Position numbers and translations under genes: made by a program. The notes under the pieces are model-generated. The model ran no database searches. It was not told the origin of the DNA and was given only the letters and a program-made list of their open reading frames with translations. 31,754 bases of DNA. Source: a virus. Location: positions 1 through 31,754 of IMG/VR virus record IMGVR_UViG_3300027759_000289; one strand, written 5' to 3'. Positions 1 to 31,754 of the stretch are shown here, piece after piece (positions within the stretch are counted from its first letter, which is position 1; the number at the start of each line of letters is the position of its first letter).

Positions 1-13
1 TCAGATTGTAATA

Positions 14-331
14 TTACATTCTTGAACCTAATCTACTTTCTAAGTCTCTTAATTCATCTCTTTTTGATGTATAAGTTCCAAAGGTGTCATCTTCATCGTG
101 TGCGCCATAACCTTTTTTAAGTCTTGCCATAATTGAACTTGCAACTTCATTTGGTTTTTCAACAATAAACTTAGCTAATGTAATCATTTCGTCATTCCCT
201 TTTTCAGAAAATTCAAAAGTTGCGAATATATCATCAAGAATGCTATTGATTTCTCTTCTATCGTTTTTGTCTTCTTTGATTACACGTCTAACAATACGTG
301 ATAAATCTCTTTCAGTTAATCTATTTCTCAT
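14..331 (-). CDS. Small tagged protein, putative virion cargo
   Basis: Unrecognised 105-residue protein. Residues 1-20 form a basic amphipathic helix (LTERDLSRIVRRVIKE) that ends in I18-K-E20, the same kind of N-terminus seen on about fifteen other proteins here. The remainder is charged, has no membrane segment, and no domain was recognised. The start at 331 is supported because the tag begins at this methionine and the ATATTTAT motif lies 15 nt upstream. By analogy with T4 internal proteins it may be carried in the capsid and cut after E20; that is inference. It is the last complete minus-strand gene at the left edge. Confidence 0.75.
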   Translation of the reverse strand: MRNRLTERDLSRIVRRVIKEDKNDRREINSILDDIFATFEFSEKGNDEMITLAKFIVEKPNEVASSIMARLKKGYGAHDEDDTFGTYTSKRDELRDLESRLGSRM

Positions 332-346
332 AATAATATTTTTATT

Positions 347-354
347 ATAAATAT
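347..354 (-). promoter_or_regulatory. ATATTTAT motif, candidate late promoter
   Basis: Plus-strand ATAAATAT, so ATATTTAT reading toward the gene that starts at 331, 15 nt from its ATG and preceded by GAT. One of a set of such sites listed here; the argument is given under findings. Confidence 0.4.
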
Positions 355-371
355 ATCGTTAATTGAAAAAA

Positions 372-869
372 TTATTTAATCTCAAAAGCACATCTCATAA
401 TTTTTTTTGTTTTAACCGAATCTTCGAAGTTTCCAATAACAACACCATCTTTGATTGTGAATGCGTGTTGTCTGACAAGAACAAAGAATGTTCCTTTAGG
501 GTTTTGTTTGATGAAAGTTCCAACTGTCATTTGTCTTAATTTGGTTTCTCCTTTAATTGTAACATTATAAGACAAAGAATTAATCAATGTAGAACTTTTT
601 CTAACCCCAACAGGATAAACTTTTTTGTAGTTTACAGTCGTTCTATTGTCAGCCATTCTTACAAGTTTACTTACAGTCCCATAAGTTCCTTTTTTTGGTT
701 TTCTACCAAATTTCTCAGCAACGTACTTATGTGCGTTGTCATATGGAATGTCAAATGCCGATGCAAATGCTCTAACGACGCAGTCGGCTCTTTCTGATTT
801 TGCAATCACAGATTCTGAATAACCTTGGATTGCTTTTGATGTGGCTTCGTATGGTAGTTTGTTTTTCAT
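372..869 (-). CDS. Putative papain-like/C39-type cysteine peptidase fold protein
   Basis: 165 residues. A cysteine sits in an early helix (ERADCVVRAFASAF, about residues 26-39), and a histidine follows a hydrophobic strand near the C-terminus (GTFFVLVRQHAFTIKDG, about 125-141), followed by IGNFED. A Cys-helix then strand-His arrangement is typical of C39/papain-like peptidases and of related phage proteins of unknown role. No signal peptide or membrane segment is present. It lacks the [I/L]-x-E tag of its neighbours and has a host-like TATATTTG box just before its start codon. The peptidase assignment rests on motif order only. Confidence 0.55.
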   Translation of the reverse strand: MKNKLPYEATSKAIQGYSESVIAKSERADCVVRAFASAFDIPYDNAHKYVAEKFGRKPKKGTYGTVSKLVRMADNRTTVNYKKVYPVGVRKSSTLINSLSYNVTIKGETKLRQMTVGTFIKQNPKGTFFVLVRQHAFTIKDGVVIGNFEDSVKTKKIMRCAFEIK

Positions 870-873
870 AATA

Positions 874-881
874 CAAATATA
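874..881 (-). promoter_or_regulatory. Host-type -7 box (TATATTTG), nearly leaderless
   Basis: CAAATATA on the plus strand reads TATATTTG toward the gene starting at 869. Only 4 nt separate the box from the ATG, so transcription would begin at or next to the start codon. A TTG lies 16 nt upstream of the box, which is shorter than the usual 19-20. Confidence 0.5.
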
Positions 882-931
882 CGAAAAATATTTAATTCAA
901 AAAAATCTGATAAAATTTTTTATAAAAATGT

Positions 932-961
932 TTGGTGGTTTAAATAAAATAACTATCTTTG
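932..961 (+). promoter_or_regulatory. Bacteroidota-type promoter TTG-N19-TATCTTTG
   Basis: TTG at 932-934, a 19-nt spacer and TATCTTTG at 954-961 match the Bacteroidota primary sigma consensus (TTG about -33, TAnnTTTG about -7). The predicted start near 965 gives a leader of about 35 nt before the plus-strand gene at 1001. Confidence 0.75.
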
Positions 962-1000
962 TATTGTAATCAGTTATTAATCATTTAAAAAATTAAAGTC

Positions 1001-1444
1001 ATGAAAAGTTTGTTTGTAAGTTTCTTGTTTTCCGTTATTAGTTTTATTTCATTTAGTCAGAGTGTTATTCTTGAATATAAGCAATTTAATTCTTTCACCA
1101 GTGATAAAAATTTTAATGTTTTAACACCATCTGAAGTTTTACAGAACAAAGATATTAAAACTTACCAAAGTGAGTTATGTAATATTAAGTATGAAATTAT
1201 GATAAATGAAAAAAAGATTTTAATTTTTAATCATGGGGATTTAGTTGGTTGTGAATATTTGAAATCTTTTGAAAAAACGGATAAAGAAATAAAATTTTCA
1301 TTTTTAACTCAAGATTGGTATGAAACAGAAAAAAAACTTACATCATTTTTGGTAAACCTTAACACACATACAACATTAGTATATAGTAATACCGAAAATG
1401 GTTTGGTTGGTCTTATGATAAATAATATGGGAGTTAGTGAATAA
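1001..1444 (+). CDS. Small secreted protein of unknown function
   Basis: 147 residues with an N-terminal signal peptide: MK, a hydrophobic core of about 15 residues, then FISFSQ with probable cleavage near residue 20. There is no lipobox cysteine. The mature part is mixed alpha/beta-like and unrecognised. The gene lies alone on the plus strand between minus-strand tagged genes and has its own consensus promoter, the usual arrangement of a host-derived 'moron' gene. Its leader carries CATTTAAAA about 20 nt before the ATG, shared with the genes at 2401 and 15429. It probably acts in the periplasm or outside the cell. Confidence 0.8.
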   Translation: MKSLFVSFLFSVISFISFSQSVILEYKQFNSFTSDKNFNVLTPSEVLQNKDIKTYQSELCNIKYEIMINEKKILIFNHGDLVGCEYLKSFEKTDKEIKFSFLTQDWYETEKKLTSFLVNLNTHTTLVYSNTENGLVGLMINNMGVSE

Positions 1445-1481
1445 CTCCCATTTATATTTTATATATTTATTCAATTAAAAA

Positions 1482-2267
1482 TTATTTACCAATTTGCGCT
1501 TTCCAAGTAGACCTTAAACTACCAAGACCGTCACAAAAATAAGAAACAACACTGTCTGCTAAATTTTTGTTCATTTTAGTCAAATTGGCACTCCTAAAAG
1601 CTTGGGAAAAATTTTTGTTCGATGCCACCCTACCAATTTGTTCATTGGGTTTAGATTGAAGTACGTTACTCATAACATAGTGGTATGAAGACATATTTGC
1701 CGATTTCAAATCATCCAAATCTTTTGTAATTGCAGCACTATAAGCTCCGTTACAATTAACAGTATAATTTATACTACCGGGAGTAACGTTGGGGTAAGCA
1801 CTAATACTTAAATCTAATAGGACATAATCTCCACCACTAGTTCCAAATTTTATAGATGAAATCGTTGCCTTTACCGGTGTACCTGTAAACTTACTTGCCA
1901 CTGTATAACTACTACCATAACCAACAGTTAAAAGTTGGTTTCCTGATGGGTCTGTTACTGAAAATTTTTGCCCTTGGGTAACTGCCGGTCCAGGAGCTGT
2001 TGCGGTTTTTGCACTTTTGTCCAAGTTTTCAGGTTTTATTGCGTTTGTCTTAACCCAATCAATGTCTTGTTGTTTGGTTAACTCAGTCCAAGTTTTACCC
2101 TCATCTCTACTAGTGTAGTATTTGTTCCCTTGTACTTTATATTTAATTTTACGACCATCACCTTCCCAATTATAAATTGCCTGTTCTGACAAATATTGTC
2201 TTGATGTAGCGTTTTGATGCATATTAAGTATTCTACTTTTTTCTTCTTCTGAAATTAAAAACTTCAT
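1482..2267 (-). CDS. Tagged protein with KFLISEEEK-type N-terminus
   Basis: About 261 residues, unrecognised. The N-terminus MKFLISEEEKSRILNMH is nearly the same as that of the gene at 4308, and a predicted [L/I]-x-E site (YLSE, then Q) follows about 28 residues in. The start at 2267 is preferred over 2273 because the matching protein also begins MxKFLIS; both remain possible. After the site comes a region rich in Trp, Lys and Asp (about 30-90), then a Gly/Ser/Thr-rich beta-like part and a C-terminal helical part. There is no membrane segment. Suggested role, by inference: virion-packaged protein. Confidence 0.75.
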   Translation of the reverse strand: MKFLISEEEKSRILNMHQNATSRQYLSEQAIYNWEGDGRKIKYKVQGNKYYTSRDEGKTWTELTKQQDIDWVKTNAIKPENLDKSAKTATAPGPAVTQGQKFSVTDPSGNQLLTVGYGSSYTVASKFTGTPVKATISSIKFGTSGGDYVLLDLSISAYPNVTPGSINYTVNCNGAYSAAITKDLDDLKSANMSSYHYVMSNVLQSKPNEQIGRVASNKNFSQAFRSANLTKMNKNLADSVVSYFCDGLGSLRSTWKAQIGK

Positions 2268-2299
2268 AATCATTTTGTTTTATTTTTTATTATTTAAAT

Positions 2300-2307
2300 A
2301 TAAATAT
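2300..2307 (-). promoter_or_regulatory. ATATTTAT motif, candidate late promoter
   Basis: ATATTTAT toward the gene at 2267, 32 nt before the preferred start, within TATATTTATATTT. Confidence 0.35.
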
Positions 2308-2362
2308 AGAGTTGAATAAAAAAAAAAACTAATAAAGTTTTTTTTGGTTTAATTTTTATGTG

Positions 2363-2370
2363 TATATTTG
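2363..2370 (+). promoter_or_regulatory. Host-type -7 box TATATTTG
   Basis: TATATTTG ends 30 nt before the ATG at 2401. A TTG at 2344-2346 gives a 16-nt spacer, shorter than the usual 19, so the -33 part is weak. Confidence 0.55.
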
Positions 2371-2400
2371 TAGAAATAATCATTTAAAAAAATAAACCTC

Positions 2401-2817
2401 ATGAAAACACTACTTTTAACATTCGGTCTTTTATTGTCCACTTTAAGTTTTTCTCAAAAAATTATAATTCATGTTTTTGAAAAACAAGAAATGGTTTGTG
2501 AAAGAAAAACAACTTTGGATTCTGTCTATTCAAGTCCTGATTATAGTTATGATGTTGATTCCACTTATACACGTTACGTGTTAGATTTGGATGAAAAAAC
2601 TTCTACATACTTTGTTAATAATGTAGAAAAAAGTGTTCTTCCAATTGAATACGAAGATTTTGGTGATGATGTTTTAAAAGTTAGTATTCTTGAATATGGT
2701 TTTGATTATGGTTTGTTGGTGAATACAAAAGATGAATCCGTAATGTGGTATTGGTTTACTGATTACATGACAACTGTGAAGAAAATTTCAAAGTGTCGTT
2801 TTGAAAAAGCCTCTTAA
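2401..2817 (+). CDS. Small secreted protein of unknown function
   Basis: 138 residues with a clear signal peptide (MK, a leucine-rich core, then LSFSQ; cleavage near residue 19). The mature part is acidic, rich in Asp, Tyr and Val, and probably beta-rich, with cysteines at about 33 and 132. It resembles the gene at 1001 in size, signal peptide, promoter and CATTTAAAA leader, but the mature sequences are not clearly homologous. It is bounded by its own promoter and by a two-way terminator at 2821-2850, so it is a self-contained unit within a minus-strand region. Confidence 0.8.
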   Translation: MKTLLLTFGLLLSTLSFSQKIIIHVFEKQEMVCERKTTLDSVYSSPDYSYDVDSTYTRYVLDLDEKTSTYFVNNVEKSVLPIEYEDFGDDVLKVSILEYGFDYGLLVNTKDESVMWYWFTDYMTTVKKISKCRFEKAS

Positions 2818-2820
2818 TAA

Positions 2821-2850
2821 AAAAACCCCGTCTTTTCAGGTGGGGTTTTT
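2821..2850. terminator. Bidirectional intrinsic terminator
   Basis: AAAAACCCC and GGGGTTTTT flank a short loop between two convergent genes (ends at 2817 and 2859). There is a U-run in both directions, so it can stop transcription from either side. Confidence 0.8.
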
Positions 2851-2858
2851 AATTTGTA

Positions 2859-3266
2859 TTATTTTTGACTTGGTGTCGATTTTTTATAATTTTGAACATT
2901 ATTGTTCATTTCAGTTAATTTAGTTTTTAGTGCGTCCATGAATTTTTCTGTTTGACCTGCAACCCTAAAGTTTCCTTGTAATCCATTTCCACCCATAAAT
3001 ATTGAAACCATCTCATCAATATTTGTAGAAACGTTGGAAGTGCCTTTGAGCCCTCTCAGATTTCCGTCTGGCATTTTTGATGCCCCTGTTAAATAAACAT
3101 AATCTTGATTTGCATCATATCTTATACTAACAGTAATATTACCATATGATAATTGGATAGTGGATGGTTTTTTTACTGCGGTATTAGGAGTTGGTGCCTG
3201 CTCATTAATAACACGTCTAACAATACGTGCTAAGTCTGATTCTGTAAGTCTTATAATTCTTTTCAT
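2859..3266 (-). CDS. Tagged protein with RLTESDL-type N-terminus
   Basis: 135 residues. The N-terminus RIIRLTESDLARIVRRVINE is the fullest form of the shared tag. It ends in I20-N-E22 and is followed by Q, the commonest P1' residue in the set together with S. The rest is a small beta-rich domain (about 36-110) and a polar Lys/Ser/Gln tail, none of it recognised. It is 24 nt downstream of the tagged gene at 3291-3827, with which it probably shares a transcript. Suggested role: head-packaged protein cleaved after E22 (inference). Confidence 0.78.
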   Translation of the reverse strand: MKRIIRLTESDLARIVRRVINEQAPTPNTAVKKPSTIQLSYGNITVSIRYDANQDYVYLTGASKMPDGNLRGLKGTSNVSTNIDEMVSIFMGGNGLQGNFRVAGQTEKFMDALKTKLTEMNNNVQNYKKSTPSQK

Positions 3267-3290
3267 TTTTTTTGTTTTTTATTTATTTTA

Positions 3291-3827
3291 TTATTTTTGA
3301 GTTGGGATATATTCTTTTCCTTTTTTTATTAAAATCCCTCCCATGCTTTGAGTTGTTGTATCAGAAAATTTAGTTACAATTCCTGTTGTGTGAATCCCTA
3401 ATTTTGGTGTTGCTGAACCAACTATCAAAGTTCCTGTTAAATAAGCGAATCCATCTCCACCTATTACAAATTTTTGAGCCCCAGTTGGTCTTAGTGTTCC
3501 TTCACCAGCGGTTCCACCCAATTCTATACTAACCAATTTATATGGTAAATAAGATGGGTTTTTAGTTATTTCTTTTACGGTGTCACGACTACTATTATCT
3601 AAAATTCGAAAAGTTGTTAGATAATCCGATTTAGCATAAGCCTCTTTTGCTGGAACATCTACAGTTGCACCTTGTTGATTTTTTATTTTCTTATAAGGTA
3701 TAAAAATTTCAGGAGAGTTAGTGCTTTCTTCCATCAAAAAATGTCTTGATTTTTCTTCAATTATTCTATTTTCCAACATCAAGTTTGATTGTTGCATGTG
3801 TCTAATTTTGCTATAACTTCTATTCAT
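3291..3827 (-). CDS. Hypothetical tagged-like protein
   Basis: About 178 residues from the methionine at 3827 (MNRSYSKIRHMQQSN). An in-frame extension reaches 3887, but its first bases lie inside the terminator hairpin at 3866-3893, and the ATATTTAT motif sits 18 nt before 3827, so the shorter form is preferred. The first 35 residues are helical and charged and contain two possible [L/I]-x-E sites (RIIEE and FLMEE, the latter followed by S). The remainder is Gly/Thr-rich and beta-like, and unrecognised. Confidence 0.7.
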   Translation of the reverse strand: MNRSYSKIRHMQQSNLMLENRIIEEKSRHFLMEESTNSPEIFIPYKKIKNQQGATVDVPAKEAYAKSDYLTTFRILDNSSRDTVKEITKNPSYLPYKLVSIELGGTAGEGTLRPTGAQKFVIGGDGFAYLTGTLIVGSATPKLGIHTTGIVTKFSDTTTQSMGGILIKKGKEYIPTQK

Positions 3828-3845
3828 AATTTTATTATTTAATAT

Positions 3846-3853
3846 ATAAATAT
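3846..3853 (-). promoter_or_regulatory. ATATTTAT motif, candidate late promoter
   Basis: ATATTTAT toward the gene at 3827, 18 nt from its ATG, immediately downstream of the 3866-3893 terminator. This is the expected place for a promoter of a new transcription unit. Confidence 0.45.
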
Positions 3854-3865
3854 ACCAACAAACAA

Positions 3866-3893
3866 AAAAAGGTGTTGTTTCCAACACCTTTTA
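3866..3893. terminator. Intrinsic terminator after the tRNA cluster
   Basis: AAGGTGTTG and CAACACCTT pair around a TTTC loop, with A- and T-runs on both sides. On the minus strand it lies directly downstream of the tRNA-like gene and would end the tRNA transcript. Confidence 0.85.
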
Positions 3894-3901
3894 ATTTTGA
3901 T

Positions 3902-3971
3902 AAGTCGCAACGGGATTCAAACCTGTGACACGTCCATAAATGGATTGCTCTACCAACTGAGCTATGCGACT
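3902..3971 (-). tRNA. tRNA-like gene with a 4-nt anticodon loop
   Basis: Acceptor AGTCGCA/TGCGACT pairs perfectly. T8-A9 and the D-arm GCTC-AGTTGGTA-GAGC are canonical, and the T-arm ACAGG-TTTGAAT-CCCGT has the usual 7-nt loop with one A-C mismatch. Between the D- and T-arms there are 20 nt rather than about 23. The only anticodon stem available is ATCCA/TGGAC (first pair mismatched), closing a loop of TTTA, so no normal 7-nt anticodon loop can form and the amino acid cannot be assigned. It is 70 nt long and ends in a T discriminator with no encoded CCA. It could be a decayed tRNA, a tRNA mimic, or a 3-nt sequencing deletion. Confidence 0.75.
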
Positions 3972-3996
3972 TATACCATCTATTAACCTACCTTAA

Positions 3997-4122
3997 TTAT
4001 AATTCATTTAATTCTGAAGATAAAGCTTCTTTTTCTTCATATTCAAAAAATTCTTTCATGTATTGAAAATAATCTTCTGAGTTAATAAAATCATAATGTT
4101 GTTGTTCAAATATTTCTTCCAT
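3997..4122 (-). CDS. Small acidic ORF between the tRNA genes
   Basis: 41 codons starting MEEIFEQQHYDFINSEDYF and ending SSELNEL. It is strongly acidic and aromatic and predicted helical. It fills the space between the two tRNA genes on the same strand, 18 nt from the tRNA-Arg gene. No family is recognised; its amino-acid composition looks protein-like, but size alone makes it uncertain. Confidence 0.5.
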   Translation of the reverse strand: MEEIFEQQHYDFINSEDYFQYMKEFFEYEEKEALSSELNEL

Positions 4123-4139
4123 AATTATTTTTTTTTTGT

Positions 4140-4210
4140 AGTCCCATCAGGGTTCGAACCTGAAAGATTTCTTTAGAAGAGAAATATGTTATCCAATTAC
4201 ATCATGGGAC
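4140..4210 (-). tRNA. tRNA-Arg (anticodon TCT)
   Basis: Acceptor GTCCCAT/ATGGGAC, anticodon stem TTTCT/AGAAA with loop CTTCTAA (anticodon TCT, reading AGA), and T-arm TCAGG-TTCGAAC-CCTGA are all well paired. The D-stem (ATGT/ACAT) is weak but present. The discriminator is T and no CCA is encoded. AGA is a frequent arginine codon in this AT-rich DNA, which suits a phage supplement tRNA. A TATATTTG box lies 21 nt upstream. Confidence 0.88.
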
Positions 4211-4231
4211 CATTTCAATTAATTTATATTA

Positions 4232-4239
4232 CAAATATA
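4232..4239 (-). promoter_or_regulatory. Host-type -7 box (TATATTTG) for the tRNA cluster
   Basis: CAAATATA on the plus strand, upstream of the tRNA-Arg 5' end and downstream of the 4257-4287 terminator. No TTG is seen at the expected spacing. Confidence 0.5.
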
Positions 4240-4256
4240 TAAAACTTTGTTTAAAT

Positions 4257-4287
4257 AAAAAACCCCCCAATTAAAAAAAGGAGGGTT
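4257..4287 (-). terminator. Intrinsic terminator of the 5460-4308 gene run
   Basis: AACCCTCC pairs with GGGGGGTT (one G-U) on the minus strand and is followed by a T-run. It begins about 20 nt after the stop codon of the gene at 4308. Confidence 0.8.
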
Positions 4288-4307
4288 AATTAAATTTTAT
4301 TTAATCT

Positions 4308-4898
4308 TTATAACCCAGATTGTGTTTTTTCAACTGTTTTATTTCCTGTCGCACTTGTCATTTTATATTTACTGTTTTGAACATCACCTTGTTGGTCGTA
4401 TTTGGTTACTTGTTTATATTTTGAACCATCGTCCGCAGTACCTTTAGTAACTTGTCTTCCTTTTTTACCTTTAGGATTTAATATCTGACTTACTGCTCTT
4501 TTTGCCTCTTCTTCAGTATTATATCCATTCCCACCATTTGTGGATAAAAGTGTATTTTCTTTTGGTATACCCATACCGTTGTTTCCCCACGAGCTGGCAA
4601 CATAGAATTTACCACCAAGGTATGAAGTCAATCCTTCACCACAAGTATCACCACTAACAGGGAACCATTTCATATAGTTCAGGTTTCCTTGTTTTTCATA
4701 CCTACATGCGGTTTTATTTAATTTTACGATATATATATCTTGACCATAAAAATCATTATCTAAACAATCATTGGGGTTAATACATTTATATGGTCCAGAT
4801 ACTTTTACTGATTGTTCGTTGAGTATGGGTTTTTTAAATTCTTCATGTAGATTTAAAATTCTTATTTTTTCTTCTTCACTAATAAGAAACTTTCTCAT
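4308..4898 (-). CDS. Tagged protein with KFLISEEEK-type N-terminus
   Basis: About 196 residues, unrecognised. MRKFLISEEEKIRILNLHEE matches the N-terminus of the gene at 1482. A predicted cleavage site, L26-N-E28 followed by Q, comes after a Pro-containing linker. The start at 4898 is chosen because it falls just after the upstream gene's stop and begins the conserved tag; an in-frame methionine at 4910 would overlap that gene. The body contains a cysteine pair (CINPNDC) and Trp/Gly/Asn-rich beta-like sequence, then a polar Lys/Gly/Gln/Thr tail from about residue 145. Probably last in an operon with 4900, 5209 and perhaps 5482. Confidence 0.77.
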   Translation of the reverse strand: MRKFLISEEEKIRILNLHEEFKKPILNEQSVKVSGPYKCINPNDCLDNDFYGQDIYIVKLNKTACRYEKQGNLNYMKWFPVSGDTCGEGLTSYLGGKFYVASSWGNNGMGIPKENTLLSTNGGNGYNTEEEAKRAVSQILNPKGKKGRQVTKGTADDGSKYKQVTKYDQQGDVQNSKYKMTSATGNKTVEKTQSGL

Positions 4899-4899
4899 A

Positions 4900-5199
4900 T
4901 TACATTCCAATAATTAATTCATCAGGATTAAATCCTCTTGAGCCTTTAATTTTATCTTCCATTTCATCATACATATATGATTTAACAACAGCCAAAATTG
5001 ATTGTTCTGATTGAGCAATTTTTGTTTCCATCCAATCTTCCAACTGCTCACCTTCTTCCATCATTTCCCACATTTTATGTGCCAACGTTGCAATTGTAAA
5101 AAGTTGTTGTTTTGCCATGTAAGAACCTCCTTCATGGTTTTCTTTAAGTTGTTTTACAACCTCTTCAAGTTGTTCTTCTGTTATAATGATTCTTCCCAT
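4900..5199 (-). CDS. Small acidic helical tagged protein
   Basis: 99 residues. The N-terminus GRIIITEEQLEEVVKQLKE ends in L18-K-E20. The rest is strongly helical and acidic, with many methionines (LAHKMWEMMEEGEQLEDWME). It resembles small conserved phage proteins I have seen in marine phage genomes, but I know no function. It is followed at once by the gene at 4308, whose ATG starts 1 nt after its TAA, so the two are probably translationally coupled. Confidence 0.75.
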   Translation of the reverse strand: MGRIIITEEQLEEVVKQLKENHEGGSYMAKQQLFTIATLAHKMWEMMEEGEQLEDWMETKIAQSEQSILAVVKSYMYDEMEDKIKGSRGFNPDELIIGM

Positions 5200-5208
5200 A
5201 CAATTTTT

Positions 5209-5460
5209 TTATCTCAACTTTCTTTTTAATTCATCAATTATATTTTCTAACCTTCTAACTTGATGTTTAACCAAATCTTTGGCTTCCTCAATTTTTCTTG
5301 AATCCCCTCTTTTTGTTGCGGCATCTAATTCATCTAAAGAGCCAGATACTCTTCTACATGTCCCTCTGAAATCTTCAGCAACTTGATTTATACTTTCGTT
5401 AATTGTTCTTTTAACAATTTTATTTAAATCAGATTCACTTAGTCTAACTATTTTTTTCAT
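5209..5460 (-). CDS. Small tagged coiled-coil protein
   Basis: 83 residues, almost wholly helical. The tag KKIVRLSESDLNKIVKRTINE ends in I20-N-E22 followed by S. After cleavage a basic, coiled-coil-like fragment of about 61 residues would remain, ending in DELKRKLR. Small basic helical products of this kind recall T4 internal head proteins, but no homology is claimed. It lies 9 nt upstream of the gene at 4900. Confidence 0.75.
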   Translation of the reverse strand: MKKIVRLSESDLNKIVKRTINESINQVAEDFRGTCRRVSGSLDELDAATKRGDSRKIEEAKDLVKHQVRRLENIIDELKRKLR

Positions 5461-5481
5461 TTTAATATATTAATTTATTTA

Positions 5482-5850
5482 TCACCAGGTTCTGCAAGCC
5501 CAATATCTTGGTTTCCATCTTGGGCCAGGATTATCGCAATTGTGTCTTGCTCTAAATGAACGTCTCCTTTCAGGATTGTTCTTTTTAATCACCATTCGTT
5601 TTCCTTTTGCTGATTTTCCACCAAACCCAAAGTTCACTTTAACAACCTTTCCTTTGTCGTTTTTAACGTATACCTTGAACTTTTTGATGTCCCCTTGCAT
5701 AATCTTACCAAGTTGTACTTTTCGTCCCTGATACTCCGCCTCATGTAGCAAGTTTATTTCTTCAACATTTCCGTAAATGTCTTCATAAATAAAATCCTGA
5801 TGGAATGATTCTTCAATTAAAATTTTTTTAATTATTGATTCTATATTCAT
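5482..5850 (-). CDS. Tagged basic protein with FRARHNC...W C-terminal motif
   Basis: 122 residues from the methionine at 5850 (MNIESIIKKILIEE, then S). An in-frame extension to 5958 is rejected because it reads back through the terminator at 5872-5897, and ATATTTAT lies 4 nt before 5850. The C-terminal 50 residues are very basic and end with FRARHNCDNPGPRWKPRYW and ACRTW. That Arg/Trp/Cys-rich ending looks familiar from conserved phage proteins of T4-like marine and gut phages, but I cannot name the protein firmly. It may bind nucleic acid or be part of the head core; both are inferences. Confidence 0.75.
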   Translation of the reverse strand: MNIESIIKKILIEESFHQDFIYEDIYGNVEEINLLHEAEYQGRKVQLGKIMQGDIKKFKVYVKNDKGKVVKVNFGFGGKSAKGKRMVIKKNNPERRRSFRARHNCDNPGPRWKPRYWACRTW

Positions 5851-5854
5851 AACA

Positions 5855-5862
5855 ATAAATAT
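5855..5862 (-). promoter_or_regulatory. ATATTTAT motif, candidate late promoter
   Basis: ATATTTAT toward the gene at 5850, only 4 nt from the ATG and just downstream of the terminator at 5872-5897. Confidence 0.45.
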
Positions 5863-5871
5863 ATCATTAAT

Positions 5872-5897
5872 AAAAAAAGGTGAAGTCTCCTTCACCT
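5872..5897 (-). terminator. Intrinsic terminator after the gene at 5964
   Basis: AGGTGAA and TTCACCT pair around GGAGAC on the minus strand, followed by a run of seven T. It separates the 6230-5964 unit from the tagged gene at 5482. Confidence 0.85.
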
Positions 5898-5963
5898 TAA
5901 TTTTGGGTCGACACGGTTCGTGCCAACATCTCTCCACCACTTTGTTTTTATAGAACAAAGAAA
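5898..5963 (-). other. Non-coding leader/trailer with hairpins
   Basis: A GC-richer stretch between the gene at 5964 and its terminator. On the minus strand CTTTGTT/AACAAAG can pair around a 7-nt loop (about 5939-5959), and GGCAC/GTGTC around GAACC (about 5911-5925). With the terminator this makes three hairpins in a row. It may be a structured 3' UTR or a small RNA; no family is recognised. Confidence 0.35.
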
Positions 5964-6230
5964 CTACCCCTCCAATTTAGATTTTGCAACAACAACTTCA
6001 GCCATGGTTATGTCCTTGTTGGTCCCCAAAACTAATGACTCTTTTAACATATTAAAGGGAATATGTATCAAGAAATCCTTCCCATTAAAAGTTGAAAAGT
6101 CTTCTTTAAGAGTCAGTGATGAGTGAATCATGTTTAAGAATATTTTAAACTGAATCTCATCAACAAAAGTTTCATTTAACAGTTCCCCGTGCTTAGGGTG
6201 AACAAGTAGTATATTTTTAATTGTTGCCAT
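5964..6230 (-). CDS. Hypothetical protein
   Basis: 88 residues without a membrane segment, signal peptide or the N-terminal tag. The sequence alternates short hydrophobic strands and helices (NILLVHPKHGELLNE, then FNMLKESLVLG). No family is recognised. It has a host-type promoter (TTG-N20-TATATTTG) reaching into the end of the upstream gene and a strong terminator downstream, so it is probably an independently expressed, perhaps early, gene. Confidence 0.65.
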   Translation of the reverse strand: MATIKNILLVHPKHGELLNETFVDEIQFKIFLNMIHSSLTLKEDFSTFNGKDFLIHIPFNMLKESLVLGTNKDITMAEVVVAKSKLEG

Positions 6231-6238
6231 ATCTTCTA

Positions 6239-6269
6239 CAAATATAAAAATAATATTTCAATATTACAA
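6239..6269 (-). promoter_or_regulatory. Bacteroidota-type promoter TTG-N20-TATATTTG
   Basis: On the minus strand TTG (plus 6267-6269) and TATATTTG (plus 6239-6246) have a 20-nt spacer. The box ends 8 nt before the ATG at 6230, so the leader is only a few nucleotides. Confidence 0.6.
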
Positions 6270-6647
6270 ATAATTCCAAGTAATTTTTTTAACTACTATT
6301 TCATCAATATCTGATATACCAAAATATTTTAATTCTTCTTTAATTGTTGCGTCGATGAATCTTCTTATGTATCTATTTGCACTTCTAGCGTGATTTTTTT
6401 GATATTGAGTTGAGTAAACCCAATAATCACATTTCATATCAACAATCACATCAAATTCATAAATGTATTTTTTGTAAGTGCGATACTTGTTATATCCGTC
6501 TGAATATTTTCTAATATTTGTTATTTTGACAACAGTGTTGTTATACTCACTCCATTTATATAAATTAACTAATTTAAAAATGTTTTTACACAAAAATTTT
6601 TTGATTAATGATATTTGTTTGTCTTTTACTAATTCTCTTTTTTCCAT
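6264..6647 (-). CDS. Hypothetical protein
   Basis: 127 residues, basic and tyrosine-rich, unrecognised. It starts with a charged helix (KRELVKDKQISLIKKFL), has a beta-like middle (YIYEFDVIVDMKCDYWVYS) and ends with a helix rich in Arg, Ile and Lys. No membrane segment is present. The gene follows a near-perfect host promoter (TTG-N19-TATCTTTG) and lies directly downstream of the large structured RNA and its terminator, so it probably has its own transcript. Confidence 0.65.
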   Translation of the reverse strand: MEKRELVKDKQISLIKKFLCKNIFKLVNLYKWSEYNNTVVKITNIRKYSDGYNKYRTYKKYIYEFDVIVDMKCDYWVYSTQYQKNHARSANRYIRRFIDATIKEELKYFGISDIDEIVVKKITWNYL

Positions 6648-6651
6648 ACCA

Positions 6652-6681
6652 CAAAGATATATAAAAAAATGAATTGCACAA
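6652..6681 (-). promoter_or_regulatory. Bacteroidota-type promoter TTG-N19-TATCTTTG
   Basis: TTG (plus 6679-6681), 19-nt spacer and TATCTTTG (plus 6652-6659) fit the consensus exactly. The box ends 4 nt before the ATG at 6647, so the mRNA would be leaderless or nearly so. Its TTG overlaps the U-tract of the upstream terminator. Confidence 0.7.
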
Positions 6682-6711
6682 AAAAATGGATAATAATATT
6701 TTACTATCCAT
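6680..6711 (-). terminator. Intrinsic terminator downstream of the large RNA
   Basis: ATGGATA and TATCCAT pair around an AT-rich 12-nt loop and are followed by seven U residues on the minus strand. It is a likely final stop for the structured RNA if the U9 tract at 6737-6745 is not its end. Confidence 0.75.
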
Positions 6712-6736
6712 CAATTTTTTTACCGGTGGCTCCATT

Positions 6737-7560
6737 AAAAAAAAACGCTGAGATTACACGTTTGTGTGAGAACCTTTAGAGTCATTATTGTTTCTACTCT
6801 TATCCACCATCTTTTGAATGGTATTTCTCAGTGACGATTATTTAGGTGAATCACTCCTTGAGGTCTAAACTACTCTCTTATTACTCAACTCTCTTCGAGG
6901 ATGCCTCCCCAACTAATCCTTGCGGGATTAGAGGTCTTTTGTAAAAATACACTCAGCCTTGGGAGCTTTATGTGCCGTGAACAACTCACGACTATGTAGT
7001 CACCTTTCGATTAGACCTGACGGACACTTTTCCTTATTTAAAATTAATAGTTAATAATAATTAAGTTTTGTGTCGTGGATTGTGAAAGTAGTGGTCCGTC
7101 ACGGGCTCTATTATCTTTTGAACAATAGAATACACAACTACTCTCTGAAATGTCCCCATTTCCATATTTCAAGACTACTTCGAAACTAACTCCTTGGTGG
7201 GAGTCGGTCAAGGTCAATAACAGCACCACCTGTACATCAACATACCTTTCGGTTTTAAGTATCCTCTAATAATGGAACTCGCAATAAAAGTGTTGGAACA
7301 CTTTGTTTTGCAAAATTCCTACGAGTTATTCCTATTGGTGTTCCCACCTCAATTAGACGACCCACATCGCCCAATCATCTAACCACTTTCCCTACAGCGT
7401 TGCCCTCGGTACTAAAGGTTAAACGGTATCCCGCTTGTGTACTCGACCTCGATTATCCGAAGACAACCAAGACGCAAATCAATTACACTTTTGATTCACT
7501 TTATCCCACTTTCGTGGTTTATTTTAATGGACCATACACGGCCCATTGAACTCTTCGTTT
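6737..7560 (-). ncRNA. Giant ornate structured RNA candidate (>800 nt)
   Basis: No convincing gene exists from 6648 to 7735, and GC rises to about 43-50% in parts, against about 12-30% nearby. On the minus strand many local hairpins form: 7526-7547 (8 bp), 7506-7517 (CCAC-GAAA-GTGG), 7353-7382 (8 bp), 7337-7348 (GGTG-GGAA-CACC), 7288-7303 (6 bp), 7244-7253 (ACC-GAAA-GGT), 7189-7204, 7146-7171, 7108-7128, 6976-6990, 6913-6931 (7 bp) and 6806-6822. Three loops are GNRA only in this orientation, fixing the strand. The RNA ends with U9 at 6737-6745. Large size, phage context and nearby tRNAs recall the GOLLD and ROOL classes; membership is untested. The ends are approximate, and the transcript may start near 7694. 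Confidence 0.72.
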
Positions 7561-7697
7561 CACAAATTTTAAAGAAAAGGGGGTTAATCTTTTTTTTTTA
7601 AATTTTGTTTGAACAATTTGTTCGTTTTAAATTTCAAAGAACGTTTGTGATTTGAATACTGAGTATCTTTCATCACCTATAAGTTTCAAATCTTTTA

Positions 7698-7728
7698 CAA
7701 ATTTATGTATTTAATTTGAGACTGTCAA
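7698..7728 (-). promoter_or_regulatory. Candidate promoter of the large RNA
   Basis: On the minus strand TTGACA begins at plus 7728, and TAAATTTG (plus 7698-7705) follows 20 nt after the TTG. It faces the structured RNA and would start it near 7694, leaving an AT-rich 5' region of about 130 nt before the first strong hairpin. Confidence 0.5.
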
Positions 7729-7735
7729 GTTTTTT

Positions 7736-7879
7736 TTAAACTTTTTCTACAAAAACATCTTCAGTTCCGTAGTAGTTTGCTCTCACACTTGCAAAGACTT
7801 CATTTGAAGTATAAAGTTTTCTTCCTTTATCGTCAAAATAATAAAAAATCTCTGAAATGTTGATTAAATCTTCACTCAT
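7736..7879 (-). CDS. Small hypothetical protein
   Basis: 47 residues, MSEDLINISEIFYYFDD to the end VFVEKV. Acidic, aromatic and probably a single compact domain; no family is recognised. It has a host-type promoter at 7928-7958, and its leader can form a hairpin at 7902-7922 (CAAT-GGG/CCC-ATTG with one bulge) right at the predicted 5' end, which could protect the mRNA. Its stop codon lies just before the candidate promoter of the large RNA. Confidence 0.6.
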   Translation of the reverse strand: MSEDLINISEIFYYFDDKGRKLYTSNEVFASVRANYYGTEDVFVEKV

Positions 7880-7927
7880 ACTTTCAATTTTTCAAATTAT
7901 ACAATGGGTCGTTTCCCAATTGTTTTA

Positions 7928-7958
7928 CAAATCTAATACTATTATTTTGATTTGTCAA
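7928..7958 (-). promoter_or_regulatory. Bacteroidota-type promoter TTG-N20-TAGATTTG
   Basis: TTG (plus 7956-7958) and TAGATTTG (plus 7928-7935) are 20 nt apart and face the gene at 7879. Between here and 8023 there is no gene, only AT-rich DNA with two overlapping ATATTTAT copies at 7992-8005. Confidence 0.55.
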
Positions 7959-8023
7959 ACATTACAATAAAAATTTTTTGATTTTTTTGTGATAAATATA
8001 AATATATCTAAGTTTACAAAAAG

Positions 8024-8521
8024 TTACAATTCAAGAAAATAAAAATCTTTTACGTCATCTGAATAGTGTAAATCGTATCCTAAATTTTTATATAAGTTTT
8101 GTGCGGTATTGTTTTCTCGATGAGTAATTAAAGTACAATACTTAAATCCTTCCTGTTTAGATACATCGTGAGCCAAATTCATAATTTGTTTTCCAAAACC
8201 ATTTCCTCTAAAATTTTCATTTACATATACATCGTAAATGTATGTGGTGTTGTCCCTATTAAAAAAGTTTTCATCACAATTTTTTTTGCACCAACTTTTT
8301 TCTTCATATAATCTAGGTATGTCATAATCTAATTCCCACCCATTATCAAAAGATACTACATTCGCATAACCAATTAAATTTTCATCTAAACCCATAATTT
8401 TGATTTTTTTCCCAAAAGTATTTTTAGTTTCCCCCTCAAATAAAATATTAGTTGGAATCTGACTACTTTCAAAAATATTCATCATAGATTTCATTCTTGA
8501 TATTTCTTCGTGTAGTTTCAT
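8024..8521 (-). CDS. GNAT-family N-acetyltransferase with N-terminal tag
   Basis: 165 residues. The acetyl-CoA binding motif A is clear: VNENFRGNGFGKQIMNLA (R/Q-x-x-G-x-G pattern), followed by the CTLITHRENNTAQNLYKNLG stretch typical of GNAT motif B, where N-x-x-A-x-x-L-Y-x-x-L-G-Y is usual. Residues 1-18 (MKLHEEISRMKSMMNIFE, then S) are an extra helix ending in I-F-E, the [I/L]-x-E pattern of the putative packaging tag. A 30-residue Cys/Asn/Lys insertion precedes the core. It lies 6 nt downstream of the tagged DHH protein and shares its transcript. The substrate is unknown. A virion-delivered acetyltransferase that modifies a host target is possible but is inference. Confidence 0.82.
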   Translation of the reverse strand: MKLHEEISRMKSMMNIFESSQIPTNILFEGETKNTFGKKIKIMGLDENLIGYANVVSFDNGWELDYDIPRLYEEKSWCKKNCDENFFNRDNTTYIYDVYVNENFRGNGFGKQIMNLAHDVSKQEGFKYCTLITHRENNTAQNLYKNLGYDLHYSDDVKDFYFLEL

Positions 8522-8527
8522 TTTTAA

Positions 8528-10027
8528 TTAACTATTTTCAATTTTTTTATTTAAAATATCCACAAAAGTATTTTTCATATCTTTTACTAAATCCGAATAA
8601 GTTCTTTTTGGTGTGTTTTCCATTTCATCTTCAAAGTTTATACCTTCTCTTCTTATCTGATTAAGAGCGGCTTCAATTTGTTTTTCTGACAACTTTCTAA
8701 ATCTTAAAAGTTTTTGTTTAATGTCTTTAACAAAATTATTATCTCCTTCGTAATTTGCAATCGGTAATGTTTCTTCAGGTAAATCTTTAGTGTATGGTTT
8801 ATCATATCCACTATATAAGAAGTTTATTCCTGATATGTTGGTAATACATTTATGTCCTCCTGAATTTGCTTGTAAAAAGTCATAACCATTAATAGTTTGT
8901 TTTTCAGAATCAAATGAAGGCATTTTACCATATAATGCCATCATATCTTTTGATGTGAAACCAACTGACTCAGGTGTCGCCTCTCTTTCTGAGATTCTTT
9001 TAATAATTCTAAAACTTAGTATTTCTTTTTCTAATTCAGGTCTAAACTTCTCTAAAACCTCATCTTTAATTTCACCTAAGTTTATACCTTTAAGTGCTCT
9101 TTCTTCTTTAAATGGGTTGCAAGATGCTTGAACCATACCGACTTGCCCACCAAGACCAGTCACTAAAAAGTCAGCGTCAGGGTGTATTCTAAATGGTACA
9201 TATCTATCATAAGAACCTTTTCTCATACTACCAAGACCAAATTGTGAAATAACATTTCCTGTTTTTTCTATTGCCCCTTCTTTTTGTCTTGCTTGTAAGA
9301 ATTTTTCTTGGTTTTGTGTCATGGTTTCAATAGATGCAAAATCTTGGTCTTTTGCCATTTTTTTGATATTAGTAAGAATACTAATTAATGATGGTTTCGA
9401 GTTCATTACTAAACTTTCCATGAAGTTAGGATTATTTTTATAAGCCAAAAGTAACTTATTAACCACCAATCCCATTAACATTTTATTTTGTTTTAATGAA
9501 CTGTCTTTGTCAAATTTATATAAGAAGTTCATTACCATTTCTGGAGTTATTTTATTAACAGCAAAGTTTGCAGAATCAACAGTTGATATTAACATTATAT
9601 CGTCAGATGGGAATATTTCTTTAGGGGATATAACTTGTGATATTGTTTCAACATTGGACCTTGCGTGTCTAAAACTTGTTGCAGTATCGTCTTCAACGCC
9701 AGCTTGACTATCGTGATGGTCTGTATGAATAACAAACATTGGTTTACCGTGTGCAAAATCCACAAGTACTGGCATCACATCACCCTCACCTTCAGGTTTT
9801 TTAATTGCAAATTCTTTTGTTCCATATTGAATAACTTCGCAATCAACCACATTAATACCATTTTGTTCCAAATAGTTTTTCATGGCAATTGCAGTTGTAA
9901 CACCATCTAAGTCTTGATGAAAATAAATTTTAGCCTTTTTGTATCTTTTAGCAATATTTTTAATATCTCTAATTCCTGATTCTTTAATCAGCATTCTAAA
10001 TTGACTTTCAGTTATAATAATTTTCAT
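8528..10027 (-). CDS. DHH-family phosphoesterase with N-terminal tag
   Basis: 499 residues from the methionine at 10027, where the tag begins (MKIIITESQFRMLIKE, then S); an in-frame start at 10042 is less likely. DHH superfamily motifs are visible in order: DLDG at 39-42 (motif I), Asp90 in VLVDF, and DHH at 103-105 followed by DS. GGHKC near residue 390 resembles the GGH of DHHA1 domains. The family includes RecJ exonuclease, nanoRNases and cyclic-dinucleotide phosphodiesterases, all metal-dependent hydrolases of phosphodiester bonds; which applies here cannot be read. The C-terminal 100 residues are helical and charged. It is first in an operon with the GNAT gene. A packaged enzyme acting on host nucleic acid or nucleotide signals is inferred. 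Confidence 0.82.
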   Translation of the reverse strand: MKIIITESQFRMLIKESGIRDIKNIAKRYKKAKIYFHQDLDGVTTAIAMKNYLEQNGINVVDCEVIQYGTKEFAIKKPEGEGDVMPVLVDFAHGKPMFVIHTDHHDSQAGVEDDTATSFRHARSNVETISQVISPKEIFPSDDIMLISTVDSANFAVNKITPEMVMNFLYKFDKDSSLKQNKMLMGLVVNKLLLAYKNNPNFMESLVMNSKPSLISILTNIKKMAKDQDFASIETMTQNQEKFLQARQKEGAIEKTGNVISQFGLGSMRKGSYDRYVPFRIHPDADFLVTGLGGQVGMVQASCNPFKEERALKGINLGEIKDEVLEKFRPELEKEILSFRIIKRISEREATPESVGFTSKDMMALYGKMPSFDSEKQTINGYDFLQANSGGHKCITNISGINFLYSGYDKPYTKDLPEETLPIANYEGDNNFVKDIKQKLLRFRKLSEKQIEAALNQIRREGINFEDEMENTPKRTYSDLVKDMKNTFVDILNKKIENS

Positions 10028-10031
10028 ATTA

Positions 10032-10039
10032 ATAAATAC
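10032..10039 (-). promoter_or_regulatory. GTATTTAT, variant of the ATATTTAT motif
   Basis: Lies 4 nt before the ATG at 10027, the same close spacing seen at 5855, 15330, 22321 and 27462. This supports 10027 rather than 10042 as the start. Confidence 0.35.
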
Positions 10040-10047
10040 CAATTAAA

Positions 10048-10074
10048 ATAAAAAACCCACTATAATGGTGGGTT
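10048..10074 (-). terminator. Intrinsic terminator at the end of the 14085-10060 run
   Basis: AACCCAC and GTGGGTT pair around a 7-nt loop, followed by an A-run (U-run on the minus strand). The stem overlaps the last codons of the methyltransferase at 10060 and its stop. Confidence 0.8.
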
Positions 10075-10911
10075 TTCTTGTAGAGTTTCTAATGTTTTGA
10101 AGTATTCAACTCTTGTTCTTGCAATATTTGTATAATTTTCACTTAGTTCTATTCCCAACCATCTTCGGTCAAGTATTTGTGCGGCAACTAAACTAGTACC
10201 ACTACCGGCAAATGGGTCCATAACTATATCGTTCTTGTAGGATAGTATTTTAATCGCTTTGGTTGGAATGTCCATTGAGAACGTTGCCTTGGTGAGTGAT
10301 TTAGTATCTGCAAAGTAATTCCACTGACCAAACACGAGTTCCATAAACTCTTTCTTATCGTTTTCTTCATAAACATTTTTAGTTCTTACAATACCATCTT
10401 TATTTTCAACCTCGGTGGGGACCCCTTTCCATTGTGGTTCTCCTTTAACTTTTTTAATATGATGTTTTTTATATGCCAAAATAACACACTCTTTTGGGTT
10501 GTAGATATAAGGTGATGATGGGCTCATCCAAGAACCCCAAGCTGTAGTTTTACTTCTATGTGGTGATTGTTCTTCAAGGTCGACAATACCAAAAAAACCA
10601 AATCCAATTTCTTTCATGATTTGCCACATTTCAGAAACAAAGAAAATTCGTCCACCTTTTTTCTGTCTATTAATTTCATAAGGAATATTGAGACTTATTC
10701 TACCATCGTCTTTTAATACTCTGTACGTTTCACTTAACCACGCCTTTGCAAACTCAACATATTCTGTGAACTCAACATCATCTTCATGTACGTCATAATC
10801 AATTCCCACACCATAAGGTGGGCTTGTAACAACCAAATCAATACACCCTTCTGGTAATGTCTTCATTACCTCAATACAATCACCGTTTATTATTTTTCCA
10901 GTTTCTATCAT
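10060..10911 (-). CDS. DNA methyltransferase, N4-cytosine/N6-adenine type (beta order)
   Basis: 283 residues. Motif IV, TSPPY at residues 29-33, precedes motif I, DPFAGSGT near residue 235, followed by the helix LVAAQILDRRWLGIELS. This order is that of beta-class amino-methyltransferases of the N6_N4_Mtase family. TSPPY is more usual in N4-cytosine enzymes and DPPY in N6-adenine enzymes, so m4C is slightly favoured. No restriction enzyme gene is beside it, so it is an orphan methylase. In a phage it would modify phage DNA against host restriction or mark it. It is the last gene of a tightly packed run and its end overlaps a terminator. Confidence 0.9.
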   Translation of the reverse strand: MIETGKIINGDCIEVMKTLPEGCIDLVVTSPPYGVGIDYDVHEDDVEFTEYVEFAKAWLSETYRVLKDDGRISLNIPYEINRQKKGGRIFFVSEMWQIMKEIGFGFFGIVDLEEQSPHRSKTTAWGSWMSPSSPYIYNPKECVILAYKKHHIKKVKGEPQWKGVPTEVENKDGIVRTKNVYEENDKKEFMELVFGQWNYFADTKSLTKATFSMDIPTKAIKILSYKNDIVMDPFAGSGTSLVAAQILDRRWLGIELSENYTNIARTRVEYFKTLETLQENPPL

Positions 10912-10912
10912 C

Positions 10913-11029
10913 TTAAAATATCATTTTTATTACTTCACTAATTAACATCCATGTCATCATTAACCAAAATAAAATTATACATCCCGCAATAATTCTATAT
11001 CTTCTTTCTATGTTTTTTTTAATTTTCAT
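10913..11029 (-). CDS. Small single-span membrane protein
   Basis: 38 residues: a basic start (MKIKKNIERRYR) and one hydrophobic segment (about 13-33, IIAGCIILFWLMMTWMLI). The basic N-terminus suggests an inside-in orientation. Its ATG overlaps the TGA of the upstream gene as ATGA, and its stop lies 1 nt before the methylase start, so it fits the translationally coupled operon. Function unknown. Confidence 0.65.
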   Translation of the reverse strand: MKIKKNIERRYRIIAGCIILFWLMMTWMLISEVIKMIF

Positions 11030-11421
11030 ACTAATTGTGCTATTATTTGTGCTAATTTATATCCCGTAAATGCTCCCGCTGCCGCTGAACCAGGTAATAC
11101 AACGAATTTACCTAACATGGTTTCATATTTTTTTCTATTAACAATGTAAGAAATCAATACGTAATAAACAATATAGTTAATTAAAACCATAAAGTCCAGT
11201 TCTTTTGCCGCAAAAACTACTATTGAATTACCTAAAAATCCCCACATAAAATTTATAAGGGTTTCTCTTAATAATTCGTTTGGTGTTGTAAGAGCGTCCC
11301 AAACATTTATTTCTTTATCAAGACCTGTTTTCTTTTTCAAGCGTTTCGATGTGGTGTTGAAGGTACCAAAGGGCTTTTCTGAGGTCTTCAAGTTCTTTGT
11401 CTTTTCTTTTTTTTCCTGCAC
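11026..11421 (-). CDS. Putative membrane protein, start uncertain
   Basis: Up to 131 residues. The first 33 are Lys/Thr-rich and overlap the DUF3310 gene in another frame by 104 nt. The hydrophobic segments at about 57-72, 77-96 and 107-130 (the last GSAAAGAFTGYKLAQIIAQL) indicate two or three membrane spans. A TTG codon near the DUF3310 stop, giving LKKKTGLDKEINVW as the start, would remove most of the overlap. No family is recognised. The gene sits between DUF3310 and a 38-residue membrane protein with ATGA coupling. Confidence 0.62.
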   Translation of the reverse strand: MQEKKEKTKNLKTSEKPFGTFNTTSKRLKKKTGLDKEINVWDALTTPNELLRETLINFMWGFLGNSIVVFAAKELDFMVLINYIVYYVLISYIVNRKKYETMLGKFVVLPGSAAAGAFTGYKLAQIIAQLV

Positions 11422-11551
11422 GTGATATATATTTTACTGTATTTCCTAAACTAAATCCCAAATCCCAAGCATCAATAACCTTGATGGCTTCGTATTCATT
11501 ATTTTTTCCTCCATAATGTTCTGGATGATTTACCTGTTCTTTATTTTCCAT
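11318..11551 (-). CDS. DUF3310 protein (T7 gp1.7-like nucleotide kinase family)
   Basis: 77 residues matching the DUF3310 pattern: NHPEHYGG at 9-16, then YEAIKVIDAW, GNTVKYISRAGKK and EDLRKALWYLQHHI. This family is common in phages; T7 gp1.7, which has nucleotide kinase activity, carries a related domain. Whether this short version is active cannot be judged. It lies 1 nt from the transporter-like gene upstream and overlaps the next membrane gene downstream. A role in nucleotide metabolism would fit the neighbouring glutamine synthetase. Confidence 0.82.
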   Translation of the reverse strand: MENKEQVNHPEHYGGKNNEYEAIKVIDAWDLGFSLGNTVKYISRAGKKRKDKELEDLRKALWYLQHHIETLEKENRS

Positions 11552-11552
11552 T

Positions 11553-11903
11553 CTATTTCCAAAATAATTGTATTATTAAAATTCCTATCGCCAAAATTAA
11601 ACAAACTATGGTTTTAAGTGTTAGTGGTTCTTTAAAAATTAACCAACTTAACCATGTAAAAACAACCGCCCCAACACTAAACCCAATCAACCTTGAAGGC
11701 CACATTTGACCATTAAACGCTATTATCATGTTTTTTACAGAATACATAAATAACATAGATATTGGTATTCCCATCAACACGGTTAACCAATAATTATTTT
11801 TTATCCATTCATATTTTAAAGGTCCTTGAAGTTGAAAGAATGTTGACACTTGAGCTAAAAAACCAAAGAAAATCCCCACTAATAACGCCCATCCATTAAC
11901 CAT
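11553..11903 (-). CDS. Half-size DMT/EamA-like membrane transporter
   Basis: 116 residues with four hydrophobic segments (about 4-22, 38-57, 74-92, 95-114). The ending FKEPLTLKTIVCLILAIGIL resembles the GEPLT...G motif before the last helix in the SMR and EamA families of the drug/metabolite transporter superfamily, whose small members work as dimers. The substrate is unknown. Its ATG overlaps the stop of the glutamine synthetase gene by 1 nt (TAATG), so the two are made together. Moving an amino acid or amine is an attractive idea but is not shown. Confidence 0.6.
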   Translation of the reverse strand: MVNGWALLVGIFFGFLAQVSTFFQLQGPLKYEWIKNNYWLTVLMGIPISMLFMYSVKNMIIAFNGQMWPSRLIGFSVGAVVFTWLSWLIFKEPLTLKTIVCLILAIGILIIQLFWK

Positions 11904-13021
11904 TATTCCTCTTCTCTGTATTCTTTTAACAACTCTTCATTTGTAACTGTTCCGTATTTACCGCTCAGTTCATCTACGTTTATTTTGGTATTCATTTTCA
12001 TGGTAATCTCCATTAATGTTTCCGTACTTTTAAGTGATTTTATAATTTCTAAAACAACTTTATATGAATCAGCGTTAGATGCCGGTCTTCTATCTTCAAT
12101 ATACCCTTTCCAATTTTCGGCGGTTGATTTTGGGATTCTAATTGATGCCCCTCTATCACCAACACCATAACTATATTTTTCAATTGATTGTGTTTCGTGT
12201 TTTCCTGTAAGTCTTAAATTATTTTCAGAACCATAATTTTTAATATGGTCATGATGTCTCGAACCAAATGTATTGAAAATTGCCTGAAAATATTCATATC
12301 CACCTAGTGTTCTCATTCTTTCATTTGAAAAATTGGTATGCATCCCTGAACCATTCCAGTCACCTTTAATTGGTTTTGGATGTAAAATTATTTCATAGTT
12401 GTACTTTTCTGAAAGTCTATGTAAAAAATATCTTGTCATCCATAAATCATCGGCAGCCTTTAAACTTCCTTTAGAAAAAACTTGGTATTCCCATTGTCCT
12501 AATGCGACTTCAGCATTAATACCTGTTATTTCCATACCATACATTAAACATAACGCCATGTGTTCCTCAGCAAAACCCCTTCCAACAACATTATGTCCAA
12601 CTCCACAATAATATTTTCCTTGGGGTTCTAAATGTGGGGTTTCGTGGCCTAAGATATTATTTGTTTTTGAATTTTTAATAAAATATTCTTGTTCGAAACC
12701 AAACCACAAATCTTCTTGGTTTTCAACTTTTGACCTAATGTTTGATTCGTCGGGTGTACCGTCTGAATTTAATACTTCACATAAAACATATACCCTGCTA
12801 TTTTCTAAAGGAAAAGATTTTTGAGTATAATATCTTACAGGTTTTAATATTTTATCTGAATTTTCTGTGTTTGCTTGATTTGTTGATGACCCATCGAAAC
12901 TCCATTCTGGAAATTTGAACTCATTCACATTTGTATTAATTTCTTCAACTTTTACTTTACTTCTAAGGTTTGGTTCTGGAGTATATCCATCTAACCATAC
13001 ATATTCTAAGGTTACTTTCAT
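11903..13021 (-). CDS. glnII: Glutamine synthetase type II (GSII)
   Basis: 372 residues, the usual size for GSII. It makes glutamine from glutamate, ammonia and ATP. All hallmark segments are present: beta-grasp start YVWLDG (7-12) and PEWSFDGSSTNQA (38-50), GFEQEY (108-113), YYCGVG (137-142), EVALGQWEYQV (171-181), GDWNGSGMHTN (220-230), NNLRLTGKHET (267-277), GDRGASIRIP (288-297) and YIEDRRPASN (307-316). The metal-, ATP- and glutamate-binding residues therefore look intact. The GSI adenylylation loop is absent, as expected. The start overlaps the previous stop as ATGA and the stop overlaps the transporter start, so it belongs to the phage operon. It is probably an auxiliary metabolic gene that raises glutamine supply for nucleotide synthesis. 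Confidence 0.95.
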   Translation of the reverse strand: MKVTLEYVWLDGYTPEPNLRSKVKVEEINTNVNEFKFPEWSFDGSSTNQANTENSDKILKPVRYYTQKSFPLENSRVYVLCEVLNSDGTPDESNIRSKVENQEDLWFGFEQEYFIKNSKTNNILGHETPHLEPQGKYYCGVGHNVVGRGFAEEHMALCLMYGMEITGINAEVALGQWEYQVFSKGSLKAADDLWMTRYFLHRLSEKYNYEIILHPKPIKGDWNGSGMHTNFSNERMRTLGGYEYFQAIFNTFGSRHHDHIKNYGSENNLRLTGKHETQSIEKYSYGVGDRGASIRIPKSTAENWKGYIEDRRPASNADSYKVVLEIIKSLKSTETLMEITMKMNTKINVDELSGKYGTVTNEELLKEYREEE

Positions 13022-13200
13022 TTATTTTTATTTATATATTCAATTATTGTTTTTTCATTTGCCCCATCCTTGAATAATCTGTAAACTTCTTCAGAAAACT
13101 TATCCGTTATAAAAAGTGCGTCTGCTTGAAGATACTCAATTATATGATGTTGATTTTTTAAAATTTGTTCTTTGTTAAGAAATCTTTTATTAAATCCCAT
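13018..13200 (-). CDS. Small hypothetical protein
   Basis: 60 residues, basic N-terminus (GFNKRFLNKEQILKN) and a helical acidic C-terminus (KTIIEYINKNK). No family or membrane segment is recognised. It overlaps the end of the 42-residue ORF upstream (13190-13318) and is joined to glutamine synthetase by ATGA. It might be an accessory or regulator of that gene, but position is the only argument. Confidence 0.65.
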   Translation of the reverse strand: MGFNKRFLNKEQILKNQHHIIEYLQADALFITDKFSEEVYRLFKDGANEKTIIEYINKNK

Positions 13201-13318
13201 TACTCTTTTTACTTTTTAAGTTTAACAAAAAGGTTCTCACTTGGTTTCCTAAATCTAAGTCGTTAGGGTACTTTTTGACCATACTTTTAATCTCTTTAAT
13301 GATTTCTTTTTTTTTCAT
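13190..13318 (-). CDS. Small basic hypothetical protein
   Basis: 42 residues: MKKKEIIKEIKSMVKKYPN to the end LKSKKSNGI. A short basic helical protein, perhaps nucleic-acid binding. Its last codons overlap the start of the next gene by 11 nt, consistent with the compact operon. No family is recognised. Confidence 0.55.
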   Translation of the reverse strand: MKKKEIIKEIKSMVKKYPNDLDLGNQVRTFLLNLKSKKSNGI

Positions 13319-13335
13319 ATCAATAGTATAGTTTA

Positions 13336-14085
13336 TTAAATTGTTTTTGTCAAATTAACCTTATTTATAATTTTAGATTGTTGTATAAAGTTTAACAATT
13401 TTCTTTTGGTCAAAGGAATCAATGTCTCATTGAATGGAAAATTATCGTCGTGATTTACTTTGAATAGTATAAGTTCTCTATGAACTTCTTCACTACTTAA
13501 ATTTTTAATTAAAGTTTTTTTGTTTTCAAATAACTCCGAAGTAATTTCTTGGTTTTCAATCTCACATATTTTTTTAATGTAGCATTTAACATCAGGAAAA
13601 TCCTTTTTAATTTCTTTAATTACAAATTCGTATAAGTAATTTTTTTCTTTGTTTCTAATTATAAAAAGTCCTTGTTTGTTTTCAATTTTTTTTGGGTTCT
13701 TTAATACAGTTAATGAAATACTATCATTCACCAACTCCCAAATTGCCTTTGCATGGTCAAAAAAGTTTTGTAATTTCTCTGATGAATATTTGCTTATTCT
13801 ATATAATTCTAAGATTTCTTGACCAGTCATTGGTGGTATTTCTTGACTAACTAAATCTGATAATAAAATTTCTTCATCTTTTTCTTTTAATTTTTTTGTC
13901 AATGACAGATATTGACCTTTTTGTAACACTAAATTTATATTAGCCAAATGAAGTGACAACAATTGAAAATTTGGATAAAGTTTAAAATCGTTTAACTCTT
14001 TTTCAATTTTTTGTAAATACCCTAATAAAATATATTGTTTGTGTTCAAAATCTACTGGCTCTTGAAATACCCAATTTGTCTCCAT
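13336..14085 (-). CDS. Hypothetical protein
   Basis: 249 residues, soluble, mostly helical in the first 130 and mixed alpha/beta after that (GLFIIRNKEKNYLYEFVIKE). Cysteines occur at about 167 and 172. It carries no [I/L]-x-E tag and I recognise no family. It is probably the first gene of the run that leads through glutamine synthetase to the methyltransferase at 10060. Confidence 0.68.
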   Translation of the reverse strand: METNWVFQEPVDFEHKQYILLGYLQKIEKELNDFKLYPNFQLLSLHLANINLVLQKGQYLSLTKKLKEKDEEILLSDLVSQEIPPMTGQEILELYRISKYSSEKLQNFFDHAKAIWELVNDSISLTVLKNPKKIENKQGLFIIRNKEKNYLYEFVIKEIKKDFPDVKCYIKKICEIENQEITSELFENKKTLIKNLSSEEVHRELILFKVNHDDNFPFNETLIPLTKRKLLNFIQQSKIINKVNLTKTI

Positions 14086-14124
14086 GTATAAAAAATAAGA
14101 AAAATATGTTGGTCAGTAAATAAA

Positions 14125-15324
14125 TTAATTATATCTCATTACAATAAATGGCTCTCCATTTACATAAATTTCATCGTGGTCACCGTCATAACTACCTAAA
14201 ATATCACCCCAAGAATCATTATCAATTATATAATCTATTACAGCCTCCGTATCAACATAATACAAAATTTCATTTTTATCAAATCCTTGGTCAGATAAAA
14301 ATGAAACAAATTCATCTTCATTATCGTCAACATAAGATTCAATTGCCGATTCTATTTCGTCTTCGTTGTAATCACCTTCTGGGTTTTCTTCAACGTCTTT
14401 AATTAATTCTGTTATATCATCAATTTCTTCTTGGATGTTATTTTCGGTTTCGTCATCTAAATCTTCATTATTTATTCTTTGTTCTAATTTTTCAATTTTT
14501 TGTTTGTATATATTTACAATTTTTTCTTGTTGTTGTGTCAAATCTTTTTTAATTCCCCAGTTTTCAGGGTCATCATAAAATGATTCTGATATATAATCTC
14601 TTAAAAAACCCCTAACCGACTCATTATCTAAATGGTCTTCCCAAACCCAAGAAGCAAATGCTTCATATCCAAGTTCATCTATTCTTCCCTCGATTGAACG
14701 TCTGGCAGCACTTTCTATTTCATCTTCACTAAATACCATCCATTCTGTGTCTCTACTTTCTTCACCTAACCAAGTAAAAAAACCACCACCGTAATGTGTG
14801 TAATTTTCAGGATAAATAAAATATTTGTCCTCAAGAACTTCCTCCTCACTAACGCCATCGTCATAATAAGACAATATACGTTGATTTTCTAAATGTTCGT
14901 ATAACGCCTCTGTTCGGTAGGATATTTTTTTTCCATTTTCAATATTCCAATCGTTTTTCTTTCTTAGTTCATCTAAATAATTAAGTTTTTCTTGAAGTAT
15001 TTTTTGTTGTCTTATATAATATCTTTTACTATACCAGTCTCTAACGGTTTTAGCTTTACTTTCATCAAAAACATCAACGTCACTATAACTAATATCTAAA
15101 TTTCCTTCAATTTTAGAAAGTGAGTCAAGATTTTTAATTTCTTTGTCGTATTGTAAATCTAAATCACCGGTGATTATAATATCTTTATTTTTGTAATATT
15201 TTTTTAGTAATGCAACATCACTATTGAAATAGGGCAAATTTTCTTTAAAGTCTTCAGGTGAAATCCTTATAACATTTTCAATCTGCTCATAAATGACTCT
15301 TTTTATAATTTTTTCTAATGACAT
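14125..15324 (-). CDS. Tagged, very acidic protein with LRR-like segment
   Basis: 399 residues. The tag SLEKIIKRVIYE ends in I11-Y-E13 and is followed by Q. Residues about 50-85 (DIIITGDLDLQYDKEIKNL, then LSKIEGNLDIS) look like leucine-rich-repeat or beta-solenoid turns common in phage proteins. A long Asp/Glu-rich part follows with Trp and Tyr (about 150-240), a coiled coil (about 262-310) and more acidic sequence. No enzyme motif is seen. The strongly acidic tail could mimic DNA or bind basic partners; that is inference. ATATTTAT lies 5 nt before the start. Confidence 0.75.
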   Translation of the reverse strand: MSLEKIIKRVIYEQIENVIRISPEDFKENLPYFNSDVALLKKYYKNKDIIITGDLDLQYDKEIKNLDSLSKIEGNLDISYSDVDVFDESKAKTVRDWYSKRYYIRQQKILQEKLNYLDELRKKNDWNIENGKKISYRTEALYEHLENQRILSYYDDGVSEEEVLEDKYFIYPENYTHYGGGFFTWLGEESRDTEWMVFSEDEIESAARRSIEGRIDELGYEAFASWVWEDHLDNESVRGFLRDYISESFYDDPENWGIKKDLTQQQEKIVNIYKQKIEKLEQRINNEDLDDETENNIQEEIDDITELIKDVEENPEGDYNEDEIESAIESYVDDNEDEFVSFLSDQGFDKNEILYYVDTEAVIDYIIDNDSWGDILGSYDGDHDEIYVNGEPFIVMRYN

Positions 15325-15329
15325 ATGTT

Positions 15330-15337
15330 ATAAATAT
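15330..15337 (-). promoter_or_regulatory. ATATTTAT motif, candidate late promoter
   Basis: Lies 5 nt before the ATG at 15324, preceded by G and followed by AACAT. Confidence 0.42.
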
Positions 15338-15355
15338 CTAAAAAAAGAATTGATT

Positions 15356-15363
15356 TATCTTTG
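15356..15363 (+). promoter_or_regulatory. Host-type -7 box TATCTTTG
   Basis: Faces the small plus-strand gene at 15429, leaving a leader of about 60 nt. No TTG is found 19-20 nt upstream. A plus-strand ATATTTAT at 15391-15398 lies between it and the gene, so either could be the promoter. Confidence 0.45.
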
Positions 15364-15390
15364 AATGAATATAAATTACAATATAAGAAA

Positions 15391-15398
15391 ATATTTAT
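15391..15398 (+). promoter_or_regulatory. ATATTTAT motif on the plus strand
   Basis: Its end is 30 nt before the ATG at 15429, the same distance as the plus-strand copy before 22410. Confidence 0.35.
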
Positions 15399-15428
15399 AT
15401 TAAAATAAACCATTTAAAACTTTAAGTC

Positions 15429-15569
15429 ATGGGATGCGGATGTAAAAACAACCAAACACAAACTCAAACACAAACACAGACTCAAACACAAACACAGAGT
15501 CAACAAAACACACAGTCTGTTAAGAGTGCAGTTACAAAAATTGTTGAAAAGTATTACAACAAAAAATAA
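15429..15569 (+). CDS. MGCGCK small protein with Gln-Thr repeats
   Basis: 46 residues. It begins MGCGCKNN, continues with eight or so Gln-Thr dipeptides (about 9-24) and ends with a basic helix (VKSAVTKIVEKYYNKK). The two cysteines two apart might bind metal or form disulfides, and the glycine after Met resembles a modification site, but no evidence decides. Small proteins with this MGCGC start and a helical KxVEKYY end are familiar in phages of this kind; no function is known to me. The leader carries CATTTAAAA, shared with the secreted genes at 1001 and 2401. The repeat DNA (ACAAACTC/ACACAAAC units) could change length by slippage. Confidence 0.75.
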   Translation: MGCGCKNNQTQTQTQTQTQTQTQSQQNTQSVKSAVTKIVEKYYNKK

Positions 15570-15632
15570 TTACTATTTAACTAAATTTTTTTTTTACATA
15601 AGATTGTAAAAATAAAAAGTTAAATATTAATA

Positions 15633-16484
15633 ATGTCACAAATTGAAATTAATAATCTTTTAGATGGAAAAAGATTATGCAACACACTAGCAAATATTCT
15701 TGTAAACAAATTCGAAGAAGTAACTCCTGGATGTAAGACTGAATTAACGGTTTTTAATCACAGGAGTTTTTTCATTGTTAATGGTTTTACAACGGCCAAA
15801 CAAACTGTTAATATTCTTGAAAGTTTTAGAAACTATTTAAGTGAATTTAAAGATAGTAGGTATGAAACGGTTAAGGTAATTGACATTATTAATTTTGTTG
15901 ATGTATTAAAAACAAATCCTATCAATTTGAATTTTACTTTCGATAAATTATCAAAAAAAGTAGAAAAAAGTCTTTTAGGTTTTGTTGATAACTTTTTTGA
16001 TAGTGGTGTAAAAATTAATTTAAAATTTGACTACGATAATAAAATTATTCTTTTTAACTCTGATTCTGATAATAATGTTTTAAGTAATGTTTTAAGGTTA
16101 GACTATCCAAATTATAAATTAATTGAATTTAATTTTGAAAATTTAGAGTACCATTCTGAAAGAAAATATGGTTTATCTAATGGTATTGAGAAATACTATA
16201 GTTTTTTAGGTGATTATATTTCTAACCATATTTTTGCAAAATCGCTATCAGACAATTTAAGTTTTTCGATTTACAGTGATGAATTATATATCAACATTAA
16301 TTCAGAAAATATCATTTTTAAAATTAACAATAATAATCATGTGGTTAAAACTGAATGGATGGAATCAATGATTTTAGATATATTTCCATTTGACGAAAAA
16401 TCTTTATCTGATACTTTTGGAAATAAAAATATCGAAGAAAAAATAGAAGAGTTAGATTTATTAAACGAGATTATTTTATTCTGA
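15633..16484 (+). CDS. Hypothetical protein
   Basis: 283 residues, plus strand, soluble, unrecognised. It is rich in Asn, Ile, Phe and Lys, with alternating beta-like stretches (KINLKFDYDNKIILFNSDS) and helices. Cysteines appear at about 16 and 34 only. The C-terminus is acidic (EKIEELDLLNEIILF). It overlaps the glutaredoxin-like gene by 9 nt in convergent orientation, with no terminator between, so the two transcripts may overlap. It probably follows the 46-residue gene at 15429. Confidence 0.65.
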   Translation: MSQIEINNLLDGKRLCNTLANILVNKFEEVTPGCKTELTVFNHRSFFIVNGFTTAKQTVNILESFRNYLSEFKDSRYETVKVIDIINFVDVLKTNPINLNFTFDKLSKKVEKSLLGFVDNFFDSGVKINLKFDYDNKIILFNSDSDNNVLSNVLRLDYPNYKLIEFNFENLEYHSERKYGLSNGIEKYYSFLGDYISNHIFAKSLSDNLSFSIYSDELYININSENIIFKINNNNHVVKTEWMESMILDIFPFDEKSLSDTFGNKNIEEKIEELDLLNEIILF

Positions 16485-16766
16485 TACATAACTATTCGCT
16501 AAATTGAAGGCTTCTGTAATGTCTTGATAATCATCATCAGGAGCCAACAATTTAACGTCGCTATAGTTTTCGCCAGATTTATCTAATGTCATGAATATCA
16601 TTGCAGGAACAAATTCATTTTTTTTTGCACTGACAAATTCTTCGTACTCGTCGGCATATTCAAAAATATCTCTATCGATAAATGCTACTTCATTATTTTG
16701 AAATAATTCTTTCAAATCTGTACAATGTGGACACCCTTTCATTGTAAATAAAACAATAACTTTCAT
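16476..16766 (-). CDS. Glutaredoxin/thioredoxin-like protein
   Basis: 96 residues with the glutaredoxin layout: beta strand KVIVLFTMKG, CPHC active site at 12-15, helix TDLKELFQNN, strand AFIDRDIFEYA and a likely cis-proline at VPAM (about residue 53-56). Members reduce disulfides, often for ribonucleotide reductase. The CPHC pair is thioredoxin/DsbA-like rather than the CPYC of standard glutaredoxins. Its ATG overlaps the preceding stop as ATGA, so it is coupled with 16763-17104. A redox partner for phage nucleotide synthesis is plausible. Confidence 0.82.
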   Translation of the reverse strand: MKVIVLFTMKGCPHCTDLKELFQNNEVAFIDRDIFEYADEYEEFVSAKKNEFVPAMIFMTLDKSGENYSDVKLLAPDDDYQDITEAFNLANSYVSE

Positions 16767-17104
16767 ATATTATCTATTGTAAAAAATTTATTTAAACCAA
16801 CCAAAAGAATATCTATTCTTGATAAATCATCAGTCAGAATGTTTATTTTGTATGTTGATTCATTTTCAACTTTTTGGAAATAAATTAGTACTTGGTTTTT
16901 ACTCCATCTAATAACTCCCTCTAAATAATAATGTTTTTGGTCAAATAAGGAATTGGACCATACCACAGTACCTTTTTCCATTAAAGTTATTAATCCTTGA
17001 GAAGTTATATTTCTAGTTTTTACGGAGTTGGGTCTTATACCGCTCTCAAATAAACTATTGAAAGTATCGTATACATAAGAAGGTACAAACTCTATTTTAT
17101 CCAT
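16763..17104 (-). CDS. Hypothetical protein
   Basis: 113 residues, soluble, unrecognised. The middle is beta-rich (TVVWSNSLFDQKHYYLEGV, then NQVLIYFQKVE) and resembles a small barrel, and the C-terminus is helical. It is coupled by ATGA to the glutaredoxin-like gene. The ATATTTAT motif lies 10 nt before its start although it does not carry the tag. Confidence 0.62.
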   Translation of the reverse strand: MDKIEFVPSYVYDTFNSLFESGIRPNSVKTRNITSQGLITLMEKGTVVWSNSLFDQKHYYLEGVIRWSKNQVLIYFQKVENESTYKINILTDDLSRIDILLVGLNKFFTIDNI

Positions 17105-17114
17105 AGTAAATAAA

Positions 17115-17122
17115 ATAAATAT
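17115..17122 (-). promoter_or_regulatory. ATATTTAT motif, candidate late promoter
   Basis: Lies 10 nt before the ATG at 17104, within ATATATTTATTTT, between this gene and 17127-18866. Confidence 0.38.
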
Positions 17123-17126
17123 ATTA

Positions 17127-18866
17127 TTATGGAAGTAAATCTTCTACAAAGTCCAAATACTGATAATCTTGATGGTATAAAATATCATTTTGCCAATTCT
17201 GTAGTTCAGGTGTTGGGTAATTCCAATGTGGAGTCATCGCAATTACTCTAGTCCCTTCGTGTTCCAAACTTTTGAATGTCGACTCTTGCTCAACAGTTTT
17301 ACCATTACGATACTTTTTAACCATTTTTGGTAATTTTAAAGTTCCGAGTTTGTAAAGTAAGTTAATATTTGCAAGTTGAATTTTAGCGACTTGTGAAAAC
17401 TCTAACGATGGTGTTTCATTAAATCTAGCTCTTTCTTGAACATTCAATATTTCATCTATTTTGTATCTATATTCCACAGTTATTCTATCGTCACCATCTG
17501 TTGAGTCTTTACGAATTGAGAATATTAAACAATCTGGTCTTTCTGAATACCCTCGAACACAATTTCGTTGGTGTTGTGATTCTTTTTCATAGTCCGCAGT
17601 TTTTCTTAAAAGAACAGGATAATATGTTTCACCTTCGTGTTCGATTGGTGTTTCTAAACTATCTACATCACCATAGAATCTTTCAACTTCACCTTTTCTG
17701 TACGATTGTAAAAGGCGACTGAACTCTTCATGTTCTAAATTAAAACTACTAATGTTTGTGAATTTGAATTTAACATCTTCTCCAAGATTCATTAAATTTT
17801 TTTTCATCTCTAAATGGTCAATTAAAGTTCTCCATTTATAATGGTCAAAATATGGCATCAAATCTAAAATTCTATCTTTTTCTTTTGGAGTTAAAGGAAC
17901 TAATGTTCTACTCAAGAAATATTGATTAAATTGTTCTTTATCTGAATAAAAACATTCAAAAGACCCACCCATTTGATTCATTTCCATTGGCATTGTCTCA
18001 TCACCATAGTATGATTGAAATACTTTGTTTTCAATTTTGTTAAACCTATCAATTCCCAAAAGATTATATGTTAGATACAATCTATCAAAATCAATCCATT
18101 CCATTTCATTAAAAATCTGTTTAACTTTTGACCCTTTTAAATTTAGTTTTTTCATTATTGAATCAACCAAATTCATATTTGATGATTTTAAATCTTTCTT
18201 TGGAATAAAAAAATAAGTGAATTTTTTCCAACTGTTTGGAATTTTAATTCCATTGACCAAATAATATGTTAAACTATAAAATGACTCCGGTGAATCCCAC
18301 TTAAAATCCTGTGGATTTTCAATTCCTAATTTATCCCATATTTTTTCTAAAAAGAAAATAAAATGATTTTCAGGTTTTACGCTTTCATCAACATGAACAC
18401 TTCTTAAAAAACTTCGAACCGCAACATAAGTTGGATTAACTTTCATGCGAGCTCCCATTTTTTGTTTTTTCTTTGTGATAAATGTTCCTGAGTAGAACAA
18501 TTTAGTTTTGAAATTAAATGAAAAATATTCTGTTGTTTTTCTTTCAACAAAAAACTTACCTCCGACTCTTCTTTGCTTTGTATATAATTGATACTTTAAG
18601 GAAATTTTATTTTCACTTTCTTCGATAAAAAATCTATATCTTATTCTAAATACCGACGCGCAAGGGTTCCCGTAATGTTTAACAAAATCATCCTCAGAAA
18701 ATAGTTGGGTGTCGGTATAAAACTTTTCTTTGTTTTTTGTAAAATGAACTGACTCATAACTGTTATTATGTTTTGAGTCAATATCACAGAAGTTTTTATA
18801 AAGTTCAACTCTGTAATTCTTTTTTTCAATAAACTTATGAAATGTTTTTCCTTCTACTTCTAACAT
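17127..18866 (-). CDS. PcfJ-like protein
   Basis: 579 residues. Near residue 435 it has HQRNCVRGYSERPDCLIFSI followed by DDRITVEYRY and a later VQERARFNETP. This matches the conserved PcfJ-type core in which a Cys-Val-x-x-Tyr segment is followed by I-x-x-(I/L)-R and a beta strand (the family is known from conjugative plasmids and phages and has no proven activity). The first 170 residues are basic and beta-rich (KISLKYQLYTKQRRVGGKFF), and the middle is helical with many aromatic residues. It has no tag or membrane segment. It uses a host-type TATCTTTG box 4 nt before its start codon, suggesting expression apart from the tagged genes. Confidence 0.68.
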   Translation of the reverse strand: MLEVEGKTFHKFIEKKNYRVELYKNFCDIDSKHNNSYESVHFTKNKEKFYTDTQLFSEDDFVKHYGNPCASVFRIRYRFFIEESENKISLKYQLYTKQRRVGGKFFVERKTTEYFSFNFKTKLFYSGTFITKKKQKMGARMKVNPTYVAVRSFLRSVHVDESVKPENHFIFFLEKIWDKLGIENPQDFKWDSPESFYSLTYYLVNGIKIPNSWKKFTYFFIPKKDLKSSNMNLVDSIMKKLNLKGSKVKQIFNEMEWIDFDRLYLTYNLLGIDRFNKIENKVFQSYYGDETMPMEMNQMGGSFECFYSDKEQFNQYFLSRTLVPLTPKEKDRILDLMPYFDHYKWRTLIDHLEMKKNLMNLGEDVKFKFTNISSFNLEHEEFSRLLQSYRKGEVERFYGDVDSLETPIEHEGETYYPVLLRKTADYEKESQHQRNCVRGYSERPDCLIFSIRKDSTDGDDRITVEYRYKIDEILNVQERARFNETPSLEFSQVAKIQLANINLLYKLGTLKLPKMVKKYRNGKTVEQESTFKSLEHEGTRVIAMTPHWNYPTPELQNWQNDILYHQDYQYLDFVEDLLP

Positions 18867-18870
18867 AGTA

Positions 18871-18878
18871 CAAAGATA
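18871..18878 (-). promoter_or_regulatory. Host-type -7 box TATCTTTG, nearly leaderless
   Basis: Plus-strand CAAAGATA, 4 nt before the ATG at 18866. No TTG is seen at 19-20 nt spacing. Confidence 0.5.
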
Positions 18879-18901
18879 AATAAATTTTGGAAATTAAAAA
18901 A

Positions 18902-19189
18902 CTAATTCAATGAAATTTTTCCCATATGGTGGTCCATAAAATTGGAAACCACATTATTTAAGGTGTTTTTTTTAACCTTATTTTGAATTTCTAAAATCAC
19001 CTGAATCATCTGATTTCTTGTTGGTGCTATTTCTTTTTCTTCTTTTTGGTTTTTTTCGGCAATTTCTCTAATTTTTTGATAAAACTTTGAGCCGTCATTG
19101 TCACCAATTAATAGCTTGAGTTGGTCAGGGTTTTGTGTAAAAAACTTGACAAGGGTTGTCATGTAAATTTCTATATCGACATTATTCAT
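18902..19189 (-). CDS. Small hypothetical protein
   Basis: 95 residues, helical, no membrane span. It reads NNVDIEIYMTTLVKFFTQNP, then a Lys/Glu-rich middle and a helical C-terminus with DHHMGK. That DHH is not a DHH-phosphoesterase motif, since the strand context is missing. TAAATTTG, a host-type box, lies at 19194-19201 just before the ATG. Function unknown. Confidence 0.62.
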   Translation of the reverse strand: MNNVDIEIYMTTLVKFFTQNPDQLKLLIGDNDGSKFYQKIREIAEKNQKEEKEIAPTRNQMIQVILEIQNKVKKNTLNNVVSNFMDHHMGKISLN

Positions 19190-19228
19190 ATGACAAATTT
19201 AATAAAAATAATTTATTCAGTAAAATTA

Positions 19229-20593
19229 TTAAAGAAAAATATGTAAGTCAGATTCTTCAGGTAAATCTTTTAAGTCTTCAGGTAATGCGTTTGAATTACT
19301 ATTTTTTAAATTAATAATAGACAACTTAGGAAGGTCTTTGATACAGTCTGGTAATCTCTGTAAATTAGGATTGTCAGGTAGTGATAAAAACTGTAACTTA
19401 TTTAAATTACATACCGATGGTGGTATTGTGGCAACACAACCAACAAAGTGAATTGCTGTTAAATCTGTAAAATTACCAATTGTATCAGGTATATTTAAAT
19501 CCAATTTTGAACTTTTAGCAATAAACTCAAGTCTTGTTATGTTTTTAGGTAATGTTGTGAAAAATTCATCAAACCCATAAAGTGCAATAAATTTAGATGC
19601 TGAATCACTTGGATATTGTACAGAAACTTTTGTTCCTCCTGCAGTAGATAAACCTTTCATAAACTCAAATTTAAAGTATTCTTTCAAACCTTCTTCATTA
19701 GTATTTAAAAAGTCAACTAAATCAATTTGTCTATCTGCTGGGTCCATAAATTGATTAGATGGGAAGTGGAATTGGTACCTATACGCCGGAAGTCCAGAAA
19801 CTTCACCATATTCTTTATCGGCGGTATACTTCATTCCTGAATTTGGTATAACCACATATAAAGGTCCATCCTTGATGTATCTATCAAACCAAGTAAGACC
19901 TGGTGATGATGTACACCATCTTGTTTCACCTTTACCAGGTTCTTGATATGAACCTCCGTAGAAACATGCGGCATCTTTACCTAATTTACCGGTGTCTGAA
20001 ATTCTTGCAACTGTCCAATTTTGACCTCTATAAACAATATCAGCTCCAGGGTGAGCGTAAGTTTTAGAAGCTTCTTTCTTTTCAGTCGCACTTGCTTTAG
20101 TTTTTTCTAAACTAAAATCTTTAACATAATCATATAATGTCTCAGGTGTTAATTTATTAATATCTCTTGCTTCTTGAGGTAGTCTATTTTTAAATCTTTC
20201 AAACTTTTGTAAGTCTCCAGTTACTTTATACAAGTCTTCTAAGAATAAATCTTGGTATTGTTTAAGTGCTGATTTATATTGTCCTGATTGTGGGTCAGAA
20301 ACCATTAGTGGGTGGTCTGATGGTAATTTAGGTGTCACAAAGTTTTTCAACAACCACTGAGCGTACTTACCAATTTTTACCTTTTCCATATCTTCAGGTT
20401 TCACTGAATCAATATCCATACCTTCAGGAACTCTTGTTGTTGGGTCGGCAGCAATTAATGCAAATAAAGTTTCAAAAGGCATAATACCTTTTTGCCCCCT
20501 TTCTTTTGGTTTAACAAATTTGTCAAATAAAACTTGAAATCTTGAACTTTCAACTATTATGTCTCGTAATATATTAGTAAATCTAATCGCCAT
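19229..20593 (-). CDS. Tagged multidomain protein with C-terminal leucine-rich repeats
   Basis: 454 residues. Tag: AIRFTNILRDIIVE, cut predicted after E15 before S. Residues about 16-170 are helical. A second domain (about 185-300) contains GETRWCTSS followed by FDRYIKDGPLYVVI, a Trp-Cys-Thr motif next to a strand that recalls the PcfJ-type core of the gene at 17127. The C-terminal 120 residues are about five leucine-rich repeats (IPDTIGNFTDLTAIHF, then LPDNPNLQRLPDCI). LRRs bind proteins, so a packaged protein with a binding tail is a reasonable guess. ATATTTAT lies 16 nt before the start. Confidence 0.78.
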   Translation of the reverse strand: MAIRFTNILRDIIVESSRFQVLFDKFVKPKERGQKGIMPFETLFALIAADPTTRVPEGMDIDSVKPEDMEKVKIGKYAQWLLKNFVTPKLPSDHPLMVSDPQSGQYKSALKQYQDLFLEDLYKVTGDLQKFERFKNRLPQEARDINKLTPETLYDYVKDFSLEKTKASATEKKEASKTYAHPGADIVYRGQNWTVARISDTGKLGKDAACFYGGSYQEPGKGETRWCTSSPGLTWFDRYIKDGPLYVVIPNSGMKYTADKEYGEVSGLPAYRYQFHFPSNQFMDPADRQIDLVDFLNTNEEGLKEYFKFEFMKGLSTAGGTKVSVQYPSDSASKFIALYGFDEFFTTLPKNITRLEFIAKSSKLDLNIPDTIGNFTDLTAIHFVGCVATIPPSVCNLNKLQFLSLPDNPNLQRLPDCIKDLPKLSIINLKNSNSNALPEDLKDLPEESDLHIFL

Positions 20594-20609
20594 CTTTTTA
20601 ATTTTATAT

Positions 20610-20617
20610 ATAAATAT
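20610..20617 (-). promoter_or_regulatory. ATATTTAT motif, candidate late promoter
   Basis: Lies 16 nt before the ATG at 20593, preceded by CA, followed by ATATA. Confidence 0.42.
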
Positions 20618-20641
20618 TGCAAATTTTAAAAAAAATAAAAC

Positions 20642-21481
20642 TTAGTAGTTCATAATGAGTAATTCTTCACCCATATTTTGTTTTTCTCCTTTCTTGGCGG
20701 CGGCAGCTTTTGCAAACTCTTTTTTAACCCAATTGTATTGGTCTTCAGGAAACCACTGATGTAATAAGTCAAAATCGTAATATGATAATGAAAATTTACC
20801 CTGAACATTATGTAAAACATTTGCCAATCTTTCGTGGTCTTGTCTATCAAAATCATGATTAGAGTAGTAATTCTCAGTTTTCCAATAAGGTGGGTCCAAA
20901 TAGATGTAAGTGGATGGTGAGTCGTATTTATTAATAACGTCAGCAAAATCCATATTTTCTACATCTGTAATCTTTAAAAAATGGTCTACCCAATCAGGTT
21001 TTGATAACTTATCTCTAAAGGTAAGATATTTTGATTTATACTTCCCTTTAAGGTCAATAAAGTTAGATGTTTCAGGTTTTGACCCACTAAATACTTGTGT
21101 TAGAATATAAACGTATTTGGCTGCAACCTCGTAATCGCCAGGTTCTACGCTGAAACCTTCATTAAAAACTTCAGCCTGAAAGCTTACAAATTGATTTCTA
21201 TAAATCTCAGGAGTGATGTCCACACCTTGTTTTTGACAATCAATAGAGTTAATTGCTCGTAACAATTCAGTTGGGTTTTGAACACACTTGAATAGATTAT
21301 AGTTCAGTGGATTAAAATCATTATAAACCACTTTTTTAAGATTCGGGAACTGTTTTAGGTCCATATTATAGAAACACCAAAACATTCCTCCAAAAGTCTC
21401 TAAATAGACCTCCATATTTTTATCGTAGAAAGGGACTATCCACTTTCCAATTTTACTCTTACCGCCAATGTATGAAACCAA
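20642..21481 (-). CDS. Dam-type (D12 class) N6-adenine DNA methyltransferase
   Basis: 279 residues. The N-terminal YIGGKSKIGKWIV is the G-G-K motif of D12 enzymes, followed by the SAM-binding segment ETFGGMFWCFYNM (about 29-41, usually FVGGGAVFF). The catalytic DPPY sits in IYLDPPYW near residue 195, with the target-recognition part between, as in alpha-class enzymes. It transfers a methyl group to adenine N6. The motif I loop is somewhat divergent (FGG for the usual GGG). No partner nuclease is present. Immediately upstream (5 nt) is a LAGLIDADG gene, a common neighbour of conserved phage genes. Confidence 0.88.
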   Translation of the reverse strand: MVSYIGGKSKIGKWIVPFYDKNMEVYLETFGGMFWCFYNMDLKQFPNLKKVVYNDFNPLNYNLFKCVQNPTELLRAINSIDCQKQGVDITPEIYRNQFVSFQAEVFNEGFSVEPGDYEVAAKYVYILTQVFSGSKPETSNFIDLKGKYKSKYLTFRDKLSKPDWVDHFLKITDVENMDFADVINKYDSPSTYIYLDPPYWKTENYYSNHDFDRQDHERLANVLHNVQGKFSLSYYDFDLLHQWFPEDQYNWVKKEFAKAAAAKKGEKQNMGEELLIMNY

Positions 21482-21486
21482 AACTA

Positions 21487-22170
21487 TTATTTTTTTCTAT
21501 ATTTATTTTTACTACTAATTATATTAATAACCTCATCAAAGATAATCTTTTTTCTATTTAAAAACAAGTCCGTTTCAGAATAAAACCCATTGTAAATCTT
21601 TTCAATATCTGACATACCTGCCCACCCAACAAATTTATATTCTTTATTTTTTGGTCCGTAAAGTTTATTAACATTAACTCCAAATAATTTACCCATCCTT
21701 TCATTTAAAGTATTTATGAAATTAACTGACCCACCAACAATTCTCAAGTCCCCTCGTTTAGAATTATCTTTTTTGTCTTCATTTATTCTAATACACCCAT
21801 CACCATCAAAATATCCTCGTAAAAAATGTCTTTCAAGATTTTCATCAATTTTAGGGTAACTTATTGTATAAGTTTTGTTTGGGTGTAATCCAATCTTTTT
21901 TAAGTCATTTATCATTTTCTTACTTGAAAACCCGATTTCAGAAATTTCTCTATGATTACTTCTCCATATTTCAACTTCACTATCTAATAAGGATATAAAC
22001 TTTTTTAATATATCTTCATCTTTATTATGAATTTTAATATTTAATTTATATCTATATTCTTTTGGATTGTCAATTAAACATCCATCAGCATAGATAAAAC
22101 CAAGAAAATAAGCCTTATCTGGAGTATCAATCGTCTTAAAATAATCTTCATTAAATTTTTTTCTTATCAT
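21487..22170 (-). CDS. LAGLIDADG homing endonuclease
   Basis: 227 residues with two LAGLIDADG helices: AYFLGFIYADG at 20-30 and HFLRGYFDGDG near 111-121. Both have the acidic residue that binds the catalytic metal. A single chain with two motifs acts as a monomer that cuts a long site and spreads its gene. The flanking genes are intact, so it is free-standing rather than inside an intron. Its start lies within the end of a ribbon-helix-helix-like ORF (20-nt overlap in another frame), and its stop is 5 nt before the Dam-type gene, whose unmodified relatives are a likely target. Confidence 0.9.
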   Translation of the reverse strand: MIRKKFNEDYFKTIDTPDKAYFLGFIYADGCLIDNPKEYRYKLNIKIHNKDEDILKKFISLLDSEVEIWRSNHREISEIGFSSKKMINDLKKIGLHPNKTYTISYPKIDENLERHFLRGYFDGDGCIRINEDKKDNSKRGDLRIVGGSVNFINTLNERMGKLFGVNVNKLYGPKNKEYKFVGWAGMSDIEKIYNGFYSETDLFLNRKKIIFDEVINIISSKNKYRKK

Positions 22171-22315
22171 AATATTCCTTTACTAAATCTTGAATGAATT
22201 TAGATATACTAATATTTTCATTTTTCATTTTATCAAACAAAAATCTATCTATACTAATACCGTATTTAACTTTTTTGTTTTCTTCATTTTTTTTTGGTCT
22301 TCCAAGTTTACTCAT
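22151..22315 (-). CDS. Small ribbon-helix-helix-like DNA-binding protein
   Basis: 54 residues: SKLGRPKKNEENKK followed by KVKYGISIDRFLFDKMKN and ISISKFIQDLVKEYYDKKK. A basic GRPKK arm (AT-hook-like), one short strand and two helices fit the ribbon-helix-helix (Arc/MetJ) fold. It overlaps the homing endonuclease start by 20 nt, so translation is probably coupled. Such a protein would suit autoregulation of the endonuclease. The fold is inferred from pattern only. Confidence 0.72.
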   Translation of the reverse strand: MSKLGRPKKNEENKKVKYGISIDRFLFDKMKNENISISKFIQDLVKEYYDKKKI

Positions 22316-22320
22316 ATATT

Positions 22321-22328
22321 ATAAATAT
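22321..22328 (-). promoter_or_regulatory. ATATTTAT motif, candidate late promoter
   Basis: Lies 5 nt before the ATG at 22315, in front of the RHH-endonuclease pair. Confidence 0.38.
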
Positions 22329-22363
22329 CAATATTATAATAAAAGTGCGTTAATAAATAAAAA

Positions 22364-22371
22364 TAATTTTG
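22364..22371 (+). promoter_or_regulatory. Host-type -7 box TAATTTTG
   Basis: Faces the plus-strand gene at 22410. No TTG is found at 19-20 nt. It abuts a plus-strand ATATTTAT at 22372-22379 whose end is 30 nt before the ATG. Confidence 0.38.
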
Positions 22372-22379
22372 ATATTTAT
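22372..22379 (+). promoter_or_regulatory. ATATTTAT motif on the plus strand
   Basis: Ends 30 nt before the ATG at 22410, matching the spacing at 15391-15398. Confidence 0.33.
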
Positions 22380-22409
22380 TTTCAAATGATTAATACATAA
22401 ATTATAGGT

Positions 22410-22565
22410 ATGAAAAAAGAAAAAGCAACAGAAGTGGAGTGTAGTATTTGTAAAAAGGGTATGTCCAACTCTCAAATTTGGATTACTATTTTGGCGGTTT
22501 ACATGTTAATCGCGGCGGTCTACGGAACAATAGAAATCGTTAAAAATATAATGTCTTTATTTTAA
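22410..22565 (+). CDS. Small membrane protein with N-terminal CxxC
   Basis: 51 residues. A basic start carries C11-S-I-C14 in VECSICKKGMS, a single zinc-knuckle half or redox pair, and residues about 22-44 form one transmembrane segment (IWITILAVYMLIAAVYGTI). The CxxC end probably faces the cytoplasm. It overlaps the DnaJ gene's end by 9 nt in convergent orientation. Two such proteins could together complete a metal site; that is inference. No family is recognised. Confidence 0.65.
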   Translation: MKKEKATEVECSICKKGMSNSQIWITILAVYMLIAAVYGTIEIVKNIMSLF

Positions 22566-23519
22566 TATATTATTAATTTGTTCTCTTTGTTCGTTAGTTA
22601 AAGTCAGATTATTCTGTATGCTTATTTTTATGTAAAAATTACCAACAGCACCATCAACTTTATATCCTTTTTTGAAAAGTCTTAATGGTTTTTCAGTATC
22701 AAATCCTTCAGGTAGATTTATTTTTATATTACCATCAGGGTGAGGTATTTCAACTTGGTCGTTTATTAATAAGTCTTTGAAATTTAATTTTAGATAATAA
22801 ATCAAATCATTTCCTGATTTTTCAAAATTGTTGTGTTTCATACACAAAACTTTTAAAATTAAATCGCCCCTACCATATTTAGGTATTTCATCCCCCATAC
22901 CTCTCATTCTCATAAAGTCACCATTATCTACATTGTTTGGTATTTGTACATTAAACTTGCTGTGGTTAGAAATAACCCCATTACCATAACAAACCCCACA
23001 CGCGTCAATTAAATGTTCACCAGTCCCTTTACATTCGAAACAATTTGATTGCATTTGTGTTTTGAAAAATCCCGTACCAACTGTTTGTATAATAAACCCT
23101 CTACCTGCACATCTTGTGCATGTTTTTTTAGTTCCACCAGTTCCCGTGCAACTTTCACAAGATTTATTTGTGTCAACTTCGATTGTTTTTTCCACACCTT
23201 TATAGGATTCTTCAGGGGTAACTACTATTTCAATAATTTTGTCAGCCGGTTTAGGTTGTCTTTGTGAATGTCCCATCATTTCCTCAAAAATTGACCCGAA
23301 CCCACCATTTCCAAATGGGTTTCTACGTTTCATGTCGTAATCACTTCTTTTATTGTCGTCCTTTAAAATATCATAAGCTTCAGAGATTTCTTTAAATTTT
23401 TCTTCACCGTTTGGGTTTACATCTGGATGGTATTGCTTACTTAGTTTTTTATATGTTTTTTTTATATCATCTTGTGTTGCATTTTCACTTACACCTAATA
23501 TTTCGTAATAGTTTTTCAT
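22557..23519 (-). CDS. dnaJ: DnaJ (Hsp40) co-chaperone
   Basis: 320 residues, shorter than the usual 370-380. J-domain at 1-65 with HPD at 31-33, which is needed to stimulate DnaK ATPase. A short Gly/Phe linker (about 67-78, NPFGNGGFG) follows. The zinc-binding region starts at C121 and has all four CxxCxGxG units (CESCTGTG, CTRCAGRG, CFECKGTG, CGVCYGNG), then both C-terminal substrate-binding parts. All key residues are present, so it should be active with host DnaK. The shortness comes mainly from the linker and the C-terminus. Its start codon is separated by 1 nt from a divergent plus-strand gene at 23521. Confidence 0.93.
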   Translation of the reverse strand: MKNYYEILGVSENATQDDIKKTYKKLSKQYHPDVNPNGEEKFKEISEAYDILKDDNKRSDYDMKRRNPFGNGGFGSIFEEMMGHSQRQPKPADKIIEIVVTPEESYKGVEKTIEVDTNKSCESCTGTGGTKKTCTRCAGRGFIIQTVGTGFFKTQMQSNCFECKGTGEHLIDACGVCYGNGVISNHSKFNVQIPNNVDNGDFMRMRGMGDEIPKYGRGDLILKVLCMKHNNFEKSGNDLIYYLKLNFKDLLINDQVEIPHPDGNIKINLPEGFDTEKPLRLFKKGYKVDGAVGNFYIKISIQNNLTLTNEQREQINNILK

Positions 23520-23520
23520 A

Positions 23521-24162
23521 ATGTCAAATTATATAATAGTTCTTTTTAAGAATAGGAAAAAAAGAAAAATTATCAAACGTTATTCTACAGAAAAAAACGC
23601 CATGTCTTTTTTTAAAAAACTTGTAAAACAAAATAAAGAAATAGTTTTTGATAAGAAAATAGAAAATGCAACACCAGTCGATTACCACATTGGTTTACTA
23701 ACAAATCAATCCAATGTTCAAAATACTTTACATTTTGTTGATGATTTGGGTAGAAATCATGTTGCAAACTTACAGGATAAGGATTACGTTTTTATTGATA
23801 TTGAAAAATACAATGTGGAAGAAAAGATATATGATTATCAACTTAAAGACAAAATTAGTTTTTCAGATTTTTTAAAGGAGTACTGTAGTAATAATGAGTT
23901 GAAAAACATCTTTTCATTAAACAACAAAATATGTATACAGATAAATGAAACTATAAGTCTATTTTCATTGAAAGACATTGATGAGTCTTTTAGGTTTTTA
24001 AATATTTTAGAAAAACACTTTTATGAAAATTCAAGGATGGATGCTATTATTGTTAGGGATGTATCAAACGCACAAAGAAAATGGATTTACAGCGTTTTAG
24101 AAGAGATGGGTTTTGATAAGAAAAATTTATACAGACAAAAAACTACTTTCTCAAAAAGGTAA
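23521..24162 (+). CDS. Hypothetical protein
   Basis: 213 residues, plus strand, soluble, unrecognised. It has a very basic start (NYIIVLFKNRKKRKIIKRYS), a beta-like middle and a C-terminal helix-strand part (WIYSVLEEMGFDKKNLYRQK). The ATG is 1 nt from the divergent dnaJ ATG, so its promoter must lie inside dnaJ. It overlaps the gene at 24143 by 20 nt in convergent orientation. No cysteine cluster or membrane span is seen. Confidence 0.65.
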   Translation: MSNYIIVLFKNRKKRKIIKRYSTEKNAMSFFKKLVKQNKEIVFDKKIENATPVDYHIGLLTNQSNVQNTLHFVDDLGRNHVANLQDKDYVFIDIEKYNVEEKIYDYQLKDKISFSDFLKEYCSNNELKNIFSLNNKICIQINETISLFSLKDIDESFRFLNILEKHFYENSRMDAIIVRDVSNAQRKWIYSVLEEMGFDKKNLYRQKTTFSKR

Positions 24163-24364
24163 ATTCAACGTTTGAAATTTGTATCGTGCATTTTTTTTCA
24201 TTTTGATTCAACATCAGATGTTGTAATAGATTAGAAAAGGTGCCTTCATCCAAAGACACCTTTAATTCAACTTTTTCATTTTTGATAAATGAACTTTCAA
24301 GTAAATCTGAAATTTGAGCCAGTTTTTCTAAATCACCCCTAAAACTCTCTTGATTCTCTGCCAT
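24143..24364 (-). CDS. Small hypothetical protein
   Basis: 73 residues, acidic helical first half (SFRGDLEKLAQISDLLESS), then short strands (KCTIQISNVEFTFLRK). Unrecognised. Its start overlaps the gene at 24328 by 37 nt, so the two are probably coupled. Confidence 0.62.
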   Translation of the reverse strand: MAENQESFRGDLEKLAQISDLLESSFIKNEKVELKVSLDEGTFSNLLQHLMLNQNEKKCTIQISNVEFTFLRK

Positions 24365-24540
24365 AAATTCATTTTTTCTTCTTCAAATATTGTATTTCTT
24401 ATATCTGAAGGTTTAAACATTTTTATTTCAGAAGAAAACTTTTTTTTCTCTTCTTCGTTAATCTTGTTTGATTTTTTTACTTCCTCCTTCAAGGATTCCA
24501 TTTCCCTCAGAAGCGGGTGTAAGTTTTTGTTTGGCTCCAT
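24328..24540 (-). CDS. Small coiled-coil protein overlapping its neighbour
   Basis: 70 residues: HPLLREMESLKEEVKKSNK and further Lys/Glu-rich helix, then a basic amphipathic end (LWQRIKRVLGVI). Its first 28 codons overlap the end of the gene at 24458 in another frame (83 nt). The heptad-like sequence in the overlap looks real, but a shorter start near 24423 that avoids it cannot be ruled out. The amphipathic C-terminus may touch a membrane. Confidence 0.6.
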   Translation of the reverse strand: MEPNKNLHPLLREMESLKEEVKKSNKINEEEKKKFSSEIKMFKPSDIRNTIFEEEKMNLWQRIKRVLGVI

Positions 24541-24922
24541 TAGTATTTAAACTTGTTAATTCATTTGTGTCAAACTTTAATGTTCTTAAAGTATCTATAT
24601 CCCCATTTTCAAATATACCTTTCAATTCTGAAACTTTCAACTTAAATAGTCTTTCTTTTTCTTCTCTTTCTAAATTAGTTGATATTACAGCATCGATTGT
24701 TTTTTCAACAATATCAATTAACGGTGGATTATTTTCACAAACAAAAGATGTGATAGTTCTACTATCATTATTTTGATTTTGTAATATTTCAATTCCTTCA
24801 GGAGCTCTTTTAAGAGTCGACCATGTCGATGGGAAAATCATATCAAAAGTTACATAATTTTTTAAAATTCTAACAGAGTTAAGATAAGTTGACGTTTTGT
24901 TAATAAATTCACTATAAACCAT
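24458..24922 (-). CDS. Hypothetical protein
   Basis: 154 residues, soluble, unrecognised. It has a predicted alpha/beta first half with one cysteine (SFVCENNPP), a charged helix (LEREEKERLFKLKVSELKG) and a Gly/Lys-rich tail that overlaps the next gene. Its start overlaps the stop of the small membrane protein at 24922-25104. The overlapping tail is low-complexity and may be less constrained. Confidence 0.62.
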   Translation of the reverse strand: MVYSEFINKTSTYLNSVRILKNYVTFDMIFPSTWSTLKRAPEGIEILQNQNNDSRTITSFVCENNPPLIDIVEKTIDAVISTNLEREEKERLFKLKVSELKGIFENGDIDTLRTLKFDTNELTSLNTNGAKQKLTPASEGNGILEGGSKKIKQD

Positions 24923-25104
24923 TATACCATAATTAAATAAGTTAATACATATGATATTGCAATACCATAATATAGTTGTTCATATTTTTCAAATTCATAA
25001 GGTGCTGGTGGATTTGAATATACTGACCTTACGAAACTAAATATAAACTTTGTTAGTAATAATATAGAGAAAATAAAACAAAAAAGTAATAGATAATTAA
25101 TCAT
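24922..25104 (-). CDS. Small two-span membrane protein
   Basis: 60 residues with hydrophobic segments at about 3-24 (YLLLFCFIFSILLLTKFIF) and 43-60 (LYYGIAISYVLTYLIMV) joined by a Pro/Tyr-rich loop. It overlaps both neighbours (TAATGG at the downstream start, 8 nt with the Hc1-like gene upstream). Holin-like size and topology, but nothing lysis-related lies next to it, so function is open. Confidence 0.62.
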   Translation of the reverse strand: MINYLLLFCFIFSILLLTKFIFSFVRSVYSNPPAPYEFEKYEQLYYGIAISYVLTYLIMV

Positions 25105-25279
25105 TTTTTTCTTCTTTACTGTGGTTCAAAATTTCAGTTCTTAACTGTTGTGTTAAACTTTTTAATTGTTGGCAAGTTTTTCTAGCTCTAGTACCTGCAG
25201 ACTTATTACCGCCATAAAATTTTGTTGTATCAACTGAAAGTTCTTCAATTAATGTTTTGATTTGTTCTAAAGTTTCCAT
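25097..25279 (-). CDS. Histone H1-like (Hc1-type) protein
   Basis: 60 residues with the hallmark of small Hc1-like proteins of Bacteroidota: an acidic/helical start, then YGGNKSAGTRARKTCQQLKSL, where G-N-K-x-A-G-T-R-A-R-K is the conserved core, then a basic helix. These proteins bind DNA without strong sequence preference and compact the nucleoid. A phage copy could reshape host chromatin or bind phage DNA. It is followed by a coupled two-span membrane protein. Confidence 0.8.
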   Translation of the reverse strand: METLEQIKTLIEELSVDTTKFYGGNKSAGTRARKTCQQLKSLTQQLRTEILNHSKEEKND

Positions 25280-25338
25280 TTAAAAATTTTTATACATTTA
25301 TTTTTTTTAATTTAAATACGTGGTTTGTAATGTAAAGA

Positions 25339-25833
25339 CTAATCAATCAGTTTTACAGACCTTTCTAACATCTTATATATTTCGGTAAAAATTTCTACGT
25401 CTGATTTACTTTTTGGTGTTTCTAAATCAAACATATGATTAAAAAATTTATCTACCGTTTCTTTTATTTTTTTATCGTTTTGGTTATAAAACGTATCAAA
25501 AAAGAAATTCTCAAAGAATAAAATATCATTTTGATTAATATCAAATTCTATATTTTCTTTTTTAAAATTCTCGATTGTTTTATTTAGACACCAAACAAAA
25601 TGTTCTTTTTTTTGTTGTTCCGTCATTCCAGTTTTGGTTTCTAACAAATCAATGTCTTCCTCACCTAAATATGTCATTTTTATTAAACCATAAAAGGAAA
25701 AACAAAAGTCTCTAAATAGTTCTGTGTATTCTGGTATAATATTGTTTGCTAAATACCAAGCAACAATATCTTCTTTTTCCATAGGTTTTGCCAACCAATC
25801 AAAAAAATTCCCCATGTTATTACTAATAGACAT
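25339..25833 (-). CDS. Hypothetical protein
   Basis: 164 residues, acidic, helical, very rich in Phe (FFENFFFDTFYNQND). It has no tag, membrane span or known motif. Cysteines occur at about 44 and 97. It lies 40 nt downstream of the large tagged gene at 25874 but lacks ATATTTAT before its own start. I recall similar helical phage proteins but know no function. Confidence 0.65.
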   Translation of the reverse strand: MSISNNMGNFFDWLAKPMEKEDIVAWYLANNIIPEYTELFRDFCFSFYGLIKMTYLGEEDIDLLETKTGMTEQQKKEHFVWCLNKTIENFKKENIEFDINQNDILFFENFFFDTFYNQNDKKIKETVDKFFNHMFDLETPKSKSDVEIFTEIYKMLERSVKLID

Positions 25834-25873
25834 GGGGAAAATATAGTATAATTTTATTAGAAATGAATTTTAA

Positions 25874-27457
25874 TTATTGTGTTTTTCTATCATAACCAAT
25901 TAAACTTTTCATTTTTTCCATTTCGGTCAAAACATTTTGTTTGTCAGTGGATTCTAACTTCATCATAATTTTGTCAGCACCTGACTCAGACCCACTCTTG
26001 TCAGTAACGACAGGTTGAGGTGCTTTGTTATATGCTTTCTTTTTTAATTTTGACAAATAATTATTTTTTCTTACTTCATCTCTTTTTGCGTTCACAGGAG
26101 TTTCTACTGCATTTGCCCATTTTGGATTATTACCTGTTTCTGATGAACCTTTTACATATTTAGATACTCTTTCTTCATTTGGTTCAAAAGTATCGTAATC
26201 TAAGTTTTCTAAACTTGCCGCTGTGAAGTTAGTTATATATTCATCAACCGCCTTAGATGGTACGTAAGCCATTTTATCCATTTTTTCAAGTTCTCCATTC
26301 CCTTTGGGAAAATTCTTTGGTGACATTTCGTATTTACCTTTAGAACCTGTTTTTAAATAAGATTTCATTTTTTTAACAACACTATCAATATAGTCCTCTT
26401 CTTGTTTTTTAGATTGACCTAATGATGATTTCAAATATGTATCAGATTTAGTTGCTTTTTTTCTTTTTTCTTCTAAAACAATATTCTCAATTAAACTTAT
26501 CATTTCATTTTCTGTAAAAATCAATCTTGACTCTTCAACTTTTGCCTTTCCTTTACCTGGCCAATCTTTTTTTGCTCTCTTAGCAAAGTATAATTGTCCC
26601 ATTTTTTCTCGACTTGAGCTTGGTACTTTTTTACCTAATCTTTTTAATTCTGAATTTCTTTTCTTAATTTTTTTAATTTCGGTGTCTATCTCATCAATTG
26701 TCATATCTGCATACTCACCAGTACTTTTAACTTCAACATCCCCTTTCCATTTTTCAGTTATGTATGACTCTTCAACGGGGTAAGTTTTGTTTCCGACTCT
26801 AAAAGTTTTATCTCCTCTTTCTCTTGCTGCTGATAATGCACCTGAAAAAGCATTTCCTTCTTCAACATCTTCTTCTTCTAAATCCAACTCATATAAAGTT
26901 TCTTCTACTTCTTTTTTCATAGAACGAAGTGCTTTAAAGTCTGCACCTGTAATTTTACCAAATGGTTTCGCTTTATCTATTTTCCTTCTACCGTCTGTAA
27001 ATCCACCATATTCTTCATCTAAATAAAATTCATCTTCATCATCACTATGTCTATATTTAGTTTTGTATGATGGCATGTCACTAGAAATTCTTAGTTCAGG
27101 ATAATATTCTTCTTCATCATCACCATAGTTTGGGTCATACATACTTCTGTCTTTATAATCTTCGTCTTCCTCTCTGTTTCTAAAAAATCTTTCTATATCT
27201 TTTTTTGGTATATCTCGTAAATTTTTACCTCCAAAAAAAGGATGCGAATCATCCATTCCTCCTAATTCTTGTATATCACCCTCATACATTCCTCCACATT
27301 CCATACATTCTCCTTCATACATTTTACCACCACATTCTGAGCAAACTTGTTTTTCCATATTTTTATTTTCAAATATTTTATTTTCTATGTCAAAAATTCT
27401 ATTATCTATCTCTTCAGATATAATTCTTTTTGTTATGTTTTTTATGTAATTTTCCAT
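25874..27457 (-). CDS. Large tagged protein with zinc-ribbon-like cysteines
   Basis: 527 residues. The tag ENYIKNITKRIISE ends in I13-S-E15. C39-C42 and C51-C54 (CSECGGKM, CMECGGMY) form a short zinc-ribbon-like unit. A Asp/Glu/Tyr-rich region follows (about 90-150). A second tag-like segment lies inside (LIFTENEMISLIENIVLEE, about residue 313-331), and the C-terminus ends with NVLTEMEKMKSLIGY. Several other [L/I]-x-E sites between them could give a set of fragments if it is cut by a prohead protease. No enzyme motif is seen. ATATTTAT lies 4 nt before the start. A structural or core protein of the head is my best guess. Confidence 0.72.
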   Translation of the reverse strand: MENYIKNITKRIISEEIDNRIFDIENKIFENKNMEKQVCSECGGKMYEGECMECGGMYEGDIQELGGMDDSHPFFGGKNLRDIPKKDIERFFRNREEDEDYKDRSMYDPNYGDDEEEYYPELRISSDMPSYKTKYRHSDDEDEFYLDEEYGGFTDGRRKIDKAKPFGKITGADFKALRSMKKEVEETLYELDLEEEDVEEGNAFSGALSAARERGDKTFRVGNKTYPVEESYITEKWKGDVEVKSTGEYADMTIDEIDTEIKKIKKRNSELKRLGKKVPSSSREKMGQLYFAKRAKKDWPGKGKAKVEESRLIFTENEMISLIENIVLEEKRKKATKSDTYLKSSLGQSKKQEEDYIDSVVKKMKSYLKTGSKGKYEMSPKNFPKGNGELEKMDKMAYVPSKAVDEYITNFTAASLENLDYDTFEPNEERVSKYVKGSSETGNNPKWANAVETPVNAKRDEVRKNNYLSKLKKKAYNKAPQPVVTDKSGSESGADKIMMKLESTDKQNVLTEMEKMKSLIGYDRKTQ

Positions 27458-27461
27458 AATA

Positions 27462-27469
27462 ATAAATAT
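27462..27469 (-). promoter_or_regulatory. ATATTTAT motif, candidate late promoter
   Basis: Lies 4 nt before the ATG at 27457, preceded by GTA. Confidence 0.42.
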
Positions 27470-27486
27470 TACCTTTAATGGAAAAC

Positions 27487-28059
27487 TTAAATATAGTCTA
27501 TAAGAATTTTTAGAATTTCAGATTCACTTAATCCAGTTCTATATGATACGTTCTCAATAGCCTCTTTTAATTTTGATTTTTTCTTAGTTTTTTTAGGAGT
27601 TGACTTTGTCAATTTAGTATTAAAACCACCCGTTTTACCAAATTCTAAAGCGTTTATATCTCCCTGATTACAATAAGGGAAAGTTTTACATTTTTCTTTT
27701 GGTTTTACAAATAACCCACCAGGTAATTGTGTTTTTTTAGACGGTCCCCAACTATTTAAGTTTTTAGCCAAAAAAGATGCCCCTTCATATGAACCTGAAG
27801 ACGCCGAACCAGTTGCTTCAGTTGCTTCTATTTTTTCAACATCTTCCTCTTCGTTGAAATTCAAAGCGGGGGCAAAACTTCCTGCCGATGCCGCTCCCAT
27901 ACCTTCTTTGGTTTCTTTTTTTGTTTTTTTGTATTCTTTTTTTGCTTCAGTATCTTTAGAAAACAAACTAAATATTGGTCTACTAATCGTTGAAGATTTT
28001 TCTTCTATCAACTCTCTTAGTGCGTTTTCTATTAACTTTTGGTGGTCTATATTTTTCAC
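27487..28059 (-). CDS. Tagged protein with Ala/Gly/Ser linkers
   Basis: 190 residues. The tag KNIDHQKLIENALRELIEE ends in L-I-E-E followed by K. A Lys-rich part follows, then GMGAASAGSFAPALNF and ATGSASSGSYEGASF, two flexible Ala/Gly/Ser stretches of a kind seen in phage virion proteins. Next is PGGLFVKPKEKCKTFPYCNQ, with a cysteine pair 7 apart, and a very basic segment (PKKTKKKSKLKEAIE). The C-terminus is helical. It may be DNA-binding and is probably a head protein, but no family is named. It sits 4 nt after the gene at 28064. Confidence 0.73.
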   Translation of the reverse strand: MKNIDHQKLIENALRELIEEKSSTISRPIFSLFSKDTEAKKEYKKTKKETKEGMGAASAGSFAPALNFNEEEDVEKIEATEATGSASSGSYEGASFLAKNLNSWGPSKKTQLPGGLFVKPKEKCKTFPYCNQGDINALEFGKTGGFNTKLTKSTPKKTKKKSKLKEAIENVSYRTGLSESEILKILIDYI

Positions 28060-28063
28060 TTAC

Positions 28064-28315
28064 TTATATTTTTAAATTTTTAAATGTGCTGGTCCACATA
28101 TGTTTTTGTCTATACATCTCATAGTAAAATTCGGTAAATGCCTTTGTAATATAATCAGTAATGTCCCCTTTTATTTTTCCGTTTCTAATTTCTTTTCTTA
28201 TCAAATCAATCATTTGATTTTCAAATTGTTTAAGGGTACTAGAATTGAAAAAGCTTTTGATTTCACTTTTAACAATTTTTTCTATTTCTTTTTTATCTGA
28301 TTGTGAAAACGGCAT
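28064..28315 (-). CDS. Small helical hypothetical protein
   Basis: 83 residues, strongly helical: SQSDKKEIEKIVKSEIKSFF, then IRNGKIKGDITDYITKAF and an aromatic, basic C-terminus (YYEMYRQKHMWTSTF). I recall similar small phage proteins of unknown role. It lies 2 nt after the spanin-like gene and 4 nt before 27487-28059, so it is co-transcribed with both. Confidence 0.67.
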   Translation of the reverse strand: MPFSQSDKKEIEKIVKSEIKSFFNSSTLKQFENQMIDLIRKEIRNGKIKGDITDYITKAFTEFYYEMYRQKHMWTSTFKNLKI

Positions 28316-28317
28316 GA

Positions 28318-28731
28318 TTAAAAAATTAATAGTCCTGTTAATGTTAGTATTATAGAACCTCCAACTACCTGTATGAATGTACTTTTTACTTTATGTTTTT
28401 TAAATTCTTTTCTTAACCTTTCATTTTCGTCTGACATTATTTTAAACTTTTGTTCGGTATTTGAAACCAATATTTTGTTTGTGGAGTCTAACTTCTGCCA
28501 ACTTGAAATTGATTTTTCCATATAAAAAACCTTGTCGTTAAGTTGTATGATTTGTTTTTCGTTAAGTTTATTTATTTCTTTTAACCTATCATAGTCATTT
28601 AAATCCAATAACATTTTTTGTGCAACCCCATAAGGTATGCATATTTCTGAAGTATCTTGAGGTTTTGGTTTTTGAGCTAAACTATTAAACCCAATAAAAA
28701 GAATTAATAGTAAAATTGTTATTCTATTCAT
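28318..28731 (-). CDS. Membrane coiled-coil protein, possible spanin
   Basis: 137 residues. An N-terminal signal peptide or span (about 3-19, ending FNSLAQ), a long periplasmic coiled coil (about 45-110) and a C-terminal hydrophobic segment (about 116-136, VVGGSIILTLTGLLIF). ICIPYGVAQKMLLDL follows the signal region, a pattern I associate with phage proteins of this type. There is no lipobox cysteine, so it is not a standard lipoprotein spanin. A span-coil-span layout could still link the membranes at lysis. It lies 1 nt after the single-span coiled-coil gene at 28733. Confidence 0.55.
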   Translation of the reverse strand: MNRITILLLILFIGFNSLAQKPKPQDTSEICIPYGVAQKMLLDLNDYDRLKEINKLNEKQIIQLNDKVFYMEKSISSWQKLDSTNKILVSNTEQKFKIMSDENERLRKEFKKHKVKSTFIQVVGGSIILTLTGLLIF

Positions 28732-28732
28732 C

Positions 28733-29083
28733 TTAAAAATTATATCTTTTTCTAAGCAAACTATCTACTTGTTTTTTGTCTGCGTTTTTTATCTCTTCTT
28801 TTTTTTGAGTGTAGTAGTTATTAACTTCCTTTTTTTCTATTTTTATATTTGATATTTTTTTATCAATATCTTTTACTTTTTGATTATAAGAATTGATTGA
28901 ATCATTTAAACTTTTTTGAAGGTTTTTTAGTTCTCCGATGTGTTTATCCAATTGCTCCAATTTATATTTATCCAACTCAGACATTTCTGGTTTTTTTGTT
29001 AAAATCATTATTAAAAGATAAATGATGGCAAATACACCAACACCTATTAAAATTTTTTGCCAATATTTTTTTAAAAATTCCAT
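28733..29083 (-). CDS. Single-span coiled-coil protein, possible inner spanin
   Basis: 116 residues: short basic N-terminus, one membrane segment (about 10-28, KILIGVGVFAIIYLLIMIL), then a long Lys/Glu/Asn coiled coil to the end. This is the layout of Rz-type inner-membrane spanins. The next gene is another membrane-anchored coiled coil, and an amidase-fold gene is two genes upstream, so a lysis module is plausible. The family cannot be proved because spanins have little conserved sequence. Confidence 0.55.
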   Translation of the reverse strand: MEFLKKYWQKILIGVGVFAIIYLLIMILTKKPEMSELDKYKLEQLDKHIGELKNLQKSLNDSINSYNQKVKDIDKKISNIKIEKKEVNNYYTQKKEEIKNADKKQVDSLLRKRYNF

Positions 29084-29084
29084 A

Positions 29085-29630
29085 TTATTCTTCTTCTGTA
29101 AATTTAGTTTTTTTCCTAACTGAAATTATTTTCGCCCATTTGCTTTTAAATTTTTCAAAAAAAGATTTTAATTTGTTTGTTAAATCAACAAGCTCTTGGT
29201 CCAATTTAATCATATCCCCATTTATATATACACCGTTGTTTTCGCCAATAGAATAGAAAAACTCAACGTCAGCATCAACTATCTTACCACTCCATTGAAC
29301 TGAATTACTATAAACATTTAATACTCCAAAGTCTGAAAGGTCAGATACTTCATTAACAAATTCTTCCATGGTTTCTTGATAAGATTGTTTTTCGTCGTTT
29401 GTTAATTCCAACTCTTTTTTATCTTTACCATGAAGAGTTAAAAGACCTCCCGATATACGATAAGTTTTACTTTTGTCTTTTTTTACTTTATCAACATCAA
29501 CTTCAGTTTCTTGTTCCTCATCTTGTTCGATGTTGTCTTCAATACTTTTTGCCATATTAATTGGTCCTACTTGTTCTTGCAAAAGTCTAGACCTTTTCAA
29601 CAACATTTTTATTTCATCATACTGGTTCAT
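29085..29630 (-). CDS. Tagged hypothetical protein
   Basis: 181 residues. The tag NQYDEIKMLLKRSRLLQE ends in L17-Q-E19 followed by Q. An acidic segment with Glu/Asp/Val/Lys (about 33-52) follows, then a folded beta-rich domain (TYRISGGLLTLHGKDKKELE, later VDADVEFFYSIGENNGVYIN) and a basic helix at the end. No family is recognised. It overlaps the amidase-fold gene by 14 nt, so translation may be coupled. Confidence 0.7.
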   Translation of the reverse strand: MNQYDEIKMLLKRSRLLQEQVGPINMAKSIEDNIEQDEEQETEVDVDKVKKDKSKTYRISGGLLTLHGKDKKELELTNDEKQSYQETMEEFVNEVSDLSDFGVLNVYSNSVQWSGKIVDADVEFFYSIGENNGVYINGDMIKLDQELVDLTNKLKSFFEKFKSKWAKIISVRKKTKFTEEE

Positions 29631-30225
29631 ATTCTTCTAATAATTTTTCAAAATTGTTAAAATTGAAAGATGGGTTTATATCTCTACAGTTTGAATTGTA
29701 ATTGCTTTTTGTTGCAACTCCGTTAAAGTTTTCAACTCCCGATAATTTGACATTTGTTTTTGTTGTCTTTTTATCGATGTTAAACTTTTCACACAACTCA
29801 TGTGTTAAAAAAACCAAACTTTCAATTTGTTTTTGAGTATATGGGTCCCAAAAAAATTGTTCTCTCCATTTTTTTTCAAAAACTTTCTCTTTATAAATAT
29901 CACCTATCCAATTTAAATAGTTTGTTTCTATTGGTATTTTTTTTAACCAAGTTAAATTCTCTAAAACAATAGTTATAGAGTTTTTGTCAACCGACTCATC
30001 ACCTATGTAATTTGAATACATATTAGGTTCTGAAATCATAAATATTTCACCACTTTTATTAATTAAATAATTAGGTAGATGTGGGTTATTTTGATTGTAC
30101 CTGTGTAATAATGATTGTATATAAAATCTATAAGGCCTTTTAGTGTCGGCCAAAATTATTTGACTTTTTTTGTCGTTACGAGACAGAACTTCAGATTCTA
30201 TTAATTTTGAAATTACCTGTATCAT
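29617..30225 (-). CDS. N-acetylmuramoyl-L-alanine amidase-fold protein, probably inactive
   Basis: 202 residues. The order of segments follows Amidase_2/T7-lysozyme proteins: IILADTKRP (usual IVIHHT), NYLINKSGEIFMI (usual YHYVIDRDGTI), SITIVLEN (usual SIGIELVN), YTQKQIESLVFLTHEL (usual YTdxQxxaLxxLxxxL) and NCRDINPSF (usual KxDPGPxF). The first zinc histidine is replaced by Ala in ILADT, and the HAG-type and GH-type histidines are missing too; only a Cys resembling the third ligand of T7 lysozyme remains. It may therefore bind but not cut peptidoglycan. The N-terminus VISKLIE followed by S matches the packaging tag. It overlaps the upstream gene by 35 nt. Confidence 0.6.
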   Translation of the reverse strand: MIQVISKLIESEVLSRNDKKSQIILADTKRPYRFYIQSLLHRYNQNNPHLPNYLINKSGEIFMISEPNMYSNYIGDESVDKNSITIVLENLTWLKKIPIETNYLNWIGDIYKEKVFEKKWREQFFWDPYTQKQIESLVFLTHELCEKFNIDKKTTKTNVKLSGVENFNGVATKSNYNSNCRDINPSFNFNNFEKLLEEYEPV

Positions 30226-31405
30226 TCTTAGTGTATGAAAGTCTTCTATTTGTTATTGTTTGAGTTTCTTCTGTATTATTACTAATAATTTCTTCAGGTG
30301 TTTCCTCTACTTGAGGTTCAATTATTTCTTCCATGCCATCTTCTGTGACATCTTCTGTGACATCTTCTGTGACATCTTCAATCACTGGTTCTGTTTCTTC
30401 AGGAATCCATTCCCAACTATCATTAATACTTAATAAACTATCAGGAACATTGACTTCCTCTTCAACTTGGTGGGTAAGTTCGTGGGGAAGTTCATGGGGA
30501 AGTTCGTGGGTAACTTGGGGGGTGACTTGAGGGGTGACTTGAGGGGTAACTTGGGGGGTAACTTGGGGGGTGACTTCTCGTTTTGGGGAATCATCTTCCT
30601 CATCTTTTCTATTATTTTTGAATGCTTGGTTTGTTGCAATAACTAATGTAATAGCTAATGGGTCAAACACAAAAATTAAAATTAATATAAAGATGTTAGC
30701 GGTTTTTTTAACACTCCATCCGGTAAGTTCACTGATATATTTTATGGTTCCAAGTTCATTACCTGAAATCTCTTTTGATTCTAATTCAAGTACTTTTATA
30801 TCTAATGCGGTAATACTGTCATTAAGAGCATCCACTTTACCTGACATTTTGTCACGATTTTCAATCGCCAATTCTAATTGTAATTCAAATGATTTACGAT
30901 TTGCGTTATTTGCTCTTGTTACAACCTGACCTGTTTGTCTATCCACACTTTGAGTTGTGGTGTTAGTTGATAAGGCGTTTCTTAATTTTGAGATGTCTTT
31001 ATCTAATATTTGTTTTTCTTTTTGGTACTCGTTTTTAATTTCCTCAAATCTTTGTTTTTTTACTTCAATGTTTTTTACTTCCTTCTGACCGATTTCAAGT
31101 TTTGCGATATTGGTTGAAAATCCTGTACTTAAAAGTCCATATATCCCCAATGATGTAATAAGAGATAAAGTTACAAGAGCGACAGTCATATATAATTTTA
31201 ATACTCCGTAAGTTTCTTTCCACTTGTCGTGAAGATATGTTGCGATGGCAATTTTTGATAATTCTAAAAACCCACCCATAATTATTACAGGTAAAGCAAC
31301 TCCAACAAACACAACGGATAAACCAACAACACTATAATACGCCGCAGTTCCTGATAAACCGAGAGCACAAAACAACAAAAACCAAGGTAGTAATTTTTCT
31401 TTCAT
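30191..31405 (-). CDS. Membrane protein with periplasmic coiled coil and repeat tail
   Basis: 404 residues. Membrane segments at about 8-26, 28-50, 66-92 and 228-253 (NIFILILIFVFDPLAITLVI). Between the third and fourth lies a coiled coil (about 100-215). The cytoplasmic tail is low-complexity: about five VTPQ tetrapeptides, then HELP units, then DVTE units (about 275-375), and ends with a tyrosine- and Asn-containing stretch. Similar phage membrane proteins with the ELTGWS-FVFDPLAI ending are familiar to me, but without a known role. The repeat length may vary. ATATTTAT lies 17 nt before the start. It is first in a run reaching to 28064 and perhaps beyond. Confidence 0.72.
   Translation of the reverse strand: MKEKLLPWFLLFCALGLSGTAAYYSVVGLSVVFVGVALPVIIMGGFLELSKIAIATYLHDKWKETYGVLKLYMTVALVTLSLITSLGIYGLLSTGFSTNIAKLEIGQKEVKNIEVKKQRFEEIKNEYQKEKQILDKDISKLRNALSTNTTTQSVDRQTGQVVTRANNANRKSFELQLELAIENRDKMSGKVDALNDSITALDIKVLELESKEISGNELGTIKYISELTGWSVKKTANIFILILIFVFDPLAITLVIATNQAFKNNRKDEEDDSPKREVTPQVTPQVTPQVTPQVTPQVTHELPHELPHELTHQVEEEVNVPDSLLSINDSWEWIPEETEPVIEDVTEDVTEDVTEDGMEEIIEPQVEETPEEIISNNTEETQTITNRRLSYTKNDTGNFKINRI
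30333..30382. repeat. 12-bp tandem repeat encoding DVTE
   Basis: Four near-identical units of CATCTTCTGTGA on the plus strand inside the gene at 30191; reading the other way they encode Asp-Val-Thr-Glu. Unit length is a multiple of 3, so changes in number keep the frame. Confidence 0.8.
30470..30575. repeat. 12-bp tandem repeats encoding VTPQ and HELP
   Basis: About five units close to GGTAACTTGGGG (some GGTGACTTGAGG) encode Val-Thr-Pro-Gln on the minus strand, next to three units of AAGTTCGTGGGG type that encode His-Glu-Leu-Pro. The plus strand is G-rich here with runs of five or six G. It probably arose by slippage. Confidence 0.85.
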
Positions 31406-31422
31406 ATTAATAACTATAACAG

Positions 31423-31430
31423 ATAAATAT
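31423..31430 (-). promoter_or_regulatory. ATATTTAT motif, candidate late promoter
   Basis: Lies 17 nt before the ATG at 31405 and just after the terminator at 31442-31467. Confidence 0.42.
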
Positions 31431-31441
31431 TAAAGATAAAT

Positions 31442-31467
31442 AAAACCCTCACCGGCGCCGATGAGGG
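31442..31467 (-). terminator. Strong GC-rich intrinsic terminator
   Basis: CCCTCATCGG and CCGGTGAGGG pair almost perfectly (one G-U) around GCGC-type loop bases, followed by TTTTATTT on the minus strand. It ends the structured RNA and upstream gene before the operon at 31405. Confidence 0.88.
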
Positions 31468-31570
31468 AGTGTAGTTTCATTCTACCGTATAGATAGAATT
31501 GAGGATTCTCACCCAGGGCTCTTCGTGTCCCATTCCGCCGAGTTGTAAGGGTAATCTCGGTTCAACCCTA
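31442..31570 (-). ncRNA. Compact structured RNA candidate with possible pseudoknot
   Basis: The stretch between the partial right-hand gene and the terminator is 45-57% GC, far above its surroundings. On the minus strand AGGGT (31565-31569) can pair with ACCCT (31548-31552), and CCGAG (31556-31560) with CTCGG (31538-31542). The two stems interleave, so they form an H-type pseudoknot or two alternative states. ATTCTATC/GGTAGAAT (31479-31499) forms an 8-bp hairpin before the terminator. It may be a small RNA released from a 3' UTR or a regulatory element. No known family is recognised. Confidence 0.6.
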
Positions 31571-31754
31571 TAAGTAAATAACTAATATGTTATTGCCTTT
31601 TATTCCTTCTATTGTAACTCTTTTTGATTTTTTTTCTTCAACATTAGTCTTTAAAAACTGACCATCATTTGAAAATGCAGATGTTATTATATTGAAAAAA
31701 TTACCATCTTTATTTAGTAAAATTTCAACATAATTAAAATGCTTGTCGTCTTCA
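31568..31754 (-). CDS. C-terminal part of an unidentified protein (cut by window edge)
   Basis: 61 codons open at the right edge and end at TAG (31568-31570). The visible part is beta-rich and charged (HFNYVEILLNKDGNFFNII, later KRVTIEGIKGNNILVIYL), without a membrane span. No family can be named from so little. Its stop codon lies within one strand of the possible pseudoknot downstream. Confidence 0.65.
   Translation of the reverse strand, partial: EDDKHFNYVEILLNKDGNFFNIITSAFSNDGQFLKTNVEEKKSKRVTIEGIKGNNILVIYL

Follow-up and report, generated by a model that had tools for sequence, protein, structure and literature searches.

A large phage with a very probable full-length GOLLD RNA and a putative rRNA-like leader

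Which RNA, if any, is made from a stretch of about 1 kb of phage DNA in which an earlier note had seen no credible gene? The stretch lies on the minus strand of the window, i.e., the whole 31,754-base IMG/VR record analysed here, and was proposed in that note to encode a giant structured non-coding RNA recalling GOLLD or ROOL. When scanned against Rfam 15 with cmscan, positions 6745-7145 (minus strand) match the GOLLD model RF02032 with a score of 335 bits against a cut-off of 150 (E 1.3e-95), and the alignment runs end to end (model positions 1-416 of 416) at more than twice the gathering cut-off. GOLLD is the only one of the four families named in the note to be found; ROOL, OLE and HEARO gave no Rfam match up to E = 10 over 6400-8000. 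The likeness to GOLLD is thus upheld while that to ROOL is not, and the suggestion of a divergent member or a new class gives way before a match over the whole model. We are highly confident that the RNA at 7547-6745 (minus strand) is a canonical, full-length and functional GOLLD RNA of a large phage. The GOLLD family is already known, and the part of this locus worth following is its rRNA-like leader.

Rfam models GOLLD only in its conserved 3' half; the structured 5' domain that precedes this half, of ~400 nt, is less conserved. The conserved RNA of the window spans about 803 nt, from 7547 to 6745, and comprises two domains (Table 1); the transcript is probably about 1 kb long. The GC content of 6745-7547 is 40.2%, compared with 29.0% in the rest of the window, and is matched by no 803-nt segment sampled every 50 bases. 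Folding is strand specific, with z-scores over 6737-7560 of -4.4 on the minus strand and -1.9 on the plus strand, and over 7146-7600 of -4.1 and -1.1, respectively. Both the raised GC content and the minus-strand structure described in the earlier note are therefore real, the three tetraloop hairpins that it listed (GAAA, GGAA, and GAAA) were located, and its U9 tract is present directly 3' of the last GOLLD hairpin. Of the terminator that it placed downstream, a hairpin stands, with the weaknesses given in Table 1. In the published GOLLD structure, loop L11a is GAAA (PMC12286853), and our guess is that the hairpin at 7244-7254 corresponds to this conserved loop. Neither ARAGORN nor Rfam finds a tRNA inside the linker.

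Table 1. Positions of the RNA elements and genes discussed, numbered from the first letter of the window
Feature	Position	Strand	Basis
Bacteroidota-type promoter TTGACAGTCTCAAATTAAATACATAAATTTG	7698-7728	-	pattern TTG-N20-TAnnTTTG
boxA-like element GTTCTTTGA, candidate NusB/S10 (Nus-factor) antitermination site	7634-7642	-	GTTCTTT(G/A)A in leader
GOLLD 5' domain (cap domain of published cage), outside Rfam model	7146-7547	-	homology in relatives, covariation
GAAA tetraloop hairpin	7517-7506	-	sequence
5'-domain loop GAUGUGGGUCG	7358-7368	-	covaries with AUCCAC at 7080-7070
GGAA tetraloop hairpin	7348-7337	-	sequence
Hairpin AACC-GAAA-GGU	7254-7244	-	GAAA loop in almost all 18 aligned sequences
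GOLLD 3' domain	6745-7145	-	Rfam RF02032 match
Linker region, A/U-rich, middle variable	7032-7082	-	alignment A1, roughly columns 560-620
Junction strand AGGAAA pairing with loop L20	7029-7034	-	covariation, 80 sequences
Hairpin with loop L20, bridge B7 partner	6955-6967	-	covariation 7032 x 6962
Hairpins L21a (CGCAA loop) and L21b (GGCA loop)	6897-6928	-	published bridges B8, B9
U9 tract	6737-6745	-	sequence; directly after last GOLLD hairpin
Weak A/U-rich candidate terminator hairpin	6680-6711	-	sequence; absent from terminator-scan list
GNAT acetyltransferase	8024-8521	-	
N6/N4 DNA methyltransferase	10060-10911	-	
Glutamine-synthetase-like phage protein	11903-13021	-	N- and C-terminal domain matches
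PcfJ-like protein	17127-18866	-	
D12-class adenine methyltransferase	20642-21481	-	
LAGLIDADG endonuclease	21487-22170	-	
Complete DnaJ-like chaperone	22557-23519	-	J domain, central CXXCXGXG domain, C-terminal domain
Amidase_2	29617-30225	-	

The RNA has many relatives: more than 100 contigs of viruses and records of phages carry one. When IMG/VR was searched with a pattern taken from the 3' half, 35 contigs were recovered, 35 of 35 scoring above the GOLLD cut-off, and a second pattern returned many more. In blastn searches with 7760-6600 (minus strand), most relatives align over the whole element, whose start falls repeatedly at about 7547. Full-length dereplicated relatives in IMG/VR show 66-100% identity, while full-length GOLLD RNAs are also found at about 61% identity in two ~640-kb uncultured phage records (LR756502 and LR745206) and at about 55% in Acinetobacter phages. 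No GOLLD was found by exact pattern in genome_contigs, and none in 148 Bacteroidota genomes, a search whose controls gave no signal either; neither result shows absence.

Covariation in the stems, on which the earlier note had staked its reading, is massive. In a consensus fold of 18 aligned sequences (RNAalifold), 186 pairs are predicted, and 121 of them have changed on both sides. In the 5' domain alone there are 102 pairs (96.3% of cells paired), 69 of them with double changes, compared with 38.7 (SD 3.5) in shuffled alignments, none of 500 reaching 69; the covariation score is 0.522 vs. 0.231 when shuffled, but because the rows are related the shuffle tests are inflated and give counts, not probabilities, while slid controls, which keep this relatedness, agree (at most 0.115). 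Consensus folding of this domain gives an energy of -90.5 for the RNA itself, compared with -18.8 for the complementary strand and -6.2 after column shuffling.

These results bear on what else the stretch might be. A divergent or entirely new kind of giant phage RNA would fit the lack of an Rfam model for roughly half of the length (7146-7547), and no consensus match had been seen by eye; yet the 3' half matches every position of the GOLLD model with its 335 bits, and the 5' half is of the expected size (about 402 nt vs. 420 in GOLLD env-38), accompanies the GOLLD 3' domain by shared inheritance at about 120 loci, and starts, by eye, much as Acinetobacter phage GOLLDs do. We consider a new class very improbable. 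The size, phage setting and tRNA neighbourhood would suit a ROOL, OLE or HEARO RNA, but the absence of all three from the Rfam matches up to E = 10 leaves that identification next to no probability. Scarcely any credence is due either to a coding region in decay or to a genuine small gene, even though ORFs of 61 and 54 aa, the only ones overlapping the GOLLD stretch, do exist: no frame stays consistently open in the 18 homologues, changes follow base pairs, and no conserved frame with a synonymous bias was seen. The view that the stretch holds no credible gene is borne out, and the protein-like codon conservation that the earlier note had set against its own proposal does not appear.

Only a handful of natural RNAs, GOLLD among them, are known to assemble a protein-free cage. 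The clade of the window contributes dozens of homologues of full length, with the 5' domain that is missing from Rfam, as well as independent covariation for contacts between subunits. The 833-nt GOLLD env-38 forms an RNA-only, hollow 14-mer cage (PMC12286853), the source cited for its contacts being Kretsch et al. Bridge B7 of this cage is an intermolecular kissing interaction of L20 with J13/15, while bridges B8 and B9 are formed by self-kissing of L21a and L21b (PMC12286853). Among 80 sequences, the covariation of 7032 with 6962 ranks third of all pairs outside the nested structure, and the L20 loop and the junction strand switch together (AGG with CC, AGC with GC, and AUCG with CGA), the window carrying the GG/CC version. 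We take the junction strand to be J13/15, a label assigned from the text of PMC12286853. The L21a loops of relatives read CGCAA/UCGCAAG (49), GUCGAA(U) (21), or CAUAA (7), with a central dinucleotide (GC, CG or AU) that is self-complementary in every loop cleanly extracted; the text of PMC12286853 has GC and CG only, and the AU version sets the relatives that carry it apart from env-38. The loop at 7368-7358 and the segment 7080-7070 show joint changes (GUGGAU/AUCCAC, GUAGAU/AUCUAC, and ACCGGU/AUCGGU) and form what is, on this covariation, a contact between the 5' and 3' domains, while a pseudoknot pairs 7005-6997 with 6838-6829, again by covariation. Judged by its sequence, the window RNA retains those loop contacts by which GOLLD 14-mers are known to be joined, and its family membership suggests that it would very likely assemble into a 14-mer cage.

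How, then, is the RNA made? The pattern TTG-N20-TAnnTTTG is the promoter form of Bacteroidota. The candidate promoter reported in the earlier note is genuine as a motif and is of this Bacteroidota type, with transcription predicted to start near 7690. The pattern occurs five times in the window (1.5 expected). Among 58 relatives that were dereplicated at 90% and have readable flanks, 53 have a promoter of this type in the 330 nt preceding the GOLLD RNA, as did 16 of 18 loci in a first set of relatives, for which 0.11 was expected per locus. Between promoter and RNA lies a second conserved element, GTTCTTT(G/A)A, which 56 of the 58 carry no more than 200 nt ahead of the RNA, compared with a mono-shuffle expectation of 0.135 loci and a local background of 0.015 per 200 nt. 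It sits 57-59 nt from the promoter in about half of the relatives, and its distance to the RNA varies from about 16 to 120 nt. Since this word is fixed amid varying flanks and distances, common descent of the leader would not by itself account for it. It was not found in 2 of the 58 leaders or in either Acinetobacter phage locus, and boxA is therefore not family-wide in GOLLD. In the open literature we found no paper joining GOLLD with boxA or antitermination, and none describing the promoter and boxA-like leader of these relatives.

Our proposal for this leader is modeled on rRNA operons. Host RNA polymerase would start at the Bacteroidota-type promoter, the nascent leader would expose the boxA-like site, and Nus factors would join the polymerase as they do on rRNA operons, so that the long untranslated RNA could be completed despite Rho. 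The GOLLD RNA would then fold and assemble into a hollow 14-subunit cage as solved for env-38, with the linker inside. The leader motifs tilt us somewhat toward transcription of GOLLD by the host polymerase with rRNA-style Nus antitermination; we also slightly favor the broader reading that Bacteroidota phages make GOLLD as an imitation rRNA transcript, with a housekeeping promoter of the host and a boxA leader shared with phage tRNA arrays. If true, the imitation-rRNA reading ties cage production to the host machinery for rRNA transcription and explains how a long untranslated RNA escapes Rho. The promoter and boxA-like leader offer a concrete handle on how and when GOLLD is made.

The serious alternative, to which we give an appreciable though smaller than even chance, accepts the GOLLD RNA and takes the leader word for some other conserved signal, such as a processing site or the site of a phage regulator, instead of a Nus-factor boxA. 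In its favor, boxA function is read here from sequence alone, and in a test on real 16S leaders from 18 Bacteroidota genomes the exact 9-mer was missing from 6. Against it, the word is present in the other 12 of these 18 leaders (0.1 expected), precedes phage tRNAs in 13 places, and resembles the gamma-proteobacterial boxA, GYTCTTTAANA (PMC5725501). In Escherichia coli, the rRNA antitermination complex is recruited by boxA, which is both necessary and sufficient for this (PMC10250234). Read as a boxA leader, the GOLLD leader is like those of rRNA operons in its order of parts: a promoter, then GTTCTTT(G/A)A, then a long structured RNA that is not translated (PMC10250234); the difference is that the downstream RNA here is a phage GOLLD, for which the role of boxA is putative. 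Another word, GTTCTTTGACATATTG, was rejected as a 16S-leader word, none of its 121 genome matches falling within 1.5 kb before a 16S start. In two close relatives, the tRNA arrays are headed by a Bacteroidota-type promoter and GTTCTTTGA (L036:10271-10440 and L023:1101-1270), a leader built like that of GOLLD. A duplicated GOLLD leader was considered for these two arrays and discarded; they share the promoter and boxA motifs with it but no long homology.

Compared through its published description (PMC12286853), env-38 resembles the window RNA in being phage-borne, with ~800 nt in two domains and a variable linker, and in its L20 kissing-loop and L21a self-kissing contacts, which covary in the relatives of the window. 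Env-38 adjoins tRNA-Met, as relatives of the window often do. The window differs in its apparent Bacteroidota phage host, in its leader composed of a Bacteroidota-type promoter and a boxA-like site, and in a linker without tRNA. GOLLDs of the Acinetobacter phages vB_AciJM_313, Herod, and YMC13/03/R2096 align with it in blastn across the 3' domain and some of the 5' domain but, unlike that of the window, are embedded in long tRNA arrays, and the stretch fetched from them lacks the boxA-like word. ROOL, too, is a phage-borne, cage-forming giant RNA near tRNAs (PMC12286853), but without sequence or model match to the window. As for the role of the cage, our tentative first choice, at less than even odds, is the handling of tRNAs or the translation machinery while the phage grows lytically, because GOLLD has its neighbourhood, its type of promoter, and its boxA-like leader in common with phage tRNA arrays. 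Expression of the GOLLD of a Lactobacillus brevis prophage rises in lytic infection (PMC7567579, PMC12286853). That RNA is dispensable for phage production (PMC7567579), and a strong growth phenotype should therefore not be expected.

The record is almost certainly a fragment, because its GOLLD stretch is 97.6% identical in a 120-kb contig. No hallmark capsid or terminase gene was recognised in these 31.7 kb, and tblastn with the DnaJ and PcfJ-like proteins as queries yielded distant matches at best. Taking only the promoter and leader motifs as a guide, the host of the phage is most likely a member of the Bacteroidota. The RNA had been described as lying beside tRNA genes, which is generous: the window does have two tRNAs (ARAGORN, Rfam), located 2.5-2.8 kb downstream of GOLLD, and no tRNA-Met(CAT) lies directly beside it. 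In 16 of 60 relative loci, a tRNA-Met is found on the same strand, either up to about 700 nt upstream or just downstream of GOLLD. Directly downstream, on the same strand, tRNA-Met(CAT) is seen in seven loci (L004, L005, L007, L008, L012, L016, and L033), and directly upstream in L002, L021, L028, L031, L038, and others.

Several minor observations concern the same neighbourhoods. For the ~640-kb records LR756502 (L037) and LR745206 (L038), ARAGORN reports nearby tRNAs with 2-nt anticodons, and in another relative (L022:5439-5846, minus strand) it reports a possible tmRNA, which may be false, about 1 kb from GOLLD. At 3902-3971 (minus strand), the window contains a tRNA-like element (Rfam, 47.6 bits) that ARAGORN missed. 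Its anticodon arm is short (TCCA-TTTA-TGGA), without the usual 7-nt loop; the acceptor, D, and T arms are kept in eight related contigs, and the loop varies. Finally, a 47-aa ORF (7736-7879, minus strand) lies just upstream of the GOLLD promoter and has a Bacteroidota-type promoter of its own at 7928-7958 (minus strand).

Follow-up and report, generated by a model that had tools for sequence, protein, structure and literature searches.

Putative T4-type capsid-targeting tags on a DHH phosphoesterase and a GNAT acetyltransferase encoded by an IMG/VR virus fragment

Two adjacent enzymes, a DHH phosphoesterase and a GNAT acetyltransferase, are encoded in the window, by which we mean the whole IMG/VR virus fragment of 31,754 bases studied here, and the short N-terminal sequences that precede their catalytic domains are probably capsid-targeting sequences of the T4 type. 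Five lines of evidence have led to this reading, namely the exchange of tags, a protease together with a matching site in the capsid protein, the junctions of passenger domains, a putative late promoter, and the isolated Flavobacterium phage immuto. In the account that we consider likely as a whole, from late synthesis through packaging to delivery, the tagged DHH and GNAT proteins would be synthesised late from an [AG]TATTTAT promoter, the helical tag would bind the prohead core, and a gp21-type phage protease would cut after the terminal (L/I)xE; the cut proteins would remain beside the DNA inside the head and reach the next host when it is infected. Packaging of the tagged proteins is strongly inferred from sequence, and their cleavage and injection are inferred. 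A search for a virion proteome of this phage lineage has found none.

The phage of the window is proposed to belong to a T4-like, bS21-type jumbo lineage that infects freshwater Bacteroidota. The record has no head genes in the window, and a 292-kb relative (G001, the record of L042, including loci L096-L110) has been taken whole; part of it has the same order of genes as the window. G001 encodes a bS21 ribosomal protein (PF01165, 7.5e-10; L103:16088-16282, + strand) on the opposite strand within its terminase-portal-protease-capsid cluster, the same arrangement as described for freshwater Bacteroidota bS21 phages (PMC9723584). At least 598 relatives of the DHH protein have been found in IMG/VR, and further ones in uncultured huge phages of 634, 642 and 735 kb; cellular genomes scanned by a pattern method have given none detectable by that method, and PADLOC defence models have given no match. 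The features of the window that bear on the argument are collected in Table 1.

Table 1. Features of the window around the DHH-GNAT pair (a slash marks the predicted cut)
Feature	Positions	Strand	Basis
GOLLD RNA, conserved 3' part	6745..7145, upstream to about 8005	-	Rfam RF02032, 335 bits; follows the DHH and GNAT genes on their strand
GNAT acetyltransferase gene, 165 aa	8024..8521	-	PF00583, 2.4e-14; begins 6 bp past the end of the DHH gene
GNAT acetyl-CoA motif RGNGFG, residues 105-110	8192..8209	-	Sequence
GNAT tag MKLHEEISRMKSMMNIFE, 18 aa; predicted cut after Glu18 (NIFE/S)	8468..8521	-	Comparison with G001 N-termini
DHH-DHHA1 phosphoesterase gene, 499 aa, N-terminally tagged	8528..10027	-	PF01368, E 0.0011, sub-threshold; fold; motifs
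DHHA1-type GGH, residues 390-392	8852..8860	-	Sequence; invariant
DHH motif III, D103-H104-H105	9713..9721	-	Sequence; unchanged across 32 homologs
DHH motif I, HQDLDG, residues 37-42	9902..9919	-	Sequence; H37, D39, D41, G42 invariant
DHH tag MKIIITESQFRMLIKE, 16 aa; predicted cut after Glu16 (LIKE/SGIRD)	9980..10027	-	Comparison with G001 N-termini; E16 invariant; pLDDT <50
Putative late promoter element GTATTTAT	10032..10039	-	4 nt before the DHH start codon; kept at 4-5 nt in most DHH orthologs
Terminator-like hairpin CCCACCATTATAGTGGG, then T-run	10056..10072	-	Sequence; separates the DHH promoter from the methyltransferase gene

The tags have been recognised by comparing 30-mers of the 301 G001 genes of at least 80 aa all-against-all at a BLOSUM62 local score of 45 or more, as hand-made regular expressions for tag scoring had been too loose for one tag class. 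N-terminal 30-mers have yielded 195 pairs from 70 genes, compared with 7 pairs each for interior and C-terminal 30-mers. At this threshold, the N-terminus of the window DHH protein matches 12 G001 N-termini, one of which is that of its ortholog, and the GNAT N-terminus matches three, as opposed to none of 2216 interior windows in either case. Lowering the score to 40 links 66 of the 301 genes (about a fifth), a few of which may be chance links; 63 of these 66 contain [LIVM]xE within the first 36 residues, compared with 36% of interior windows and 46% of untagged N-termini, and the P3 residue is L in 45 and I in 13, P1' being S in 18 and E in 14. The families comprise a recurrent helix M-x-R-I-I-R-L-T-E-S-D-L-x-R-I-V-R-R-V-I-x-E, the type MKIIITESQYxxLIxE seen in DHH, MNLQENIRRIxxMM...E seen in GNAT, the short forms MKRLIKE or MKDLIRKVLKE, and FLISEEEKxRILNxH...LxE. 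In the GNAT N-terminus, a second candidate site, NILFE/G, ends at Glu29. Altogether 13 of the 44 window genes match tags of non-homologous G001 genes; the methyltransferase, glutamine-synthetase-like, DnaJ-like, PcfJ-like and Dam-like genes of the window have no match to G001 tags. Few Pfam families occur among the tagged G001 proteins (LysM, phage lysozyme, PAP2, FKBP, GNAT and others), and none of them is a replication family. In L107-L108 (about 224-258 kb of G001), more than 30 tagged genes are gathered in a long array; most of them have no Pfam family, and the array is a candidate reservoir of delivered proteins. A tblastn search of phages with the 23-aa tag alone has given no match, the query being too short for judgement. 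One may suppose that the N-terminal similarity reflects chance or low-complexity bias and that both enzymes are ordinary intracellular proteins, as AT-rich genomes commonly have short lysine- and isoleucine-rich N-termini and the loose [LIVM]xE is also frequent in untagged ones, but the absence of hits for either tag among the interior windows, and interior and C-terminal controls drawn from the same genome, leave this very improbable and strongly disfavoured. The original prediction of two neighbouring enzymes with a helix ahead of intact motifs has accordingly been borne out, since both reading frames are in place, the DHH motifs are invariant, RGNGFG is present and the tags clear these controls.

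The common property of the DHH tags is their end. Among the orthologs, tags of 7-20 residues and several types have been found, and the terminal Glu is kept throughout; in the main clade all of them end in [LI]xE (VE in two) immediately before SGIRDI, and on a tree of the enzyme core the tag type changes at least nine times. Exceptions to the (L/I)xE end have been noted (L128, L134), two divergent DHH proteins having KTNE as the end of the tag (P3 = Thr). Residues 1-17 of the window protein have a pLDDT below 50 in the AlphaFold model and thus lie outside the confidently folded enzyme, so that the invariance of Glu16 is not explained by a constraint of the fold. The tag ends match [LI]xE, the cleavage motif of T4 gp21. 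The distant DHH clade carries MIKKYQNFLNE, MKKFQSFVNE, MKKYTEFVNE and MQNYNSFINE, each before EVG, and these are very like the T4 IPIII sequence of the T4 record (MKTYQEFIAE/A compared with, e.g., MIKKYQNFLNE/E); T4 gp22 (MLKEQLIAE/A) and gp24 (MAKINELLRE/S) have the same form as the tag ends. A gp21-type S77 protease has been found in G001 (E 5.5e-26) and in a further genome, G003 (8.2e-24), and both encode a gp23 capsid protein whose N-terminal region ends ASHLINE/AAST (G001) or ASFLINE/ASSD (G003), at the position of T4 GSFLTE/AEIG; in the shorter relatives, all of which are fragments, PF03420 and PF07068 have not been found. The loose [LIV]xE is common on its own, and the strength of the case lies in the combination. 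The diverse tag helices could also be regarded as generic interaction peptides, which would send the proteins elsewhere in the infected cell (assembly site, membrane or replication compartment) or to another protease and leave them unpackaged. We consider such a localisation role improbable, as the tag end matches the capsid-protein site of the same genomes as well as T4 gp21 sites, and divergent DHH orthologs carry tags like that of T4 IPIII.

Many DHH orthologs carry C-terminal passengers, among them SET (L038, L019, L055), GNAT (L074), a 120-aa domain of no known kind and larger ones. The occurrence of SET behind a DHH enzyme in phage proteins is an observation in its own right; it has been seen by Pfam in the three proteins named and by alignment in L036, L049 and L057. 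Inteins have been considered for the longer DHH proteins and rejected, as the additional sequence is mostly C-terminal and not within the enzyme. In 15 of 16 extended proteins of the main clade, an extra [LIVM]xE is found at most 14 residues after the DHH domain, compared with 17% of windows elsewhere in the same proteins (binomial P about 3e-11, in a calculation that ignores shared ancestry); at L070 the junction reads PANE. The sister pairs L022 and L023, L042 and L049, and L050 and L057 differ at both ends together, with a 16-aa tag where the passenger is absent and a 7-aa tag where it is present. This association of short tag and passenger holds in 5.2 of 6 independent pairs (p about 0.06) and is suggestive only. 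We propose that in relatives the DHH part also acts as a cleavable carrier for other effectors such as SET, GNAT and others. The wider idea, to which we give even chances, is that exchangeable cleavable tags direct the products of about one fifth of the lineage's genes to the virion, and that the DHH protein is targeted to the capsid as a precursor, from which the prohead protease releases a phosphodiesterase and a swappable effector (SET, GNAT or others). The junctions also bear on an assembly function, according to which the tagged proteins enter the prohead core and have their role there, comparable to that of T4 gp67/gp68, as assembly factors, scaffold or filler of the core; degradation or loss would remove them ahead of injection, so that DHH and GNAT would serve assembly. 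T4 core proteins gp22, gp67 and gp68 do carry the same type of site, and the late element is common to tagged and structural genes; we nevertheless judge this function unlikely, given enzyme domains that are intact and keep every catalytic residue, the conserved cut at the domain edge, and passengers which have been exchanged at least nine times and resemble effectors, not scaffold.

Regarding expression, most tagged G001 genes that have free upstream space are preceded by an [AG]TATTTAT box, the end of which lies 4-38 nt from the gene. The box has been found upstream of 30 of 36 tagged compared with 36 of 101 untagged genes (p 7e-7), the remaining 6 tagged genes having no such element, whereas the host-type (Bacteroidota-type) TAnnTTTG precedes 1 of 36 tagged and 24 of 101 untagged genes (p 0.005). 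Untagged genes with the late box encode the tail tube, sheath, portal, head-tail adaptor and endolysin, the DnaB helicase gene being an exception, and the TAnnTTTG class includes SSB. The two promoter classes of G001 are nearly exclusive, both occurring at only 3 of 137 genes. The layout of the window, in which a hairpin is followed by the promoter, is kept in many relatives and in most DHH orthologs. These patterns suggest that the tagged proteins are made late, together with structural proteins. Expression only early in infection had been named beforehand as an outcome that would speak against packaging; the sequence evidence points in the opposite direction, with a late-type promoter element before the DHH gene. 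The box may be read by a sigma-70 factor that G001 itself encodes (L098:1958-2773, - strand). Its frequent position 4-6 nt before the ATG hints at leaderless late mRNAs. The T4-style TATAAATA has been rejected as late promoter, for it shows no enrichment at tagged genes, where TATTTAT is enriched. In the distant DHH clade (L082, L126, L129, L132), a TTTAATATATA-like sequence lies upstream of the gene in place of TATTTAT and is perhaps the clade's own late element.

Both tags and the TATTTAT motif are also present in an isolated phage, vB_FspM_immuto_2-6A, the capsid protein of which is 40% identical over the matched 61%. In immuto, TATTTAT has been found at 15 of 23 structural leaders compared with 8 of 57 others (p 1.3e-5), tags such as MENFDLKKFLVE/NKLT and MKKSQLRQIIKE/A adjoin head genes, and the site in the capsid protein reads QIVSE/ANVT.

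Downstream of the pair, the window contains a GOLLD RNA; of 20 further DHH loci, 16 likewise have GOLLD after DHH and in the same orientation, and it has not been found in the long-tag and distant DHH clades. Counting the window, 16 of 17 loci have a late box 780-992 nt before the start of the GOLLD model (834-881 in most), and in most GOLLD loci a TAnnTTTG box follows about 70 nt after it (near -790, compared with near -860 for the late box). During lysis, GOLLD levels have been reported to increase, and the RNA to assemble into 14-mer cages (PMC12286853); the late reading of the upstream box fits this. The phages are collinear in general; the position of GOLLD beside DHH is recorded as a side observation and GOLLD is not claimed within the proposed mechanism. 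A group I intron lies downstream of GOLLD in L065 (9106-9301, + strand). Elsewhere in the window, a phage gene that appears glutamine-synthetase-like in sequence occupies 11903-13021 (- strand), with another in G001 at 23185-24312; a putative LAGLIDADG-like ORF of homing-endonuclease type (21487-22170, - strand) adjoins a Dam-like gene without the usual ATG start, and none has been seen at the matching place in G001. Rfam detects two tRNA genes (3902-3971 and 4138-4211, both - strand), of which ARAGORN detects the second only (Arg-TCT).

The DHH protein belongs to the DHH-DHHA1 superfamily, as motifs I-IV and the DHHA1 GGH are present, and H37-x-D39-x-D41-G, D90, D103-H104-H105, D151 and G390-G391-H392 are all invariant in an alignment of 32 sequences with identity down to 21%. 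Its Pfam DHH score is below the cut-off (19.7 compared with 28.1 bits), and the homolog of the 735-kb phage scores above it (29.2 bits). A sequence-based PDB profile search with the DHH alignment has given nothing at E<=1, and close matches in BFVD are only proteins of uncultured phages (44%). AlphaFold models have reached pLDDT 76.9 and 77.6, with residues 106-119, in the region of the active site, staying below 50. The structural comparison that had been suggested along with the original prediction has placed the enzyme in the DHH superfamily, to which all of the best 50 matches belong (Z up to 16.5): PAP phosphatase gives Z 16.5 over 283 residues at 3.9 A, PggH 16.4 over 278 residues at 4.9 A, RecJ about 14, NrnA/DhhP about 12 and NrN about 11. 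Most likely, the enzyme would hydrolyse small linear or cyclic nucleotides on arrival, such as nanoRNA, pGpG/pApA-like molecules or defence second messengers, which is in line with the proposal that other jumbo-phage DHH phosphodiesterases counter nucleotide signals (PMC7824862). A RecJ-like single-strand nuclease acting on host or phage DNA, or on RNA, is a tentative alternative that we regard as a real possibility: the best NCBIfam matches, both sub-threshold, are RecJ (E 0.0013) and archaeal RecJ, motif I reads HxDxDG, and archaeal RecJ is aligned over 305-322 residues of the model. On the other side, the small-substrate enzymes match best, with a margin over RecJ of only about 2 in Z, the window protein is far below the length of bacterial RecJ, and it scores 17.1 bits in the curated RecJ model, which has a cut-off of 396.9. 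The targets named in the original prediction, short RNAs and cyclic-nucleotide alarm signals, agree with the fold, which fits a RecJ-like nuclease too, and they remain speculation.

The GNAT protein exceeds the Pfam cut-off clearly (54 compared with 20.7 bits), and its RimI-like similarity is far under the curated cut-off; it most likely acetylates a host protein, with the choice of target being speculative. A link between GNAT and DHH is supported by L074, in which GNAT is fused to a DHH relative, and by L023, in which a separately tagged GNAT adjoins the DHH gene. In L027, L029 and L034, GNAT stands at the corresponding place without a tag, and in L009/L119-type loci a stop codon is located directly ahead of the usual GNAT start. 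The idea of head targeting, which tag exchange with a fixed (L/I)xE, the gp21-type protease with its capsid site, the late-type promoter and the tags of the isolate have strengthened for DHH, is consequently weaker for GNAT, since some relatives have it untagged.

As about one fifth of the G001 genes bear this kind of tag, the DNA of these viruses may be accompanied into the cell by a large set of injected proteins. If this holds, a sequence tag read from the genome would predict which of hundreds of unknown phage proteins reach bacteria at infection, and a large set of candidate early host-takeover or counter-defence proteins of uncultured jumbo phages would become testable. Many new tags for loading phage heads would become available as well, with Flavobacterium phage immuto as a cultured test system.

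Capsid-targeting sequences and injected effectors are already known as a kind; as far as our searches show, there is no earlier description of the scale, of the variety of tags, of the enzymes or of the predicted cut between carrier and passenger. T4 packages IPI, IPII, IPIII and Alt (PMC7411985), at least ten IPs have been reported in related phages (PMC12373910), and the capsid-targeting sequence (CTS) of the T4 IPs and Alt brings even foreign proteins into heads and is removed by gp21 (PMC9958956, PMC7411985, PMC3012670); after their injection, the IPs of T4 inactivate restriction enzymes of type IV (PMC12373910). The gp21-processed CTS of IPI-III and Alt is, as here, a short N-terminal helix ending in (L/I)xE that is common to unrelated proteins, and a gp21-type protease and gp23 occur in both systems (here in G001 and G003). 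In contrast to T4, the present lineage has several tag families, a genome with at least 66 tagged genes, tagged enzymes and multi-domain precursors, and Bacteroidota hosts. In SPN3US and phiKZ-type phages, many head proteins are cut by the prohead protease and ejected (PMC5694885, PMC7411985), as is proposed here, but several of their propeptides exceed 100 residues and a counterpart of the T4 scaffold has not been confirmed (PMC5694885), whereas the present tags have 7-20 residues and a scaffold-like gene adjoins the capsid gene. Polyvalent proteins injected with phage DNA, as reviewed in PMC7824862, are likewise multi-domain effectors, including GNAT domains, that are proposed to travel with DNA; here, predicted prohead-protease sites separate the domains and a capsid-targeting tag leads. 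The window DHH enzyme has the fold, motifs I-IV and GGH in common with NrnA, DhhP, PggH, the catalytic part of GdpP and NrN, and differs from them by its length (499 compared with about 320 aa), a helical insertion between the two domains, the N-terminal tag and the C-terminal passengers of its relatives. With other jumbo-phage DHH phosphodiesterases it shares the superfamily and the proposed use against cyclic-nucleotide defence; those enzymes are not described as tagged or packaged in the available part of PMC7824862, and the window DHH is much nearer to its BFVD matches from uncultured phages than to these named enzymes.
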